This document shows, piece by piece, positions 1 through 64,000 of a stretch of DNA of 64,000 nt. Under the pieces are notes generated by a model, which saw only the letters and a program-made list of their open reading frames with translations, was not told the origin of the DNA and did not search any database. The translations under genes were made by a program, and so were the position numbers. Numbering within the stretch: position 1 is the first letter of the stretch; the number at the start of each line of letters is the position of its first letter. The DNA lies in NCBI GenBank assembly GCA_016870995.1, contig VFZU01000002.1, positions 62,001 through 126,000 on the forward strand, written 5' to 3'. This DNA is from Acidobacteriota bacterium (GTDB lineage: Bacteria > Acidobacteriota > Terriglobia > Bryobacterales > Bryobacteraceae).

Positions 1-2151
1 CGGATGCGCGAAGTACGTGCCATAGCCGGCGCGAAGAACCGTGGTGTCCTTGCCGAATACTTTGTAGGCCAGACCAATACGGGGGCCGAAGTTATTCAGA
101 TCGGTGCGGTAGGGACTTGTCGGCCAACCGTCTTGCCCCATGAAGCGGACCACTCCAGGAGTGCCGCTCACCGGATTGATTTGGTCGATGGCAAAACCAT
201 TCATCCGGTTGTTGCTGTCGACGATCGGAGTATCGAGTTCCCAACGCAGACCCAGGTTCAGGGTGAGGTCACGGGAGAGCTTCCAATCGTCCTGTACAAA
301 CCAGGCCCAGTAGGTACTTGAACGGTTCAGAACTTCCGTTTCGCGAACGGTGTAATTTGTCATCAAACCCAACAACATCGATGCGAAGCCGTTGCCGGAG
401 GCGGCGGTGCCAGGTTGACCAGTGGAGAACGGTACGAAGTTGAAGCTACCGGAGGCGCTCGGGCGATTAATTTCGTAATTCATGCTCTTGCGATATTCGA
501 AGCCGAACTTCAGGTTGTGGCGGCCTTTGACCCACGAGAAGTTGTCGATGATCTGATGTTGTTGGATGGGGAACTGACGGCGTTCCTGATTGCCGGCTCC
601 CATCGCCGTGTAACCAGCGGTATTCAGAGTGGGGAAGGCCCCGGCTGGCAGATTGTTGAGCCCGATGGTCTTGCCCCAATCCTGCCCTAGGCCTTTAGAC
701 CTTTCCCAATTGATGCGATTGCCATAGGTGTAGCGAAGCTCGTTAAGAATCGACGGAGTGAGGATCTTGTTGTAGCTCAGGTAGGTGTAGTGCTGGTGGC
801 GTTGGGGATCGGTTAAGGTGTCAGCGGCATCCAGCGGGAAGACGGTGGTGTTGAAGCGGTCGTCTGAGTTGTAGAGATACCGGAAGGTCAGTTTGTCGTT
901 CTGCGTCAGGTTGTGATCGACCTTGGCGGTGTAGTTGTCTCTTGGAAACTGCGTCACGTAGTTTGCCCGAAAGTTATTGACGCCGGTGGCGTTGTCGGGA
1001 GGCCGGTTGGGGAGCGGGAAGTATGTGGCGATCTTCTGCGCTGCAGCATCAAGCCGGCTGCGGGGGATGATGTTGCCGGGAAATTGCGTGCGGCGATTCT
1101 GGCCATTCACTAGCGCGGTGGTGGCGGGATCGAAGATGGGGTTTGAATTGGCGCTGAAGTTGCCTTCGCGCTGGGCGATGGTTGGTACGGTCATCGTACG
1201 CACGACGCCTTCGTTGCGGCGGCTGCCTTCATAGGCGAAGAAAAAGAACGTGCGGTCCTTGCCGTTGTAGAGCTTTGGAATGCGAATGGGACCGCCCACG
1301 GTGCCGCCGAACACGTTGTAACGCAGCGGCGCGCGAACTTTGCGGCCATCGGCGATGGGAGCAAAGAAATTGGCAGCGTCCAGCTTCTCGTTGCGGAAGT
1401 ATTCGAACAGGGTGCCTTGCAGTTGGTTGGTGCCGCTTTTGGTGGTGGCGATCACCACTCCTCCGGCGCTGCCGCCGTACTCGGCGCTGTAGCTATTGGA
1501 GAGCACCTTCACTTCCGCGACGGTTTCCACCGGGGGATCCAGATCTACCTGCCCGATGCCCAGGCGCATGTTCTGCGCAGTGCCGCCATCGATGAAGAAA
1601 TTCTGCGATTGGGTGCGGCCGCCCGCCAGAGAGAAGTTCGGCTTGCCACCGGCATCGTAATTGACAAAAACGGCAGCGCCGGTGAGGCCGATGATATTCA
1701 TGCTGCGGCGATCTCCGATCGGCATGTCTTCGATCGTCTTGGCCTCCACCAATTGGCTGACGTCGCTCGACCGCGTCTCGATCGATGACGCCGTTGCCAC
1801 CACGCTGATGGATTCAGTGACCGCGCCCACTTCGAGAGTAAGATTCAGCTCAAGACTCTGCCCGGTGGTGAGCGTCATGTTCGTACGAACCAACTTCTTG
1901 AACCCCGCCTTCTCCACGGTGAGCGTGTAGCGACCAATCGGCAGGGCACGCAGGGCATAGAATCCACTGTCATTGGAGGTAACTGTGGAGGGAGTACCAG
2001 TGGCCAAGTTACGCATCGTCAACTCGGCTCCGACTACGAAGGCTCCTTGCGCATCCGTGACGAGTCCGGAGATGTTTGCCTGAGATGATTGAGCGTTGAG
2101 CAGGTAAGACATCTGGGACGCGAATAGAAAGACGAGAAGCACGGAACGCAT
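1..2151 (-). CDS. TonB-dependent receptor, Oar-like (3' end cut by window)
   Basis: An unbroken frame of 717 codons runs off the left edge, so the C-terminal part of the barrel is missing. It opens with a signal peptide (MRSVLLVFLFASQMSYLLNAQ is the first segment), followed by a carboxypeptidase-regulatory-like beta-sandwich at about residues 25-110, then a plug domain with the motifs SAEYGGSAGG and TKSGTNQLQG. Barrel strands follow (for example QDDWKLSRDLTLNLGLRWE). This is the layout of the large Oar-like outer-membrane receptors that acidobacteria carry in many copies; they are thought to import or bind large substrates using TonB energy. The substrate cannot be told. Its start lies only 20 bp from the divergent start of the next gene, so both promoters must reach into the opposite gene. 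Confidence 0.9.
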   Translation of the reverse strand, partial: MRSVLLVFLFASQMSYLLNAQSSQANISGLVTDAQGAFVVGAELTMRNLATGTPSTVTSNDSGFYALRALPIGRYTLTVEKAGFKKLVRTNMTLTTGQSLELNLTLEVGAVTESISVVATASSIETRSSDVSQLVEAKTIEDMPIGDRRSMNIIGLTGAAVFVNYDAGGKPNFSLAGGRTQSQNFFIDGGTAQNMRLGIGQVDLDPPVETVAEVKVLSNSYSAEYGGSAGGVVIATTKSGTNQLQGTLFEYFRNEKLDAANFFAPIADGRKVRAPLRYNVFGGTVGGPIRIPKLYNGKDRTFFFFAYEGSRRNEGVVRTMTVPTIAQREGNFSANSNPIFDPATTALVNGQNRRTQFPGNIIPRSRLDAAAQKIATYFPLPNRPPDNATGVNNFRANYVTQFPRDNYTAKVDHNLTQNDKLTFRYLYNSDDRFNTTVFPLDAADTLTDPQRHQHYTYLSYNKILTPSILNELRYTYGNRINWERSKGLGQDWGKTIGLNNLPAGAFPTLNTAGYTAMGAGNQERRQFPIQQHQIIDNFSWVKGRHNLKFGFEYRKSMNYEINRPSASGSFNFVPFSTGQPGTAASGNGFASMLLGLMTNYTVRETEVLNRSSTYWAWFVQDDWKLSRDLTLNLGLRWELDTPIVDSNNRMNGFAIDQINPVSGTPGVVRFMGQDGWPTSPYRTDLNNFGPRIGLAYKVFGKDTTVLRAGYGTYFAHP

Positions 2152-2171
2152 ATGGTGAATAGGCTATCAGA

Positions 2172-3485
2172 ATGCTGGTAAGAGAGATGCAGAGCAGAGT
2201 ATTCTCCTGGCTGTGGGCGGTTGCCCTTTTGCTTGACTTTCTCTGCCAGCCTTTTGGCGGACAGCCGTATGAAGTCATGACGTTGCTTTTGGCGGCGTTC
2301 TTCGCTTGTAGACCTGACTTAGGCTGGGTATTTCTGGTTGTCTGTGTTGCGGATCTCACGCACTTTCTGATTCAGGCGCCCTGGACGCCGAATCATGCCG
2401 TTCTACGCGCCTTCGTCGATTTGGTTGTCCTTGGTCATTTTTTCCTTCGGGGAAAACCCGGGGCACTTGAAGCCTCAAAACCCACCATTCGACTGTTGTT
2501 GATTCTGGTGTACGGCATCAGCGTTTTTCATAAGTTGAACCACGATTTTCTGAACCCAGAAGTAAGCTGCGCCTCTCAGATGCTGACCGATGGTGCACTT
2601 TGGCTCAGGCTCCCAAGCCCACCGCCAATCTTGCGGGCGATCTCGATTTGGGGTGCGCTCGCTTGTGAAATGCTGATCCCGATCCTATTGCTGTTGCCTA
2701 GATCCTACCCCCTTGCACTTTGGTTGGGACTGGCGTTTCATAGCATTCTTGCCCTGCATCCACACCCAGGAATCTATTCGTTCTCCGGGCTGGTGATTGC
2801 GATTCTGTCGCTGTGGGTTCCAGAAGAGCAGTGGAGCGATTTCATCGCCCGATTCGGGGAGAAGAGCGAATTGCTTCTCCGCGTAACAGCACGACTAGCT
2901 GTCATTTTCGCCACCTGCGCGGTGCTGCTTGAACCACATCCAAGATGGACGTTTCGGATTGGCCTCGCGGTTTGGTTTTCCTTGGCTGCTGCGGGGTTAC
3001 TCACCCTGTTTCGCCTCAGACGGCCGGGATCAGCCGAAAGACAAACATTGTTCCGTTTGGGCTGGGCTCCTTCGATCCTGTTGCTCGTTTTTGCTTTGAA
3101 TGGCTTCGCCCCATACATGGGGTTGCATACCGTGAGGGTGTTCTCGATGTTTAGCAATCTGAGGACGGAAGGCGGGGCGGGCAATCATCTCTGGATCTCA
3201 ACCGATAAGCAATGGTTCTCGTTCCAAAGCGATTTGGTGAAAGTGTTGGAATCTACAGATCCCAGGCTCAGCGAGTTAGCCATGAAAGAAGAAATGCTCG
3301 TCTTTTTCGAATTGCAACGCTGGGCACAGTCCGCGCCGAAACCATTTGACGTGAAAGTGCGTCGCCGCGATGGCAGCATTACGACCGAAACGGATGCAAC
3401 ACTTCCTCCACTGAATCCGATTCTGCGAAAGTTCCTGTTTTTCCGTGCCGTCAACAAAACGGGCCCATCAAAATGCAAATGGTGA
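2172..3485 (+). CDS. HTTM-like polytopic membrane protein
   Basis: A 437-residue protein with about eight hydrophobic segments in residues 10-310 and a soluble C-terminal tail of about 110 residues. The motif FHKLNHDFLNP near residue 119 and the NGFAPYMGLHTVRVFSMFSN block near residue 315, just after the last membrane span, resemble the HTTM family (horizontally transferred transmembrane domain, related to vitamin K-dependent gamma-carboxylase). Family membership is my recognition of these motifs; no enzymatic activity is established for most bacterial members. No good ribosome site is visible before the first ATG; a second ATG 15 bases downstream is an alternative start. It ends 9 bp before the -35 box of the metal-responsive promoter, with no clear terminator between. 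Confidence 0.7.
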   Translation: MLVREMQSRVFSWLWAVALLLDFLCQPFGGQPYEVMTLLLAAFFACRPDLGWVFLVVCVADLTHFLIQAPWTPNHAVLRAFVDLVVLGHFFLRGKPGALEASKPTIRLLLILVYGISVFHKLNHDFLNPEVSCASQMLTDGALWLRLPSPPPILRAISIWGALACEMLIPILLLLPRSYPLALWLGLAFHSILALHPHPGIYSFSGLVIAILSLWVPEEQWSDFIARFGEKSELLLRVTARLAVIFATCAVLLEPHPRWTFRIGLAVWFSLAAAGLLTLFRLRRPGSAERQTLFRLGWAPSILLLVFALNGFAPYMGLHTVRVFSMFSNLRTEGGAGNHLWISTDKQWFSFQSDLVKVLESTDPRLSELAMKEEMLVFFELQRWAQSAPKPFDVKVRRRDGSITTETDATLPPLNPILRKFLFFRAVNKTGPSKCKW

Positions 3486-3494
3486 TTTTTCTTC

Positions 3495-3526
3495 TTGACT
3501 CCGTACTCTGATACGGAGCTTAGGAT
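3495..3526 (+). promoter_or_regulatory. MerR-type promoter/operator of the metallothionein-like unit
   Basis: A -35 box TTGACT (3495-3500) and a -10 box TAGGAT (3521-3526) are separated by 20 bp, longer than the usual 17. The spacer region holds a perfect 7-bp inverted repeat, CTCCGTA (3499-3505) and TACGGAG (3512-3518), with a 6-bp centre. This matches the known design of MerR-family targets, where the regulator untwists an over-long spacer, and it closely resembles the mercury-resistance operator as I remember it (TTGACTCCGTAC ... GTACGG). The next ATG is only 7 bases after the -10 box, so the transcript is predicted to begin at or next to that ATG (leaderless). Confidence 0.85.
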
Positions 3527-3532
3527 CGAGCT

Positions 3533-3631
3533 ATGAAGAACCCAAACACCCGAGGCTGTTCCTGCTGCACGGCTTGCCCGTGCGGTGATCCTGACTGCAA
3601 ATGTTCATGCTGCGCTGGCAAAGAGAAGTAG
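3533..3631 (+). CDS. metallothionein-like cysteine-rich peptide (32 aa)
   Basis: A 32-residue frame with nine cysteines at positions 9, 11, 12, 15, 17, 22, 24, 26 and 27, arranged as C-x-C-C-x2-C-x-C-x4-C-x-C-x-C-C, with no aromatic residues. This composition is that of a small metallothionein, a cytoplasmic metal-thiolate buffer, although the spacing does not match a bacterial family I can name. It lies directly behind a mer-type promoter and 13 bp ahead of a MerR-family regulator gene, so context and composition agree on metal binding or detoxification. The start codon probably coincides with the transcript start, so translation would be leaderless; there is no ribosome site. No alternative reading of this stretch is apparent. 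Which metal it binds is unknown; the regulator's cysteines suggest a soft divalent ion such as Hg, Cd, Pb or Zn. Confidence 0.75.
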   Translation: MKNPNTRGCSCCTACPCGDPDCKCSCCAGKEK

Positions 3632-3644
3632 CCACAATTAAGGC

Positions 3645-4052
3645 ATGACGATATCCGAGGTTGCGAAACAAGCCAAAGTGGGCGTGGAAACCATTCGGTT
3701 TTACGAGCGCGAGGGCCTGCTTGAGCAGCCTCGTAAACCCGTTTCTGGATACAGGCAGTACCTGACCAGCCACGTGGAGCGCATTCGGTTTCTCAAACAG
3801 TGCCAGAGCTTCGGCTTCTCCTTGGCGGAAGCCGGGATGCTTGCCCATTCGCTGGAGCGCGGCGCGGCCACATGCGAGGATGCGTGCAATCTCGCGGAAC
3901 GAAAGTTGAAAGACCTGAAGGCCAAGATTGCCGAATATGAGGCGCTCGCCCGGAGGCTTGAGAACTTAGTGGACGCACCATGCCGACGACAGCAAAATGC
4001 GCAATGTTCCGTTGTAGATGCCTTAACAAATGGGGATTGCCAAGAAGCTTAA
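3645..4052 (+). CDS. MerR-family metal-responsive transcriptional regulator
   Basis: A 135-residue protein with the MerR winged helix-turn-helix at the N-terminus (motifs VGVETIRFYEREGLL, residues 13-27, and SGYRQY), a long dimerisation helix and a C-terminal metal site. Cys77, Cys113 and Cys121 sit where MerR has its three mercury ligands (82, 117, 126); Cys81 and Cys132 are extra. A cysteine at position 77 is typical of members that sense divalent ions (Hg, Zn, Cd, Pb), whereas copper/silver/gold sensors have serine there. It lies 13 bp behind the cysteine-rich peptide in what looks like one autoregulated transcript. An AAGG ribosome site precedes the ATG. The last four bases overlap the convergent GGDEF/EAL gene. 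Confidence 0.9.
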   Translation: MTISEVAKQAKVGVETIRFYEREGLLEQPRKPVSGYRQYLTSHVERIRFLKQCQSFGFSLAEAGMLAHSLERGAATCEDACNLAERKLKDLKAKIAEYEALARRLENLVDAPCRRQQNAQCSVVDALTNGDCQEA

Positions 4053-6247
4053 GGCGCCTGCCGAACCGCCTGAGCTTCCAGCATGCGGCGAGCCGCTTCC
4101 TTGGTGAGCGGTGGGGCAAATAAATAGCCCTGCCCATACGGACAGCCGAGACTGAGAAGTTCTTCGGCTTGCGTTCGAGTTTCGATCCCTTCGGCCACAA
4201 CCTGCAAGCCAAGACTCCCCGCCAGCATGATGATGGCGCGCACAATCTCGAATGCTGCGTGGTCCTGCATCATCGTGCTGATGAAGGATCGATCAATCTT
4301 CAGCGTGTCGAAGGGAAGCTTGTGCAGATAACTCAGGGAAGAGTATCCCGTTCCAAAGTCATCGATTTTCAGGCCAACCCCCATACGACGCAACTCCTTC
4401 ACCAATTCCAGAGCTTGCACAGGGTCTTGCACCAGCACGCTTTCGGTCACTTCGAATTGAAGAGTTTCTGGCGGAATCCTGGTGTCGGCAAGAATTTTCC
4501 GAATCTCATCGAGCAACGATCGATCCTGAAACTGTCGGACGCTGAGGTTGACGCTGATCTCTAGTGGCTTCGGCGAGGGGAACTCCTGCTGCCATCGGTG
4601 AATCGTTTCGCAGGCCTCGCGCACAGTGCTAATACCGATAGGTACAATCAGCCCGCTCTCTTCGGCCAGAGGGATGAATTGACGGGGAGGGATTACGCCT
4701 TTTTGAGGATGCCTCCAGCGTAATAGCGCCTCAAAGCCAATGATCCGTTCGCTCTCGAGAGCAATTTTCGGCTGGTAATAGACTTCGAATTCCCATTGCT
4801 CAATGGCTCGCTTGAGGTCGTTCTCAAGCGCCATCCGCTCCAGGACATCGTCGCGCATGTGCCTGTCGAAATGAACAATTCTGTTGCCGCCATCCGCCCT
4901 CGCAGAGTGTAAGGCGATCTCTGCGTCGCGCCAGATCTCGTCAGCATGACGGCGGTCTTCCTGCAGTACATAACCAACGCTGGTCGACAAGAACAGTTCG
5001 CTGCCTTGCATCCAAATCCCTTTGGCCATGGTGTCCTGAATCAGTCGGGCGATCCCCATCGCTGCTTCATGATCTTCCACGCCCGGCATCGCGATCGCAA
5101 ACTCTTCTTCGCTCAATCGAGCCAGCATCCAACTGGCGGTAGCCCGATCGCCGCCGTTCAGAGCAGCACCCAATCTTTCCCCTGCCATTTTCAGCAATTG
5201 ATTGCCAACGGATTGCCCCAGTGAATCCCGAATCAAGGCATAGCGATCCAGCCCCACCAGAAAGACCGCGAGACTGAGATCTTGGGCCTGATAAGCGTCT
5301 TCGAGCCAGTCCTCAAACATGAAACGGTTGGCGAGGCCGGTCACGGGGTCGATCGTCTTGGCTTCGGTAATGTCGGTGTGCGAGCCGCTGATCGCAGAGG
5401 GGTCATCATACTCATCGCGCTCAATGCGCCCGCGCAGCAAAACCCAGCGCCAACCCCCTTCCCGGTGTCTGAGGCGAAATTCGAAATTCAACTCTTCCGG
5501 TAGCGCCTTCCAATCGCTGCCACTGATCGCCTGGCTCAAGCGGGAAAGGTCAATCGGATGAATCAGAGTGAGGCATTCGTCGAGCGTACCCTCGACCTCA
5601 TTGGCAGCAAAGCCGCTGAGCTTGCGGAAGTTTTGACTGAACTCAACCTTGCGGGTGCGAAGGTCGAACCGCCAAAGATCCTGACTTAAAACCGACTGCT
5701 TGTGCTGCTGCAGTAGCTCTTCGGCCTGCCGCTTTTCAGAGTTGAGCAGGAAGCACTCGGCGGAAGAACGGAGAGCACGCTTCGCTTTTCTTTCGATCAG
5801 ACCCCAATCCCATGGGGTGCTAAAGAAATCATTTACTCCTGCCTCGATCGAGGTGTAGAGGTCCTCGCGAATGTGCCGTGAGCAACAGAAGAAGACAGGC
5901 AGTTGCTGCTCGTTTCCCTTGCGGCGCAGAGTCTCAATCGCCGCTGCGGAGCGTGCATCCCAACAATCTGCCAAGACGACCGCCAACCCAACTGGTGTGC
6001 CGAGTTTCTGACATTCTTCGGCAACGAGAAGTGCTTCATCCATGCGAGTGGAGGCAAAGACTGCCTCGTGAATCTGTTTGAAGAACTCCCGCCATGCTCG
6101 CAAGCAGGAACGATCGGACTCTTCGCCCTGGAGATCGATCACTAGGATCGGCATCTCGGGAAGATCCAGTTCCTGAGGAATCGGTAGGTCCGGAAATTCT
6201 GCGTATAGTTCTGCCACTTCCCTTGGCTCATCGACTGAGACGCGCAA
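4049..6247 (-). CDS. PAS-GGDEF-EAL protein, probable c-di-GMP phosphodiesterase
   Basis: A 732-residue signalling protein: a receiver-like N-terminal region (about 30-160), a PAS/PAC sensor (about 185-297), a GGDEF domain (298-465) and an EAL domain (475-725). The diguanylate cyclase signature is degenerate: the active-site loop reads LSEEEF at about 378-383 in place of GGDEF, so synthesis is unlikely. The EAL domain keeps FEALLRW, the ISVNLS and FEVTES strands, the KIDDFGTGYSS loop and VAEGIE, so c-di-GMP hydrolysis is expected. No transmembrane segment is seen, so it should be cytoplasmic. It starts 14 bp after the end of selB and is probably co-transcribed with it, although no functional link is known. 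Confidence 0.9.
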   Translation of the reverse strand: MRVSVDEPREVAELYAEFPDLPIPQELDLPEMPILVIDLQGEESDRSCLRAWREFFKQIHEAVFASTRMDEALLVAEECQKLGTPVGLAVVLADCWDARSAAAIETLRRKGNEQQLPVFFCCSRHIREDLYTSIEAGVNDFFSTPWDWGLIERKAKRALRSSAECFLLNSEKRQAEELLQQHKQSVLSQDLWRFDLRTRKVEFSQNFRKLSGFAANEVEGTLDECLTLIHPIDLSRLSQAISGSDWKALPEELNFEFRLRHREGGWRWVLLRGRIERDEYDDPSAISGSHTDITEAKTIDPVTGLANRFMFEDWLEDAYQAQDLSLAVFLVGLDRYALIRDSLGQSVGNQLLKMAGERLGAALNGGDRATASWMLARLSEEEFAIAMPGVEDHEAAMGIARLIQDTMAKGIWMQGSELFLSTSVGYVLQEDRRHADEIWRDAEIALHSARADGGNRIVHFDRHMRDDVLERMALENDLKRAIEQWEFEVYYQPKIALESERIIGFEALLRWRHPQKGVIPPRQFIPLAEESGLIVPIGISTVREACETIHRWQQEFPSPKPLEISVNLSVRQFQDRSLLDEIRKILADTRIPPETLQFEVTESVLVQDPVQALELVKELRRMGVGLKIDDFGTGYSSLSYLHKLPFDTLKIDRSFISTMMQDHAAFEIVRAIIMLAGSLGLQVVAEGIETRTQAEELLSLGCPYGQGYLFAPPLTKEAARRMLEAQAVRQAP

Positions 6248-6261
6248 AGATTCAGTGACTT

Positions 6262-8112
6262 TCAGAGGATGATGCGAAGATCCCCGGCTCGCCGCGTGAC
6301 GCGCTCCCGATCGAAATACTCCAGGAGGGGAATCGCGTACTTGCGGGATACCCCCGTCCAGTCCTTGAACTCGACCACTCCGAAACTTTGCCCTCGCCGC
6401 GCCTGAAGGAGTTGCTTTAACTGCTGCAGCGGTTCGGCGTGAAATACAAGATCAGGCCCGACACGCACGAGTTTCGATTCCCGCAGCAGCAAAGCGAGGA
6501 TCGACTTTGACCTTGCCGCATCCAGTCCGGTTGACTTGAGCACCTCGTCAAGAGCAGGCACGGCCAGGCGGGCTTGGCGGAATGCACCTTCGATGCTTTG
6601 CGATGCGGCGTCTTCGTTTGCCGCCAGCTTCACCTTATGGCTTTCGAGCCTCAGAAGATCGCCTTCAGATTTCACCGCGGGTGCGTGCCGAAGCAAGGCG
6701 TCCATCCCGCCTGCGGGAGCCGATGCCAGCAGCGACGTGCGCAAATACTCACGGGATAGCCCCGCCTCAAGCGGCTTATCCCGATGATAGGCGCGAAGCT
6801 GATTTACCAATTCGGATGCGATGCGCTTCAGGCTGGATGAGGCGATCCACCAGGAGCCGATCCGCTCGAGATCCTTGCCCGAGTAGTTCACTGGAAATCC
6901 AAGCCGGAGCTGTATGTCGCGCTGCTCCATGCCAAGCGGGCGTTCCGCGACGAGTTGCTGCATCCTCCCGGCTGCATCCAGTTGCTTCCAGTTGGACAAC
7001 CGCTCTACAGCCCCTTTGCGTCGGAGCCTGGGGCGGCCCAGGTGGATTTCCATCACTGTCCCTCCAGCGACAGTCACCAGAGGCGAGGAACCACGCAAAA
7101 TGAATCGGTCGCCAGGCAGCACAAGAACGGGTTGATCGACTACCAGCCGCGCCCAGATTTTTGCTCCCGGCTCGGCACGCCGAGCTTCACTCAGTACGCG
7201 AAACTCCGCGGCAGCTTCTGTGGTGCCGGTATGAAAATGAAGCCTCGCGCGATCCCTCAAAACGGGGGCATCGCCCAACATCTCCAGTTCGACGTCGAAA
7301 ATCTGGACAGGTTCAAACAAGCCAGTTCCCGCCGCTACGAAGCCGCGCTCCACCTCACTCACTTCAACACCAGCAAGATTCACAGCCGTCCGCTGCCCGG
7401 CCTGCGCCTCTTTTACTGACTGCCCTTGCACCTGTATGCCACGCACCCGGGCGGTGAGCTCGCCGGGATAGAGGCGGACTTCGTCATCCAATTTCAATCG
7501 GCCTTCTTTGAGAGTGCCAGTCACGACCGTGCCGTGGCCCTTCATGACGAACGCCCGGTCAATGGGCAGGCGAGCAGGCCGCTCGAGATTACGCGGTTTC
7601 AAATCGGCTGCAATGCGTTGGATGGCGGCGATCAACTCCGGCAGGCCCACGCCCGTCGGCGCGCTCACGGGCAGAATCGGCATCCCTTCGAGAAAACTGC
7701 CTCGAACGAAATCCTCCAGTTCCATCTTCACCAGCTCGAGCCAGTCAGCATCCACCAGATCGGACTTGGTGAGCGCAATAATCCCGCGCTCGATCCCGAG
7801 CAACCGGCAGATTTCGAAATGCTCCTTCGTCTGCGGCTTGATGGCCTCGTCGGCGGCAACAACAAACAGAACCAGATCGATACCTGTAACGCCCGCCAGC
7901 ATGTTGCGAACAAAACGCTCGTGCCCCGGTACGTCCACAAACGAGATTCGAGCGCCATCAGCAGCCTTCAAATTTGCGAAGCCAAGCTCGATCGAGATGC
8001 CCCGCTCCTTCTCTTCCTTCAGGCGGTCCGTGTCGATTCCGGTGAGCGCTTTGACGAGCGTAGTCTTGCCATGGTCGATATGTCCTGCAGTCCCGACGAT
8101 AATGTTCTTCAT
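6262..8112 (-). CDS. selB: selenocysteine-specific elongation factor SelB
   Basis: A 616-residue translational GTPase with the P-loop GHIDHGKT (residues 10-17), switch [10 protein letters not shown], the TKSD base-recognition motif, translation-factor beta-barrel domains, and a C-terminal region of about 250 residues that fits the winged-helix repeats binding the SECIS hairpin. The N-terminus [15 protein letters not shown] and the length are typical of bacterial SelB. It delivers Sec-tRNA to ribosomes paused at a recoded UGA. No selA, selD or tRNA-Sec is visible in this window, so they must lie elsewhere if the pathway is complete. Its ATG shares the bases of a CATG with the divergent ATG of the VWFA gene. 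Confidence 0.95.
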
Positions 8113-9034
8113 GCGGCTCGTGGCTACCTTATTGTGTCTGATCGGCCTTTGGTCCGGTCAAGCGCAAGAGACACCGTCTTTCAAATCAGGCACTACTCAA
8201 GTGCGGCTCGACATTCTGGCGAGCAACAACAAAGGCTTCATCAAGGCTCTGGCGGCTGAGGACTTGGTGATCGAGGACGAGGGTCAGCCGGTGAAAATCA
8301 GCTACTTCGGACGAGACGAGGCACCGCTCAACCTGCTGTTGCTCCTTGACGTCTCGGGCAGCATGAGCAGCTTTTTGTCGCAGATCGGCAAACGGGCCCA
8401 GTCCTTATTGAATGAACTGAAAGAGGCCGACAAGGTCGGCGTCATGATTTTCGCCAAGGAGACCGACTATCTGATGCCATTCACCTCAAAGAAAGAGCGA
8501 GCAGCCAACGCGATCGATCAAGCCTTGCGCCCTGAACTGCTGCCTTCGGGCACCTCAATCAACGCTGCGCTCATCGACGCCGGACAGGCCTTTACAAAAG
8601 GCAGCAAACTTGATGGCCACCGGGCGGTTGTCATTCTCACCGACAATAAGGCGCTCAACTACCGGATGCCGGACGAGTTGGTGTTGCGTCAGATGTTTGA
8701 AGCCGACGCGGTGGTGAACTCCATCGTCACCAAAAACGCAGAACCGCCCAAGCCATACAAGGATGCCGCACAGCGAAACCCCGATTTCAGCTGGGCTGAT
8801 GTTTTCAAGCTGTCCGCCGAAACGGGAGGCGAAGTATTGAGGACAGATCGGGCGGACGAGGCCTTTTCGAAGCTGTTGGGGAACCTGCGGGAGCGCTATT
8901 TGATCACCTATGACGCCCCGGCTTCTGAGCCCAATCGTTTTCGCCGCATTCAGGTGAGCCTATCGAAACAGGGCAAGAAGAAGCATGGCAACGCCGTGAT
9001 CCGGGTGCGCTCGGGCTACTACACTAAAGCGTGA
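8111..9034 (+). CDS. secreted VWFA-domain protein
   Basis: A 307-residue protein with a signal peptide ([19 protein letters not shown], likely cleaved after AQA or SGQA) and one von Willebrand A domain. The metal-ion-dependent adhesion motif DVSGS begins at Asp80, and TDNK near residue 180 may supply a later ligand. It resembles the VWFA-related family that is expanded in acidobacteria; the role is probably protein-protein adhesion outside the inner membrane, but no partner is known. I chose the ATG at 8111 because it gives the complete signal peptide, even though it overlaps the selB start codon and no ribosome site is seen. Its TGA overlaps the ATG of the carboxylase gene. Confidence 0.8.
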
Positions 9035-10584
9035 TGCCTGATACAAATTCTGCCGCGGAACTGGAACGCCGGCGCGCCAACGCAAAGCTTGGGGGTGGAG
9101 CGGACCGCCTTGAGAAACAGCGCAAGGGAGGCAAGCTCACCGCGCGCGAACGCATCGACTTCCTGCTCGATGAAGGCAGCTTCGAGGAACTCGATCCTTT
9201 CGTACGCCACCGCTGCCGCGATTTCGGCATGGAGGAGCAGGTATTCGACGGGGATGGCTTCGTCACCGGATACGGCACCATCCATGGGCGACTGACCTAT
9301 GTTTTCGGTCAGGATTTTACGGTGCTGGGAGGATCTCTTTCAGAATCGAATGCGCTCAAGATTTGCAAGGTGATGGACATGGCCATGAAGAATGGCGCAC
9401 CCGTGATCGGGCTCAACGATTCTGGCGGGGCGCGAATTCAGGAAGGCGTTGTGTCGTTGGCCGGCTATGCAGACATCTTTTTGAGAAACACGCTCGCCTC
9501 CGGCGTGGTGCCGCAGATCTCGGCCATTCTCGGGCCTTGCGCCGGCGGTGCCGTGTACTCACCCGCCCTCACCGACTTTATTTTCATGGTCGACGGGACA
9601 TCGCACATGTTTGTCACCGGGCCGGACGTCATTCGTACGGTTACGCACGAAGAGGTTTCGAAAGAAGATCTTGGCGGGGGCATGACGCATAACGCGACTT
9701 CTGGCGTGGCGCATTTTCTCGCGCCCTCAGACCAGGATTGCCTGCGGCAGATTCGGCGCTTGCTGGAATTTCTGCCGCAGAATAATCGCGACGAAGCAGC
9801 CCGCAAGCCGACAGAAGATCCGGCGGATCGCATGGACGCTTCGCTCGACACGATCGTGCCGGCCGATTCCAGCCTTCCCTACGACGTGAAAGAAATCATC
9901 GTGAGAGTGGTGGATGACAGCGATTTCTTCGAGGTGCATGAACATTACGCGCGCAACATGATGATCGGGTTTGCCCGTATGGGCGGACAAACCATCGGGA
10001 TCGTCGCGAATCAACCGGCTGTGCTCGCTGGCTGCCTCGACATCAATTCCAGCGTCAAGGCTGCCCGGTTTGTCAGGTTCTGCGACGCCTTCAGCATTCC
10101 GATTCTTACCTTCGAGGATGTGCCGGGTTTTCTGCCAGGTACCGAACAGGAATTTGGCGGGATCATCCGCCACGGGGCCAAGTTGCTTTACGCCTACGCG
10201 GAGGCGACGGTGCCGAAGATCACCGTCATTACACGCAAAGCTTACGGTGGCGCTTATTGCGTGATGGGGTCGAAGCACCTGCGCACGGATATCAACCTCG
10301 CGTACCCCAGCGCCGAGATTGCGGTGATGGGTGCCGAGGGTGCCGTAAATATCGTGTACCGCAATGAGATCGCCCGCGCGTCCAACCCTCAGGAGTGGAG
10401 AGCCGAGAAAGTGCAAGAGTTCAAAGAGAAATTCGCCAACCCCTTCGTGGCCGCCGAACGCGGTTATATCGACGACGTCATTCTGCCTCGTGAGACCCGT
10501 CCCCGGGTGATTCGCGCACTGCGAATGCTCGAAAACAAGGTTGACAGCGTGCCGCGCAAAAAGCACGGCAATATCCCGCTGTAG
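9034..10584 (+). CDS. acyl-CoA carboxylase, carboxyltransferase (beta) subunit
   Basis: A 516-residue protein of the propionyl-CoA carboxylase beta / methylmalonyl-CoA decarboxylase alpha family. It shows the [20 protein letters not shown] opening, the oxyanion-hole motifs [10 protein letters not shown] and [16 protein letters not shown] of the N-terminal crotonase-fold half, and a C-terminal half with [12 protein letters not shown] and [14 protein letters not shown]. It moves the carboxyl group between biotin and an acyl-CoA, usually propionyl-CoA. The biotin carboxylase and biotin carrier subunits are not next to it. I take the ATG at 9034, coupled by TGATG to the VWFA gene; a GTG one codon earlier is the alternative. 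Confidence 0.95.
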
Positions 10585-10620
10585 TATTCTCATTGAGGAA
10601 ACACAATCGGAGTGAACCCC

Positions 10621-11814
10621 ATGAAACAAATCGTTCGGAACCTTGTGGGCTTGAGTTCTGTACTCACCCTGTTCCTCGGCCTTAGTGCCTCCCCTGCTTT
10701 TTCTCAGACCGGTGCCATCGAAGGCAAAGTGATTGGTCCGGATGGCAAGCCCGTCGGCAAAGATGCGGCGCTGATCCTGATCACACGTACCGACATCAAG
10801 GGCAACTACAAAGTAAAGACCAACAAGAAGGGCGAATTCTTCCACGCCGGATTGCCGCTTGGCACCTATGACGTCGCCTGCGAACTGGACGGTAAAGTCG
10901 TCGACAGCCTGAAGGGTGTGAGCGTGCGCCTGGGTGATCCCGTGCCTGTCAACTTCGATCTGGCGCAGCAGGCAGCCCGCCAGCAAGCGATGCAGAAGGC
11001 GGCTGAAACTGGCCAGGTCACCAAGGAAATGGAACGCGACATGACTCCCGAGCAGAAGGCCGCTCTCGAAAAGCAGACCAAGGAACGCTCTGAGGCCATG
11101 AAGAAGAACAAGGAATTGAATGACGCATTCAACGGCGGCATGGAAGCGATGAAGGCCAACAATTTTGCCGCTGCCGTGGAGTCGTTTGAAAAGGCTGCTG
11201 TGCTGGATGCTACCCAGCACGTGATCTTCGGTCAATTGGCCGATGCCTACGGCGCACTTGCCAAGACAAAGACTGGCGCCGAGAAGGAAGCTGCCAACAC
11301 GAAGTCGCTTGAGAACTTCCAGAAAGCGATCACGCTCAAGCCCGACGATGCGGCTTACTACAACAACTACGGCCTCGCGCTGGCCCGCTCCGGGAAGTTC
11401 CCCGAAGCGCAGGAAAACCTGAACAAGGCCGCGCAGCTCGACCCTCCCGGAGCTGGTCGCTATTTCTACAACCTGGGCGCATTGCTCGTCAATGCAGGCC
11501 AGAATGAGCCGGCCGGGGTTGCTTTCAAGAAGGCAATCGAAGCAGACCCGAACTACGCGGATGCACACTACCAGATGGGCATCTATCTGACGGGTAAGGC
11601 TCAGGTCGACACCAAGTCCGGTAAGATGAGCTTCCCCGAAGGTACACAGGCATCGTTTGAGAAGTATCTTGCTCTGAAGCCTGACGGCCAGTTCGCCGCC
11701 AGCGCTAAGGGCATGATCGAAACCATGGGCGGCACGGTGCAGACAACCTACACCAACCCGGACGCAAAGAAGTCTGCTCCGGCCGCGCCGAAGACCACGA
11801 AGAAGAAGAACTAG
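10621..11814 (+). CDS. secreted TPR protein with carboxypeptidase-regulatory-like domain
   Basis: A 397-residue protein with a signal peptide (MKQIVRNLVGLSSVLTLFLG, likely cleaved near AFSQT), a beta-sandwich carboxypeptidase-regulatory-like domain at about 35-115 (GAIEGKVIGPDGKPVG), a charged helical linker, then tetratricopeptide repeats from about 170 to 350 (AKSLENFQKAITLKPDDAAY-like units). The C-terminus is rich in Lys, Pro and Ala. Such proteins usually act as periplasmic scaffolds. The ATG is preferred because GGAGTGA sits seven bases upstream; a GTG three codons earlier is possible. It is followed by a strong intrinsic terminator, so it ends the transcription unit that may begin with the VWFA gene. 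Confidence 0.85.
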   Translation: MKQIVRNLVGLSSVLTLFLGLSASPAFSQTGAIEGKVIGPDGKPVGKDAALILITRTDIKGNYKVKTNKKGEFFHAGLPLGTYDVACELDGKVVDSLKGVSVRLGDPVPVNFDLAQQAARQQAMQKAAETGQVTKEMERDMTPEQKAALEKQTKERSEAMKKNKELNDAFNGGMEAMKANNFAAAVESFEKAAVLDATQHVIFGQLADAYGALAKTKTGAEKEAANTKSLENFQKAITLKPDDAAYYNNYGLALARSGKFPEAQENLNKAAQLDPPGAGRYFYNLGALLVNAGQNEPAGVAFKKAIEADPNYADAHYQMGIYLTGKAQVDTKSGKMSFPEGTQASFEKYLALKPDGQFAASAKGMIETMGGTVQTTYTNPDAKKSAPAAPKTTKKKN

Positions 11815-11836
11815 CCGCCTCGCGGTTACAATCTGA

Positions 11837-11865
11837 GGGGCGGCTCCCATGAGCCGCCCCTTTTT
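11837..11865 (+). terminator. intrinsic terminator after the TPR gene
   Basis: A perfect 10-bp stem (GGGGCGGCTC, loop CCAT, GAGCCGCCCC) is followed at once by TTTTT. It lies 22 bp after the TPR gene stop and 19 bp before the next start codon, so it separates the two units on the plus strand. Confidence 0.93.
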
Positions 11866-11884
11866 CTGTTTTGGAGTTTGCAAC

Positions 11885-12166
11885 ATGATTCGCGCCCTGA
11901 TTGGATTGCTCATCGCCGCCATCGCCGCCGCCTTTATCCGGGCGGTGATTGGCATGATCACCAAAGAGGTGACGCAGATGGTGAACCCGGATGCGGCTGG
12001 CGGCCAAGCCAAGCCGGGACCTGCGGGTCCTGGAGGGCCAGCTGGTGCGGCAGGCCCCACACCCACCGCCCTCAAAAAATGCCCTGTCTGCGGCACGTAT
12101 GTGCCGGCTGCCCAGTTGATCGGCGGCAGGTTTTGTTCAGAGGTCTGTTCCACCAAGGCTTCCTGA
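11885..12166 (+). CDS. small membrane-anchored zinc-ribbon protein
   Basis: A 93-residue protein with one N-terminal membrane helix (RALIGLLIAAIAAAFIRAV), a Gly-Pro-Ala-rich collagen-like linker (PGPAGPGGPAGAAG, about 45-58) and a C-terminal four-cysteine motif (CPVCGTY ... FCSEVC) that fits a zinc ribbon, similar to small PP0621-type proteins. The function is unknown; it probably tethers a zinc finger to the inner membrane. The ATG at 11885 is supported by GGAG eight bases upstream; an upstream in-frame ATG lies inside the terminator hairpin and is rejected. It precedes lpxD by 18 bp and is probably the first gene of the long plus-strand operon. Confidence 0.8.
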   Translation: MIRALIGLLIAAIAAAFIRAVIGMITKEVTQMVNPDAAGGQAKPGPAGPGGPAGAAGPTPTALKKCPVCGTYVPAAQLIGGRFCSEVCSTKAS

Positions 12167-12184
12167 CAGGCACAATGGAAAGGT

Positions 12185-13228
12185 ATGTTGCTATCGGAGA
12201 TTGCCGCCCGGCTGGGATGCACTATTGCAGGAGAAGTTGACCCGGAGATCCAATCGCTCTCTGGCATGGAGCAAGCAAGTCCCGGCCAGCTTACCTTTCT
12301 GGCCAACCCGAAGTACGCGCACAAGGTCAAGGATTCCCAGGCTTCGGCCATCATTGCCGCCCAACCTTCGGCATACCTTCCAACGCTGATCTCAACCAAC
12401 CCCTACCTCGATTTCGCCCGCGCACTCGAACTCTTCTACCAGCCACCGCAAATGGCGAAGGGTATTTCGCCGCAAGCCTACGTTTCGCCCACGGCCAAGA
12501 TCGGGCCAGGTGCTTCGATCGCACCCTTTTGCTATGTCGGCGACGATGTCGAGATCGGTGCCAATTGCACGCTGCACGCTCATGTCGTGATCTACGCGGG
12601 AGCACGCATCGGCAACGACTTCCTCGCACATTCTCACTCGGTGGTTCGCGAATTCTGCCGCGTTGGTGATCGCGTTACGCTGCAAAACAACACGGTTGTA
12701 GGCGGCGACGGGTTCGGCTTCGCCAAGCGCGCCGACGGAACTCATCACAAGATCGTGCAGTCGGGCATTACCGTGGTAGAAGACGACGTCGAAATCCAGA
12801 GCCTCACCAATATTGATCGCGCCACCATGGGCGAGACGCGCGTCGAGCGCGGCGCCAAGGTGGACTCGCTAGTTCAGGTGGGCCATGCGTGTGTCGTGGG
12901 CCAAGACAACATTCTTTGCTCTCAGGTTGGCCTGGCGGGATCCACAATTCTGAAGAAGTCCGTTCTGCTGGCCGGACAGGTTGGCGTCAGCGGCCATCTG
13001 ACAATCCATGACAACGCCGTTGTGTATGCGCAAAGCGGCGTTGGACACGACGTCGATCCCGGCACCATCGTGTCTGGATCGCCGGCATTTGATTTTCGGG
13101 AATGGCGGCGCGCCGTCACCGCGTTCCCCAAGCTGGGCGAAATTGTGCGCACGGTGCGCGACCTGGAAAGCCGCTTAAAATCCCTGGAGGAGGGCCAGAA
13201 ACCCGATGAACCCAAAACCAACTCGTGA
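12185..13228 (+). CDS. lpxD: UDP-3-O-acylglucosamine N-acyltransferase LpxD
   Basis: A 347-residue enzyme of lipid A synthesis: it transfers a hydroxyacyl chain from ACP to the 2-amine of UDP-3-O-acyl-glucosamine. The N-terminal domain includes GQLTFLANPKYA (about 38-49); from about residue 100 a left-handed hexapeptide beta-helix follows (IGPGASIAPFCYVGDDVEIG, VVGGDGFGFA, NIDRATMG, VQVGHACVVG). Its presence means an outer membrane with lipid A. A GGAAAGG ribosome site precedes the ATG. The 3' end overlaps the LOG-family gene by 23 bp. No other lpx genes are in the window. Confidence 0.95.
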   Translation: MLLSEIAARLGCTIAGEVDPEIQSLSGMEQASPGQLTFLANPKYAHKVKDSQASAIIAAQPSAYLPTLISTNPYLDFARALELFYQPPQMAKGISPQAYVSPTAKIGPGASIAPFCYVGDDVEIGANCTLHAHVVIYAGARIGNDFLAHSHSVVREFCRVGDRVTLQNNTVVGGDGFGFAKRADGTHHKIVQSGITVVEDDVEIQSLTNIDRATMGETRVERGAKVDSLVQVGHACVVGQDNILCSQVGLAGSTILKKSVLLAGQVGVSGHLTIHDNAVVYAQSGVGHDVDPGTIVSGSPAFDFREWRRAVTAFPKLGEIVRTVRDLESRLKSLEEGQKPDEPKTNS

Positions 13229-14015
13229 TGCGCTGGCTTACGAGAAGCCAGAGTTTCTTCACTCACCCGAAGGCCGGAGCGTTCGAATCCTGTCCGAGTA
13301 TCTCGACCCGCTGCGCGAATTCCGGCTGCACCACATCCACGACACGCTCGTGTTCTTTGGCTCCGCGCGAATTCCCTCGCCCGAGGATCCGAAGTTTGCC
13401 ACCCACACCATGGGGCGCTATTACGAAGAATGTCGCGAATTGGCCAAGAGGATGACGGAATGGTCGATGAGCCTGGACAACACCGAACGGATGTTTGTCG
13501 TCTGCTCCGGCGGTGGCCCGGGAATCATGGAGGCAGCCAACCGGGGCGCCCATGATGCCGGTGGTCTCTCCATCGGGCTCAACATCGGCCTGCCGATGGA
13601 ACAGTTTCCGAATCCGTTTATCACCAAGGATCTGAGTTTCGAGTTTCACTACTTCTTCATGCGGAAGTTCTGGTTCGCCTATCTCGCCAAAGCACTCATC
13701 GTGTTTCCCGGCGGCTTTGGTACGCTCGACGAACTCACCGAAATCCTGACACTGGTTCAGACCCAGAAGCTCCACAAAAAAATCATCTGCGTTCTTTACG
13801 GCACTTCGTTCTGGCGTAAGATCATCAACTTCGACGCGCTAGTCGAAACCGGAATGATCAGCCAGAGCGACCTCAATCTGTTCCAGTTCGCCGACGACGT
13901 CGACACTGCGTTTCAGCTTCTGAAGGATGGTCTGACAAACTTATACTTGAATCCGGAGGTTCCACTGCCGGCGGCTGAGGTGAAGACACCCGCCATCGCC
14001 AGTTCCCGCGTGTGA
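13206..14015 (+). CDS. LOG-family protein (nucleoside monophosphate phosphoribohydrolase-like)
   Basis: A 269-residue protein with the LOG/lysine-decarboxylase-like Rossmann fold. The hallmark motifs are present: GGGPGIMEAANRGA (about 101-114) and PGGFGTLDELTE (about 163-174), which bind the nucleotide phosphate and supply the catalytic Glu. Family members release the base from nucleoside 5'-monophosphates; the plant relatives make cytokinins and bacterial roles are less clear. It is longer than the usual 180-200 residues because of an N-terminal extension of about 50 residues. The start overlaps lpxD by 23 bp and the stop overlaps the GTG of the next gene, so it is translationally coupled on both sides. 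Confidence 0.9.
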   Translation: MNPKPTRDALAYEKPEFLHSPEGRSVRILSEYLDPLREFRLHHIHDTLVFFGSARIPSPEDPKFATHTMGRYYEECRELAKRMTEWSMSLDNTERMFVVCSGGGPGIMEAANRGAHDAGGLSIGLNIGLPMEQFPNPFITKDLSFEFHYFFMRKFWFAYLAKALIVFPGGFGTLDELTEILTLVQTQKLHKKIICVLYGTSFWRKIINFDALVETGMISQSDLNLFQFADDVDTAFQLLKDGLTNLYLNPEVPLPAAEVKTPAIASSRV

Positions 14016-15958
14016 CGCCACTCATCAGCCCGCCCCGCAAGCTTACGCTCAGCGAAGCCTTCCGCCGTATTGGCTGGTGGCAGCGCGGCTTTTTGCTCTT
14101 TTTTGGCTGCCTGGTTGCCACCATTGTGTGGTCGCTTGGAGATCTCTTCTTTGCGCTTTCATTGATCGGCTTGATCGTGACTGCACCGGTGACGATCTGG
14201 CGCTTCGGCAAGGTGATGTTGCGCTCGCTCATCTGGCGGCTTCGCAACCGGCTGATTGTCGCCTATGTTTTCATCGCCCTGGTGCCGATTGTCCTGCTGG
14301 CCACACTCGGGGCCGTCACGACTTACTTTGTCACCGGACAAATGGCGATTTACCTCGTGAACAGCGAACTGGAGCGGCAAGTTGGCACCCTGCGCGGCGC
14401 GGCTGAATCCGTCTTGCGTGTGCCACCCGATCGCCGTATGGCTGCGATTGAACGCCTTGGGACATACTTCGAAGAGCGTTTCCCGAATTTCGAAATTCGC
14501 GCCGACGAGGTCGAGACGCTTCTCTATCCTGCGGATGCCTCGATCGAAAAGGCACCAGCAAGCCTGAATGACAACGCGGGGATCCTGCTCAAAGGTGGCG
14601 AGTATTATGTCTGGGCCCACATTCGCAATGCCACCGGTGAGGTCACAGCCATGGCTCCGCTCACCTCGCAATATCTTTCAAGTCTGATCCCCAACCTGGG
14701 TCCGGTGACACTTCGCGAGCGCATCGAATCTCAAAAGGGTGGCATTCGTTTGCGCAGGCCCAAGTCGCCTGTGGCCCAACCCGTCAACCTGGCAGTGCCA
14801 GCACCGATCAATCAATTTGACATCCAACTGACGGGTTTTCGCACCATCCCCATGGTGGTCTGGGAACAACCAGACCGGATCCGCGACAACATCCTGATGA
14901 TCCAGACACGGTTCCTCGCCGTGCTCAAGATCTTCTTCTCTTCCCGGCAGGATTGGGATCAGAACTTCATTTTGATGCTGCTGATCTCCATTGGCAGTCT
15001 CTTCCTGGTTTTCGAAATCATCGCCCTGATCATCGGCGTGACCTTGACGCGCACGATCACCAACAGTGTCCACGCGATTTACGAAGGCACAACCCGCGTG
15101 ATGGAGGGCAACTTCTCGCATCGCATTCCGCTCGGCGGCCGCGATCAGTTGGCGCAACTCGGCGAGTCGTTCAATCGCATGACTGAACATCTCGAGCAGC
15201 TCCTGACCGTCGCCAAGGAGAACGAACGCCTTAACGCAGAGCTTGAGATTGCACGCGAGGTACAACGCCAGCTTTATCCCAAATCGGTTCCTGCCTCGGG
15301 TAAGCTTCAGATCACGGCGCACTACCAGCCAGCTCGCATGGTTTCGGGCGATTACTTCGACTTCCATCGGTTATCTGAAGACAAGCTTTGTTTCTCCATG
15401 GGCGACGTTGCCGGCAAGGGGATCTCTGCCGCTTTGCTGATGGCCACGGTTCAATCAAGCTTTCGCTCCCGGATTCAGGGCCTCATTGGCGAGATGTGCG
15501 TGTCTGAAGTGGTGACCGAGCTGAACAAGCAGCTCTACGCCAATACGGCACCCGAGAAGTTTTCCACCTTCTTTCTCGGAATTTTCGACGAGCCCAGTTC
15601 AACGCTTCGCTACACCAACGCCGGCCACCTGCCTCCGATCTTGATTCACCGCGGGGAAGCCTCGCTCCTGGCAGTTGACGGTATGGTGGTAGGGGCTTTC
15701 CCGTTCGCCCAATATGGTGAGAGCTCAATCGAACTCGAACCTGGAGACCTGTTGCTGCTCTATACAGACGGCATCTCGGAACCTCAAAATGACTACGGGG
15801 AAATGTTCGGCGAAGACCGTCTGATCGAGGTCGTCAAGCGCAACGCCCATCTAAGCGACACCGGCATCATCAATGCCGTCATGGACGCTGTCAATCAGTG
15901 GACCGGATCGCCCGAACTGCAGGACGACATGACGATGTTGATTGCCCGCCACGCCTGA
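14012..15958 (+). CDS. membrane PP2C-type (SpoIIE) phosphatase with HAMP domain
   Basis: A 648-residue membrane phosphatase. Two hydrophobic stretches lie in the first 120 residues, an extracytoplasmic region follows, another helix occurs at about 325-350, then a HAMP segment, a coiled coil (ENERLNAELEIAREVQRQLY) and a SpoIIE catalytic domain (about 425-645) with VSGDYFDF, MGDVAGKGISAALLMA, YTNAGHLPP, LYTDGISEPQN and DDMTML, covering the expected metal-binding aspartates. It should dephosphorylate a serine/threonine of a partner-switching protein (STAS-type anti-sigma antagonist); no such partner is adjacent. The start is a GTG overlapping the previous stop, four bases shared. Confidence 0.92.
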   Translation: MTPLISPPRKLTLSEAFRRIGWWQRGFLLFFGCLVATIVWSLGDLFFALSLIGLIVTAPVTIWRFGKVMLRSLIWRLRNRLIVAYVFIALVPIVLLATLGAVTTYFVTGQMAIYLVNSELERQVGTLRGAAESVLRVPPDRRMAAIERLGTYFEERFPNFEIRADEVETLLYPADASIEKAPASLNDNAGILLKGGEYYVWAHIRNATGEVTAMAPLTSQYLSSLIPNLGPVTLRERIESQKGGIRLRRPKSPVAQPVNLAVPAPINQFDIQLTGFRTIPMVVWEQPDRIRDNILMIQTRFLAVLKIFFSSRQDWDQNFILMLLISIGSLFLVFEIIALIIGVTLTRTITNSVHAIYEGTTRVMEGNFSHRIPLGGRDQLAQLGESFNRMTEHLEQLLTVAKENERLNAELEIAREVQRQLYPKSVPASGKLQITAHYQPARMVSGDYFDFHRLSEDKLCFSMGDVAGKGISAALLMATVQSSFRSRIQGLIGEMCVSEVVTELNKQLYANTAPEKFSTFFLGIFDEPSSTLRYTNAGHLPPILIHRGEASLLAVDGMVVGAFPFAQYGESSIELEPGDLLLLYTDGISEPQNDYGEMFGEDRLIEVVKRNAHLSDTGIINAVMDAVNQWTGSPELQDDMTMLIARHA

Positions 15959-15961
15959 GCC

Positions 15962-16975
15962 ATGGAAATCCTACGTAGACGCGCATTCATTTTCTTCGGC
16001 CTGATGGGTACGATGATTCTGTTTGGCATGACGGGGTTCATGCTCGTAGAAGGCTATGACTGGTTCGACGCACTCTACATGACGGTGATCACGCTGACCA
16101 CCGTCGGCTACTACGAGGTGAAGGCGCTCTCGACGGCCGGCCGCGTCTTCAACATGGTGCTTCTGCTGGTGGGTGTCAACACGATCCTGTTTGGCATCGG
16201 GATGCTCACATCCACCATCTTCGAACTCCAGTTTGACAATTACTTTGACCGCAGGCGGAGACAACGCATGATCGAATCCTTACATGACCACTTCATCATT
16301 TGCGGCTTCGGCCGTGTTGGCCGCGGGGCCGCACATGAGCTATTGCGATCAAAGGTGCCCGTTGTCGTGGTGGACAACAATGAAGATCGAATCGATATGG
16401 TGATCAAAGCCGGCATGCTTGGTGTGCTGGCGGATTCCACAAGGGACGAAACGTTGCGTGGTGTCCGCATCGAGCGCGCCCGTGGGCTGGTTGCGGCACT
16501 TGGCAGTGACGCCGACAACCTGTTTTTGACGCTATCGGCAAAGACCCTCAACCCGAAAATCAATGTCGCCACGCGGGCCAACGAAGACGAGTCTGCCTCA
16601 AAATTGCGCCGCGCCGGAGCGGATTCTGTTGTATCGCCTTACGGTTTTACAGGTTCGAAGCTGGCCCAATCGATTGTCAGGCCCCACGTTACACAATTCC
16701 TTGATTACGCCATGCTCGACCCTGCGGTGGATCTGGGTATTGAGCAGTTCCGGATCGACGAAACTTCGAGCTTCGCCGAGCGGCATCTGTATGACTTGAA
16801 GGAACTGCGTAAGGAGTTCGGCGTCGCTGTGCTTGCGATCCGCCGTGGCGGTGGAGACATGGTTTTCAATCCCGACGCGGAAACGCGGATCAACACGGGT
16901 GACCATCTCATCGTCATGGGCAAATCGACTTCACTGCAGCAACTTGAAAATCTTCTGGAGGCCAAGAATTCGTGA
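15962..16975 (+). CDS. two-TM potassium channel with RCK (TrkA-N) domain
   Basis: A 337-residue protein: helix 1 (about 9-30), a pore region, helix 2 (about 65-88), a TrkA-N domain with the Rossmann motif ICGFGRVGRGA and an acidic VVVVDNNED strand end (about 110-225), and a TrkA-C domain (about 240-335). This is the layout of Kch/MthK-like ligand-gated K+ channels. The selectivity filter is unusual: residues 47-52 read TVGYYE, so the second glycine of GYG is tyrosine. Ion selectivity may therefore differ. It starts 3 bp after the phosphatase stop and its stop overlaps the GTG of nnr. Confidence 0.9.
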   Translation: MEILRRRAFIFFGLMGTMILFGMTGFMLVEGYDWFDALYMTVITLTTVGYYEVKALSTAGRVFNMVLLLVGVNTILFGIGMLTSTIFELQFDNYFDRRRRQRMIESLHDHFIICGFGRVGRGAAHELLRSKVPVVVVDNNEDRIDMVIKAGMLGVLADSTRDETLRGVRIERARGLVAALGSDADNLFLTLSAKTLNPKINVATRANEDESASKLRRAGADSVVSPYGFTGSKLAQSIVRPHVTQFLDYAMLDPAVDLGIEQFRIDETSSFAERHLYDLKELRKEFGVAVLAIRRGGGDMVFNPDAETRINTGDHLIVMGKSTSLQQLENLLEAKNS

Positions 16976-18405
16976 GGGTTCTGACTCATGAGCAAATGCG
17001 TCAAGCGGACCGCGCGGCGATTGCCGCCGGCATCCCTGGCATCGTGCTCATGGAAAACGCCGCCTATGCGGTGTTGCGAGCGATGGAATCCCGGTTTGCA
17101 CCTCTTGGCCTGCACCGCATTGCGATCGTCTGCGGCAAGGGTAACAATGGCGGCGATGGTTTGGCCCTGGCTCGACTGATTCACATTCATCACAAGGCGG
17201 CGCATCTGCTCGTCTTGCTGGCGTATCCAGCGGAAGATCTTTCTCCCGACGCGTCCCAACAACTTGCCATGCTCGACGCGCTCGGAGTTGCTTACACGAT
17301 GCAATGGCCGCAGGACATTGCCACCACCACGCTCTGCGTTGACGCGCTGCTGGGCACCGGTGTGCAGGGTGAGCCAAGATCTCCCATTGCTGAGTGCATC
17401 GAGCGCATCAACAACCTTCCTCTCGCCAAGCGAGTCTCGATCGACATCCCCAGCGCTTCGGCCACCAAAGCAGATCTTACTGTCACATTCGCCAGTGCCA
17501 AGCCGGAACACGCACTCCCGCCACATTGCGATGCCCAGGGTGAACTAGTGATCGCTCCCATCGGCACTCCCGATTCACTGTTGGATGTAGCCACGCTGCA
17601 CCTCATCAGCCCAGCCGACCTCACTTCGATCGGAGCCCCCCGCCAACGGGATTCGCACAAAGGCACCTATGGCCACGTTGCGATCCTTGGCGGAGCCGAA
17701 GGCAAACATGGTGCGCTGGATTTGGCCAGCGAAGCGGCCATCAGCGCGGGTGCTGGTTGGGCCACAGCGATCTCACCCGATGCGAAGTTCACACCGCGTC
17801 TGGCCGATGTGATGCGCGCCGATTGGCCGAAACTTCTCGATGATCTCGCACCGTATCGCAGTATGGCCATTGGCCCTGGCCTTGGAACATCCAGTGAAGC
17901 TGGCCAATTTACGAGGGAACTCTACCGTAACCATCCAGGCACACTGATCCTCGATGCCGACGCACTCAATTTGCTTTCGCCGCTTGAGGAAGCCTCCTCC
18001 AGCTCTGGCTTGCGAGTTCTCACACCGCACCCCGGAGAGATGCGCCGCTTGCTCGGCCGCGAGATTCAGGATCGCGTCGAGGACGCCCGAGCTCTAGCCG
18101 CAAAGGTGAACGCGACGATCATCCTTAAGGGCCACCGCAGCATCATCGCATTCGCCGATGGCCATGTCTGGATCAACCCAACAGGGTCTCCGTCGCTGGC
18201 CAAGGCTGGCTCGGGAGACGTTCTGACTGGGATGCTGGCCGCACTCCATTCGCAGTATCCGCAACAGCCCAGACAGGCCACCCTGGCCGCCGTCTATCTG
18301 CACGGACGTTGCGGCGAACTGGCTGCGTCTCATGGGCACGAGATGACAAGCCTTGCCTCAAAGCTCTGCGACTATCTGCCCGAGGCACTCCGTGAGCTTG
18401 CCTGA
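16972..18405 (+). CDS. nnr: bifunctional NAD(P)H-hydrate epimerase / dehydratase
   Basis: A 477-residue two-domain repair enzyme. The N-terminal YjeF epimerase domain (about 1-205) has VLMENAA and GKGNNGGDGLALAR; the C-terminal dehydratase (about 215-475) has the ribokinase-like signatures TPHPGEM and AKAGSGDVLTGM. Together they convert damaged hydrated NADH and NADPH back to the normal cofactors. The start codon is GTG, overlapping the channel stop; the 3' end overlaps tsaE by 14 bp, an arrangement seen in many bacteria. Confidence 0.95.
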   Translation: MRVLTHEQMRQADRAAIAAGIPGIVLMENAAYAVLRAMESRFAPLGLHRIAIVCGKGNNGGDGLALARLIHIHHKAAHLLVLLAYPAEDLSPDASQQLAMLDALGVAYTMQWPQDIATTTLCVDALLGTGVQGEPRSPIAECIERINNLPLAKRVSIDIPSASATKADLTVTFASAKPEHALPPHCDAQGELVIAPIGTPDSLLDVATLHLISPADLTSIGAPRQRDSHKGTYGHVAILGGAEGKHGALDLASEAAISAGAGWATAISPDAKFTPRLADVMRADWPKLLDDLAPYRSMAIGPGLGTSSEAGQFTRELYRNHPGTLILDADALNLLSPLEEASSSSGLRVLTPHPGEMRRLLGREIQDRVEDARALAAKVNATIILKGHRSIIAFADGHVWINPTGSPSLAKAGSGDVLTGMLAALHSQYPQQPRQATLAAVYLHGRCGELAASHGHEMTSLASKLCDYLPEALRELA

Positions 18406-18826
18406 GCAAACATTCGTCACGGCTTCGGCTGAGGAGACCATTGCTTTAGGAAGGCAGCTATCCGCGTTGCTGCCAGAACAAGGAGCTGTGTTGCTGATTG
18501 GCAATCTGGGCGCAGGCAAGACGACTCTTGTGAAGGGCATCGCCGAAGCCCGCGGTGCCGCCTCACTGGAAGAAGTCAGCTCACCCACCTTCCCGCTCAT
18601 CCATGAGTATGGCGACCCTCCTCGTGTCTTCCATGTCGACCTCTACCGCCTCGAAACGGAGCGCGAAGTACTTACCCTCGGCCTCGACGAATTGCTCGAT
18701 CGGCGTGCGCTAACGCTGATTGAATGGGGCGAGCGATTCCCCGCCCTTTGGCCCAAAGCCACCCCGCGCATTCAAATCGACTACGCGGATGGCGATCAGC
18801 GCAGAATCACGCTGAGCGCTGGATAG
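18392..18826 (+). CDS. tsaE: tRNA threonylcarbamoyladenosine ATPase TsaE
   Basis: A 144-residue ATPase with the Walker A motif GNLGAGKTT, the TFPLIHEY segment, HVDLYRL and IEWGERF, all typical of TsaE (YjeE). It drives turnover of the TsaB/TsaD complex that makes t6A at position 37 of ANN-decoding tRNAs. I place the start at the GTG before SLPEQTF because that gives the family's usual length; an upstream in-frame ATG would add 13 residues that lie inside nnr. It ends the tightly coupled operon that starts near 11.9 kb. Confidence 0.92.
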   Translation: MSLPEQTFVTASAEETIALGRQLSALLPEQGAVLLIGNLGAGKTTLVKGIAEARGAASLEEVSSPTFPLIHEYGDPPRVFHVDLYRLETEREVLTLGLDELLDRRALTLIEWGERFPALWPKATPRIQIDYADGDQRRITLSAG

Positions 18827-18840
18827 AATCGTAAGGTCTC

Positions 18841-19614
18841 ATGGCTCAACTACAGAACAAAATCGCAATCATCACCGGCGGTGCCTCCGGCATCGGGCTC
18901 GCCATCGCACAGCGCTTCGCCAAAGAAGGCACGGCTATCGAAATTCTCGACCGTAACGAAGCTGAGATGGCAAAGGCAGTCGCCTCAATTACCGCGGAAG
19001 GTGGCGATGCGGTTGCAACGAATTGCGATGTCGCAGACTCGAGTGGCGTCGATTCTGTAATCTCCGCCATCCACTCACGGCGCGGTCGCATCAATATTCT
19101 CATCAACAACGCTGGCATCGCTCATGTCGGCAATGCTCTCTCTACCAGCCCTGAGGACTTTGAACGCGTCCAGCGGGTCAACGTCTTCGGCCCGGCCAAC
19201 TGCTTGCGATCCACACTTCGATTCATGGTGGCCGATGGCGGCGGTGCCATCGTCAATTTGGCCAGCTGCCTTTCTGTGATGGCCATCGCCGATCGCTTCG
19301 CCTATGGCACCAGCAAGGGCGCCGTCCTTTCGATGACTTATTCGGTGGCCAAGGATTTTCTCGACAAAAACATCCGTTGCAATGCCATCCTCCCCGGGCG
19401 CGTGCACACGCCATTCGTGGATGGATTCATCGCCAGAAATTACGCTGGCCGCGAAGCCGAGATGTTCGACAAACTTTCCAAAGCCCAGCCGATCGGCCGC
19501 ATGGCACAGCCAGCCGAGATCGCATACGCTGCGCTGTTCCTCTGCTCGGACGAAGCGAGCTTCATCACGGGTACCGCCTTACCCGTGGACGGCGGCACAC
19601 TGACGATCCGGTAA
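18841..19614 (+). CDS. short-chain dehydrogenase/reductase
   Basis: A 257-residue classical SDR with the cofactor motif TGGASGIG (about 13-20), NNAG near residue 90, a catalytic Ser in NLASCLSV and the Y-x3-K pair in YGTSKGA, and a C-terminal GTALPVDGG. The aspartate at the end of the second strand (ILDRNE) suggests NAD(H) preference. The substrate is not predictable. It follows tsaE by 14 bp and precedes a ketoacyl synthase by 12 bp, so it may act on a beta-ketoacyl intermediate, but this is inference only. Confidence 0.88.
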   Translation: MAQLQNKIAIITGGASGIGLAIAQRFAKEGTAIEILDRNEAEMAKAVASITAEGGDAVATNCDVADSSGVDSVISAIHSRRGRINILINNAGIAHVGNALSTSPEDFERVQRVNVFGPANCLRSTLRFMVADGGGAIVNLASCLSVMAIADRFAYGTSKGAVLSMTYSVAKDFLDKNIRCNAILPGRVHTPFVDGFIARNYAGREAEMFDKLSKAQPIGRMAQPAEIAYAALFLCSDEASFITGTALPVDGGTLTIR

Positions 19615-19626
19615 TAGGGTGATCTG

Positions 19627-20817
19627 ATGCGAAGAATCTTTATCACTGGGATGGGTGCCGTAACTGCATACGGTGTTGGAGTGCCTGCCTTCTGGCAAGG
19701 CTTGAGCGAAGGCCAGCCGGCAATTGTGCCACTGAGTACAGTCGATACGTCAAGCATGAAGATCGTCACGGGCGCTGAGTTCAGCAGCTTTGAACCGGCG
19801 AATCTGCTGAGCAAGGATCATCTTTTGATGGCGGATCGTAATGCGCAGTTCGCTTTGCTGGCAGCTCGTGAGGCACTCGGGCAGGCCGGGCTGAAGCTTC
19901 CTTCGAATGCAGCTATCGTCACAGGTTGCTGCGTCGGCGGCAAGCACATGGAGGACGCAGGCTATTGGGATGTCTATCGTGAAAACAAAGCTCGCGTTCA
20001 TCCACTTACCATTCCAAAGGTCATGGCCAACGCTGCCGCCAGCTTGATCGCGATGGAGCATGGCGTCGAGGGCCCCGTGTTCACTACGTCCACCGCCTGC
20101 TCTTCGGCCAATCACGCGATGGGGCAAGCTTTTTGGATGGTTCGGAATGGCGTGGTGGATGTGGCGCTCACTGGGGGCAGCGAGTCACCTTTCGTCTTCG
20201 GGCTTCTGAAGGCCTGGGAGGCCATGAGAGTAGTCTCACCTGATTTTTGCCGCCCCTTTTCGCTAGGCCGCAAAGGCATGAGTCTCGGCGAGGGCGCCGG
20301 GATGCTCGTGATTGAAACCGAAGATCATGCCCGCGAGAGAGGCGCCACCATTTTGGCTGAACTGGCGGGCTTCGGCATGTCCGCTGACGCACACCACATC
20401 ACGCAGCCCAAACCAGAAGGTGCAGCCGCTGCCATGAGAATGGCCCTTCGCGACGGCGGTCTTGACCCCAGCCAGATTGGCTACATCAACGCCCACGGCA
20501 CAGGAACGCTGGCGAATGACCCCGCCGAATGCAATGCGATCCGCATGGTATTTGGCGATCAGATACCGGTCTCTTCCACCAAGTCGATGCACGGCCACGC
20601 CCTCGGGGCGGCGGGCGCTCTCGAGGCGGTCGCCACGGTACAAGCCCTCATCCACGGCCTGCTGCCGCCAACAGCCAACTTCGAATCCGCCGATCCCGAT
20701 TGCTCCCTCGATGTGATCCCCAATCAAGCCAGAGCACTCAAGGTAGAAGCCGCCATCTCCAACTCGTTTGCCTTCGGGGGCCTCAACGCCGTTCTCGCCT
20801 TCCGGGCCCACTGTTGA
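19627..20817 (+). CDS. beta-ketoacyl-ACP synthase II-like condensing enzyme
   Basis: A 396-residue thiolase-fold enzyme with the full Cys-His-His triad of KAS II: STACSSANHAMG, NAHGTGTLANDP and MHGHALGAAGALEAV, plus the C-terminal SNSFAFGGLNAVL. It condenses malonyl-ACP with an acyl-ACP. A second, more standard fabF lies 6 kb downstream beside acpP, so this copy is probably a specialised paralogue; its closer neighbours (an SDR upstream) could supply the reductase step. No acyl carrier protein is adjacent here. Confidence 0.9.
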   Translation: MRRIFITGMGAVTAYGVGVPAFWQGLSEGQPAIVPLSTVDTSSMKIVTGAEFSSFEPANLLSKDHLLMADRNAQFALLAAREALGQAGLKLPSNAAIVTGCCVGGKHMEDAGYWDVYRENKARVHPLTIPKVMANAAASLIAMEHGVEGPVFTTSTACSSANHAMGQAFWMVRNGVVDVALTGGSESPFVFGLLKAWEAMRVVSPDFCRPFSLGRKGMSLGEGAGMLVIETEDHARERGATILAELAGFGMSADAHHITQPKPEGAAAAMRMALRDGGLDPSQIGYINAHGTGTLANDPAECNAIRMVFGDQIPVSSTKSMHGHALGAAGALEAVATVQALIHGLLPPTANFESADPDCSLDVIPNQARALKVEAAISNSFAFGGLNAVLAFRAHC

Positions 20818-20861
20818 ACAGGCCGGGTGTAACATTCGTGAGGCTGAGGCGTAAGTAGAAC

Positions 20862-21966
20862 ATGCTTCGACGTACCTTGCTGAAATCCCCTCTCGCCGCT
20901 CCACTGCTCGCCATCGGCGAATCGAAATCCTTTGAAAAAGAGGCCCTCGCAAGGATGGCTGTCGGGCTGATCCCAGGCGCTATCGTTGGAGCCATTCGCA
21001 ACGGCAAGACCCATTGGATCAAGGGGCTTGGGGTTCTGGGCGCGAATAGCCCAGCTCCCGTCGATGCCAACTCCGTGTTTCAGGCGGCGAACCTCACCAA
21101 GCAAGTGATTGCTTACGCCGCGTTTGCGTTGCAGGCTAGCGGCAAGCTCGATTTCGACCAAACACTTTGTTCCTATGTCGACGACCTCAAGGACCCTCTC
21201 GCGAGAAAAGTAACCCTCCGCCATGTCCTAAGTCACTCCTCGGGCTTTCCCAACTGGCGATTCGAAGAAGGCAAATCACTCGTTCCGTCCTTCGATCCAG
21301 GTTCGCGGTTCCAATACTCGGGTGAGGGTTTTTTTCTATCTGCAGCGGGTGCTCGAAGCAGTTACCGGAATGGGCATTAGCCAAGTATTACGGCGGCTTG
21401 TCTTCGATCCGCTCGCGATGCACTCCACCAGCTTCATCTGGAGTCCAGACTGGCTGCCCCGCACCGCTCTCCCTCATGATCGAAACGGCAACCTCCGCAA
21501 GAACTGGAACCGTCCCGCGCGGCTTCTTCATGAAGCGGCCGAAAAGCGAAACTCGCCGATCAGCAACTGGCGGTACGGCGAATACGCCGCAGTCGTTCAA
21601 GAACTAGCCGGAACCTCTCTGCCCAATATGATCCTGCCAAATGCCGCCTCAAGCATGGTGACCTCAGCCAACGACTACGCGTAGTTTCTGGCAGCTTCCA
21701 TCGGCAACCCTGCGATTACGAAGCCACAAGTTTCGATCCGACCGATGCTCTCTTGGGGCCTCGGCTGGGGCATCGAGCAATGGAACTCGCGGATCTTCCC
21801 CTGGCAGTGGGGAGACAACTGCGGGTGTAAGAATATCGTGGTTGCCGAACCCGCTCAACGCGAAGCAATCTTTGTGTTCACCAATTCCGACAACGGGGGC
21901 AGACTTTACGAATGGATCGTCCGATCCATACATCGCCTCGACCATCCTTTTTTCCTCTGGCTTTGA
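20862..21966 (+). pseudogene. serine hydrolase (beta-lactamase family), frameshifted and with an internal stop
   Basis: Three pieces join into one protein of about 365 residues of the beta-lactamase/penicillin-binding esterase family. The first 155 or so residues run in one frame from MLRRTLLKS; then the frame changes within a run of seven T (21329-21335): removing one T continues naturally as GEGFFYLQRVLEAVTG. That second frame is cut by TAG at 21682-21684 (SANDYA, stop, FLAAS) and continues to 21966 with the WQWGDN motif. The SxxK nucleophile also seems lost: the place reads NLTK, asparagine instead of serine. Three independent defects argue for a dead gene rather than one read error. Confidence 0.8.
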
Positions 21967-21979
21967 TTCTTGTTGTAAC

Positions 21980-22008
21980 GATAAATTTCACCTTGGCGTC
22001 GTTATAAT
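21980..22008 (+). promoter_or_regulatory. possible promoter of the Rieske/cytochrome b unit
   Basis: A perfect TATAAT (22003-22008) stands 9 bases before the Rieske ATG, in an AT-rich stretch. The -35 region at the normal distance (about GATAAA, 21980-21985) is poor. If used, the transcript would start a few bases before the ATG and be almost leaderless, which fits the absence of a ribosome site. Confidence 0.45.
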
Positions 22009-22017
22009 TAAGTTATT

Positions 22018-22530
22018 ATGGTTGCTTCAAACGACATTCTTCGGCGGTGTTTTTGCGAGCGGGCGACTCAATTTCTAGGGGCGCTTCTCGCAGGTGGGCT
22101 TGGCATTCCCGCCATCGCATATTTGCTCAGGCCTGCGAATACGATCCAACCCGGGGGCTTCGTCGATGCCGCGGATCTCTCGCAGCTCAAGCTTCGCATA
22201 CCGGAAGAGGTGAACTTCCAACGCGTCCGCAAGGACGGTTGGAAGTTGATCACAGAAAAATCCACCGCTTGGGTGGTCAAGCTTTCTGAAAGCGAGGTGG
22301 TTGCCTATGCGCCGCAATGCACTCATCTCGGCTGCGCCTACCATTTCAATGAGAGCAAGGGCGAATTTGTTTGCCCCTGCCACACCACAAATTTTGCACT
22401 CGACGGTCGCGTACTCGGCGGCCCCGCGCCGCGTCCGCTCGATCGCTTCCCCACCAAGGTGCAAGGCTCTCGCCTGCTGATCGGCACCATCGAGAGCGCC
22501 AAGCCCGTCAGTGATAAGAAGGGAGCCTGA
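22018..22530 (+). CDS. Rieske iron-sulfur protein of a cytochrome bc complex
   Basis: A 170-residue protein: a twin-arginine-like N-terminus (RRCFCERATQFLGALLAGG) with a single membrane helix, then a Rieske domain. The 2Fe-2S ligands are in CTHLGC (101-106) and CPCH (119-122); both motifs also hold the cysteines of the usual disulfide. The second motif continues TTNF instead of the common GS. It passes electrons from quinol to the c-type hemes and should sit on the outer face of the inner membrane after Tat export. The cytochrome b gene begins 2 bp after its stop, so the two form one unit. Confidence 0.92.
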   Translation: MVASNDILRRCFCERATQFLGALLAGGLGIPAIAYLLRPANTIQPGGFVDAADLSQLKLRIPEEVNFQRVRKDGWKLITEKSTAWVVKLSESEVVAYAPQCTHLGCAYHFNESKGEFVCPCHTTNFALDGRVLGGPAPRPLDRFPTKVQGSRLLIGTIESAKPVSDKKGA

Positions 22531-22532
22531 AC

Positions 22533-24137
22533 ATGCGCGCCATACTCGATTGGATCGAAGATCGCACCGGCCTGATCTCTACGATCAGCCACTTCATGAA
22601 CGAGGAAATCCCAGCGAGCGCGGGCTGGCATCAGGTATTTGGCTCGGTCGCGCTGTTCCTATTTCTCACTCAGGCTTTCACCGGCATCATGCTGGGGCTC
22701 AATTACGGCCCCACGCCAGGCGAGGCTTATCACAGTATCCGTTACATCATGAACGAGCTCACGGGCGGAGCGCTGATCCGTGGCCTCCATCATTGGGGAG
22801 CCTCGGCCATGGTGATCGTCGTTGTGCTTCACATGCTCCAGGTGTTTCTCTGGGGCGCTTACAAGAAACCTCGCGAAGCCACCTGGCTTGCAGGCGTCGT
22901 GCTGTTGTTGTTCACTCTTGCGTTCGCTCTCACCGGCTACTTGTTGCCCTGGGATAACCGCGCTTACTGGGGCACGGTCGTCACGACTCAAATCGCCGCT
23001 GGCGTCCCCGGCATTGGGCCTTACGCGCTGCGTTTGATGGGCGCTGAGGACGGCGTTGGCGTCGTTACGTTTGCCCGATTCTATGCCGCGCATGTACTCA
23101 TCCTGCCGGCTGTGACCTTCCTGTTAATCGTCTTCCATGTGTACCTGGTGCGCCGCCACGGCGTGGCCCCGGAACCTGGCGACGAAGTGAAACCGAAGCA
23201 GAAGTTCTATCCGGTGCAGGTGTTCAAAGACACTGCCGCAATCTTCGGTGTGTTCGCCGCTCTCTTCACTTTGGCGATCGCCGCCAAGGCTCCACTGGGA
23301 CGGTTGGCCGATCCTACCGACACCACCTACATTCCTCGACCGGAGTGGTATTTCCAATTCCTGTTCCAGTTGCTGAAGTATTGCGAAGGGCCGCTCGAAT
23401 TGTTCGCCACAGTCGTGCTTCCCGGCCTGGCTGTAGGGGGCTTGTTGGCAGTGCCGTTTCTCGATCGGGCTCCGGCGATCAAAGTGACCAAACGCACCAC
23501 CGCTATGGCGGCTGCGCTGCTTTGTGCCATCGGCTGGTCTGGCCTCACAGCAGCGGCCATCCTCGAAACCCCGAAAGAAGCAGCCATCGCCGAGTCGATG
23601 GGGCCGATGGACTGGGTTCAACTCACACCGACGGAACTCGCAGGAGTCGGCTATTACGCAAAGGAACATTGCGCCAATTGCCACACGCTCGGCCTCACCG
23701 ATGAAGGAAAGCCCGGCCCCAACCTGGGCACCGGCGGTGTCTCCCATGATGTCGCCTGGATGGTCGCTCACTTCAAGCGGCCTGGCGTCCCGATGGCAAC
23801 GATGGCGCTGAAGCCCGCCGAAATGAATGCCCTCGCCTCGTTCCTGGTCAAACTAACGCCCCAAAATGCCCAGAAGATGTCCGAAGTGCCTGCCTTCGCC
23901 ACAGACGGCGCATTGCTGTATCAGAAGAATCAGTGCGGACTTTGCCACCAGATCAATGGCGCGGGAACCAACAATGGACCGCCGCTGAATGGCCTCGCCA
24001 AGCGTCGCAAAGCGGATTGGGTGAAGGATCACTTCCTCAACCCACAGAAGTATGATCCCGATTCCACCATGCCGTCTTACAAGTTCAACGCCCGTGACAA
24101 TGAAGCGATTACCGCTTATTTGATGGCCTTACCCTAG
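22533..24137 (+). CDS. cytochrome b fused to two cytochrome c domains
   Basis: A 534-residue protein. Residues 1-360 form a cytochrome b with about eight or nine membrane helices, the b-heme histidine segments (LHHWGASAMV, AAHVLILPAV) and the quinol-site PEWYF motif. Residues 370-534 hold two covalent heme c motifs, CANCH (380-384) and CGLCH (468-472), with likely Met ligands in MATMAL and STMPSY. With the Rieske protein it makes a compact quinol:electron-acceptor oxidoreductase in which cytochrome b and a diheme cytochrome c1 equivalent are one chain. The fusion replaces the usual separate c1 subunit. No oxidase genes are nearby. Confidence 0.93.
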   Translation: MRAILDWIEDRTGLISTISHFMNEEIPASAGWHQVFGSVALFLFLTQAFTGIMLGLNYGPTPGEAYHSIRYIMNELTGGALIRGLHHWGASAMVIVVVLHMLQVFLWGAYKKPREATWLAGVVLLLFTLAFALTGYLLPWDNRAYWGTVVTTQIAAGVPGIGPYALRLMGAEDGVGVVTFARFYAAHVLILPAVTFLLIVFHVYLVRRHGVAPEPGDEVKPKQKFYPVQVFKDTAAIFGVFAALFTLAIAAKAPLGRLADPTDTTYIPRPEWYFQFLFQLLKYCEGPLELFATVVLPGLAVGGLLAVPFLDRAPAIKVTKRTTAMAAALLCAIGWSGLTAAAILETPKEAAIAESMGPMDWVQLTPTELAGVGYYAKEHCANCHTLGLTDEGKPGPNLGTGGVSHDVAWMVAHFKRPGVPMATMALKPAEMNALASFLVKLTPQNAQKMSEVPAFATDGALLYQKNQCGLCHQINGAGTNNGPPLNGLAKRRKADWVKDHFLNPQKYDPDSTMPSYKFNARDNEAITAYLMALP

Positions 24138-24263
24138 GGCCCAAAATGGAGTCGGCGGATGTCCTGCAGTTCGGGGTGAAAAGCAAGGCATCCGCCTTCG
24201 TAACGGGGATATGTGGATAAGTCGCCAAGCGCGAGAACAAAGTTACTCAAAAATTCGAAAAAA

Positions 24264-25637
24264 TTATTGAGCTGCTTTGAAATCGACCCAGGGCTGACGC
24301 GGCATATCTTTAAGGACACCCTTTTGATACAGGAATTCCGGGTGTGCCTTGAAGAAGTCGTCCACCTTAAAGTCTGGTCCGCACTGCGGACCGTATGCAG
24401 CTGAGAGCATCATTTTGTCGATCATGCTCGCGTCCGCAGCCTTATTTTGAACCGCGCCACAAGGCCCATAAGGCGGCTGCCAACCGGCGCTGCCACGTGG
24501 AGAAAGATCCAATCGCCCGCAGAGGGTCCGCTCATTCGGCTGCTGCTTGTTCTCAAAGCTATCCACGTCATCCCCCATAAACCGCTGCGCCATCTTGAGA
24601 TCGATCTTCCCCTTATTCTTCTCGAGAATGGATTCCCATCTTACCCGCCGGGCGGTGGGGGAGGTCGAAAGGTCTTTGGGGTCAAATCCGCTCGCCTCTT
24701 CAGCAATCAGCTTTGGGTTGATCGGGAAGTTCGAGCCCGCAAAATATCCGTTTCGTGTCCGCTCGAGCGTCACGTTCTTCAGGCCCAGCTCTAGTCGCGC
24801 GATCTCGTTGGTCTTGTTGTCTCCGATCAGCCAGGCATTGGCGTACCCGCCGTTATTGCCTTCTTTGAAGATCGCGGTCACTTCGTCGATCGACTTGCCA
24901 TATTGCAGCGCCTTTCGCGCGCGCACGAACTCCGGAATCCCCTTTTCGTCGAAACCCTGAAACGCCGAAATCGTCGTCTCGGTAATCACGATTCCCGACG
25001 TGTTAATTCCGAAGTCGTCACCAGAGTGGATCAATCCCGGGTAGCCATCCATGATCATCCGCATGCCCTGCGCGGGACGCACATCAAACACGATGTTCCA
25101 TCGCTGTCCGATGGCGAAATCCACCCAGGCGTTGTGGGCCACCACAATTTTGCCGTTCGACGTGTAGGCACCAGTGGCGATGAACGCGCTGCAATGCTCG
25201 GGCGCGGTCACCGTCGATGGGGTCGGAATTCCATGCTTTTGGTTGTACACCGGCACGTAGTACCAGGCCAGCTCCATCCATCCATTCAGGGCCACAACAT
25301 CCCATAAATCGAGCTTTGAGCCCTTTTCTTTCAAGCCCTCTGCGATGCCTTCGAGTTCCTCACGATACTGCTGCTCCACCTTCGGCCAGAGAATTTCTTT
25401 TCCTGCCTTGCGGTAAAAACCCCAGTCTTTTTTCGTGTCGTGCTGAATGATGGTCTGGATAGCCTTCAGCCCGTCGGCGATCTCAGCAGAGAGAATTCGC
25501 CCATGCTGAAGGCCCATTTCGCGAGGGGTCCCAGACAATTGCACCTGGATCCAGCCCTTTTTTTCTTGCCGAGCCGAAGCTCCCAGCAGGCAGGAGGCGG
25601 CGAGGGCCAATGCAAGAATCGCGCGAAATGGTTTCAT
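24264..25637 (-). CDS. secreted C45-type Ntn hydrolase / phospholipase B-like protein
   Basis: A 457-residue protein with a signal peptide ([20 protein letters not shown], cleavage near SARQ) and the layout of C45 acyl-coenzyme A:6-APA acyltransferase or phospholipase B-like proteins: [14 protein letters not shown] near the N-terminus, then the likely nucleophile Cys in [10 protein letters not shown] (about 155), the VVAHNAW strand, and [17 protein letters not shown]. The family cleaves itself to expose an N-terminal cysteine that hydrolyses amides or esters; the substrate is unknown. It converges on the cytochrome gene (126 bp between stops) and is divergent from acpP with only 38 bp between the starts. 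Confidence 0.75.
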
Positions 25638-25675
25638 CCCCCAAGCATAGCTCTGCTAGAATCGAATCGAACGCA

Positions 25676-25912
25676 ATGGACGTAAGAGAAAAAGTTAAAA
25701 CAATTATTGTTGAGCAGTTGGGTGTGGATGAGGCTCAGGTCGACGACACCGCAAGTTTCGTTGACGACCTCGGCGCCGATTCGCTCGACATCGTCGAACT
25801 CGTGATGGCTTTTGAAGAAGCCTTCGGCATCGACGTGCCCGATGAAGACGCTGAAAAGCTCACGACGGTCAAGGCCGCCATCGAGTACATCGAAACCAAA
25901 AAGAAAAAGTAA
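25676..25912 (+). CDS. acpP: acyl carrier protein
   Basis: A 78-residue acidic four-helix protein with the phosphopantetheine site DSLD at Ser36 ([16 protein letters not shown]). It carries growing acyl chains for fatty acid synthesis and for LpxD. The start is the ATG that gives MDVREKVK, the usual N-terminus; frame further upstream is not conserved in type. fabF starts 16 bp downstream, the classic order. A TAGAAT at 25657-25662 may be its -10 box, but no clear -35 is present in the 38-bp gap to the divergent gene. Confidence 0.96.
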
Positions 25913-25928
25913 AGTCAGGCGGTTCCCT

Positions 25929-27170
25929 TTGCCACGTCGTGTTGTAGTCACTGGTATTGGGTTGATTTGCTCCGTCGGCAACGATACGGAATCAGTCTGG
26001 TCGGCTATCCAAGCGGGCGAATGCGGCATTGACCGCATTACGCTGTTTGACCCGTCTCAGCACACTTCCCAAATCGCCGGCGAAGTGAAGAACTTCGACC
26101 CAACAAGCTTCATCGACAAAAAAGAAGTGAAGAAGATGGGGCGGTTTATGCATTTTGCTGTTGCCGCCACAGATAACGCTCTCACCATGAGCGGCCTCAA
26201 AATCACTCCTGACAATGCCGAAAGAGTCGGCGTTTACATCGGGAGTGGTATCGGAGGCTTCGAGGTGATCGAGCGCGAGCACGAAAAACTGCTCGCGGGC
26301 GGGCCAAGCAAGGTCTCCCCCTTCTTCATTCCTGCCTCGATCGTGAACCTCGCTGCCGGTCAGGTATCCATCCGCACTGGGGCCAAAGGGCCCAATTCCG
26401 CAGTGGCTACGGCCTGCACATCCGGTGCTCATGGCGTCGGGGACTCCTATCGGTTAATCCAGCACGGATACGCCGATGCGATGATCGCTGGCGGATCCGA
26501 GGCGGCTTGTACACCTTTGAGCGTTGCCGGCTTTGCTTCAATGCGAGCCCTATCGACACGCAATGACGACCCCAAACGTTCCTCACGGCCCTGGGACAAG
26601 GACCGCGATGGATTCGTGGTTGGCGAAGGCGCTGGCATTTTGATCCTCGAAGAACTCGAGCACGCCAAGGCCCGCGGTGCCAATATCATCGCCGAGATGA
26701 TTGGCTACGGCATGTCTGGCGATGCCTTTCATATGGCTTCGCCCAGCGAAGATGGCGACGGAGCGCGACGGGTGATGTTGAATGCGATGAAGGATGCTGG
26801 AATTGGTCCGGAGAGCATCGATTACATCAACGCGCACGCTACTTCCACGCCAGCCGGAGACATCATCGAAACTCGGGCTTTCAAGGCAGCCATGGGGGAT
26901 CGCGCATACAAGATTCCTGTCTCATCCACCAAGGCTCAGACAGGCCATTTGCTGGGCGGCACTGGCGCGCTTGAAGCGGGCATCACCGTTCTCGCGATTC
27001 GCGACCAGATTGCCCCAGGCACGATGAACCTCGACAACCCTAGTGAAGGATGCGATCTCGATTACATCCCGCACCAGTGCCGCAAGATGAAAATCGATAC
27101 GGCTCTTTCCAACTCGTTCGGCTTCGGCGGCACCAACGGCTGCCTGATCTTCAAGCGTTACGCTGAGTAG
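25929..27170 (+). CDS. fabF: beta-ketoacyl-ACP synthase II
   Basis: A 413-residue condensing enzyme with the KAS II triad: VATACTSGAHGVG (Cys), INAHATSTPAGD (His) and KAQTGHLLGGTGALEA (His), ending NSFGFGGTNGCLIF. It elongates acyl-ACP with malonyl-ACP. I place the start at TTG (25929): it gives M-PRRVVVTGIG, the normal N-terminus and the normal length, and AGGCGG stands six bases before it. An upstream in-frame ATG would overlap acpP by 100 bases with unrelated residues. etfB begins one base after its stop. Confidence 0.95.
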   Translation: MPRRVVVTGIGLICSVGNDTESVWSAIQAGECGIDRITLFDPSQHTSQIAGEVKNFDPTSFIDKKEVKKMGRFMHFAVAATDNALTMSGLKITPDNAERVGVYIGSGIGGFEVIEREHEKLLAGGPSKVSPFFIPASIVNLAAGQVSIRTGAKGPNSAVATACTSGAHGVGDSYRLIQHGYADAMIAGGSEAACTPLSVAGFASMRALSTRNDDPKRSSRPWDKDRDGFVVGEGAGILILEELEHAKARGANIIAEMIGYGMSGDAFHMASPSEDGDGARRVMLNAMKDAGIGPESIDYINAHATSTPAGDIIETRAFKAAMGDRAYKIPVSSTKAQTGHLLGGTGALEAGITVLAIRDQIAPGTMNLDNPSEGCDLDYIPHQCRKMKIDTALSNSFGFGGTNGCLIFKRYAE

Positions 27171-27171
27171 T

Positions 27172-27927
27172 ATGAAGATCCTCGTTGCGATCAAACAGGT
27201 CCCCGTGCGCGATTCCCTGCTCGCTGCAGCGCCCGGAGCCAGGTGGATCGAAGAATCCTCACTCGAATACGAGATCAACGAGCCGGACGCCTACGCACTC
27301 GAAGAAGCACTACAACTCAAGGAAGCCCACGGCGGCGAAGTCATCGCCCTGTGCGCCGGCCCGGACCGCGCCTCCTCCACCATTCGTGAAGCTCTCGCCA
27401 AGGGTGCGGATCGCGCGATTCATATTGAAGTCGACGACATCACCTCCTGGGACACGCTGGCATCCGCCAAGCTTCTGGCGGCCGCGATTCGCACAGAATC
27501 CCCCGACCTGGTCTTCACCGGGCTGCAATCGGACGATCTCGGTGCTGGCCAAACGGGCGTTGTAGTCGCCGAACTGCTTGCCCTGCCACACGCGACCATC
27601 ATCATGCAGGTAGAACTTGATGGCTCAAGCCTGCGCGTGAAACGCGAGCTCGAGGATGGCTGGTTCCAGCATGTTGCCATGCCTCTGCCTGCAGTGCTTA
27701 CCATCCAATCCGGCATCAAGAAGCTCCGCTACGCAACTTTGATGGGCATCAAAAAAGCCAAGACCAAAGAAGTGAAGTCGCTGTCGGCTGCAGATCTCGG
27801 CGTTGTCAACGCTGCTTCCTACGAAGTGTCTGGAGTCAACGTCCCACAACGAACTAAGCAAACCCAAATTGTTTCCACGGTGGCGGAACTTGTCGGCAAA
27901 CTCCGCGATGAGGCCCACGCATTATGA
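27172..27927 (+). CDS. etfB: electron transfer flavoprotein, beta subunit
   Basis: A 251-residue protein opening MKILVAIKQVPVRD and carrying ALEEALQLKE, CAGPDRASSTIREALAKGAD and VFTGLQSDD, ending in the family's C-terminal arm (GIKKLRYATLMGIKKAKTKE). It forms a heterodimer with EtfA, takes electrons from acyl-CoA dehydrogenases and passes them to the quinone pool. The gene overlaps etfA by four bases (ATGA). Position directly behind acpP-fabF suggests shared expression with fatty acid metabolism. Confidence 0.95.
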   Translation: MKILVAIKQVPVRDSLLAAAPGARWIEESSLEYEINEPDAYALEEALQLKEAHGGEVIALCAGPDRASSTIREALAKGADRAIHIEVDDITSWDTLASAKLLAAAIRTESPDLVFTGLQSDDLGAGQTGVVVAELLALPHATIIMQVELDGSSLRVKRELEDGWFQHVAMPLPAVLTIQSGIKKLRYATLMGIKKAKTKEVKSLSAADLGVVNAASYEVSGVNVPQRTKQTQIVSTVAELVGKLRDEAHAL

Positions 27928-28799
27928 GCGGCATTCTTGCAGTTCTCGAAGCCGGGCATAAGCTCTCGGCGGAAACCCTGGCCGCCGCGCAGGATCTCGG
28001 TGCCCAACTCGGTCTCCCGGTCCACAGTGTCGAACCCACGATTCCCTACACCGCTGACGCCTACACCGATGCTCTGGCCGCGCTGATTCGCGACAAGCAA
28101 TTTCAGGTGATCTTGTTCCCGCACACCTATCAGGTGCGCGACTATGCCCCGAAGCTCGCCACGCGTTTCGACAAGGCTCTGATCTCAGACGTGATCCGCC
28201 TCCGCGTGGAATCCGGCGAAATCCGTGCCACCCGACAGCTCTTTCAAGGTAAGCTCAACGCCGAGATCCGCCCCATCGGCCACCCTGTTTTCCTCTCCCT
28301 CCAGGCTGGTGCCTACAGAGCGGATGGCGCTGCTGCAGCTGCCGTTGAGGCGCTTCCGGCACCTACAACTGAGCCCCGCCAGCGGCCCGAAGAGAAATTC
28401 CGCGAAGCGCAGCGTGCCGTTGATCTCAGCGCTGCGCAGACGATTGTGAGCGTTGGTCGCGGCATCAAGGAAAAGGAAAACCTCCATCTCGTCGAAGAAC
28501 TCGCCGCCGCACTTGGAGCAGAAATCGCCGCATCGCGGCCCATCTGCGACAGCGGTTGGCTCCCGATGGAGCGACAGGTCGGCAGCAGTGGCCAAACCGT
28601 TGCGCCCAAGCTTTATGTCGCCGTCGGCCTTTCCGGTGCGATCCAGCATCTGGTCGGCATGAAGGGCTCTAAGACCATCGTCGCCATCAACAAAGACGAG
28701 AACGCACCCATCTTTGAGGTGGCCGATTATGCGATGGTGGCGGACCTCTTCGAAGTTCTCCCCGCGTTGACCGCCGAGATCCGCAAAGCCAAGGGTTAA
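27924..28799 (+). CDS. etfA: electron transfer flavoprotein, alpha subunit
   Basis: A 291-residue protein with the EtfA FAD domain in its C-terminal half: [52 protein letters not shown] and [16 protein letters not shown] are all standard FAD-binding motifs. It is somewhat shorter than the usual 310-330 residues, mainly at the N-terminus. It pairs with EtfB. The following secreted protein gene starts 9 bp after its stop. Confidence 0.95.
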
Positions 28800-28808
28800 C
28801 CTAGGGCC

Positions 28809-29717
28809 ATGAGCTTCTGGCTCGCCGCACTGCTCGCCTTTGCCCAACAGGACGAAGCACGTCAGCTCCCTCCCCTGTGGAGAGCGGTTGCCCTTCTTGG
28901 CCAGATCGAACAGGACAGCATCACTAGCCCAGCGGCACGGCTGCTTGCGATCGAGGCATACGCAGCCGCGCTTGAGGCCGATCTTGACATGGACCTCAAA
29001 GATTACCCACGCGCGCTAAAAGCCCTCGGCTCGCCTGAGGCAATTCAGGCCCGGGCGTGGCTCGCGGTGCGCCAGCATCGGGAGCCAAAAGATCAAATCC
29101 CGCCATTCCCCCAACGCCGCCGCACCACACCGGCAAAGTGCAGCCATAGCGAAGTAGACCACGCGGTAACGTACCTGCAGCTCACCCTGCGGGCTGGTCC
29201 GGAGGCATTCCTGGCAGCCATTCCCACCCTCCGCTCCGCCGTCGAAATCGGAGAAGCGCTGGACCTGTTAAGTGACTGGCAAGACCCGCGTGCCGTGCCG
29301 ACTGGCCTCGAATTGATCGATCGCCTGCGCCGCGCCACTTCCTCCAGGCAGGAGTATGCCGCAGCCAAAGATCTCCGCGCCCAGATTCGCCGCTTCCAAT
29401 CGAGGGCACCTGAAAGTGCGGAGCAATCCATCGAAGAAAACTGGCAATACTTCGAGGCCCGCAATCAGGCCCTGGAATCCTGCTCGGGCCAGACCCCCTC
29501 CCTTGAGGAAGAAAACTTTTCTACTCTCAAGGCCAAGGTACTGCGCAGCGGCGGCACTCCCGCAACGGAATACGAATTTGTCGAGCAATTCCTCAGGCTC
29601 TATGAGATGGCTCGTAGTGAAGAGCCGCTCATGGCCGAGATTGAGCAAGCGGGAGACCCACGGCTGCGCTTACTGATCCGTGCTTTCCGCTCAGCAAATC
29701 GCCGCACAGAGCGCTAA
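28809..29717 (+). CDS. hypothetical secreted protein, paralogue of the next gene
   Basis: A 302-residue protein with a short signal peptide (MSFWLAALLAFAQQ). I do not recognise a family. It is helical in composition, with one cysteine-histidine patch (KCSHSEVDHAVTY, about 110) followed by AGPEAFLAAIPTLRSAVEIG. The same pattern, C-x-x-x-EVD ... Y ... AG-x-x-EFL-x-A ... RSAVE-x-G, occurs in the following gene, so the two appear to be diverged tandem copies. It is the fifth gene of a probable acpP-fabF-etfB-etfA operon. Function unknown. Confidence 0.7.
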   Translation: MSFWLAALLAFAQQDEARQLPPLWRAVALLGQIEQDSITSPAARLLAIEAYAAALEADLDMDLKDYPRALKALGSPEAIQARAWLAVRQHREPKDQIPPFPQRRRTTPAKCSHSEVDHAVTYLQLTLRAGPEAFLAAIPTLRSAVEIGEALDLLSDWQDPRAVPTGLELIDRLRRATSSRQEYAAAKDLRAQIRRFQSRAPESAEQSIEENWQYFEARNQALESCSGQTPSLEEENFSTLKAKVLRSGGTPATEYEFVEQFLRLYEMARSEEPLMAEIEQAGDPRLRLLIRAFRSANRRTER

Positions 29718-29727
29718 CATAATCGGC

Positions 29728-30933
29728 ATGGTGCCCACGCTTGGCTTGCTTTTCCTGCTAGCTGCGACCAACGACCCGCTCCCCAAAGAGCTTGAGTATC
29801 GGCTTTCTCTTGCGCGGGCACTGCCTGCGCCCTATTCCGGCGCGGTGATTGTCGCGCTGCTGCCATCAGCGAAGCTAACGCCCCGCCAGATCGTTCCTTT
29901 GGCCCAGGAGGCATTCGAGCTGGCCGGCGGCGACTCCACTGTAGCCGTGCGCGCCTGGATCGCCTATCGTGACAATTTCGACCGCGAAATCGATGTTGCC
30001 CTTGCGTTCCCGAATCGCCCGCGTAGCAACAAGGCCACCTGCGCCACCGTAGAAGTCGACGATCCACGCGACTACTATCGTTGGGCGCTGGTCGCCGGCC
30101 AGCGCGAATTCTTAATGGCCACGCGCAACGTGCGATCCGCCGTTGAGGCAGGCCGTCTCGCTGAGGCCGTACTCGAATCCAACGCTGAGCAATATGTTCC
30201 GGCACTCAATCTCGCCCTCTCCAACGCCGTGGGCTCCGATCGCGAATTCGTCGAAGGCATTCGCTTCACTGGCCTTCACAACTCCCTGATGAAACTCTCG
30301 CAGAACCTGCCTGTCAACATTGGGCGGGAGCTCCTGAGCAGCTACCGGGGCTTCCTCGTCAACAATCTCGCCAGCCGCCGTTGTGCCGGAAATCGAGGTG
30401 AGGAATTCGAAGGCATCTTTGAAGAATTCAATCAGGCGGCTCGTCGGCATCGCGCCGTTCTGCCTTTAGCTCCCGAGCAGGCTCGCGTCACTTCAGTCGA
30501 CCCAATCACGCGCGACGTCATGCCAAACACATTCGTGCTCTCCCATAAGCTCATGAATGCGCCCGCCGACGATACTTCGGTGCGCGGCATGCTCACTGAA
30601 GTTTCACAGTTCCGCCTCGAACAAAAGCCAGGTACCAACCAGAGCACAGAAGAATCCAAAGCTATTCTGTATGGCCAATTTGCGCAGCGGCTGGAAGGCA
30701 CACGCTTTCTCGACCCTGCAGTGGAAGCCTGGATTCATTTCCTGGTCCACAGCCGCCTACGAGAAAACAATCCCCGCGCCTGGTTCCGCAGTGCGAAGTA
30801 CTTTGGCGACTGGGCCCGCAAAGACAGGAATCGGCAGGCCCGCATCGAATCGGCCGGCGATCCTACCCTTACCGCCTACATCAAGCTCACGGCTTTGCTG
30901 CCTGAATCCGAAGTAGCTCGCGTGCTTCCTTAA
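29728..30933 (+). CDS. hypothetical secreted protein, paralogue of the previous gene
   Basis: A 401-residue protein with a signal peptide (MVPTLGLLFLLAATNDP). The ATG at 29728 is preferred to one 48 bases upstream because it starts the signal peptide and leaves the previous gene free. It shares with its neighbour the block TCATVEVDDPRDYYRW ... AGQREFLMATRNVRSAVEAG and a similar C-terminus (IESAGDPTLTAYIK versus IEQAGDPRLRLLIR). It is about 100 residues longer. No catalytic motif is visible. The last 47 bases overlap the convergent flavin oxidoreductase gene, which suggests recent 3' extension of one of the two. Confidence 0.7.
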   Translation: MVPTLGLLFLLAATNDPLPKELEYRLSLARALPAPYSGAVIVALLPSAKLTPRQIVPLAQEAFELAGGDSTVAVRAWIAYRDNFDREIDVALAFPNRPRSNKATCATVEVDDPRDYYRWALVAGQREFLMATRNVRSAVEAGRLAEAVLESNAEQYVPALNLALSNAVGSDREFVEGIRFTGLHNSLMKLSQNLPVNIGRELLSSYRGFLVNNLASRRCAGNRGEEFEGIFEEFNQAARRHRAVLPLAPEQARVTSVDPITRDVMPNTFVLSHKLMNAPADDTSVRGMLTEVSQFRLEQKPGTNQSTEESKAILYGQFAQRLEGTRFLDPAVEAWIHFLVHSRLRENNPRAWFRSAKYFGDWARKDRNRQARIESAGDPTLTAYIKLTALLPESEVARVLP

Positions 30934-32323
30934 TCAGCGGCCCATACACTTCTTTGTCGTAAGGCGGGCATCCGCTGGCGAACTGCCCATACTCGTTGTG
31001 CTTTTGCCGCATCAGCCAGGTGCAGAACGTCACGGTGCGGCAAACCTGCTTCGAGTCAAGCGTACCCTTCTCAAGGATGTCCTTGGCGAAGTGCGGATAC
31101 GCAAGCGCGCCGCGCCCATATCCGAAGAACCGAATGTCGCCGCTTTCTACATTCGCAGCTGCGGCATGCGGCGCGTAAATCTGCAGCCAGCTATAGCCCG
31201 TGCCTACCATCGGCAAACCAGGAAACTCGCGTTGTAGCTCTCCGGCGATGCGGAAGTGGCGCTCCACGCCCAACAGCGGATGCTCGGGCATTTCGTAGTT
31301 GCCTTCATCTGGCTTTTCAAAGGGCCGTCCTACGTGCGGGTTGTAATACGGGCAACCGATCGACACATTCAGCAGGTCGATTCCGGCTTCCTGATAAATG
31401 CGGATCGCTGCCTTCACATCAGCGAGGTCTTCACGAAGGGGATCATTGGCATCCACGCCAAAGCCATGCGGATAAGGCAGCTCATACGGCAAAGGCACGC
31501 CGATGTTCTCCCTGGACGCATCCTTCACATAAGGCACGCTATCGAAACAGCCCAGTCGCATCGTGAGCGTAAAGTAGTTTCCAAACTTTGCCTTCAGCTT
31601 GCCCAGAACATTTACAGCAAATCGCGTGCGGTTCTTGATCGACCCGCCATAGCGCCCCTCGCGCAGCTTGGCACCCATCAACTCACTCAACAGATAGCCA
31701 TGCGTCACCTTGAGATCGAGCGCCGTGAAACCCGCTTCTTTGGCCAGCGCGGCCCCCTCGACATATTGATCTTCCAGCCGCTCCAGCTCATCGTCGCTAA
31801 TTACCGGATAATCCGCCGGCGTATTCGACTTCTGATCGATCAGCGGGTTGTGATAGGCGATCGTCTTGCGCGGCACGGCGTAGCGCCCGGAATGCGTCAA
31901 CTGCATCGGCACCAGCAAGTCGTCTGTCGCCCCATAAACAGCCTGATGACGCGACTCGATCTCACTGTGCAGCTTACGGTAAGCACCGACATTCTGCGGA
32001 GTAATCCAGAGCTGTCGCGTGTTGGCTCGCCCATCTTCGCGGATCGCCGTCGCCTCGAACCAAAGCAGCTTCGCGCCACCTTCGGCAAAGCGGACATAGC
32101 GCCGCCACGTCAGTTCCCCGGGCGTGCCATCGAGTTCACCGTCGCATCCTTCCATGGGATGGATGCACATGCTATTGCCAACGGTGCGGCCTCCGACGGC
32201 CACTTTGCGGCCAAGAATCTCGGAGATTTTCCCCGGCTCCCCAACAAATCGGATATTCCGGCAACCGAGCTGTGCTGCTTCAGCTTCCAGCTCGCTGAGC
32301 GTCTTGTATTGGAAGTACTTCAT
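30887..32323 (-). CDS. old-yellow-enzyme family NADH:flavin oxidoreductase
   Basis: A 478-residue TIM-barrel flavoprotein: NSMCIHPMEGCDG near residue 50, LTHSGRYAVP, the KVTHGYLLSELMGAKLREGRYGG region with the substrate-site His, and a C-terminal FMN phosphate segment (FFGYGRGALAYP). It has a cysteine-rich C-terminus (CRTVTFCTWLMRQ, then ASGCPPYD), which could hold a cluster or be structural. Members reduce activated alkenes or dehydrogenate aromatic acids; the substrate is not evident. It overlaps the upstream MFS gene by 44 bp, so uptake of the substrate by that transporter is plausible. The stop lies inside the convergent secreted-protein gene. Confidence 0.85.
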   Translation of the reverse strand: MKYFQYKTLSELEAEAAQLGCRNIRFVGEPGKISEILGRKVAVGGRTVGNSMCIHPMEGCDGELDGTPGELTWRRYVRFAEGGAKLLWFEATAIREDGRANTRQLWITPQNVGAYRKLHSEIESRHQAVYGATDDLLVPMQLTHSGRYAVPRKTIAYHNPLIDQKSNTPADYPVISDDELERLEDQYVEGAALAKEAGFTALDLKVTHGYLLSELMGAKLREGRYGGSIKNRTRFAVNVLGKLKAKFGNYFTLTMRLGCFDSVPYVKDASRENIGVPLPYELPYPHGFGVDANDPLREDLADVKAAIRIYQEAGIDLLNVSIGCPYYNPHVGRPFEKPDEGNYEMPEHPLLGVERHFRIAGELQREFPGLPMVGTGYSWLQIYAPHAAAANVESGDIRFFGYGRGALAYPHFAKDILEKGTLDSKQVCRTVTFCTWLMRQKHNEYGQFASGCPPYDKEVYGPLIKEARELLRIQAAKP

Positions 32324-33560
32324 TTTCTTTTTTCGAACCGGGCAACAACGCCACGGCGATCGCCCCCACTGCCGCCATCACAAACACCACGTTCAAGGCG
32401 ACTCCATAATTGCCGTAGTTCTCACGCAACCATGCGACTCCGTATGGGAACCACGTCTGTCCAATTGTATCGGTTGGCAGAATGATCGCCATGGCCCGAG
32501 CCAGTGTATTCAAACCAAACTGCTCAGCGGCCATCAGCGGAATCAACATGTAATCCGCACCCATGCCAAACCCGAACAAGACAGCGAACAAGTACAAGTT
32601 CATGTCTTGCCCCGGCTTCACCAGCAGCAACAGCGGAATCGTACCGGCCACCATGAAGTAGGTCACCATCATAATCGCCTTCTTCGAGAACTTGTCCGCC
32701 AGATAACCCATCACCAAACGGCCAGCAATCGAACTCCACAGAATGATCTGCGTTGCATCGGCACTCAGCGCATTCAATACGCCCTGATCGGTGAACCCCT
32801 GCTCCTTGAAGACAAACTTCATGTGCTGGTTGATCGAGCCAATCGAGCCGATCGAGCAGGCGCTGCCAATCAGCAGCAACCAGAAGGAACGTTGCGAAAC
32901 CAGAAACGAAACACTCTTCGGCTCGGCCTTCACTTCCTCAAATGCCGTGGCCGCGCCATCGGGGAACTGCCCCTTTTCTGACGGCTTATCGCGCATCAGG
33001 ATCAGCGCAATCGGCCAGGCCAGCAGCATGATGCCGCCGATCATGACCAGCGCGGTCTGAAATCCATAACCCTCGGTCAGCGGCTTTGCGATGGCCTTCT
33101 GTGAAATGCCCGCGATCAAACCCACACCGGTGTAGACAATCGCCATTGCCTTGCCGCGATTCTTCTTGAACCACTGGCTGACGATCACCTGGTGGACAAT
33201 CGGACCCGAAAGGATATACCCGAGCACATACAGCATCCAGATGACGTAGTAAACCGGCAGCGAACCGTTCATGTTGCCGAAGCCTACAAACGCGAGCGCC
33301 GTCAACCCCGTGCCAATGGTCAGCAGCTTGCGCGGGCTGAATCGGTGCATGATCATCGGGCCGACCCACAGCGTTAGCGTGGCGGCCAACGGAAAGCCCA
33401 GAGTGATGTCCTTACGCGACCAGCCGAAGGTCTTTTCGTAGTAGTCATAGAAAAACGGCATCCCGTAATACGGGATCCCGGTGGAGATACCGAAGGTCAA
33501 GAAAGCGAAGGCGACAATCCACCAGCCGTAGAAGCTCTTTTGCGACGATTCCTGGGTCAT
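32280..33560 (-). CDS. MFS transporter, oxalate/formate-antiporter-like
   Basis: A 426-residue protein with twelve hydrophobic segments, the opening YGWWIVAFAFLTFGISTGIPYYG typical of the OFA and monocarboxylate branch in its first helix, and the loop motif FKKNRGKAMAI between helices 4 and 5. It probably moves an organic anion across the inner membrane. The ATG at 33560 is chosen because GGGGGAT lies five bases before it; an ATG seven codons upstream is the alternative. It lies 27 bp behind the broken SDR gene and overlaps the oxidoreductase, so the three were probably one pathway unit. Confidence 0.88.
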   Translation of the reverse strand: MTQESSQKSFYGWWIVAFAFLTFGISTGIPYYGMPFFYDYYEKTFGWSRKDITLGFPLAATLTLWVGPMIMHRFSPRKLLTIGTGLTALAFVGFGNMNGSLPVYYVIWMLYVLGYILSGPIVHQVIVSQWFKKNRGKAMAIVYTGVGLIAGISQKAIAKPLTEGYGFQTALVMIGGIMLLAWPIALILMRDKPSEKGQFPDGAATAFEEVKAEPKSVSFLVSQRSFWLLLIGSACSIGSIGSINQHMKFVFKEQGFTDQGVLNALSADATQIILWSSIAGRLVMGYLADKFSKKAIMMVTYFMVAGTIPLLLLVKPGQDMNLYLFAVLFGFGMGADYMLIPLMAAEQFGLNTLARAMAIILPTDTIGQTWFPYGVAWLRENYGNYGVALNVVFVMAAVGAIAVALLPGSKKENEVLPIQDAQRAGS

Positions 33561-33587
33561 AAGAATCCCCCAAGGTATCACACGAAG

Positions 33588-34324
33588 CTACAGGGTACGC
33601 ATGTGGAAACCGCCATCGGCGTGAATTACCTGCCCCGCGCAGTAATCGAGCAACCCGTCGGAGATGGCACGCACCACTTTCGCAATATCGGCCGCTTCCC
33701 CCATGCGGCGCTGCGGCAGCAGGCCGCCAGCAATTTTCTCGTCGTACACGGCCTCGACCTTCGCGATCATATCCGTACGAATTATTCCTGGTTGAATCTC
33801 AAACACCAGCACACCCTCCGGCGCAAGCCGGGCTGCGTAGGTCTGAGCCGACATCGACAGCCCCGCCTTCGAGATGCAATAGTCCGCGCGGTTCAGGCTG
33901 CTGGTAAAGGCGCTGATCGACGACACGAAGGCAATCCGGCCCCCACCCTGCGCCACCATTTGCCGTGCCACCAATTGGGTCAAAAAGTGCGGCCCTTTGA
34001 GATTGGTATTCACCAGCTCGTCAAAGCTCTCCTCACCCGCTTCCAGCACATCCTTGCGCTCCCGCGGCGCAATCCCAGCATTGTTGACGAGTAAATCGAT
34101 TTTTCCGAAGCGATCCAGCGCAAACTGGACTACAGCCGCACGGTCCGCCGCCGATCCGATGTCGCTCTGCACGATCTCAGCCCCCGTCTCGGCACGCAAA
34201 CTCTCGGCTGCCTCCCGGTGCCGCGATAAGTCGCAATTACTTGATGTGTTTTGGATAGTTTCTGTGCGATGCCCCGCCCAATACCCCGGCTTGCGCCTGT
34301 GACGAGCGCCACTAGTTTCGACAT
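33588..34324 (-). pseudogene. SDR oxidoreductase (FabG-like) with a frameshift
   Basis: The N-terminal cofactor motif ALVTGASRGIGRGIAQKL is read from the ATG at 34324, but the frame is lost near 34223: after IATY the natural continuation (RHREAAESLRAETGAE) lies in another frame, consistent with one missing base around the CGCGG at 34221-34225. The downstream frame then has NNAG, FVSSIS, the Y-x3-K pair (YCISKAG) and ends at 33588 with QVIHADGGFHM, so all catalytic parts are present except for continuity. The rest of the operon is intact. A sequencing or assembly error is a real alternative to true inactivation. Confidence 0.75.
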
Positions 34325-34336
34325 CTTTACAGGTTA

Positions 34337-35200
34337 CTAGGCTGTCTTGCGGGCCTTGATGCGATCGAGCAAACCGCTCGCGATTTCCTTGCCTTTTTCA
34401 AAGGCTGCCTCATACGCCGCGCGACGCTCTGCCCGCGTGTACTTGTACCCGAAGCGGTAGTACCGCTCAAGACTCCGTCCAACTACATAGGTACCCGCAT
34501 AGGCAATCGCCGCCTTCGGGATCAACCCACCACCCAATGGAATCTTGCCCACCAGTTCACGCGCCACCGCGCGCCAGCCAAAGGCACCCGCGATGATTGA
34601 GCCCACTTCGGTCCGCTGATCGCCATATCCCACAGGGCGGTCATTGGCGGCACCCAGATAAAACGCCAGTCGCATCTGGTTCATTGTCAGAATCACCGAG
34701 TCAGAGGCAAACTCTCCGACGGCCCAGCCCAGCCCCAGCATCGGGGCGATATTCGGCAATGCGGTTGCCAGCGAGAAGGTCGCGTTCTCCAGGGCAATCT
34801 TATGAATCAGTCTGCTGCAAACTTCTTCACGGAACGGCGGGAACAATCGCGCCAACGGCAACCCGAGCTCTTCTTTCTTTTCGAGAATCTCGCGCACCAC
34901 ACGTCGAGGATCCTCACGCCGGTAGATGAAAGCACCAACGGGCGCAATCGCATCCTCAGCATAGATTTCGAGGTCAAAGTGGTCAGGCTTCTGGTCTTCC
35001 CCCTCCAGATAGATCATCCGCGAAGCTTCGGCGCGCTTGGAGGGACTCAAACCCTCCGGCAGTAACCAGCTGGCCATGTCGGTATAGGAGGCGGCCTGCG
35101 CCGCAACCAGTCGAATCGATACACGCTGTTCGGCCATCTCGCGAACCTCGTTCGGGTTCAGCGAGGCGACTGCCTTGCGCAACTGAGGAAAAAAACTCAT
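34337..35200 (-). CDS. hypothetical membrane-associated protein (DUF697-like)
   Basis: A 287-residue protein. Residues 140-260 contain two weakly hydrophobic, alanine- and glycine-rich helices (TALPNIAPMLGLGWAVGEFA and GGGLIPKAAIAYAGTYVVGR) followed by ERYYRFGYKYTRAERR. This resembles the DUF697/YcjF-type module, in which a glycine-rich loop sits between two membrane-associated helices; I hold this assignment loosely. The N-terminal half is charged and probably cytoplasmic. It begins 15 bp after the next upstream gene on its strand and ends 12 bp before the SDR. Function unknown. Confidence 0.6.
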   Translation of the reverse strand: MSFFPQLRKAVASLNPNEVREMAEQRVSIRLVAAQAASYTDMASWLLPEGLSPSKRAEASRMIYLEGEDQKPDHFDLEIYAEDAIAPVGAFIYRREDPRRVVREILEKKEELGLPLARLFPPFREEVCSRLIHKIALENATFSLATALPNIAPMLGLGWAVGEFASDSVILTMNQMRLAFYLGAANDRPVGYGDQRTEVGSIIAGAFGWRAVARELVGKIPLGGGLIPKAAIAYAGTYVVGRSLERYYRFGYKYTRAERRAAYEAAFEKGKEIASGLLDRIKARKTA

Positions 35201-35215
35201 GACTCTTCCCTAATT

Positions 35216-36688
35216 CTACATACGCAGCACAACATCATTGCGTTCCCTCCAGTCGCCATTCAATCCAATCCGGATCATCTCGCAGGCTGGCGGCAGGAAT
35301 TGCTGCACTGCCCCAACCATCGGATGAAAGTGCAACGAAGGTGAGACTAAAAACACCTTAGGTTTGTTTCTTGCGATCAAACGACCCGGAAAGTAGCCGC
35401 TTCCCTCGAAATCCCCATGCGCCAAATGGTGGCTCACGCGCAGCCAATAGTCGAATGCCTGCAGCGGCAAGTGTATATCCTCGCTCGCCTTCAGCTCAAA
35501 CAAATTCAGGCGACCCTCACGGTCAATCCCTAGCAGATCGATCGCACTCCGCTCCCCATGCAAACTGCCCAATGCCTGGCCGTACAGGCAGTCCGGCTGC
35601 ACATGCGCATCGATCTCCTGAATATTCCGCCTCACCTGCGATTCGAGCCACCTCTCCGGCTCAGCCAGGTACAAGGCGTCGATGCGGCTCGCTGCTTTCG
35701 CATCCCGGGCGGCAATCACCTGTTCGATCAGTGCCTTGACCGCCCCAACATCCTCTTCTCTCGCCTTCCGCTTGCGCTTCAGGCCAAACTCCGGGCTTGG
35801 CCGGTCATTCCCAGTCGGCGCCTTCAATCGCGCCACCGCAAGGCCACGAACCCGATAGCTCACGCTCCCATCGGGTTCCTCATTCCAATCCAGCTCTGGA
35901 TAAACTGAAATTGCTTTCACCCACCACTCCGGCCCCGCCAGCCGCGAATAGCGTGGCGCCAACATCGAATCCACATTCCCGCGATCGGCCGGATCCAGTT
36001 GGTATTCCGCTCCGTCCGCCGTGTACAGCCAGATCTCCACCTCCACCTGCGCCGGGTCCAGATGCCGCGCCAGCAAAACCACGCTCCGCTCGTGCCCTTC
36101 CGGCAGGTACAACAACAACTTCTGCGCGGCAATCCGCCCATGGTTGCGCAACACCCAATCGAGCCACACCAGCGCAAACGTCAGGGCATGAAACCCCGTA
36201 TCCCGATCCGGCGCGGCCACAGCCGCCACTGCCTGCTGGCCCCGCGTCAAAAGCGCCGTCGGAAAGATCGGCGACATCGAATTCTCGAGCTTCGCCTCGC
36301 TCCGGAATGCCTCCCACCGCCACGCCCCGAAATGACGGTTCAAAAACAACCGGAACTGCTCGGTAAAGGCCGACCGCCGCGTCTTCTCAATCGCCGGCCC
36401 GCTGCGGGCATCCGCCACGTCCACCAATGACACCGTCAGACTTGCCTTCCCAAATCGGAACGCCTCCAGTTCCAATTTCTTCCGCGACGGCTCTCCCACA
36501 TTGAGAATCCGCCGGGACCAGACACGCGCATCGTCCCAGGCCTCAAGCCATGCGCCCTTCGGCGTCACGTCTACCTTGAAACGGTCCCGCGCCAGCACCA
36601 TCGGCTGTTCTCCGCGCTCGAGCAGAGCCGGGCACGCACATCCCGCGACAAAATCTTCAATCGTTGAAGCAATCCGTTCCGGTCCCAT
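35216..36688 (-). CDS. hypothetical protein with PD-(D/E)XK-nuclease-like C-terminus
   Basis: A 490-residue protein. The C-terminal part contains IDLLGIDREGRLNLFELKAS, which fits the D-x(n)-E-x-K core of the restriction-endonuclease fold, followed by IHLPLQAFDYWLRVSHHL, a pattern seen in that superfamily after the catalytic strand. The N-terminal 300 residues (VFVAGCACPALLERG, WAWRWEAFRSEAKLEN-like segments) are unfamiliar. The nuclease reading is inference from one motif; a non-catalytic nuclease-fold protein is possible. It is the first gene of the minus-strand cluster and is divergent from yggS with 40 bp between starts. Confidence 0.5.
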   Translation of the reverse strand: MGPERIASTIEDFVAGCACPALLERGEQPMVLARDRFKVDVTPKGAWLEAWDDARVWSRRILNVGEPSRKKLELEAFRFGKASLTVSLVDVADARSGPAIEKTRRSAFTEQFRLFLNRHFGAWRWEAFRSEAKLENSMSPIFPTALLTRGQQAVAAVAAPDRDTGFHALTFALVWLDWVLRNHGRIAAQKLLLYLPEGHERSVVLLARHLDPAQVEVEIWLYTADGAEYQLDPADRGNVDSMLAPRYSRLAGPEWWVKAISVYPELDWNEEPDGSVSYRVRGLAVARLKAPTGNDRPSPEFGLKRKRKAREEDVGAVKALIEQVIAARDAKAASRIDALYLAEPERWLESQVRRNIQEIDAHVQPDCLYGQALGSLHGERSAIDLLGIDREGRLNLFELKASEDIHLPLQAFDYWLRVSHHLAHGDFEGSGYFPGRLIARNKPKVFLVSPSLHFHPMVGAVQQFLPPACEMIRIGLNGDWRERNDVVLRM

Positions 36689-36728
36689 TCGCTCCTACCA
36701 ATGCAAGCCTCATGCCAAACTCAAAGGA

Positions 36729-37394
36729 GTGTTAGTCGATCATCTCGCCGAAGTTGAAAATCGCCTCGTCCTCGCCTGCCAGCGCGCCGGCCGCAAACGC
36801 GAAGAAGTGCTGCTTCTGGCCGTCACCAAAGTGTTCCCCGCCGACATCATCCTTGAGGCGCACGCGCTTGGCCTCCGCGACTTTGGGGAAAACTACGTCC
36901 AGGAGTTCGAAGGCAAACACCCGCTGGTCAGCCACCTTCCAGACTCCCGCTTCCACCTGATCGGCCATCTCCAATCGAATAAGGCCCGCAAGGCGGCTGA
37001 GCTTTTCTCCCACATCCACACCATCGACTCCCCCAAGCTCGCACGCCGCCTCGATGAAGCCGCCATCACGCAAAAGAACGTCATGATCGAAGTGAAGCTC
37101 TCTCATGAGGAAGCCAAGCACGGCTGCGCCCCAGAGGATCTCCCCCCGCTGATCGACGCAATCGCCGCTTGCCCCCGCCTCAAGCTCGACGGCCTTATGA
37201 CCATGCCCCCTTGGGACGAAAACCCCGAGACCGCACGGCCATACTTCCAGCAGCTTCGCGCCCTTGCCAACCGCTTCAACCTACCCCAACTTTCGATGGG
37301 CATGTCCAACGACCTCGAAGCCGCAATCGAAGAAGGCTCGACAATTGTCCGCGTCGGCACCGCCCTGTTCGGCAAACGTCAGAAACCGCAATGA
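36729..37394 (+). CDS. YggS-family PLP homeostasis protein
   Basis: A 221-residue TIM-barrel protein that binds pyridoxal phosphate through the lysine of LLLAVTKVFPADII and carries ALGLRDFGENYVQE, FHLIGHLQSNKARKA and the phosphate-binding GMSNDLEAAIEEGSTIVRVG motif. It buffers intracellular PLP and affects amino acid metabolism. The start is taken as the GTG giving M-LVDHLAEVENRL, the normal N-terminus; an AAAGGAG stretch touches this codon, closer than usual. Its stop overlaps the ATG of the glycosyltransferase (ATGA). Confidence 0.92.
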   Translation: MLVDHLAEVENRLVLACQRAGRKREEVLLLAVTKVFPADIILEAHALGLRDFGENYVQEFEGKHPLVSHLPDSRFHLIGHLQSNKARKAAELFSHIHTIDSPKLARRLDEAAITQKNVMIEVKLSHEEAKHGCAPEDLPPLIDAIAACPRLKLDGLMTMPPWDENPETARPYFQQLRALANRFNLPQLSMGMSNDLEAAIEEGSTIVRVGTALFGKRQKPQ

Positions 37395-38509
37395 AGCTGG
37401 CCTACCACGCGCCGCTGCCTCTCGCGCCCACCGGCGTCGCTCAATACGCCGCCACCCTGCTCAAGCATCTACAGCCTCATTTCGAAATCGTCTCCCAGGC
37501 CCCTGCCAACCTCTATCAGATCGGTAACAACAATCTCCATTGGGACATTTATCAGCGCGCCCTCGCCACGCCTGGCATCGTGCTGCTTCATGACGCCTGC
37601 CTTCACCATCTGCTGCTCGGCCACCTCAGCCGCGAGCAATACGTCGAAGAATTCGTCTTCAACTACGGCGAGTGGCATCGCCAAACCGCGGAGCGCTATT
37701 GGGAAAGCCGCAGCAACAGCGCGGCTGATCTTCGCTACTTCGAGCGGCCTCTGCTCCGCCGCGTCTGCGAATCGGCCAGACTCATCCTCGTGCACAACCC
37801 TGCCGCCGCGGCAGCCGTACGCGCACATGCCCCGCAGGCGGAGATCCTTGAAATCCCCCACCTGTTTGAGCCCCCGTGCGATCACTTCTATCTCGAAATC
37901 GACACCTACCGCGAACAAGTCCTCAAGGTTCCACGTACGGAATGTCTGTTCGCCGTCCTCGGCCACCTTCGCGAATCAAAGCGCCTCGACACCGTTCTTT
38001 CTGCTTTTGAATCCCTCCTGGCCCAGGGGCTCAAGATCCATCTCCTCATTCAGGGCAGCTTCGTCGGTCCAGATCTGGGACGCGCTCTCAACTCTCGCCT
38101 AAAGTCGGCGAACATCATCCACCGCGGCTATTTGCCTGAAGACGAGTGGTGGATGCAAGCTCACGCCATCGACGTGGCCATCAATCTGCGCTGGCCCCTT
38201 GCTGGCGAATCAAGCGGCATCGCCACACGCCTGATGGGTATCGGCCGCCCAGTCATTCTCACGCGCAGTCTCGAAACCGAGAACATCCCCGAGGCCGCCG
38301 CCATCCGCATCGATCCCGGCCTCTCGGAGCGCGCCGGGCTGGAGCACTTCATGGCGTGGCTGGCGATCAACCAGGAAGCCCGCCTCTCCATTGGACGACA
38401 CGCCGCCATACACACCAACCAGTTCCATCGAGCAGAGCACGTCGCCGCCCGCATCGCCGACGCCATCGACGAACGGTTTGACGCGCCCCCCGCCCAGACG
38501 CTACTCTGA
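37391..38509 (+). CDS. glycosyltransferase, GT4-like
   Basis: A 372-residue protein with the two-lobed GT-B layout. The N-terminus MKLAYHAPLPLAPTGVAQYA is the glycine-rich donor loop of this family, HDACLHHLL and VHNPAAAAAVRA follow, and the C-terminal lobe has AVLGHLRESKRLDTVLSAFE and a donor-site LRWPLAGESSGIATRLMG, equivalent to the usual E-x7-E region. It should transfer a sugar from a nucleotide donor to a polysaccharide or lipid; no neighbouring cell-surface genes show which one. It is coupled to yggS by ATGA and precedes tRNA-Cys by 8 bp. Confidence 0.85.
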   Translation: MKLAYHAPLPLAPTGVAQYAATLLKHLQPHFEIVSQAPANLYQIGNNNLHWDIYQRALATPGIVLLHDACLHHLLLGHLSREQYVEEFVFNYGEWHRQTAERYWESRSNSAADLRYFERPLLRRVCESARLILVHNPAAAAAVRAHAPQAEILEIPHLFEPPCDHFYLEIDTYREQVLKVPRTECLFAVLGHLRESKRLDTVLSAFESLLAQGLKIHLLIQGSFVGPDLGRALNSRLKSANIIHRGYLPEDEWWMQAHAIDVAINLRWPLAGESSGIATRLMGIGRPVILTRSLETENIPEAAAIRIDPGLSERAGLEHFMAWLAINQEARLSIGRHAAIHTNQFHRAEHVAARIADAIDERFDAPPAQTLL

Positions 38510-38517
38510 AAGAACAA

Positions 38518-38592
<75 letters not shown>

Positions 38593-38630
38593 CCCCCTCT
38601 TTCCTCCCACACATCGATCTGATCTCCGAA

Positions 38631-40457
38631 TCAGGCTAGGCGGACGATAGCTTCCGACCACGCGTGAAGGCTCCAGCCCGCAGCCGAGACGCTGAGGGTG
38701 GGTACTCCAGCGGTTGTAACACTGACAGGGAAGGCAAGGGTAGCGGTCTGGCCGGGCGCGACACGGATGCGACGTCGGGGACTCTGGCATGACCAACTGA
38801 ATGGGGTGTGCAGTTGTAAAGAGAACTCAAGGGGCGTAGTGGCGTGGTTGGTAAGGATCGCCTTCAGAGTGGTTTTGGCACCAGGGGCAACAGTCTGAAG
38901 ATAAGGATCGAGACGAAGCCATTGCTCATCGACGGCGAAGTTGGCACCGGGCAGTGGAGTGAGGGTGGAGAGCAAGGCGGCGCGTGCTTCCAATTGCTTT
39001 TGTTGGAAGCGGACTTGTTCGGCGGTGAAACGGAACAGCGGCGCGACGTGCTGGTTGACGAGCCAGGGACGGCCGAGGCGCTCGATCAGGGCGAGGCAGA
39101 GATGTAGGCCAACCCCAGGGCCGACGAGGTTGCGATTGAGCAGGCAGTAGTCGTCCATCCCGGAAGGGGTGAAGCTGTCACCAACGAAGAGCACCGGCTC
39201 ACCATTTGGGGGCTCCACCAGGAGGGCACCGTGCAAGAGTGTCTGACCTGGAAAATCGAAGGAAGTCAATCGGAAGCCATGCCAATCTCGGGACTCGGCA
39301 TGCCGCCAAACATCGAGATTGGGGATTGGGTTGGGGGTGAGGCAAGGCAAGCGGAAGCGGGCAGGCTCACGCAGGATGTCGGCCTGTCCGGGGCAAGACC
39401 AGACAGCAGCACCAAACTCGGCGGCTGTTGCAGCGGCGTAATCGGTATGGTCGTCGTGATAGTGGGTGATATAGATGGCGTCGAGTTTTGTAAACAGACC
39501 AGCGTCACGCCATTGGCGGAGCTGCGGCGGCACCGGCTTGCTGCCGCAATCGATCAGGAGGGCGTGGCCATTGGGGGCGGTGATGAAGCGGGAATTGGCG
39601 GTGGCTTGAAGCCAGGGGGGCAACTGCTCCCGCGTTTCGCCAAAGGGCATAGGGTCGTAGGAGCGTGTGCCGAGGATACGCTTGGCGCGGGCAGCGGTGT
39701 TTTCAGCGGGGACATACCAGCGGTAGGCGTCGGTGGAGAGATAGTTGGCATAGCAGCGGAGCAGTGTCTCCTCCAACTGGTCGAGTGCAGCGGCAGGATT
39801 TGTGATGAGGGGCCCGGAGGCTGGGGCGATGAGATCGGGGCGCCACTGGCGAACAGCGGCGACGCTTCGGCGGAGGGCTGCGATGCGGGAAGCGAAGCCA
39901 TGATAGCCACGGACTTTCGGTTCAGGGATCGAGTCCTGGAGGCTGTAGAGATCGAGGATCTTGCCGCCGGCATGAACAAGATTGCCGGTGGCGAGAAAAC
40001 GCTGACCGCCCGCCGTAAAGCCGAAGCTCAAACCTTCGCGGGTATAGCCCGGCGTGGCGAGGACGTCGATGGGCTGGCCAGCGAAGCGCAGGGCTTGCCC
40101 AGCAGCAACGGGTTGAGCGGCAGGAATTTCGGCAACGGGCCAGCGGGTGGTTTGGTTGTCGTAATCGTGCAGCCGGCCCTGCGTGGCGAAGTCGTTCCAC
40201 AGCGCGGCAGTGCGGCGAAAGCGATCGAGCGCAGAGGCAGGGACGAGAATCTGTCGAGCCTCTGTATTGCCGATCGCATGACGTCGAGCTTCGGGCAGCA
40301 ACAGCACGTCGGCGGGGCCGGAATAGATAGCGAGGGTGGAATCCCCCAGCCGCCAACGTAACCGGTTGACGGGACCCGGTGTCCATTCCAGTTCACGGGG
40401 CAGTCGGCTGGTTGAAGGCGCTGCCGCCAAGGCAAAAACGGCGCGGCGGGTCATCAT
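38631..40457 (-). CDS. secreted protein with two metallo-beta-lactamase-like halves, one degenerate
   Basis: A 608-residue protein with a short export signal (MMTRRAVFALAAAPS). The second half (about 290-490) is a metallo-beta-lactamase domain with the zinc motif THYHDDHTD and later FVGDSFTPSG. The first half (about 35-270) follows the same fold outline (LATPGYTREGLSFGF, LATGNLVHAGGKILDLYSLQ) but lacks an HxHxDH motif, so it appears to be a dead duplicate. The last 100 residues form a beta-sandwich with APGQTATLAFPVSV. The hydrolysed substrate is unknown. The start has two adjacent ATG codons and no ribosome site. Confidence 0.75.
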   Translation of the reverse strand: MMTRRAVFALAAAPSTSRLPRELEWTPGPVNRLRWRLGDSTLAIYSGPADVLLLPEARRHAIGNTEARQILVPASALDRFRRTAALWNDFATQGRLHDYDNQTTRWPVAEIPAAQPVAAGQALRFAGQPIDVLATPGYTREGLSFGFTAGGQRFLATGNLVHAGGKILDLYSLQDSIPEPKVRGYHGFASRIAALRRSVAAVRQWRPDLIAPASGPLITNPAAALDQLEETLLRCYANYLSTDAYRWYVPAENTAARAKRILGTRSYDPMPFGETREQLPPWLQATANSRFITAPNGHALLIDCGSKPVPPQLRQWRDAGLFTKLDAIYITHYHDDHTDYAAATAAEFGAAVWSCPGQADILREPARFRLPCLTPNPIPNLDVWRHAESRDWHGFRLTSFDFPGQTLLHGALLVEPPNGEPVLFVGDSFTPSGMDDYCLLNRNLVGPGVGLHLCLALIERLGRPWLVNQHVAPLFRFTAEQVRFQQKQLEARAALLSTLTPLPGANFAVDEQWLRLDPYLQTVAPGAKTTLKAILTNHATTPLEFSLQLHTPFSWSCQSPRRRIRVAPGQTATLAFPVSVTTAGVPTLSVSAAGWSLHAWSEAIVRLA

Positions 40458-40557
40458 GCAGTTGCGAGTGTATCGAGCCAGAGAGACGGGGACAAGCATG
40501 GCATCCCGCCTTCCATCTCAACCGTCTTACGATATCTTCTTTATTAGAGACGTTTTG

Positions 40558-42381
40558 ATGCGCAAGTTCCTTTCGATAGTCCCCCTCTTTCTCTTCTCCC
40601 TTTTGATTGCCCAGGACAGCCCGGACTCCGTCCTCAAACCCACCAAACGTTTCGATCGTCGAATTGTCGTCTCCGGCCTGGCCAACCCCTGGGAAATCAC
40701 CTGGGGGCCAGACAACTGGATTTGGGCCACCGAGCGCACCGGCAAGCGCGTCACCCGCGTCAACCCCACCACCGGCGAACGCCAGGTCGCCATCAGGATT
40801 GACGAAGTCGCCGCCCCCGGCGGCCAGGACGGCCTCCTTGGCATGGCCCTCGGACCCGCCAACATCGTTTACGTCGCCTACACCTATATCGACAAGAAGA
40901 TGCCCCCCGACCTTCGCGTCAGCGATCCAGCCAGCCCCTTCCGCTTCCTCTACGGCAAGATTGTCAAGCTCACCTACGACCCCGCCACCACCAAGCTTTC
41001 TTCGCCCGTCACACTCATCAGCGGCCTCCCTGCAGGCAACGACCACAACGCCATGCGCCTCAAGCTCGGCCCCGACAACATGCTCTATTTCACGATTGGC
41101 GATCAGGGCAACAACCAGCTCGGCAACTTCTGCCACCCCGTTCTCGCCCAGCGCCTGCCCACCGCCAAAGAAATCGCAGCCAAAGACTATGCCGCTTATG
41201 AGGGCAAGTCTCTCCGCATCGCGCTTGACGGCAGCATCCCATCCGACAACCCCAAGCTCAAGGGCGTCGTGAGCCACGTCTACACCTACGGCCACCGCAA
41301 CACCCAGGGCATCGCCTTCGGCCCCGACGGCACTCTCTACGCCGCCGAGCACGGCCCTAAGACTGACGACGAAATCGACATCCTCACCAAGGGCTCCAAC
41401 TACGGCTGGCCGCACGTTGCGGGCCTCCGTGACAACAAGGCCTACCAATTCGCCCGCTGGGCCGAGGCCAAAACTCCTTGCTCTCAGCTCCGCTTCAGCG
41501 ACCTCGAGATTCATCCCTCGGTCCCGCGCGAAGACGAAACCGACTTCAAGGAACCCTTCGTCGAACCCATCGCCACGATGTTCACCGTCCCCACCGGCTT
41601 CAACTTTGAAGACCCCGCCTGCAAGGGCATCAACTATGTCTGCTGGCCCACCGTCGGCATTTCGAGCATCGAGTACTTTGATGGCCGCAAGGCAGGCATT
41701 CCCGGTTGGGACAAGGTGCTCTTCGTCCCCACGCTCAAGCGCGGCTCGATCTACGTGCAACCGCTCACGCCTGATGGCAAGCGCGCCGCAGGCCCCATGA
41801 GTCGTTACTTCCGATCAGAAAATCGCTACCGTGACACCGCCATCAGCTCCGACGGCAAGACCATCTTTATCGCCACCGACTCCTCCGGCATGGGTCAATC
41901 CATGCAGGGCGGCGCCACCACCCGCATGCAGGATCGTGGCGCCATCCTCGCATTTACCTACGTCGGCGAAGGTGACGGCAAAGATACGACGCAGCCGCCA
42001 ACCACCTCACAGGCCGAACCAACTGCACCCACCGTCAAGGCTGCCATCACCATGCCGCCAGCCAACTTCACCGCCAAGCAGGTCGCCGACGGCAAGAAGG
42101 GCTACGAATCTTACTGCGCCGTCTGCCACGGCAGCACCCTCACCAACGGCACTTTCGGCACACCTCTCGCCGGGCCCTACTTCAAGAACAAGTGGCCCGG
42201 ACAAACCGTCCACGCCTTCTACGAAAAATCCGCCACGATGCCCCCGTCAGACCCCAACTCCTTACCCAAGGACGTCTACGCCAACATCGTCGCCTACATC
42301 CTTGAGTTCAACGGAGCCAAGCCCGGCCCCAAGCCTCTCGCTGCGGGCGGAGACTCCTTGACCAAGATGCAGATTCAGTAG
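40558..42381 (+). CDS. PQQ-dependent sugar dehydrogenase with C-terminal cytochrome c
   Basis: A 607-residue secreted enzyme: signal peptide MRKFLSIVPLFLFSLLIAQ, a six-bladed propeller of the soluble aldose dehydrogenase (glucose/sorbosone dehydrogenase) type at about 30-490 with ANPWEITWGPDN, GQDGLLGMAL, LPAGNDHNAMRLKLG, YTYGHRNTQGIAF and AEHGPKTDDEI, then a proline-rich linker and a cytochrome c domain with CAVCHG and a likely Met ligand in SATMPPSD. It oxidises a sugar or alcohol in the periplasm and passes electrons through its own heme. The ATG at 40558 is chosen for the signal peptide. It diverges from the lactamase-like gene. Confidence 0.9.
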   Translation: MRKFLSIVPLFLFSLLIAQDSPDSVLKPTKRFDRRIVVSGLANPWEITWGPDNWIWATERTGKRVTRVNPTTGERQVAIRIDEVAAPGGQDGLLGMALGPANIVYVAYTYIDKKMPPDLRVSDPASPFRFLYGKIVKLTYDPATTKLSSPVTLISGLPAGNDHNAMRLKLGPDNMLYFTIGDQGNNQLGNFCHPVLAQRLPTAKEIAAKDYAAYEGKSLRIALDGSIPSDNPKLKGVVSHVYTYGHRNTQGIAFGPDGTLYAAEHGPKTDDEIDILTKGSNYGWPHVAGLRDNKAYQFARWAEAKTPCSQLRFSDLEIHPSVPREDETDFKEPFVEPIATMFTVPTGFNFEDPACKGINYVCWPTVGISSIEYFDGRKAGIPGWDKVLFVPTLKRGSIYVQPLTPDGKRAAGPMSRYFRSENRYRDTAISSDGKTIFIATDSSGMGQSMQGGATTRMQDRGAILAFTYVGEGDGKDTTQPPTTSQAEPTAPTVKAAITMPPANFTAKQVADGKKGYESYCAVCHGSTLTNGTFGTPLAGPYFKNKWPGQTVHAFYEKSATMPPSDPNSLPKDVYANIVAYILEFNGAKPGPKPLAAGGDSLTKMQIQ

Positions 42382-42416
42382 CTCCCGCATTCCGGGGCCG
42401 GGTATAGAATACGCCC

Positions 42417-43685
42417 ATGACACGACGGGATTTTCTCGATCAGGCCAGGGGCGCTGCCACGGCCGGAGTGGCGATGATCTGCGGAGCGGAAGGCTTACTC
42501 GCTCAAGCCCGCGAGAAGGCAAAGCCGCTGAACCTGAAGATCACGGATCTGAAGACCTTCATCGTCAACCGGGGCGGCAACAATGGCGTGAACTATGTAT
42601 TCGTCAAGCTCTACACCAACCAGGGGCTGACTGGCCTCGGCGAAGGATCCGTCACGAGCAAAGAAGCCACGATGGCCGTAGCGATTGAAGAACACAAACG
42701 ATACCTGGTGGGCAAAGATCCAGCCGACATCGAAATGCACTGGCAAGCCATGTACCGCTGGCCACGTTGGCGCGGCGGGCCAATTCTGAATTCAGCAATC
42801 AGCGCTGTCGAAATTGCGTTGTGGGACATTCTGGGCCAGGCGCTGGGGCAACCGATCTGGAAGTTGCTCGGCGGCAAGGCGCGGGAACGCGTGCAGATGT
42901 ACGTGCACGCCGGCGGCAACTCGCCACAAGCCTACGCGCAGGCCTGGCTGCAGGCGAAGCAAGAAGGTTGGACAGGCTGCAAGGCCGCATTCATCACAAC
43001 ACAAGGCGACGTCATCGATCCGCTGCGCTCGGTCAGCGAAGGCATCGCAAATCTGAAGGCAGTGCGCGCGGCTGTTGGCGAAGATTTCAAGATCTGCATC
43101 GACCTGCACGGCAAAACAACGCCCACTATGGCGGTGGATTTCTGCCAGCGCGCCGAAGAGTTCCGGCCCTACTTCGTCGAAGAAGCAACTCAGATTGAAG
43201 ACCTCGACGAGTTGGCTCATTTACGAAAGTCGACTCGCATCCCGCTTGCGACCGGCGAGCGCCTGTTCACCAAATATGGCTTCTCGCAGATTTGCCAGCG
43301 GCACCTTGTGGATTACGTTCAGCCCGACGTGGTTCACTGCGGCGGCATTCTCGAGATGAAGAAGATCGCGACGATCGCCGAAGCCTACCGGATTGAACTC
43401 GCGCCGCACAATCCGCAGAGCGACGTCAGCACGCTCGCCTCGCTCCACGTAGATTTTTCAACCCCGAACTTCGCGATTCAGGAGATCACGCACCGGGGCA
43501 ACGAGCAGTATTGGAAAGACCTGTTCTACGGCGGCGGGCCAGACTACAAAAGCGGGTTCGCACAGCCGCCAGACCGCCCCGGCCTCGGCGTCGACCTGGA
43601 TGAAAAAGTAGCGGCACTGCGGCCGTACATACCGCACAACCGGCAGCAACTACGATTCCCCGACGGCGGCATTGCTGATCACTAA
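42417..43685 (+). CDS. enolase-superfamily dehydratase, galactonate dehydratase-like
   Basis: A 422-residue protein with a Tat-like leader (MTRRDFLDQARGAATAGVAM) and the mandelate-racemase/enolase fold. The capping domain runs to about 160. Metal ligands and acid-base residues are visible as IDLHGK (Asp and His), VEEATQ (Glu), ATGERLF (Glu) and ELAPHNPQ (His). The D-x-H arrangement and APHNP fit the D-galactonate dehydratase branch, which removes water from acid sugars. Exported members are common in acidobacteria. It follows the PQQ sugar dehydrogenase by 35 bp; oxidation of a sugar and dehydration of the acid would be consecutive steps, which is an inference from order. Confidence 0.88.
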   Translation: MTRRDFLDQARGAATAGVAMICGAEGLLAQAREKAKPLNLKITDLKTFIVNRGGNNGVNYVFVKLYTNQGLTGLGEGSVTSKEATMAVAIEEHKRYLVGKDPADIEMHWQAMYRWPRWRGGPILNSAISAVEIALWDILGQALGQPIWKLLGGKARERVQMYVHAGGNSPQAYAQAWLQAKQEGWTGCKAAFITTQGDVIDPLRSVSEGIANLKAVRAAVGEDFKICIDLHGKTTPTMAVDFCQRAEEFRPYFVEEATQIEDLDELAHLRKSTRIPLATGERLFTKYGFSQICQRHLVDYVQPDVVHCGGILEMKKIATIAEAYRIELAPHNPQSDVSTLASLHVDFSTPNFAIQEITHRGNEQYWKDLFYGGGPDYKSGFAQPPDRPGLGVDLDEKVAALRPYIPHNRQQLRFPDGGIADH

Positions 43686-43783
43686 GACGCGATCCGAGAA
43701 ACGCATCGGCACAACCGATAACCAAGCTCCCGATATTCCGTTTGAACAAATGGGTTGGCGCTGGCTATGATCGGAGAACCACC

Positions 43784-45022
43784 ATGCGTTTAGCCCTTCT
43801 TCTCATGTCCATTTCGCTGTTTGGCCAGACTCCATTGGCCGAGCGGCCCGGTGTTCGCCGCGCCTTGGAATTATTGGAACAACGACATGAGGCGCATATT
43901 GCCAAACAGATCGAAATTGCCCAGATCCCATCGCCCGGCTGGGAAGAAAAAGAACGCGCCGAGTTCATGCGCGGCGAGTTTCGAAAGCTGAATCTAAAGC
44001 GTGTTGAAATCGACGGGATCGGCAATGTGCTCGGGTGGCGCCCAGGCAAATCTCCGCGCACGATTGTGATCTCGGCGCATCTCGATACGGTGTTTCCACG
44101 CACAACCGACGTGAAAGTGAAGAAGCAAGGCAATCGGCTGCTAGGTCCGGGCCTCGTCGATGATTCTCGTGGCCTGCTGGCACTATTAGCGTTGGCTGAA
44201 GCTTTGGATGCCGGCAAGATCGAGACCAATCACACGCTCTTGTTTGTGGGCGACGTCGGCGAAGAAGGCCTGGGGAATTTGCGCGGCAGCCGCTACCTCG
44301 TCAGCGAGGGGCCACACCAACAGCTATTCGATGCCTTCATTTCGATCGATGGCGCTGAGCCCGAGCGCATCGTCAACGCCGAACTCGGCAGCCGTCGCTT
44401 TCGCGTCACAGTGAAAGGACCAGGCGGCCACAGCTACAATGCCTTCGGCACCGGCAATCCAGCGCATGCCCTGGGCCGGATCATGGCAAAGATCTCCGAC
44501 CTTGTCGTGCCCGAGAAACCTCGGACGACGTTCAGCATCGGAAAGATCGGTGGCGGCACCGCGATCAATGCGATTCCGGAAGAAGCCTGGTTCGAAATCG
44601 ACATGCGCTCCAGCGAAGAGTCAGAACTGGAGCGGATGGAAGCGAGCTTGATGGCAACAGTGAAGCAGTGCGTTGAGGAAGAAAACAAACTACACGTGCG
44701 CCGCGGGGCTCCCCTGACGGCAGAGCCCAAACGGTTGGCACTTCGCCAGGCATTTCCGCGCTCAGCAAATGAGCCCATGCTGGCGGCTGCGCGAGCAGCA
44801 GCTCAAGCACTGGGCATGAAGCCAATTGTGCTCGAAGCCGCGAGCACAGATTCGAATGCTGCCATGGCTGCGGGCTTACCGGCGATGACGATCGGCGGTG
44901 GCGGTAAGGCCGGCGGCATTCACTCTATGGCCGAATGGTTTGAGCCAGAAGGCGCTTACCGCGGTTTACAACAGGCCCTACTCCTGATCCTTGGTTATGA
45001 CGAGAAACCCCATGCGAAATAG
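43784..45022 (+). CDS. secreted M20-family metallopeptidase
   Basis: A 412-residue peptidase with a signal peptide (MRLALLLMSISLFGQTPL) and the M20 zinc site: ISAHLDTVFP, GPGLVDDSRG and VGEEGLGN with the catalytic Glu, plus the dimerisation domain VKGPGGHSYNAFG. It resembles PepT/carboxypeptidase G2-like members and cleaves small peptides or amides. The ATG at 43784 has GGAG seven bases upstream; a TTG 14 codons before it is less likely. The 3' end overlaps the S9 peptidase gene. Confidence 0.9.
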   Translation: MRLALLLMSISLFGQTPLAERPGVRRALELLEQRHEAHIAKQIEIAQIPSPGWEEKERAEFMRGEFRKLNLKRVEIDGIGNVLGWRPGKSPRTIVISAHLDTVFPRTTDVKVKKQGNRLLGPGLVDDSRGLLALLALAEALDAGKIETNHTLLFVGDVGEEGLGNLRGSRYLVSEGPHQQLFDAFISIDGAEPERIVNAELGSRRFRVTVKGPGGHSYNAFGTGNPAHALGRIMAKISDLVVPEKPRTTFSIGKIGGGTAINAIPEEAWFEIDMRSSEESELERMEASLMATVKQCVEEENKLHVRRGAPLTAEPKRLALRQAFPRSANEPMLAAARAAAQALGMKPIVLEAASTDSNAAMAAGLPAMTIGGGGKAGGIHSMAEWFEPEGAYRGLQQALLLILGYDEKPHAK

Positions 45023-46952
45023 CAATCTGGCTTTGATTCTGCTCTGCGCTGCGACCCTGCATGCGCAGGCCAAGCGCGGCGTAACGCCCGAAGATTACTA
45101 CCGGTTTGTCTCGGTATCAGATCCGCACATCTCGCCAGATGGTAAGCAGGTGGCATTCGTACAGACGAGCGTTAGCGAAAAGCACACAGGGCGCGAGTCA
45201 GCCATCTGGCTTGCCGACCTCGAACAGACACGCCCACCGCGGCGGTTTGCAGCGGCAACATCCTCCACTCATCCTCGCTGGCGGCCGGATGGCAGTGCGT
45301 TAGCGTTTCTGGCAAACCGGCAGATCTACCTCGCGCCCATGAACGGAGGTGAACCACGCAAATTGACATCGTTACCCGAGGGTGTGACGGCCTTCTCCTG
45401 GTCGCCGGATGGAACGCGCCTCGCGCTGGTAAGCCGCTCCGGACCAAAGGCGCCTGAAAGCAATACGCGCCACTATCTGCACAGCAGCTTCAAATTCAAC
45501 GGCCGCGGCTACTTCGATCGCCTGCGTACACATCTTTGGGTGTTGACGATGACCGACGACACAGCATCCGAAGCCCGGCAAATAACCAGTGGCGATTATC
45601 GGAACGACCGTGAACCAACTTGGTCGCCAGACGGCAGGCAGATCGCATTCACGGCAGAACATACCGATCGCCAGTGCTGCTCCGCAGCCGCGGTCTACAC
45701 GGTAGCGGCCGCCGGTGGCGAGCCGAAGCTGATTGCAGAAAAGCTCTCGAATGCACAAACTCCGCGTTGGACGCCTGATGGCAAGCAACTCGTATTTGCG
45801 GGCGCGGCCGATGGGGTGATGACCAAGATCCAACTCCCCGGTGCGCCAGATTTGGCTCCCACGGATCTGACCTGGAGCAGCGACGGCAAGCGCTTGTTCT
45901 TTACCGCAGAGAAGGGCGGCGAATCGCACTTCTATAGCTGGGCTCCGGGCTCGCCCGCAGTACCCATGACATCCGGCTTGCGCACCGTACGCGGCGCAGA
46001 ACGCCATGAGGCATCTGGCCGCATGGTGTACACGGCCAACAGCACAACAACACTCGAAGATCTCTATGTCTCCCGGCTCGACGGCGGCGGGGAACGCCGC
46101 TTGACCAACGTCAACGAGAAGCTCTGGCGCGAACTCGAAGTTCCTGAGCTCGAGCGCATACGCTATCGCGCCTCTGACGGCCTCGAACTCGATGGCTTTT
46201 TCCTGAAGCCTGTGGGCTGGAAGCCGGGCGTGAAGTACCCAATGATCCTCTCAATCCACGGCGGACCCGCATCGATGTACAACGTCGGATGGAATCACGA
46301 GTTTCACACATACGCCACCAAAGGCTGGGCCGTCTTCTATGCGAATCCGCGAGGCTCATCCGGCTACGGCGAGAAGTTCGAGCGCATGGTGGAGCTCGAG
46401 TGGGGCGGCAAGGCCTATACGGACTTGATGAGTGGTGTGGATGCCGCGCTGGCCAAGCATCCCTGGATTGATCAGAGCCGCCTCGGTGTAACCGGTGGCA
46501 GTTACGGCGGCTTCATGACGAACTGGATCGTGACGCAGACGCAGCGCTTCAAAGCGGCCGTCACGCTGCGCAGCATCTCAAATTTCGTCAGCATCGAAGG
46601 TACACGCGACGCAGCCTACAGCCATGCCAAAGACTTCGGCGGCGACCTCTATCAGAACTTTGATCTCTACTGGAAGTACTCCGCGATCCGGCTCGCGGCG
46701 AGCGTGAAAACACCAACCTTGGTGCTGCACTCCGACAATGACCAGCGAGTCCCGCTCGAGCAGGGCGAGCAGTGGTTCCGCGCGCTGCAACGCTACGGCG
46801 TCACGTCTGAGTTCGTGATCTTTCCAGGCGCCGATCATGACCTAACTCGAACAGGCGTACCGCGTCAATTGGTGGAGAGCCTCGAGTGGCAGATCTACTG
46901 GTTTGATCGCTTCTTGAACGACAACACGGCCGCGCGCAGGCCGATCCAGTAA
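45012..46952 (+). CDS. secreted S9-family prolyl oligopeptidase/acylaminoacyl peptidase
   Basis: A 646-residue serine peptidase: signal peptide MRNSNLALILLCAATLHAQA, a WD40-like beta-propeller (about 30-380; units such as SPDGTRLALVS) and an alpha/beta-hydrolase domain with the nucleophile in TGGSYGGFM (Ser497), Asp in DNDQRVPLEQ and His in GADHDLTR. It cleaves oligopeptides outside the cytoplasm. The ATG at 45012 starts the signal peptide; one five codons upstream is possible. It overlaps the M20 gene by 11 bp and converges with the next gene over 58 bp. Confidence 0.9.
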   Translation: MRNSNLALILLCAATLHAQAKRGVTPEDYYRFVSVSDPHISPDGKQVAFVQTSVSEKHTGRESAIWLADLEQTRPPRRFAAATSSTHPRWRPDGSALAFLANRQIYLAPMNGGEPRKLTSLPEGVTAFSWSPDGTRLALVSRSGPKAPESNTRHYLHSSFKFNGRGYFDRLRTHLWVLTMTDDTASEARQITSGDYRNDREPTWSPDGRQIAFTAEHTDRQCCSAAAVYTVAAAGGEPKLIAEKLSNAQTPRWTPDGKQLVFAGAADGVMTKIQLPGAPDLAPTDLTWSSDGKRLFFTAEKGGESHFYSWAPGSPAVPMTSGLRTVRGAERHEASGRMVYTANSTTTLEDLYVSRLDGGGERRLTNVNEKLWRELEVPELERIRYRASDGLELDGFFLKPVGWKPGVKYPMILSIHGGPASMYNVGWNHEFHTYATKGWAVFYANPRGSSGYGEKFERMVELEWGGKAYTDLMSGVDAALAKHPWIDQSRLGVTGGSYGGFMTNWIVTQTQRFKAAVTLRSISNFVSIEGTRDAAYSHAKDFGGDLYQNFDLYWKYSAIRLAASVKTPTLVLHSDNDQRVPLEQGEQWFRALQRYGVTSEFVIFPGADHDLTRTGVPRQLVESLEWQIYWFDRFLNDNTAARRPIQ

Positions 46953-47974
46953 GTGCTAGCCAACCCTTGTTTTCCGCTATACAACGCGAAAAAGTCAAAG
47001 GCCGGAACACCCGGCACATCACTCACCTTGCGGTACACCAGCATCGCCGCAGCCAGATCCTGCAGCGCTGTTCCCGTCGAATCAAAGATCGTGATTTCCT
47101 GAGCATGGGTCCGGCCGGGCTTCTTGCCGGCAATCAGCTCACCCAGTTCTCCGTGAACATTGGCAGCGGTCAAAAGGCCAGCAGCAATCCCGTGATGGAT
47201 CTCGCCTACGTGCACACACTGTTCGAGCACATCGGCCACAACGAGGTTTCCAGCCAGCAGTCGAGGATCCAGCTCCTGCTTATCAGGGCTGTCAGCCCCA
47301 ACCGCCGCCACAAAGGTGCCAGGGCGCACCCATTCGTGCTGGACGAAAGCGCTCTTGGCTGGCGTGCACGTAACGCAGATATCACTTTCAGCGAGCGCCG
47401 CTGCAAGCGAAGGGGCGGCCGCAGCAGCCACCCCAAAACGCTGCTGGCAGTCGCTCGCGAAGCGCTCCATGGATTCAGCGCTGCGAGAGTGAGCATAGAC
47501 CTTCTCAAGTGGAAACAGCTTCAACAGCGCTTCCAGTTGGATCGCGCCTTGGGTGCCGCAGCCACAGATTGTGGCCACGCGTGAGTCCGGTCGGGCCAGA
47601 TACTTTGCAGCCACGGCGGTCGCCGCACCAGTGCGCTTGACGGTGATCGCCTTTGAATCCATCAGAGCCAGCGGATAGCCGTGGGTGGCATCGCAGAGCA
47701 GCACCAACCCTTGGATATTCGGCATGCCAAAATCCGCGCGATTCCGAAAGAAGCCGCCATTGATTTTGATGGCGAAGTACGGCTGCCCCAAATCCATCAC
47801 GCCCGCTTTGACATGAAACTCACCGCGCGGCGCTTCGGCATGCAGCAAGCCGGGAGGATCGACACGACCTTCGCCGTGTGCGCGGAAGGCTTCCTCCACG
47901 GCCTGGATGCAATCACCCAAGTCGAGCAAGGGGTCCAGCGAAGCGCGGTCGAGCAGAATGGTTTGGCGTTTCAT
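46895..47974 (-). CDS. ornithine cyclodeaminase / mu-crystallin family protein
   Basis: A 359-residue Rossmann-fold protein with the family features: FHVKAGVMDLG and AIKINGGF near residue 60, DSKAITVKRTGAATAVAAKYL, the NAD site ICGCGTQGAIQLEALL, ICVTCTPAKSAF and VGADSPDKQELDP. Members act on amino acids or imines (ornithine cyclodeaminase, ketimine reductase, alanine dehydrogenase); the specificity is unclear. It lies 4 bp behind the TonB receptor gene, so it is probably co-transcribed with it and the phosphatase. The 3' end overlaps the S9 peptidase. Confidence 0.88.
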   Translation of the reverse strand: MKRQTILLDRASLDPLLDLGDCIQAVEEAFRAHGEGRVDPPGLLHAEAPRGEFHVKAGVMDLGQPYFAIKINGGFFRNRADFGMPNIQGLVLLCDATHGYPLALMDSKAITVKRTGAATAVAAKYLARPDSRVATICGCGTQGAIQLEALLKLFPLEKVYAHSRSAESMERFASDCQQRFGVAAAAAPSLAAALAESDICVTCTPAKSAFVQHEWVRPGTFVAAVGADSPDKQELDPRLLAGNLVVADVLEQCVHVGEIHHGIAAGLLTAANVHGELGELIAGKKPGRTHAQEITIFDSTGTALQDLAAAMLVYRKVSDVPGVPAFDFFALYSGKQGLASTYWIGLRAAVLSFKKRSNQ

Positions 47975-47978
47975 TTCG

Positions 47979-50900
47979 TTAAAAAGTCAGCTTCAGCGCA
48001 AACTGGATTTGCCTCTGTGCTCCGAAGTCGGCCTGGGCAGCCGACGTGACGCGGCCGAAGGCTACGTTAGCGGAGTTGCCGATCGGCAGCAGGAACTGGG
48101 CACGGTTCGCAATGTTGTACATTTCGGCCCGTATTTGCGCATTCAAGCGTTCGTAGATCTTGATGTTGCGGTAAATGCCGAGGTCCAGGTTGGCAGCGTG
48201 TTGGCCACGCAGAATATTGCGGCCAGCGTTGCCGAAAGTCCCAATGCCATTGACCTGCCAGGCAGGCGTGTCATTCGCGAGGCAGTTGCGGCGCACGCCC
48301 GCTGCCGTAAGCGAACAGGGGTTGAACCAGCGTTCTGGCGTGGGATTGTCTACACGCCAATCGCCAATCACGTTGGGGCGATCGGCACCGCCATCGGTGT
48401 TGCTTTCGTCACGCCCAGAGACAACCGTAAAGGGGCGGCCACTTTGCAGCGTATAGATGGCCGTCATCTGCCAGCCACCGGCAAGAGCATCCACAAAGCG
48501 ATTGCCTGCCGCAAAGCGTTGGCCTTTACCGAAGGGAAGCGAATAGACCGAAGAGAGCACCCAACGGTGCGGCGTGTCATAGTCAGCCACAGATCGTTCG
48601 GCACGCAGGTTGCGCGCGTCTTGCGCTAACACTGGGCTGGCAGCGCTATTGGTGGCAACACCACTCGTCTGATCGATGATCTTCGAGAACGAATAGCTGG
48701 ACAGGAAGCTCAGGCCTGAGGCGAAGCGGCGCTCCAAACGAACGGTCATCGAATTGAAAGCGGAGTTGCCAATCGACGAGCCAAAGCCGCCGGAAATGCC
48801 ACCCCATCCCGGATAAGGACGGCGGCTGTTCACCGGACCAGGGCCAGGCAGCGCTTGATTGAGGTTCCATGCCGTGGGCAGCTTGTGTCCCTGCGAGCCA
48901 AGGTACGAAACGTCAATTACGAGATTCCGCGCCAGCTCCCGCTGCACACCGAAGCTCCATTGGTTGATGTAACCAGTCCGGATATCTTCCTGAATGCCAG
49001 GCGCCGTAGGCGTGCTGCTGGTAGCCGTAAACATGTTGGCCAAATCTGGAACCACCGGCAAGGAGAACGGCCCTGCAATTTGCGACTCGCGGAACGGTGA
49101 GTTCCGCGACAGTGGCGTGATGCCGTTGCCTGCGGATTGCATGTTGTAGAACGAGCCAAAGCCAGCACGGATCACCGTTGCGCCATTTCCGAAGGGTCGC
49201 CACGCAAAGCCGATACGCGGCGAGAAGTTGTTGTAGTCCGTTTTGTAAACGTTTCGGCCCACATCAGGCCGTTCGCGCAATTGCAGGCGGCCATTGGTAC
49301 CAATGAATGCCTCTCGTCCGCCCGCGACACGGATCGTGTTCGTGCGCGGATCCCAACTCGCGATCTTATTCACCCGTTCGTAGATGGCAGGAAAAAGATC
49401 GTAGCGAACGCCGAGGTTGATGGTGAGTTTTGACGTCACCTTCCAATCGTCCTGGAAGTAGAAGCCGGTCGAATTCACCACCGAATTGTGGAAAGGCTCG
49501 CCCAACGTCCGATCCCCGCGGAAGGGAATGCCGAGCAACAAGTCGGCCACGGAGTTACCTGTAAACCGGCCATCAAACTGAAAGCTCCCGCGACCATTGC
49601 TCGTCAGGAAGGAGTTGTAAGGGAAGGTGAAATAGTCACCGCCCCATTTGGTCGAGTGCGAGCCGTGGATCCAGGTCATCGCGCCAACATACTGGTGCGT
49701 GTTTTCGCCGCGGCCTTGGGGTTGGTTCGCCCCACCACCCAAGCCAGCGTAGCCCGCGACGGTCAGGGCCGGCGCGCCATTGTTGAGCGGAGTGACGCCA
49801 ACGTCGGTAAGCCCTTGAATCCCGAGGCGCTTTACGACATCGACTTCAAAATCCTGGTGAACATTCAGGATCTTGAGCCTCGAGAAGCCCGCGCGTCCTT
49901 CTGCCACCAGCGACGGTGAGAATACATGCAGCCAACTCGCCACAGCGTGTTGCGTGCCTGAGCTCGACTGCGTGCCATATCCCGGCAGACCGACGCCGGC
50001 AAATGGATTCAGCGTGCCACTATCCTGCCACTCATAAACCAGGTAAAAGCTATCGCGATCAGAAAAGCGGTGGTCGCCACGCACGATAAATTGCTCGCTA
50101 GTGAAGCTGCTCGCAGCAGCGGAGTTGAAGTTGGTAACGGCAGTGCCTGTCGGCTGTGGATAGAGCGCTAACAACCCAGCGCCCTGTGGGCTGAACATGC
50201 TGGACGGAATGATGTTGCCGGGGAACGGCGCATTGCCAGCTCTTGGATTGCGAATCGGGGTGGTGAGCGAACTAAAATCGCCCGCGCGGAAAGCTGTCGG
50301 CGGAATCGCACGCAGAGTGGCATCCTGCTGACCGCGGCGATTACCCTCGTACCCCATCATGAAGAAGGTCTTGTCCTTCCATAACGGCCCAGAGAGCAAA
50401 CCACCAAACTGGTTACGCCGGAACGAGGGCTTACTGGGTGCGAAGAAGTTGCGCGCATCGAACGCGGAGTTGCGATGAAACTCCCAGAGAGCACCATGCA
50501 GTTCATTCGTGCCCGACTTGCTGGTCACCATGATCTGAGCGCCGCTCTGGCGGCCGAATTCGGCGGAATAGGTACCCGTGAGAACTTTGAACTCACGCAC
50601 CGAATCAAGAATCGGAGTGTGTGTGGAACCAGAAGAGGCCGAGTTGTTGTTGATCCCGTCCTTGATAAACAGATTCGAAACCTCTGAGCCGCCAGCAATG
50701 TTCAGGCCGCCGCGCGAAGCGTTCGAGGAACCCTGAGCTGGTGGCAGCACGTTGGCCTCCAGTGTGGCGAGTTGCAGATAGTTGCGGCCATTCAGCGGCA
50801 ACTCCACGATCTTGCGTTGTTCCACCACGCCGCCGGTGGCAGCGTTGTCGGCGTTGATGAGTGGTGCGGAAGCTTCCACCTCCACTGACTCGCTCGCCGC

Positions 50901-51218
50901 ACCAATCTTCAAGCTGACGTCCAGACGAACATCCTGGCCAGTTTCGAGAATCAGCTTGCGAATCACTTCACGACGAAAGCCAGTCAGCTCGACCGTAAGC
51001 GTGTACGTGCCTGGCTCAAGCTGAGGAATCGAGTATTCACCGGTGCTCGAGCCGGTAACCATGCGCCGCTGGTTGTTGCCATCGTTGACAATGCTGACCT
51101 GCGCGCCCGAGGCTGCAGCCCCGGAAGGATCCGTGATCCGACCAGACAAGCTGGAACGGATGTTCTGAGCCGCCAGCGTATTGGCGAGCAGGAAAAAACA
51201 AACGAGTTTCGCGTTCAT
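47979..51218 (-). CDS. TonB-dependent receptor, Oar-like
   Basis: A complete 1079-residue outer-membrane receptor: signal peptide MNAKLVCFFLLANTLAAQ, a carboxypeptidase-regulatory-like domain at about 20-110, a plug domain with ELPLNGRNYLQLATLEANV and GTYSAEFGRQSGAQIMV, then a long barrel ending in LKLTF, the C-terminal phenylalanine signature for barrel insertion. Such receptors in acidobacteria are thought to bind complex organic matter. It lies 7 bp behind a PhoD-like phosphatase gene, which hints at organic phosphate as cargo. Only the first part of the other receptor (start of window) can be compared. Confidence 0.95.
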   Translation of the reverse strand: MNAKLVCFFLLANTLAAQNIRSSLSGRITDPSGAAASGAQVSIVNDGNNQRRMVTGSSTGEYSIPQLEPGTYTLTVELTGFRREVIRKLILETGQDVRLDVSLKIGAASESVEVEASAPLINADNAATGGVVEQRKIVELPLNGRNYLQLATLEANVLPPAQGSSNASRGGLNIAGGSEVSNLFIKDGINNNSASSGSTHTPILDSVREFKVLTGTYSAEFGRQSGAQIMVTSKSGTNELHGALWEFHRNSAFDARNFFAPSKPSFRRNQFGGLLSGPLWKDKTFFMMGYEGNRRGQQDATLRAIPPTAFRAGDFSSLTTPIRNPRAGNAPFPGNIIPSSMFSPQGAGLLALYPQPTGTAVTNFNSAAASSFTSEQFIVRGDHRFSDRDSFYLVYEWQDSGTLNPFAGVGLPGYGTQSSSGTQHAVASWLHVFSPSLVAEGRAGFSRLKILNVHQDFEVDVVKRLGIQGLTDVGVTPLNNGAPALTVAGYAGLGGGANQPQGRGENTHQYVGAMTWIHGSHSTKWGGDYFTFPYNSFLTSNGRGSFQFDGRFTGNSVADLLLGIPFRGDRTLGEPFHNSVVNSTGFYFQDDWKVTSKLTINLGVRYDLFPAIYERVNKIASWDPRTNTIRVAGGREAFIGTNGRLQLRERPDVGRNVYKTDYNNFSPRIGFAWRPFGNGATVIRAGFGSFYNMQSAGNGITPLSRNSPFRESQIAGPFSLPVVPDLANMFTATSSTPTAPGIQEDIRTGYINQWSFGVQRELARNLVIDVSYLGSQGHKLPTAWNLNQALPGPGPVNSRRPYPGWGGISGGFGSSIGNSAFNSMTVRLERRFASGLSFLSSYSFSKIIDQTSGVATNSAASPVLAQDARNLRAERSVADYDTPHRWVLSSVYSLPFGKGQRFAAGNRFVDALAGGWQMTAIYTLQSGRPFTVVSGRDESNTDGGADRPNVIGDWRVDNPTPERWFNPCSLTAAGVRRNCLANDTPAWQVNGIGTFGNAGRNILRGQHAANLDLGIYRNIKIYERLNAQIRAEMYNIANRAQFLLPIGNSANVAFGRVTSAAQADFGAQRQIQFALKLTF

Positions 51219-51225
51219 TACCTCG

Positions 51226-52785
51226 TTACCCTTTGCGTGGAATTTCGCTTTCGCGATACGGCATCAACGTGTCAATCGTGGAATCAGCCAGCGAACGCTG
51301 CCAGCGGAAGAACTTCGCCACGATCTTGGTGGGTAAGAAGTCAACAATCAAAAAGCCATCCTCTTCGAGGCATGGCTGCTTCTCATCCATTTCGAGATGA
51401 TGTGGTGGCACGGCGCGCATGCCGCGCGACCCAGAAGGCCAGTTCTCGCCCGTGCCGATCGGCCCGGGCAACATCGAGATCACAGGATTGGAGCGGAAGT
51501 CGAGCTTACCGCTCTTGAAGATGTGGCCTTCGGCAATGGAGTGCATATCGCCACTAATGAAAAGTGGGATGTGCGTCCGCGCATCGAAGGCGGCCTTCAT
51601 CAGCCGATCATGCTGCGAGAGCCAACCCGGCTGCCAGTAGGGCTTGGCCTTATCGAGCGTAAGCTTGGTGCCCACACGCGCATCGGGATACCAATCGCCC
51701 CATTTGCCGCAGCTCCAGGCTGGCGGCTGCGAAGGAACTTGAACCACGTGGTCGACCTTCGTGTCAGCCAGCCGGCTCGTGATCCAGTTCTCCGCTTCGC
51801 GCGGGATCACCACAGCATTCGGGCCGGCCAGAGTCAAATAGCGGCGGCAGTCGTAGAGCAATACTTCCGCGAGATTTCCATAGCGCAGTGTGCCGAACGC
51901 CTCACCTGTACCCGCCGGCGAGTCCGGAGCAGAAGCACCCGGCAGCCCTGACGGACGTTGGGCGTCAGGCAGAAATTCGGGATAGTACATCCGGCGCGTG
52001 GCACGGCCCAGCTGCAGCATGAAGTGATCCGGAGGATACGTCACCATGCGGTCATTGGCGTCGTCGTTCTCGAAGTAGTCGTGGTCGTCCTGCAGGAAGA
52101 AGACCGGCACCCCGCGAAAGCGCGAACCATAGAGCCGGGCGATCTGCTGGTCACCCACCTTGCGCAACACGTCTTCATTTTGCGTACCGACGACCGGCTC
52201 GACGCGGTTGAACTTGCCCATCGAGGCGGCCATCTTGTCGTCTAATCGGGGAGGGAAATTGGTCTGCTTTAGGTCCCAATAAATGTGGTCGCCATTGGCG
52301 ATGACAGCATCGGGGGCGAAGGTCATCGCGCGGTCCAGCAGCCGGCCGCGTTGGGCGAGGCTCAAGTTATTGGGCTTGCCATTAGAGGCAATCACACGCT
52401 CATCTCCGCCGGCACAGGTGTAAATCAGCAAGCGGAACTTCTGCGGCTTCTCTTCAGGAGCCGGGAAGGTCTTCAGGGTCCAAGGAGCGCAGAGTGCTTT
52501 CTTCGCGCTATCGAAAATTTGCAGTTCGTAGGGACGCCCCGGCGCAAGGCCCGAGACATCGAAGGACCAAAATGCGCCATGCCGATCCGTCTGGTGTCCG
52601 GCATGCAATTTCCCAGCAATCTTGAGAGAGGGAGGACGAAGGAGATTCTCGGTGAAAGAGGCCTTAATCAACATCCGCTGGTCACTGACGGTGGGCAGCA
52701 AGTGGGCCACCTTACCGGCATCCCAGGCGGGTGCGGCGAAAGCAAAAGTGGAAGCGGAGCCAACGAGAAGATCTCGACGAAGCAT
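51226..52785 (-). CDS. PhoD-like alkaline phosphatase/phosphodiesterase
   Basis: A 519-residue metallophosphatase with a Tat-type leader (MLRRDLLVGSASTFAFAAPA) and an N-terminal beta-sandwich (about 25-115), then the calcineurin-like catalytic domain: TCAGGD, IANGDHIYWD, FLQDDHDYFEND and FISGDMHSIAEGHI. These supply the metal ligands typical of PhoD-type enzymes that release phosphate from diesters, teichoic acid or other monoesters. GAGG lies seven bases before the ATG. It is the first gene of the phosphatase, TonB receptor and cyclodeaminase unit. Confidence 0.88.
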   Translation of the reverse strand: MLRRDLLVGSASTFAFAAPAWDAGKVAHLLPTVSDQRMLIKASFTENLLRPPSLKIAGKLHAGHQTDRHGAFWSFDVSGLAPGRPYELQIFDSAKKALCAPWTLKTFPAPEEKPQKFRLLIYTCAGGDERVIASNGKPNNLSLAQRGRLLDRAMTFAPDAVIANGDHIYWDLKQTNFPPRLDDKMAASMGKFNRVEPVVGTQNEDVLRKVGDQQIARLYGSRFRGVPVFFLQDDHDYFENDDANDRMVTYPPDHFMLQLGRATRRMYYPEFLPDAQRPSGLPGASAPDSPAGTGEAFGTLRYGNLAEVLLYDCRRYLTLAGPNAVVIPREAENWITSRLADTKVDHVVQVPSQPPAWSCGKWGDWYPDARVGTKLTLDKAKPYWQPGWLSQHDRLMKAAFDARTHIPLFISGDMHSIAEGHIFKSGKLDFRSNPVISMLPGPIGTGENWPSGSRGMRAVPPHHLEMDEKQPCLEEDGFLIVDFLPTKIVAKFFRWQRSLADSTIDTLMPYRESEIPRKG

Positions 52786-52954
52786 ACAGGAACCTCAAAA
52801 ATTGGATTCCCCAGGCCTGACGAGGGTCTGGTGGATGTGCTTTATAGGATAACGGTTCAGCTACCGCGACACCACTAGATAATCACCAGCCGGACTTATC
52901 GGTTCTGGCAATCAATGCCAGGCCAATTTTGATTAGCAGAGGGGAGGAGCCCCG

Positions 52955-52981
52955 ATGAATCCATTGAGAATTGTGAAATAA
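52955..52981 (+). other. possible 8-codon leader reading frame
   Basis: A strong ribosome-site-like GGGGAGGAG precedes an ATG that begins an 8-residue frame (MNPLRIVK, then TAA). It lies 17 bp before the beta-helix protein gene, which itself has no visible ribosome site. It might be a leader peptide or translational coupler; it might also be chance. The rest of the 213-bp gap shows nothing else. Confidence 0.2.
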
Positions 52982-52998
52982 TTCATCCGCCAACAACT

Positions 52999-54957
52999 AT
53001 GCGACTCATCCTGCCTTTAGCCTTGCTGCTTCCCACGCTTGTCTCCGCACAGAATGCGACCCAGGCTGGTAAATTTCACGTTGAACATCCCACCCTGCTC
53101 AATCTGGGCTTCGAGTGGTCGATCGCGGGTGACGCCAACCGCAACGCGACGGTGACCGTTCAGTTCCGCAAGGTCGGCGACTCTGCCTGGCGTAATGCTC
53201 TTCCCCTGGTTCGCATCGGCGGCGAGAATGTCTACCGCCGCGTCGAGAACCTCGACTACACCGTGCCCGAAGGTTTTGCCGGTTCGATTCTCAATCTGGA
53301 ACCAGGCACCGAATACGAGTGCCGCTTCCAGATGGCCGACCCTGACGGTGTCTCCGGCGAGGCCGCGAAGACCGTCAAGGTGAAGACTCGCACCGAGCCC
53401 AAGTCCTACACAGGTGGCCGCACGCTGCACGTCTATCCGCCCGACTACTTCGGTCCCCGCCAGCAGCCCGATTTCACCGGCATCCTGCACGCCTACTACG
53501 GCGCCGGCCTTGGCGATTGGTCGACCGTCTGGGAACGCCGCGCGCAGCCTGGAGACACGCTCCTGGTCCACGCCGGGCTCTACCGCCCCGAGCGCCTCAA
53601 CTACGTGGACCCGATGATGGCACCCTTCGACGGCTCCATGTCGCTCACGCTCAAAGGCACGCCCGACAAGCCGATCACAATCAAGGCGGCTGGCGACGGC
53701 GAAGTCGTCTTCGATGGCGCTGGCAATCATCGCCTCTTCGACGTCATGGCCTCGCACCATCACATCTTCGAAGGCATCACCTTCCGCAATACCGACGTCG
53801 CAATCTTCGCCGGACAAAAAGAAGTCACCGGCGCCGTCGGCCTCACCGTCAAGAACTGCCGCTTCGAACACGTCGGCTTCGGCGTTTGGACCGAATACGC
53901 AGGCTCCTCAGATTTCTATATCGCCGACAATCTCTTCCTCGGCCGCGACGATCGGTTCCGTCTGATCGGGTGGGGCGGTCGCCAGCGCCGGCCTGGCGGC
54001 AATCAGTGGCCCGAACCACTCTACGGCTCCCATTTACTCACCAGCTATTACGCGGTGAAAGTCTATGGACCCGGCCACGTGATCGCGCACAACTCGATCG
54101 CCTATTTCCACGACGCCATTTCAATTTCCACCTACGGCACTCCTGAAAAAGACCCCGACCGCCGCGCCTCTTCGATCGACATCTACAACAACGACATGCA
54201 CCTGTTCAACGACGACTTCGTTGAGACCGACGGTGGCGTGCACAACATTCGCGTCTTCAACAATCGCGGCGTCAACGCTGCGCAGGGCGGCTACAGTTCA
54301 CAGCCCGTCTTCGGCGGCCCCGCCTACTTCTATCGCAATCTCCTCTACCACGTGCCTTCCGGCGTCGCCTTCAAGTTTTCCGCCAAAGCGGCCGGGCTCT
54401 TCGCATGGCACAACACGATCATCGGTGAGAACCTGGTCGGCGATCCCGCCGCCAACATGCACTTCCGCAACAACCTGATCCTCGGCCGCGACACTCCGCA
54501 ACGGCCTGTGCTGCGCCTCGCGAACTCCACCGCCGAGTCGTCCTCAGACTACAACGGCTACCGCCCCAACAAGGACGTCGCAGATCAGTACTACCTGTTC
54601 GTGCCGAAGCCGGGCCTGCGCGTCTACGAAGCGAAGCCAGAAGACTGGCAGAACTTCCCAACCCTCGCGGCGCTTCGTTCAGCCACGGGCCGTGAGCAAC
54701 ACAGCATCGAAGTGGACTTCGACATCTTTGAAAAGCTCTCGCCCCCCGATCCCGCGCAGAAATACGCCGTCTATCACGCCATGGATTTGAACTTCAAACT
54801 CAAGCCCGCGAGCAAGGCCGTCGACGCTGGCGTCCTGATCCCAACCGTGAACGACGACCACACGGGCCGCGCTCCAGATCTCGGCGCACTCGAAGTCGGC
54901 AAGCCCATGCCCCACTATGGACCACGCTGGCTCACCTGGCAGCCGTTCTACCGCTAA
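52999..54957 (+). CDS. secreted right-handed parallel beta-helix protein
   Basis: A 652-residue protein with a signal peptide (MRLILPLALLLPTLVSAQ), a fibronectin-like module at about 35-135 (NLEPGTEYECRFQMADPDG) and a long parallel beta-helix from about 180 (GDTLLVHAGLY, KPITIKAAGDGEVVFDGAGN, HHHIFEGITFRN, GLTVKNCRFEHVGFG, IADNLFLGRDD). The layout fits polysaccharide lyases or glycoside hydrolases that bind long sugars. No unique catalytic triad can be named from the sequence. The C-terminus (GRAPDLGALEVG) is the usual last coil of such proteins. The stop overlaps the convergent gene by 4 bases. Confidence 0.85.
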   Translation: MRLILPLALLLPTLVSAQNATQAGKFHVEHPTLLNLGFEWSIAGDANRNATVTVQFRKVGDSAWRNALPLVRIGGENVYRRVENLDYTVPEGFAGSILNLEPGTEYECRFQMADPDGVSGEAAKTVKVKTRTEPKSYTGGRTLHVYPPDYFGPRQQPDFTGILHAYYGAGLGDWSTVWERRAQPGDTLLVHAGLYRPERLNYVDPMMAPFDGSMSLTLKGTPDKPITIKAAGDGEVVFDGAGNHRLFDVMASHHHIFEGITFRNTDVAIFAGQKEVTGAVGLTVKNCRFEHVGFGVWTEYAGSSDFYIADNLFLGRDDRFRLIGWGGRQRRPGGNQWPEPLYGSHLLTSYYAVKVYGPGHVIAHNSIAYFHDAISISTYGTPEKDPDRRASSIDIYNNDMHLFNDDFVETDGGVHNIRVFNNRGVNAAQGGYSSQPVFGGPAYFYRNLLYHVPSGVAFKFSAKAAGLFAWHNTIIGENLVGDPAANMHFRNNLILGRDTPQRPVLRLANSTAESSSDYNGYRPNKDVADQYYLFVPKPGLRVYEAKPEDWQNFPTLAALRSATGREQHSIEVDFDIFEKLSPPDPAQKYAVYHAMDLNFKLKPASKAVDAGVLIPTVNDDHTGRAPDLGALEVGKPMPHYGPRWLTWQPFYR

Positions 54958-55595
54958 CGCAGTCGCCAGCGCGGCGTCCACTTCATCGACGTCACCACCG
55001 ACTGCCGGTCTCCGCCCCAGAAGGTCCGCCGCACGTCGTAGAGATAGCTCACGTCCAGCGAAAGTTGGTCGTTCAGCCGCATCATCACTCCACCCGAATT
55101 TCGCGTCGAATGAAAGCCCGGCCAAGCCGCCAGCACCTCGTTCTGTATGAAAGGTCGCACCCGCCCCTTCCCTGCCACATACCGCAGCGACGTCCGATAC
55201 CGAAAGTAGTCCGCTCGGCCCGTGCTCAAGTGCCGCTCCATCAACAATCGCCCCGAAACCAGATGCCCCGGCTTGGACCAAAGCGGAGCTTCCACCCCTC
55301 CCCAAACGCGATGCCCTCGTGTCCAGAGGTCATCCCGCAACTGCTGCGGCTGGAAGTAATACCCGGCCAGCACCACCAGCTTCGGCCGTGCCGTCCAACG
55401 CCCAATCGCACCCACGCGCGATTGATCCAGATAGGTCAACTCTTGCCGGGTCCGCGTCCGATGATGCGAGGACAACTCGAAACGCCCCTTTTGAATCAAC
55501 GTGGTATCCATCGTATGCCAGGAAAAAAGCTCCGTGGCGCCAGCGGGCAAAGTAATGGCGAAGACCATCGCTACGAATTGACAACCTTGCCGCAT
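54954..55595 (-). CDS. DUF2490-like small outer-membrane barrel protein
   Basis: A 213-residue protein with a signal peptide (MRQGCQFVAMVFAITLPAGA) and alternating hydrophobic/polar strands ending in TSMKWTPRWRLR. The pattern FSWHTMDTTLIQKGRFELSSHHRTR ... with RYRTSLRYVAGKGRVRPFIQNEV fits DUF2490, a family of predicted outer-membrane barrels of unknown role. The assignment rests on pattern recognition. It is followed upstream by a gene-poor stretch leading into the island. Confidence 0.65.
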   Translation of the reverse strand: MRQGCQFVAMVFAITLPAGATELFSWHTMDTTLIQKGRFELSSHHRTRTRQELTYLDQSRVGAIGRWTARPKLVVLAGYYFQPQQLRDDLWTRGHRVWGGVEAPLWSKPGHLVSGRLLMERHLSTGRADYFRYRTSLRYVAGKGRVRPFIQNEVLAAWPGFHSTRNSGGVMMRLNDQLSLDVSYLYDVRRTFWGGDRQSVVTSMKWTPRWRLR

Positions 55596-55807
55596 TAACC
55601 AAATCGTAACATAATCGAAACGATTTTGTAAATGATACGCATCCCCAATGGTAGGTACCGACAGAAGCCGTTCGTCTTATCATGCTGCGAGCCCTCATAA
55701 CAGACGATCTCAGGCGCACTCCCTCATGACAGGAAGAAACGCTGGAGACTGCCTCAAGGATTGTTTGACGGAGGGGTTTATGCGACGCGAATCAAGGGGG
55801 GAAGGAA

Positions 55808-55852
55808 TGGAGCGGGAGACCGGGATCGAACCGGCGACGTTCAGCTTGGGAA
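55808..55852 (-). repeat. 45-bp direct repeat: displaced 3' half of tRNA-Gly (att site)
   Basis: These 45 bases are identical to 59394-59438, the part of tRNA-Gly(CCC) from the encoded CCA end through the T arm to the anticodon loop. Beyond the repeat the sequences differ and no 5' half is present, so this is not a working tRNA. It is the expected remnant of the original gene end after site-specific integration. Confidence 0.9.
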
Positions 55853-56056
55853 ATCGACTGTAGATTGTAAGTCAAGAACATACGCGTCTACGGTGTCAAT
55901 GGAAGGCGATTAACCACACCCTGTTTTGAAGGCCTCGCTCCGAGGCTCCGCTTAAAGGAGCAGTTTTGGAGCAGAAGTCCAACCCGACCGAGCATCGGCT
56001 CAACAGCCAAAGAGTCGAACTGGACGTCAGGCACTTTAGCTAGGAGAACAGGAACC

Positions 56057-56254
56057 ATGACAGAAGAAGTATTCCCCGAGATCCACGCCGAAGCGCAGGA
56101 GTTGGAACTGCGGATCGCGCTAACGGAGTCGGAGGTCTCTCGCATGAAGGAGGCGCTTGCCGAGAAGAGGCGCCTCATCAAGGGATGGAAAAAGGGGATT
56201 AATGCCGTCAGCCCCGGCAGCGGAAAGAAGAAGACCGCAGCAGCGGGCGACTAG
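56057..56254 (+). CDS. hypothetical 65-residue coiled-coil protein
   Basis: A 65-residue protein, mostly one predicted coiled coil (AQELELRIALTESEVSRMKE) with a basic Lys-rich tail (KKGINAVSPGSGKKKTAAAG). An AGGAA lies just before the ATG and an AGGAG further upstream. No family is recognised. It lies inside the tRNA-Gly island, about 200 bp from the left repeat, and is unlike the neighbouring chromosomal genes. The charged tail could bind nucleic acid, but this is a guess. Confidence 0.55.
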   Translation: MTEEVFPEIHAEAQELELRIALTESEVSRMKEALAEKRRLIKGWKKGINAVSPGSGKKKTAAAGD

Positions 56255-56866
56255 CCCTCGCTCCACCGTTCCGGCACGAGAAAGCGGTTACACAAGAGCC
56301 ACTTGAGCAATTGCCGCCTTTACAGCTAAGCAGCGCTAGTATGATCTTTAGGCAGTCAGGGCTGGGCAAAGCCCAGGCCTCAGCAGTGGACTTCAAAGGA
56401 CCCCTCGCCCTTCAGAGTTGGGACTCGGAGGAGCAAGGGTTTGGGAGCCGCTAGCGGTAGTATTCCAGAAGAGATAACACCACGCATTTCTTTATTGATC
56501 CGTACAAAGGTCAGCACTCAAGGTGTGACGAACAAGATCAGCCCTTTCAGCTCTCACTCAACTGCCTTCTCAAGATCGAATTCCCGCCATCGTGATCTAC
56601 TTCCGATGGCGGTCCGATCCTACTGAGCGAATTGGAATAAAAGCTAGGCTTCAATGCTCTCATTGCCCAGCAACTAGCTTAAGCACGGCGCGAGTCGCCT
56701 GGTTTGCGGTATCATATCGGCCACGGGACTTAGGAAACAGAGATCCCGGCTTGAGAAAGGTATGGACTTTCGTGAATATGCCCTCCACTACCGGTTCTCT
56801 CTTTTGGGCAAGCGTTGACTCGCCGCCAACTTTTCGGCATCGCTACATTTCTAGCTTTAGGTGAAA
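56255..56866. other. gene-free stretch inside the island
   Basis: About 610 bases between the small coiled-coil gene and the left inverted repeat of the IS. Several short frames exist but none has a ribosome site, family motif or convincing composition. No tRNA, hairpin terminator or repeat array was seen. Confidence 0.6.
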
Positions 56867-56888
56867 TTAGCGGGAGATGAGCGGACAC
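56867..56888 (+). repeat. IS left inverted repeat
   Basis: Starts TTAGCGG and ends GCGGACAC. It matches the reverse complement of the right end at 17 of 22 positions, with mismatches grouped in the middle. Confidence 0.75.
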
Positions 56889-57039
56889 ATTGATGGGAAA
56901 CAGCGGTTTGGGGACGTAGGCGAAGGGAGGGCGTAGCCCGACCGGAGCCGGAGGCTCCAAACCGCTCCGAGCGGGTCCTTGCGGTGATAGATTTGGAATC
57001 TTCCAAAACCCTAAATCACCCCCCGAAAGGACACCACTC

Positions 57040-58074
57040 ATGAGCGACAAACAGAAGCTTATCAAAGCCCGCATTGGGCTGTTGCAACTGGCCCAGTAAC
57101 TGGGCAATATCAAGGCGGCCTGCCAGCGAGCGGGCATCAGCCGCAGCCACTACTACGAGATCAAAGAGGCCTACGAGAAACATGGCGCTGAAGGCCTGGA
57201 GCCGAGAGAACGCCGGCGGCCACGCATGCCCAACCAGACCCCACCTGAGCTCGAGCAGCAAATTCTCGACATGACGGCGCAGTTCCCAACCTACAGCTAC
57301 ATCCGCATCGCCGATCAGTTGCGTCTGGTCGGCATCGGTGTCTCCGCGCCAGCTGTTCGTGGCGTGTGGGTTCGCCACGGCATCACGTTGCGCCTGCAGC
57401 GCCTGCTGTGGCTGGACAAGAAGACGGCCAGCGAAGGCGGCGTGCTCACCGAACAAGCCAAGCGTCTGCTGCAGAAGCACGCTGGCCGTAACGGTGATCC
57501 CGAACAACACATCGAAGCGCCGCACTCCGGCTATCTGCTCTGTCAGGACACCTACTTCGTGGGCACCATCAAAGGTGTCGGCAAGGTCTACATGCAGACA
57601 GTGATCGATGCCCATTGCTCGCAAGCCTTCGCCAAGGTCTATCTCAGCAAGATGCCGATCACCGCAGCCGATACGCTGAACGACCGAGACATTCCCTTCT
57701 ATGAGGATGAGAGCGTCAACATCGAGCGACTGCTCACCGACAACGGCAGAGAGTACTGCGGTCTCGAAGCCCGTCATCCCTTCGAGATCTACCTGGCGAT
57801 CAACCAGATCCGCCACAAGCGCACGCAGATCGCCTCACCGCAATCCAACGGCTTCTGCGAACGCTTCCATCGAACCATCAAGGAGGAGTTTTACAGCGTC
57901 AAGTTCCGCCAGAAGATCTACCAGTCAGTGGCGGAGTTGCAAGACGATCTCGATGCCTATCTAGCCTTCTACAATCGCCAGCGTCCCCATCATGGATACA
58001 GGACTCAGGGCCGTACACCCTACCAGGCCTTCCTCGATGGGAAACTCGCCTCGGCGCAACCTATGGCAGCATGA
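57040..58074 (+). pseudogene. IS481-family transposase with early stop codon
   Basis: From the ATG at 57040 the frame reads MSDKQKLIKARIGLLQLAQ, then TAA at 57097-57099, and continues LGNIKAACQRAGISRSHYYE. Relatives have glutamine at that place (LAKQLGN), so a CAA to TAA change is likely. The remainder is intact to MAA at 58074: a helix-turn-helix region, then the DDE integrase core with QDTYFVG (Asp), LTDNGREY (Asp) and NGFCERFHRT (Glu). Internal starts such as the ATG at 57226 would lose the DNA-binding part. Family: IS481, from the core motifs and size. Confidence 0.85.
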
Positions 58075-58110
58075 AGTAACCACCTCTTCACCCGAGGCCC
58101 GCAACCCTCG

Positions 58111-58132
58111 GTGTCCGGAGATCATCCGCTAA
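58111..58132 (-). repeat. IS right inverted repeat
   Basis: Reads GTGTCCGG at its inner side and CCGCTAA at the outer edge, 36 bp after the transposase stop. It pairs with the left end over 17 of 22 positions. Confidence 0.75.
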
Positions 58133-58206
58133 ATACAAGTTATGCATGGTTGAAAAAGGGACCGCGACCATCGGTTTGTCAGATCCCGCGCGAGTTCCAT
58201 TGAAAG

Positions 58207-58767
58207 ATGCAGATGCTTGCAAGGAATGTAGCGACTATCAAAAGGGAAGAGGAGGATATCAAAAAGGCCAGAGAAAGCTTGAAGGCTCCTGCCAATGCTG
58301 CGACGCACTGGGTCAAGGTGCGGGAAACGAACCGCGTCGCACTAAAATCTGCAAAGAACGCCGCAGAAATCGCCAGCTTGACTGAGCGAAGCGAAGACCT
58401 CGAAAAGCAGTTTAATGAGGCCTATCAGGAATACCTTCGAGTTGAGCTCGAGCTTCAGGAAACTATGAAACGTCAAAGCGTATTGAAGACCATTGCGGGA
58501 GTGGTTGAGGTTATTTCTGCTGGAATTGACGCAGGGCAATTGTTGAGCTCCAAACCTCAGGTCGCCGCGACTACAGTGTTGAAGTCAGAATCCCCATCAG
58601 AATTGAAAGTTGACATTAAGCAAACGGCTACTCAGAAGGAGATTCTTTCGGGAAAAGCGGATAGTTCCAGAAAAGAACGCGACGCGACGCGTAAGAAAAT
58701 TGATCAGAACAACAAACGCCTAAAGTCCGCCTACGACAAAGCAGGATTACCGGTGTTGCTTCCATAA
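58207..58767 (+). CDS. hypothetical coiled-coil protein of the island (186 aa)
   Basis: A 186-residue, Lys- and Glu-rich protein with two predicted coiled coils, at about 10-100 (IKREEEDIKKARESL, LEKQFNEAYQEYLRVELELQ) and 130-180 (RKERDATRKKIDQNNKRLKS), joined by a short apolar segment (LKTIAGVVEVISAGIDAGQL). It has no signal peptide and no known domain that I recognise. A stop codon lies two codons before the ATG, so no longer form is possible. It starts 74 bp beyond the IS and belongs to the tRNA-Gly island. Codon use appears more AT-rich than in the chromosomal genes. Confidence 0.65.
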   Translation: MQMLARNVATIKREEEDIKKARESLKAPANAATHWVKVRETNRVALKSAKNAAEIASLTERSEDLEKQFNEAYQEYLRVELELQETMKRQSVLKTIAGVVEVISAGIDAGQLLSSKPQVAATTVLKSESPSELKVDIKQTATQKEILSGKADSSRKERDATRKKIDQNNKRLKSAYDKAGLPVLLP

Positions 58768-59393
58768 AGCACATTTTTTGAGAAGCATATTTCCAAATCA
58801 TTGGCTGGGCCATTGGCGGAAAGAGCTTGTGAATCGTCGAAGCGAGATAATCGGTCAGTTGGTCTCTCCCCGTGAGGCTGATGGTTCAGCCCGATGGCAA
58901 TTTACCCCTAATTCCATTCGATACAGAAGATCTTGGCCTAGTTGCGTGCGCACTAGCAGAACATTGACAAGTGGCTTGTCTGGAATTGCCCTCTAGCTTG
59001 GTAGCAACCGAGAGATTCTTCCTCAGCTTCCGGCTGAGGCGTTTGACCTTGCCATATCGGACTCGCCCCACCTCGTCGCCCAGGCTGGACAATAGGAAAA
59101 TAATTTAGAGCCAATCGAAGGCAACTCCGATCCAGGCCGGCTGCTCCCATGGTATTCTCAACTTTCTCGAGTCTTACGGCTTGACTCCCTTTGCCTCACC
59201 TTCTAAGGTTGGCCGAACGCCGACGTCTTCTGACTTGCTCCTAAATTTTGTGCCAACAATTGCTTTTGGGCTAACAATCCAGACTGTACCGCTCCCTCGC
59301 CTTAGCCACAGTGCAAATTAGACTCTCTAGCCCCTTCAAGTCGCATTTCGCAGCAGGCTGTGAAGGCAGGTGATGCCAAAGGAAAGAAGAAGT
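58768..59393. other. gene-free stretch at the right end of the island
   Basis: About 625 bases without a supportable gene on either strand. One 7-bp hairpin (59021-59039, CCTCAGC and GCTGAGG) has no T-run on either side. Integrase motifs were looked for near the tRNA and not found. Confidence 0.6.
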
Positions 59394-59438
59394 TGGAGCG
59401 GGAGACCGGGATCGAACCGGCGACGTTCAGCTTGGGAA
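59394..59438 (-). repeat. 45-bp direct repeat within intact tRNA-Gly (att site)
   Basis: This copy is part of the functional tRNA-Gly and is identical to 55808-55852 over all 45 positions, from the CCA end to the anticodon loop. Confidence 0.9.
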
Positions 59439-59468
59439 GCTGACATTCTACCGCTGAATTACTCCCGC
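59394..59468 (-). tRNA. tRNA-Gly (CCC)
   Basis: On the minus strand: acceptor GCGGGAG pairs with CTCCCGC, D stem ATTC/GAAT, anticodon stem TCAGC/GCTGA around loop TTCCCAA (anticodon CCC, reads GGG), T arm GCCGG-TTCGATC-CCGGT, discriminator U and an encoded CCA. Its 3' end is the boundary of the integrated island. Confidence 0.96.
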
Positions 59469-59499
59469 TCAGCGTCAATTTCAATCTATCACAACCGCA

Positions 59500-60828
59500 T
59501 CACCCGATCAGCATCAGGTACAGGTCCATCACATTCGTCCCCGTCGGCCCGGTCACAACCAAATCCTCCAGCGGCTTGAAGAAATGATACGAGTCATTCC
59601 GCGTCAGAAACTCATGCGGATCAAACTCAATCTCAGCCGCACGCTTCAGCGTCGTCCCCGTCGCAAACGCACCCGCCGCATCCGTCGGCCCATCGGTCCC
59701 ATCCGTCCCTGCCGCCAGAAACACCGTCCGCTCCAGCCCCTCAATCCCGATCGCCGCGGCCAGCGCCATCTCCTGATTCCGTCCCCCCAGCCCATGATGA
59801 TTCGACAAATGCACCGTCGTCTCGCCACCAGCCAGCACAGCCACCGGCGCCTTCGCCGGATTCCCCGACGCCCTCACCTCGCGCGCCATCGCCGCAAACA
59901 TCTTGGCCACCTCAGAAGCCTCTCCATCCAACGTTGTCGACAACAGCATCGTCTTGTACCCCAACGCCCTCGCCCGCTCCTTAGCCGCATTCACACTCAA
60001 ACGATTCGAACCCACCAACACATTTTTCACCCGCGCAAACACGCGGTCCCCAGCCTTCGGCGTCTCCGGAATCTGCAAATTCACACCCTGCTCCAGATGA
60101 TGCCGCACACTCCCCGGCACCTTGTCCGTCAAGCGATGCTTGTACAAAATCTCCCACGCATCCGCGAACGTCGTCGTATCGGCCACCGTCGGGCCCGACC
60201 CGATCACATCCAGCGGATCCCCAATCACATCCGACAAAATCAACGTCTCAACTCTGGCCGGGTACGCCACATGCGCCAGCTGCCCGCCCTTCAACCCGCT
60301 CAGATGCTTCCGCACGCAATTCAGTTCCTGAATCGTCGCCCCGCAAGCCAACAACAACTGCGTCGTCGTCTGCTTCTCCTCGAGCGTGATCCCCGGTGCC
60401 GGGCACGGCAACAAAGCAGACGCTCCTCCCGAGATCAAACACAACACCAAATCTTCGGCACCGGCCCGATGGCACAACTCCGTCATCTCCCGCGCGGCTC
60501 GCATCCCCGCCTCATCCGGCACCGGATGCGCAGCCTCCAAACACTCAATCCTCTTCAACGGCTGCTTGTGTCCATACTTGGTCACAATCACGCCGGCCTT
60601 GATCCTTCGTCCGTAAGCCTTCTCCACGGCCCTGGCCATCGCCGCAGCAGCCTTCCCCGCCCCCACCACGTAGAGATGCCGCACAGAGGCCGGCAGCGGC
60701 TTCAGGTGCGCCAGCGTTGCGCGGTATGGGTCGGCCGCTTCCAGCGCTGATTTCAAAATCGTCAGCGCATGCTTTCGGATTTGCGTCTCAGTCGAGAAGA
60801 CCGAGCGCGAGGATGGCTTCAACGGCAT
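59500..60828 (-). CDS. glycerate 2-kinase (MOFRL family)
   Basis: A 442-residue kinase with a DUF4147-type N-terminal domain (VVGAGKAAAAMARAVE, ISGGASALLPCP, RKHLSGLKGGQLA, LSDVIGDPLDVIGSGPT) and a C-terminal MOFRL domain (LAGGETTVHL, GGRNQEMALAAA, AAGTDGTDGPTDAAGA). It phosphorylates D-glycerate at the 2-position with ATP, feeding lower glycolysis. The ATG at 60828 gives the usual family length but overlaps the aroK end by 41 bp; longer upstream frames are unlikely. The gene is probably co-transcribed with aroK. Confidence 0.92.
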   Translation of the reverse strand: MPLKPSSRSVFSTETQIRKHALTILKSALEAADPYRATLAHLKPLPASVRHLYVVGAGKAAAAMARAVEKAYGRRIKAGVIVTKYGHKQPLKRIECLEAAHPVPDEAGMRAAREMTELCHRAGAEDLVLCLISGGASALLPCPAPGITLEEKQTTTQLLLACGATIQELNCVRKHLSGLKGGQLAHVAYPARVETLILSDVIGDPLDVIGSGPTVADTTTFADAWEILYKHRLTDKVPGSVRHHLEQGVNLQIPETPKAGDRVFARVKNVLVGSNRLSVNAAKERARALGYKTMLLSTTLDGEASEVAKMFAAMAREVRASGNPAKAPVAVLAGGETTVHLSNHHGLGGRNQEMALAAAIGIEGLERTVFLAAGTDGTDGPTDAAGAFATGTTLKRAAEIEFDPHEFLTRNDSYHFFKPLEDLVVTGPTGTNVMDLYLMLIG

Positions 60829-61318
60829 CTTTCGGGTTGTCACTATCAAATGGAATCGTGTAATCGGCCTTGGCGTATTCCGGCCGTCTCTTTTCAAACA
60901 ATTCGCGGAACCGCACCGGATCCTTCGCCAGCGGCCGGTGCTCTGCCCCAGCCACCCGCTTCTCCAACCGCTCCAGGGGCACATCCAACCAGATCGTTAC
61001 ACCTGCGTCTTCCAGCTTCTCCCGATTCCCCGGCCACGGAAACGCACCGCCCCCCAAAGCCACCACCGACGCTCTTCCCCGAAACGTCTCTCGAATCACA
61101 TCCACCAGCGCCGCTGTCTCAATCTTGCGAAACGCCTCTTCACCCTGCTCCTCAAAGATCCCCGCAATCGTCGTCGTCTGTTGCGACTCGATCCGTTCGT
61201 CCAGATCAAGAAACCGCCACCCGATCTCATCGGCCAGCATCGCGCCCACGGTCGACTTGCCGCAGCCCATAAAGCCCACGAGATAAATTCCCGGCGAACG
61301 TTTCAACTTCAGGATCAA
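60788..61318 (-). CDS. aroK: shikimate kinase
   Basis: A 176-residue P-loop kinase with Walker A GFMGCGKST, DLDERIE (shikimate-binding Asp), GGGAFPW and the lid region AEHRPLAKDPVRF containing the catalytic Arg. It makes shikimate 3-phosphate in aromatic amino acid synthesis. The size is typical. It overlaps the SDR by 4 bases upstream and the glycerate kinase downstream, forming a minus-strand operon. Confidence 0.95.
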   Translation of the reverse strand: MILKLKRSPGIYLVGFMGCGKSTVGAMLADEIGWRFLDLDERIESQQTTTIAGIFEEQGEEAFRKIETAALVDVIRETFRGRASVVALGGGAFPWPGNREKLEDAGVTIWLDVPLERLEKRVAGAEHRPLAKDPVRFRELFEKRRPEYAKADYTIPFDSDNPKDAVEAILALGLLD

Positions 61319-62094
61319 TTCTTAGCCTTCTCCAAGTTGCGATTGCATCGAGAGAATTGCCAGTCGATCAGCTTTGGGAACAAGAAATATAGCCCGTTCA
61401 GCACACGCCCGCTCCCGGGCGTCACAACGGTTCTCCGGTCAGCCTCAATTCCGTTCGCAATATCCCTTGCGCATTTCTCTGGCGTGATGGCGAAGGCTTT
61501 CGTCCTCTGCAACATCAGCGGTGGTCTTCCGACGATCACGTTTGCCTGAAACGGGGTCTTCACATACCCCGGGCACACGGCCACCGTCGTCACTCCGGTC
61601 TGATCCAATTCCATCCGCAGCCCATGCGTAAAACTCAACAACGCCGCCTTCGTCGTCGAATAGAGCGTAAACCACGGCAGCGGCACCACTCCCGCAATCG
61701 ACGACACATTCACTACACATCCCTTCCCCTGCGCAATCATCCCCGGCAACACTCTGCGCGTCAGGTGCACCGGCGCATTCAGATTCAGCTCGTACAAGTG
61801 ATTCCACATCGCGTCATCCACCGTCACAGTCGGCGCATACGCTCCCACACCCGCATTGTTCACCAGCACATCAATCCCGCCCAACAATCGCGTCGCCTCA
61901 GCCAGGGCCTTCTCGCGCTCTTCAGCGATCGTCAGGTCGGCCGAGATCCATTCCGCGCCCTTCAATTCGTAGGTATGCGTCTTGCGCGACACCAGCACAA
62001 GCTTCGCTCCGCGCCGGTGCATTTCCGCGGCAAGACTTGCCCCAATCCCAGTGGAGGCGCCGGTAATTACAGTTCTTGAACCATCGATCCGCAC
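61315..62094 (-). CDS. short-chain dehydrogenase (DltE/SDR family)
   Basis: A 259-residue classical SDR: TVITGASTGIGASLAAEM, an NNAG motif, NVSSIAGVVPLPWFTLYSTTKAALLSF with the catalytic Ser, Tyr and Lys, and CPGYVKTPF. The basic residues after the second strand (LVSRK) suggest NADPH. The substrate is unknown. The GTG at 62094 is chosen as start since it leads directly into the cofactor strand and leaves 20 bp to the divergent LON gene; no ribosome site supports it, and longer forms would overlap that gene. Confidence 0.8.
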   Translation of the reverse strand: MRIDGSRTVITGASTGIGASLAAEMHRRGAKLVLVSRKTHTYELKGAEWISADLTIAEEREKALAEATRLLGGIDVLVNNAGVGAYAPTVTVDDAMWNHLYELNLNAPVHLTRRVLPGMIAQGKGCVVNVSSIAGVVPLPWFTLYSTTKAALLSFTHGLRMELDQTGVTTVAVCPGYVKTPFQANVIVGRPPLMLQRTKAFAITPEKCARDIANGIEADRRTVVTPGSGRVLNGLYFLFPKLIDWQFSRCNRNLEKAKN

Positions 62095-62114
62095 AAGAGT
62101 CAATAATAGTACGT

Positions 62115-62753
62115 ATGGCTCAAGACGCACTGCCCCTATTCCCATTAGGGGTGGTCTTATTCCCCGGTGCCGAACTCCCGCTCCACATCTTTGAGGAGCG
62201 CTACAAGGAGATGATCGGCGACGTCCTGCGCGACAAGTCCGAATTCGGCATCGTCTTCGCCAGCGAAAAAGGGATGGCCAACATCGGCTGCACAGCCTTT
62301 GTCGACCGCATCCTCAAGCAATACCCCGATGGCCGCATGGACATAGTCGTCCGCGGTCAGCGCCGCTTTGAAATCATCCTGGTCGACGAAGAACGCAACT
62401 ATCTCCGCGCCTCGGTCGCCATGATCTCCGACGAAGAGGACGAAGCCAGCGACCTGATTCGCCAGCGCGTCCTTAGCGCCTGGGTCAAGCTCATGGTTAT
62501 GGAGCACGGCGGCATGGTTGAGGAAATGCCATCCGACTCTCGCCCCGGCCTCAGCTTCCTCGTCGCTCAATCAATCCCAGACGTCGACTTCCGCCAGCAA
62601 CTCCTCTCCCTGCCCAGCGAAAAGGAACGCATGGAGGCCCTCGCCGCCTATCTTCCTTCTTACCTCGAACGCGAAAAGCTCACCCGCCACGTCCGCCGCG
62701 TCGCTCCCTTGAATGGCCACGCCAAGCATGCGACAGAAGTCACTGAAGCCTGA
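62115..62753 (+). CDS. LON substrate-binding domain protein
   Basis: A 212-residue protein made only of a LON N-terminal-type domain: PLFPLGVVLFPGAELPLHIFEERYKEM at its start and FVDRILKQYPDGRMDIVVRG, then a helical tail. It lacks the ATPase and protease of Lon. Stand-alone members are widespread and their role is unclear, perhaps substrate recognition. The ATG giving MAQDALPLF is chosen. Its stop overlaps the next ATG (TGATG). Confidence 0.88.
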   Translation: MAQDALPLFPLGVVLFPGAELPLHIFEERYKEMIGDVLRDKSEFGIVFASEKGMANIGCTAFVDRILKQYPDGRMDIVVRGQRRFEIILVDEERNYLRASVAMISDEEDEASDLIRQRVLSAWVKLMVMEHGGMVEEMPSDSRPGLSFLVAQSIPDVDFRQQLLSLPSEKERMEALAAYLPSYLEREKLTRHVRRVAPLNGHAKHATEVTEA

Positions 62754-63454
62754 TGCGCCGCGACGCTCCGCAGTCCCTCATCATCGACGCCGACGACACA
62801 CTCTGGGAAAACAACATTTACTTTGAGCAAGCCTGGGAGGAATTCCTCGACTTTCTCAATCACTCCACGCTCACGCCTCAGGAAACCCGCGACATCTTCG
62901 ATGAAATCGAAATCGCCAACATCAAGATCCACGGCTACGGCGCTCAGAACTTTGCGCGCAACATGGTGCAGTGCTACCAGCACCTCGTCGAACGTCACAT
63001 CGCCCCGGGCGATCTCGACCGCGTCATGAGTTTCGCCGACCGCATCCTCCACCAGCCCATCGAGATGCTCCCCGGCGTCGAGTCCACCCTGGCCTATCTG
63101 CTCGAACGCAATCATGATCTAATTCTCTTCACCAAGGGGCACCCTGAAGAACAACGCCTCAAGATCGACCGCAGTCCCATCGGAGAGTTCTTCCGCGAGT
63201 TCGAAATCGTCCGCGAGAAAGATGTTGCCGCATACCGCGACCTCGCCTCACGCCACAATCTTCAGCCGGAAATCACCTGGATGATCGGCAACTCCCCCAA
63301 AAGCGACATCAACCCGGCCCTCGAAGCGGGCCTCAACGCGATCTTCGTTCCCTACGCCCGCACCTGGACTCTCGAAAACACAGAACTTCGCCCCGCAGGG
63401 CCGGGCCAACTCCACATCGTCGAGAATTTTGGCGACTTGAGCAAATTTTTCTAA
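62753..63454 (+). CDS. HAD-superfamily hydrolase
   Basis: A 233-residue phosphatase-type protein with HAD motif I (IDADDTLWENN), a helical cap, motif II in LILFTKGHPEEQ (Thr), Lys of motif III in the VREKDVAAY region and motif IV in MIGNSPKSDINPALEAGL. It probably removes phosphate from a small metabolite, or acts as a haloacid-type hydrolase; nothing pins the substrate. It is translationally coupled to the LON-domain gene. Confidence 0.9.
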   Translation: MRRDAPQSLIIDADDTLWENNIYFEQAWEEFLDFLNHSTLTPQETRDIFDEIEIANIKIHGYGAQNFARNMVQCYQHLVERHIAPGDLDRVMSFADRILHQPIEMLPGVESTLAYLLERNHDLILFTKGHPEEQRLKIDRSPIGEFFREFEIVREKDVAAYRDLASRHNLQPEITWMIGNSPKSDINPALEAGLNAIFVPYARTWTLENTELRPAGPGQLHIVENFGDLSKFF

Positions 63455-63485
63455 AGGTCGCAGTGCCTGGGACGATACGACAACT

Positions 63486-63749
63486 ATGGAAGTACAATCA
63501 ATCGGCTTAGCGGGGCTTGAAAAAGCGCAAGAGAAACTGGCGGCCGTCGCCAAGCGCCTCTCCAGCGGCGTTGCCGGCGGTACTTCCGGCTCAGCTCCCC
63601 CCTACGGCGGCGACATTGCTGGCGACACTGTCGACCTCAGCGCCACCATGGTCGCCCTCCTCGAAGCAAAAGTCGCCACCCAGGCCAACCTCAAGCTCGT
63701 CGAATCCGCCAACGAACTCGCCAGCAAAACCATCGACATCCTCGGCTAG
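63486..63749 (+). CDS. small protein with flagellar rod-like C-terminus
   Basis: An 87-residue protein: an N-terminal amphipathic helix (LEKAQEKLAAVAKRLS), a Gly/Ser/Pro linker and a C-terminal helix with DTVDLSATMVALLEAKVATQANLKLVE. The pattern D-x-V-x-L ... M-x-x-x-x-A-x-x-A-N-x-K-x-V resembles the C-terminal helix of flagellar rod and hook proteins (FlgB/FlgC type). No flagellar genes are nearby, so the resemblance may be structural only. Function unknown. Confidence 0.6.
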   Translation: MEVQSIGLAGLEKAQEKLAAVAKRLSSGVAGGTSGSAPPYGGDIAGDTVDLSATMVALLEAKVATQANLKLVESANELASKTIDILG

Positions 63750-63796
63750 CCCTGCTCGCGGCCCATTGCCCTCGAATCCGCATCGCAGTATCCTGT

Positions 63797-64000
63797 ATGC
63801 GCGTGAAGTACATATTACTTGGGCTTACTTCTTTATCCTGCCTGTTAGCGCAATCTGAAATCACTCTCGACGAATCCTCAATTCAGGCCTCGCTTCGTTC
63901 TAACGCCACTGTAATTTCTTTCCCATTCAGCAACCCGACTGATTCTCCAGCCAAGGCACGCCTCACGCTGGAATGGATCGAAAGCAACGACCATTCGCTC
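63797..64000 (+). CDS. secreted protein, 3' end beyond window
   Basis: Sixty-eight codons are visible, starting MRVKYILLGLTSLSCLLAQ, a signal peptide with a possible lipobox (LSCL, Cys15) or a cleavage after LAQ. The mature part begins with short beta-strand-like segments (SLRSNATVISFPFSN, KARLTLEWIE). The frame is open to the right edge. Too short to assign a family. Confidence 0.65.
   Translation, partial: MRVKYILLGLTSLSCLLAQSEITLDESSIQASLRSNATVISFPFSNPTDSPAKARLTLEWIESNDHSL

Follow-up and report, generated by a model that had tools for sequence, protein, structure and literature searches.

A metallothionein-like peptide gene that appears to share a compact MerR-controlled cassette with its putative regulator in the Bryobacteraceae

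A short cysteine-rich frame lies between a mer-type operator and a merR gene

The window (the whole stretch of 64,000 nt that was analysed, from contig VFZU01000002.1 of an Acidobacteriota bacterium) carries the following features at the locus under study. Loci with the same order of operator, peptide and merR are called linked below, as are their MerR proteins.

3495..3526, + strand: mer-type promoter/operator (sequence inspection, pattern match and the same layout in 14 other linked loci)
3495-3500, + strand: -35 box TTGACT
3499-3505 and 3512-3518, + strand: perfect 7-7 dyad, CTCCGTA and TACGGAG
3521-3526, + strand: -10 box TAGGAT, giving a 20-bp spacer
3520-3525, + strand: alternative -10 box TTAGGA, giving a 19-bp spacer
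3533..3631, + strand: metallothionein-like peptide MKNPNTRGCSCCTACPCGDPDCKCSCCAGKEK, 32 aa with 9 Cys, ATG at 3533
3645..4052, + strand: MerR-family metalloregulator gene, 135 aa

An earlier account made from the letters alone (the sequence-only reading) had described a classic MerR promoter with a nine-cysteine peptide directly behind it. Both descriptions hold: TTGACT, the 20-bp spacer, the 7-7 dyad and TAGGAT can all be read in the sequence, and the frame follows at 3533-3631. Operator, peptide and merR run in one direction with intergenic gaps of at most 13 nt, merR beginning 13 nt past the peptide stop codon. With 32 codons the peptide falls under the usual gene-calling size, and no other ATG frame of 20-60 aa in the 64-kb window reaches both six Cys and 22% Cys; of 100 dinucleotide-shuffled versions of the window, 3 contained a comparable frame. 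The arrangement of operator, Cys-rich frame and merR as a whole is well beyond chance.

Upstream of the operator, a gene on the + strand (2172-3485) encodes a membrane protein of 437 aa whose match to the HTTM domain is weak and below cut-off. Downstream, a PAS-GGDEF-EAL gene on the minus strand (4049-6247) faces merR tail to tail, with a 4-nt overlap of their stop codons, and this convergent arrangement is found in four loci of the window's genus (L187, L188 and L189 among them). Apart from the peptide-merR pair itself no directly adjoining gene is common to different genera, and a few gene families recur in two genera at some kilobases from the cassette.

The operator is the only convincing site of its kind in the genome

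The window matches the pattern TTGACTCCGTA-N6-TACGGA once without mismatch; the second match listed is this site again, taken from the opposite strand with three mismatches, and the chance expectation for the pattern at up to three mismatches is 0.05 per window. Across the 5.7-Mb genome to which the window belongs, this operator is the only site with fewer than three mismatches, and the other matches, all with three, are not above the control. As there is one convincing site in the genome, the switch seems to have a single target, namely the peptide and merR alone.

A mer-type operator also precedes the peptide in all of the other 14 linked loci, and the spacing from promoter to start codon falls into two types. 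In the window's genus the distance from the -35 box to the ATG is exactly 38 nt (4/4 loci), the -10 box ends 6 nt ahead of the ATG and a Shine-Dalgarno sequence is absent from the peptide start (4/4 loci). From the position of the -10 box together with the missing Shine-Dalgarno sequence, the peptide mRNA in this genus is predicted to be leaderless. The 11 peptides from the other five genera all have a Shine-Dalgarno sequence, and here the -35 box lies 53-57 nt from the ATG.

The cassette is conserved in six genera and patchily distributed

An initial search with the single MerR of the window against 200 genomes of the family (Bryobacteraceae) gave matches in 22 genomes and 14 loci in which a Cys-rich frame lies between a mer-type operator and merR. 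A profile built from 10 peptide-linked MerRs was run on 237 family genomes and found 47 places at E <=1e-30, with a clear break in score: 15 places reached at least 166.7 bits and the remainder at most 139.2 bits. The order operator-peptide-merR is present in all 15 of the high-scoring loci, which come from 15 of the 237 genomes and 6 of the 76 genera. No Cys-rich frame lies in the 350 nt before merR in 30 of the 32 lower-scoring loci; the remaining two are a decayed second copy (L162, genome G111) and a locus cut by a contig edge (G146). L162 (G111:C4:302800-306200) consists of a peptide stub and a frameshifted merR, and G111 also has an intact copy at another place. Of the eight genomes in the window's genus, four carry the cassette, one has it cut and three give no profile match. 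Its distribution is thus patchy both in the family and in the window's own genus.

Outside the family the peptide was not encountered in the loci inspected. In a scan of 399 genomes of the class all linked-MerR matches above 145 bits fall within the Bryobacteraceae, and the 16 places matched in other families of the class have no Cys-rich frame upstream (in L211, within the 46 nt in view). The same was found for the best 29 foreign loci from 396 genomes of the phylum (in L109, within the 138 nt in view). Among the 80 named-genome loci listed, only L075 (Bryobacter sp. isolate Bin_55_1_sub) bears the frame, on a contig identical to that of G071; Bryobacter is itself a genus of the Bryobacteraceae. 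A peptide profile (A1) used on the same 396 phylum genomes matched nothing and is insensitive, having missed even the copy in the window's own genome. A tblastn search of plasmids with the L008 peptide gave no match, possibly owing to the low-complexity filter; the MerR matched at least 5000 plasmid records and, among the matches listed, all are below 60% identity and most belong to mer operons.

The peptides are under constraint and have the composition of metallothioneins

Metallothioneins are defined by a short chain, of which roughly a quarter or more is Cys, by CxC or CC motifs and by few or no aromatic residues. The 15 peptides are 31-47 aa long with 9-15 Cys (28-33%), carry CxC or CC motifs and contain no F, W or Y, so that every one of them has this composition. 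Conservation of the cysteine pattern in relatives had been named beforehand as the test on which the sequence-only reading could fail; the pattern persists over 15 genomes and six genera, all 15 peptides having the motif CCxxCxC and all nine Cys being retained in the four intact copies from the window's genus.

Substitution rates point the same way. Peptide dN is lower than dS in all six pairs with a computable dS (two more pairs are saturated), as for example in L008/L009 (dN 0.045 against dS 1.38), and seven of the eight pairs show no loss of Cys. Between the L001 and L005 peptides 14 of 23 non-Cys positions differ and none of the nine Cys (one-sided Fisher p 0.002). Counter-evidence comes from the L010/L014 pair, with nine replacement and three silent codon changes and with 3 of its 15 Cys positions differing. 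Moreover, when codon changes are simply counted, the silent ones outnumber the replacements in only three of the eight pairs.

None of the 14 aligned peptides was fitted by a model of Pfam or NCBIfam at E up to 10, nor was the fifteenth, L148, in a comparison with Pfam only, while a control with the SmtA sequence scored 75.4 bits against PF02069. A 25-aa Neurospora metallothionein is also without any Pfam match, and since this short fungal protein is missed in the same way, the silence of the profiles is weak evidence that the peptide is new. A phmmer search of the PDB with the L008 peptide returned a single match, to a cutinase at E 0.75, which we attribute to chance. From composition and conservation we infer that the peptide works like a metallothionein filed outside PF02069; its metal binding and its induction by metal are putative.

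The linked MerRs share Cys77, Cys81 and Cys121

The window MerR has the usual domains of the superfamily, an N-terminal winged helix and a long dimer helix, and belongs there. Its best NCBIfam model is Hg-MerR (TIGR02051), which matches 10 of the 10 linked MerRs scanned; the window MerR scores 116.5 bits against a membership cut-off of 150.85, which it does not reach, so that by this match mercury is no more than a candidate metal for the sensor. In the PDB the closest sequence is that of Tn501 MerR (E 1.7e-24).

Metal ligands had been proposed at Cys77, Cys113 and Cys121. Two of these stand, Cys77 and Cys121 being present in every one of the 15 linked MerRs, and the third does not: Cys113 is confined, among linked MerRs, to the window's genus. 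Five others (L008, L009, L013, L011 and L016) have a Cys at places near 113, and in six (L010, L014, L017, L019, L023 and L148) this loop is free of Cys. A further residue that the earlier account had passed over, Cys81, is kept in all 15; together with Cys77 and Cys121 it shows no variation among the 10 linked MerRs that were aligned, and all three are visible in the other five. Of the three ligand places of Hg-MerR (Tn501 Cys82/117/126), Cys77 and Cys121 fit two in 15 of 15 proteins and the third place varies. In a scan of residues 56-105 of 138 MerR loci, CxxxC was found in two, L075 (linked) and L132 (not linked). L132 (G447, same class, another family) is thus a Cys-x3-Cys MerR without an upstream Cys-rich frame, and its promoter region reads CTATAGTGGCTATAG, which is not of mer type.

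In a structure model of the window MerR (pLDDT 87) residues 77 and 81 lie where the long dimer helix starts, separated by one turn, and the best Foldseek matches of the model are CadR, PbrR691, Tn501 MerR and CueR. In CadR the residue aligned with position 81 is Asn81, and a deposited structure of CadR N81M contains Cd, which suggests that position 81 has been treated by others as relevant to the metal site. The conserved candidates for the metal site are Cys77, Cys81 and Cys121 rather than Cys113, and Cys81 may replace the missing loop cysteine.

A careful tree was built from 61 selected rows (15 linked, 36 picked and 10 drawn, eight long-branch rows having been excluded beforehand) on an alignment that retained the Cys77 and Cys81 columns; in it the 15 linked MerRs form one clade with support 96/85. 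A quick tree of 147 rows placed them in two groups, requiring two changes, with many forks unresolved, and a single origin stays compatible with it. The nearest MerRs in the careful tree are six alphaproteobacterial or 'Proteobacteria' rows, which were inspected by eye. In several of them (L028, L029 and L041) the frames downstream of merR are presumably HMA-like. Descent of the linked MerRs from plain Hg sensors was considered and is unsupported by these nearest rows.

mer genes in the carrier genomes

In the window's genome the best matches to the MerA model score 334.8 and 289.5 bits, below the cut-off of 454.45, and the MerT profile gives no match at E 0.001; the pairing of merA with merT that marks a narrow-spectrum mer operon is not found there. 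The MerA model matches all 14 control genomes (one above cut-off), so that only the cut-off is informative, and MerT matches none of the 14. Among the 15 carriers MerA is above cut-off in one and MerT in two. The claim that the thiol peptide is the only effector of the switch fits this picture, as far as MerA and MerT were searched: no MerT, no MerA above cut-off and one operator. On these results a remnant of a mer operon was rejected as an explanation.

In one carrier genome (G137:C368, L025/L192/L215) merA, merT and a MerR lacking the peptide occur together at a mer locus apart from the cassette, from which it follows that both systems can coexist. Peptide-less MerRs of the family behind a mer-type operator in the reverse arrangement, apparently divergent from a MerT-like frame, were also seen at L015, L018, L022 and L025; these frames were recognised by eye and are profile-confirmed for the contig of L025 only.

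Discussion

In MerR proteins the apo form represses and the metal-bound form untwists the over-long spacer, giving strong induction. On this pattern apo-MerR would keep the poorly spaced promoter of the cassette silent until a soft metal ion is bound, probably by Cys77 and Cys81 of one subunit and Cys121 of the other, with Cys113 adding to the Cys121 side in the window's genus. Metal-bound MerR would then untwist the promoter, and the resulting transcript would yield the peptide plus more MerR. To judge by composition, the 9-15 thiolates of the peptide could enclose the metal as a small cluster; by analogy with the domains of animal metallothioneins nine Cys suit an M3S9 and 11 Cys an M4S11 cluster. 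As the peptide takes up metal the inducer would fall and the switch would shut off. For the inducing metal we would rank Hg(II) before Cd(II), Zn(II) and Pb(II), and these before Cu(I) and Ag(I); Hg(II) comes first on account of the operator type and the best family match, and we give it a chance of about one half. That the cassette is a self-contained, metal-activated sequestration operon seems to us probable, and the conserved operator-peptide-merR unit supports the minimal operon of this kind that the sequence-only reading had proposed, with the metallothionein role resting on an argument from sequence. The fuller account, in which a new metallothionein family is under positive autoregulated MerR control in a portable cassette, the sensor has a rebuilt thiol site (Cys77-x3-Cys81/Cys121) with Cys113 dispensable, and the peptide both detoxifies the metal and shuts off the switch, we hold to be evenly balanced between right and wrong.

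Several other explanations of the frame were weighed against this. It might be a leader peptide, ribosome stalling on it at low levels of charged tRNA-Cys altering the expression of merR: it is short, Cys-rich, predicted to be leaderless in the window's genus and only 13 nt ahead of merR, and leaderless poly-cysteine attenuators of mycobacteria have been published, reportedly by Canestrari et al. in 2020. However, the leaderless start is predicted in only 4 of the 15 loci, a Shine-Dalgarno sequence being present in the other 11, the RNA at the junction does not fold in an unusual way (z from -0.86 to 1.69 over the 15 loci), and the Cys are spread as CxC and CC along the whole chain instead of forming one run. 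Neither the low dN relative to dS (as in L008/L009) nor a mer-type, metal-answering promoter suits such a leader, and lacking both a Cys run and a structured junction the attenuator was rejected as quite unlikely. A chance frame caught between a genuine operator and merR has in its favour that 32 codons lie below the usual gene-calling length, but conservation in 15 genomes and six genera, dN below dS, the shared CCxxCxC motif and the ribosome sites all tell against it, as does the rarity of such frames anywhere in the shuffled windows, and we rejected this explanation as extremely improbable.

The strict pairing of peptide and MerR, with no other partner common next to the pair, is also what would be expected if the peptide served its own sensor as a metal donor or buffer, or as a thiol redox buffer, setting the threshold of MerR. 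Against this, a strong mer-type promoter and good ribosome sites suit a product made in quantity, and we know of no sensor-tuning peptide under its sensor's own activated promoter; we consider such a role unlikely. Sequestration by a metallothionein-like peptide thus remains our preferred reading.

The known bacterial metallothioneins of PF02069 (SmtA, BmtA and PmtA) resemble the cassette peptides in being small, cytosolic-looking and Cys-rich, with CxC-type motifs, and in lying by or under a metalloregulator. They differ in that none of the 14 aligned cassette peptides matches PF02069 at E up to 10 and no cassette peptide has an aromatic residue. Bacterial metallothioneins described so far are few and, by one account, their expression in prokaryotes is under negative regulation, smtA and nmtA being held by repressors of the SmtB/ArsR kind, with SmtA under SmtB and NmtA under AzuR (PMC8790569). 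Whereas SmtA and NmtA are controlled by repressors, the cassette has a regulator of the activating MerR kind. The nearest functional parallel is Zrd of Pseudomonas aeruginosa, in the CadR regulon, a small Cys metal binder under a MerR-family activator. Zrd is induced by Zn and Cd through CadR, which has cadA as a second target; its two Cys4 domains are described as zinc ribbons whose sites are mononuclear, its gene occupies a locus of its own flanked by two converging genes, and its authors compare it with metallothioneins (PMC12301328). The cassette peptide, in contrast, is 31-47 aa long, all-thiol and in an operon with its own MerR.

Tn501 MerR and the mer operon share with the cassette a mer-type operator and an over-long spacer, and Hg-MerR is its best NCBIfam match; unlike the Tn501 gene, the cassette merR lies 3' of its target in the same direction, the protein has gained Cys81, and the equivalent of Cys117 is not conserved. 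The window's genome also differs from a mer operon in showing neither a MerT match nor MerA above cut-off. Likeness to the mycobacterial poly-cysteine attenuators is limited to a short, Cys-rich, leaderless upstream frame in the window's genus; dispersed CxC motifs, a junction without RNA structure, Shine-Dalgarno sequences in the other five genera and a metal-type promoter set the cassette apart. A literature search, with most subscription papers outside its reach, found no publication describing such a cassette, and the available portions of PMC12193353, PMC12195606, PMC10141476, PMC9094748 and PMC3865332 describe no comparable peptide.

The two-gene pair is conserved over several genera of soil Acidobacteria, and the peptide has the look of a bacterial metallothionein of a new kind, one that would be switched on rather than un-repressed. 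Throughout this lineage a mer-type activator appears to drive production of a thiol peptide much smaller than the described metallothioneins, with neither MerA above cut-off nor a MerT match in the window's genome. If the reading is true, the cassette would serve as a compact, self-limiting device for metal resistance and as a natural metal-biosensor part, Cys81 would make it a test bed for the rewiring of MerR metal sites, and it would be a reminder that peptides of this size are missed by gene callers.
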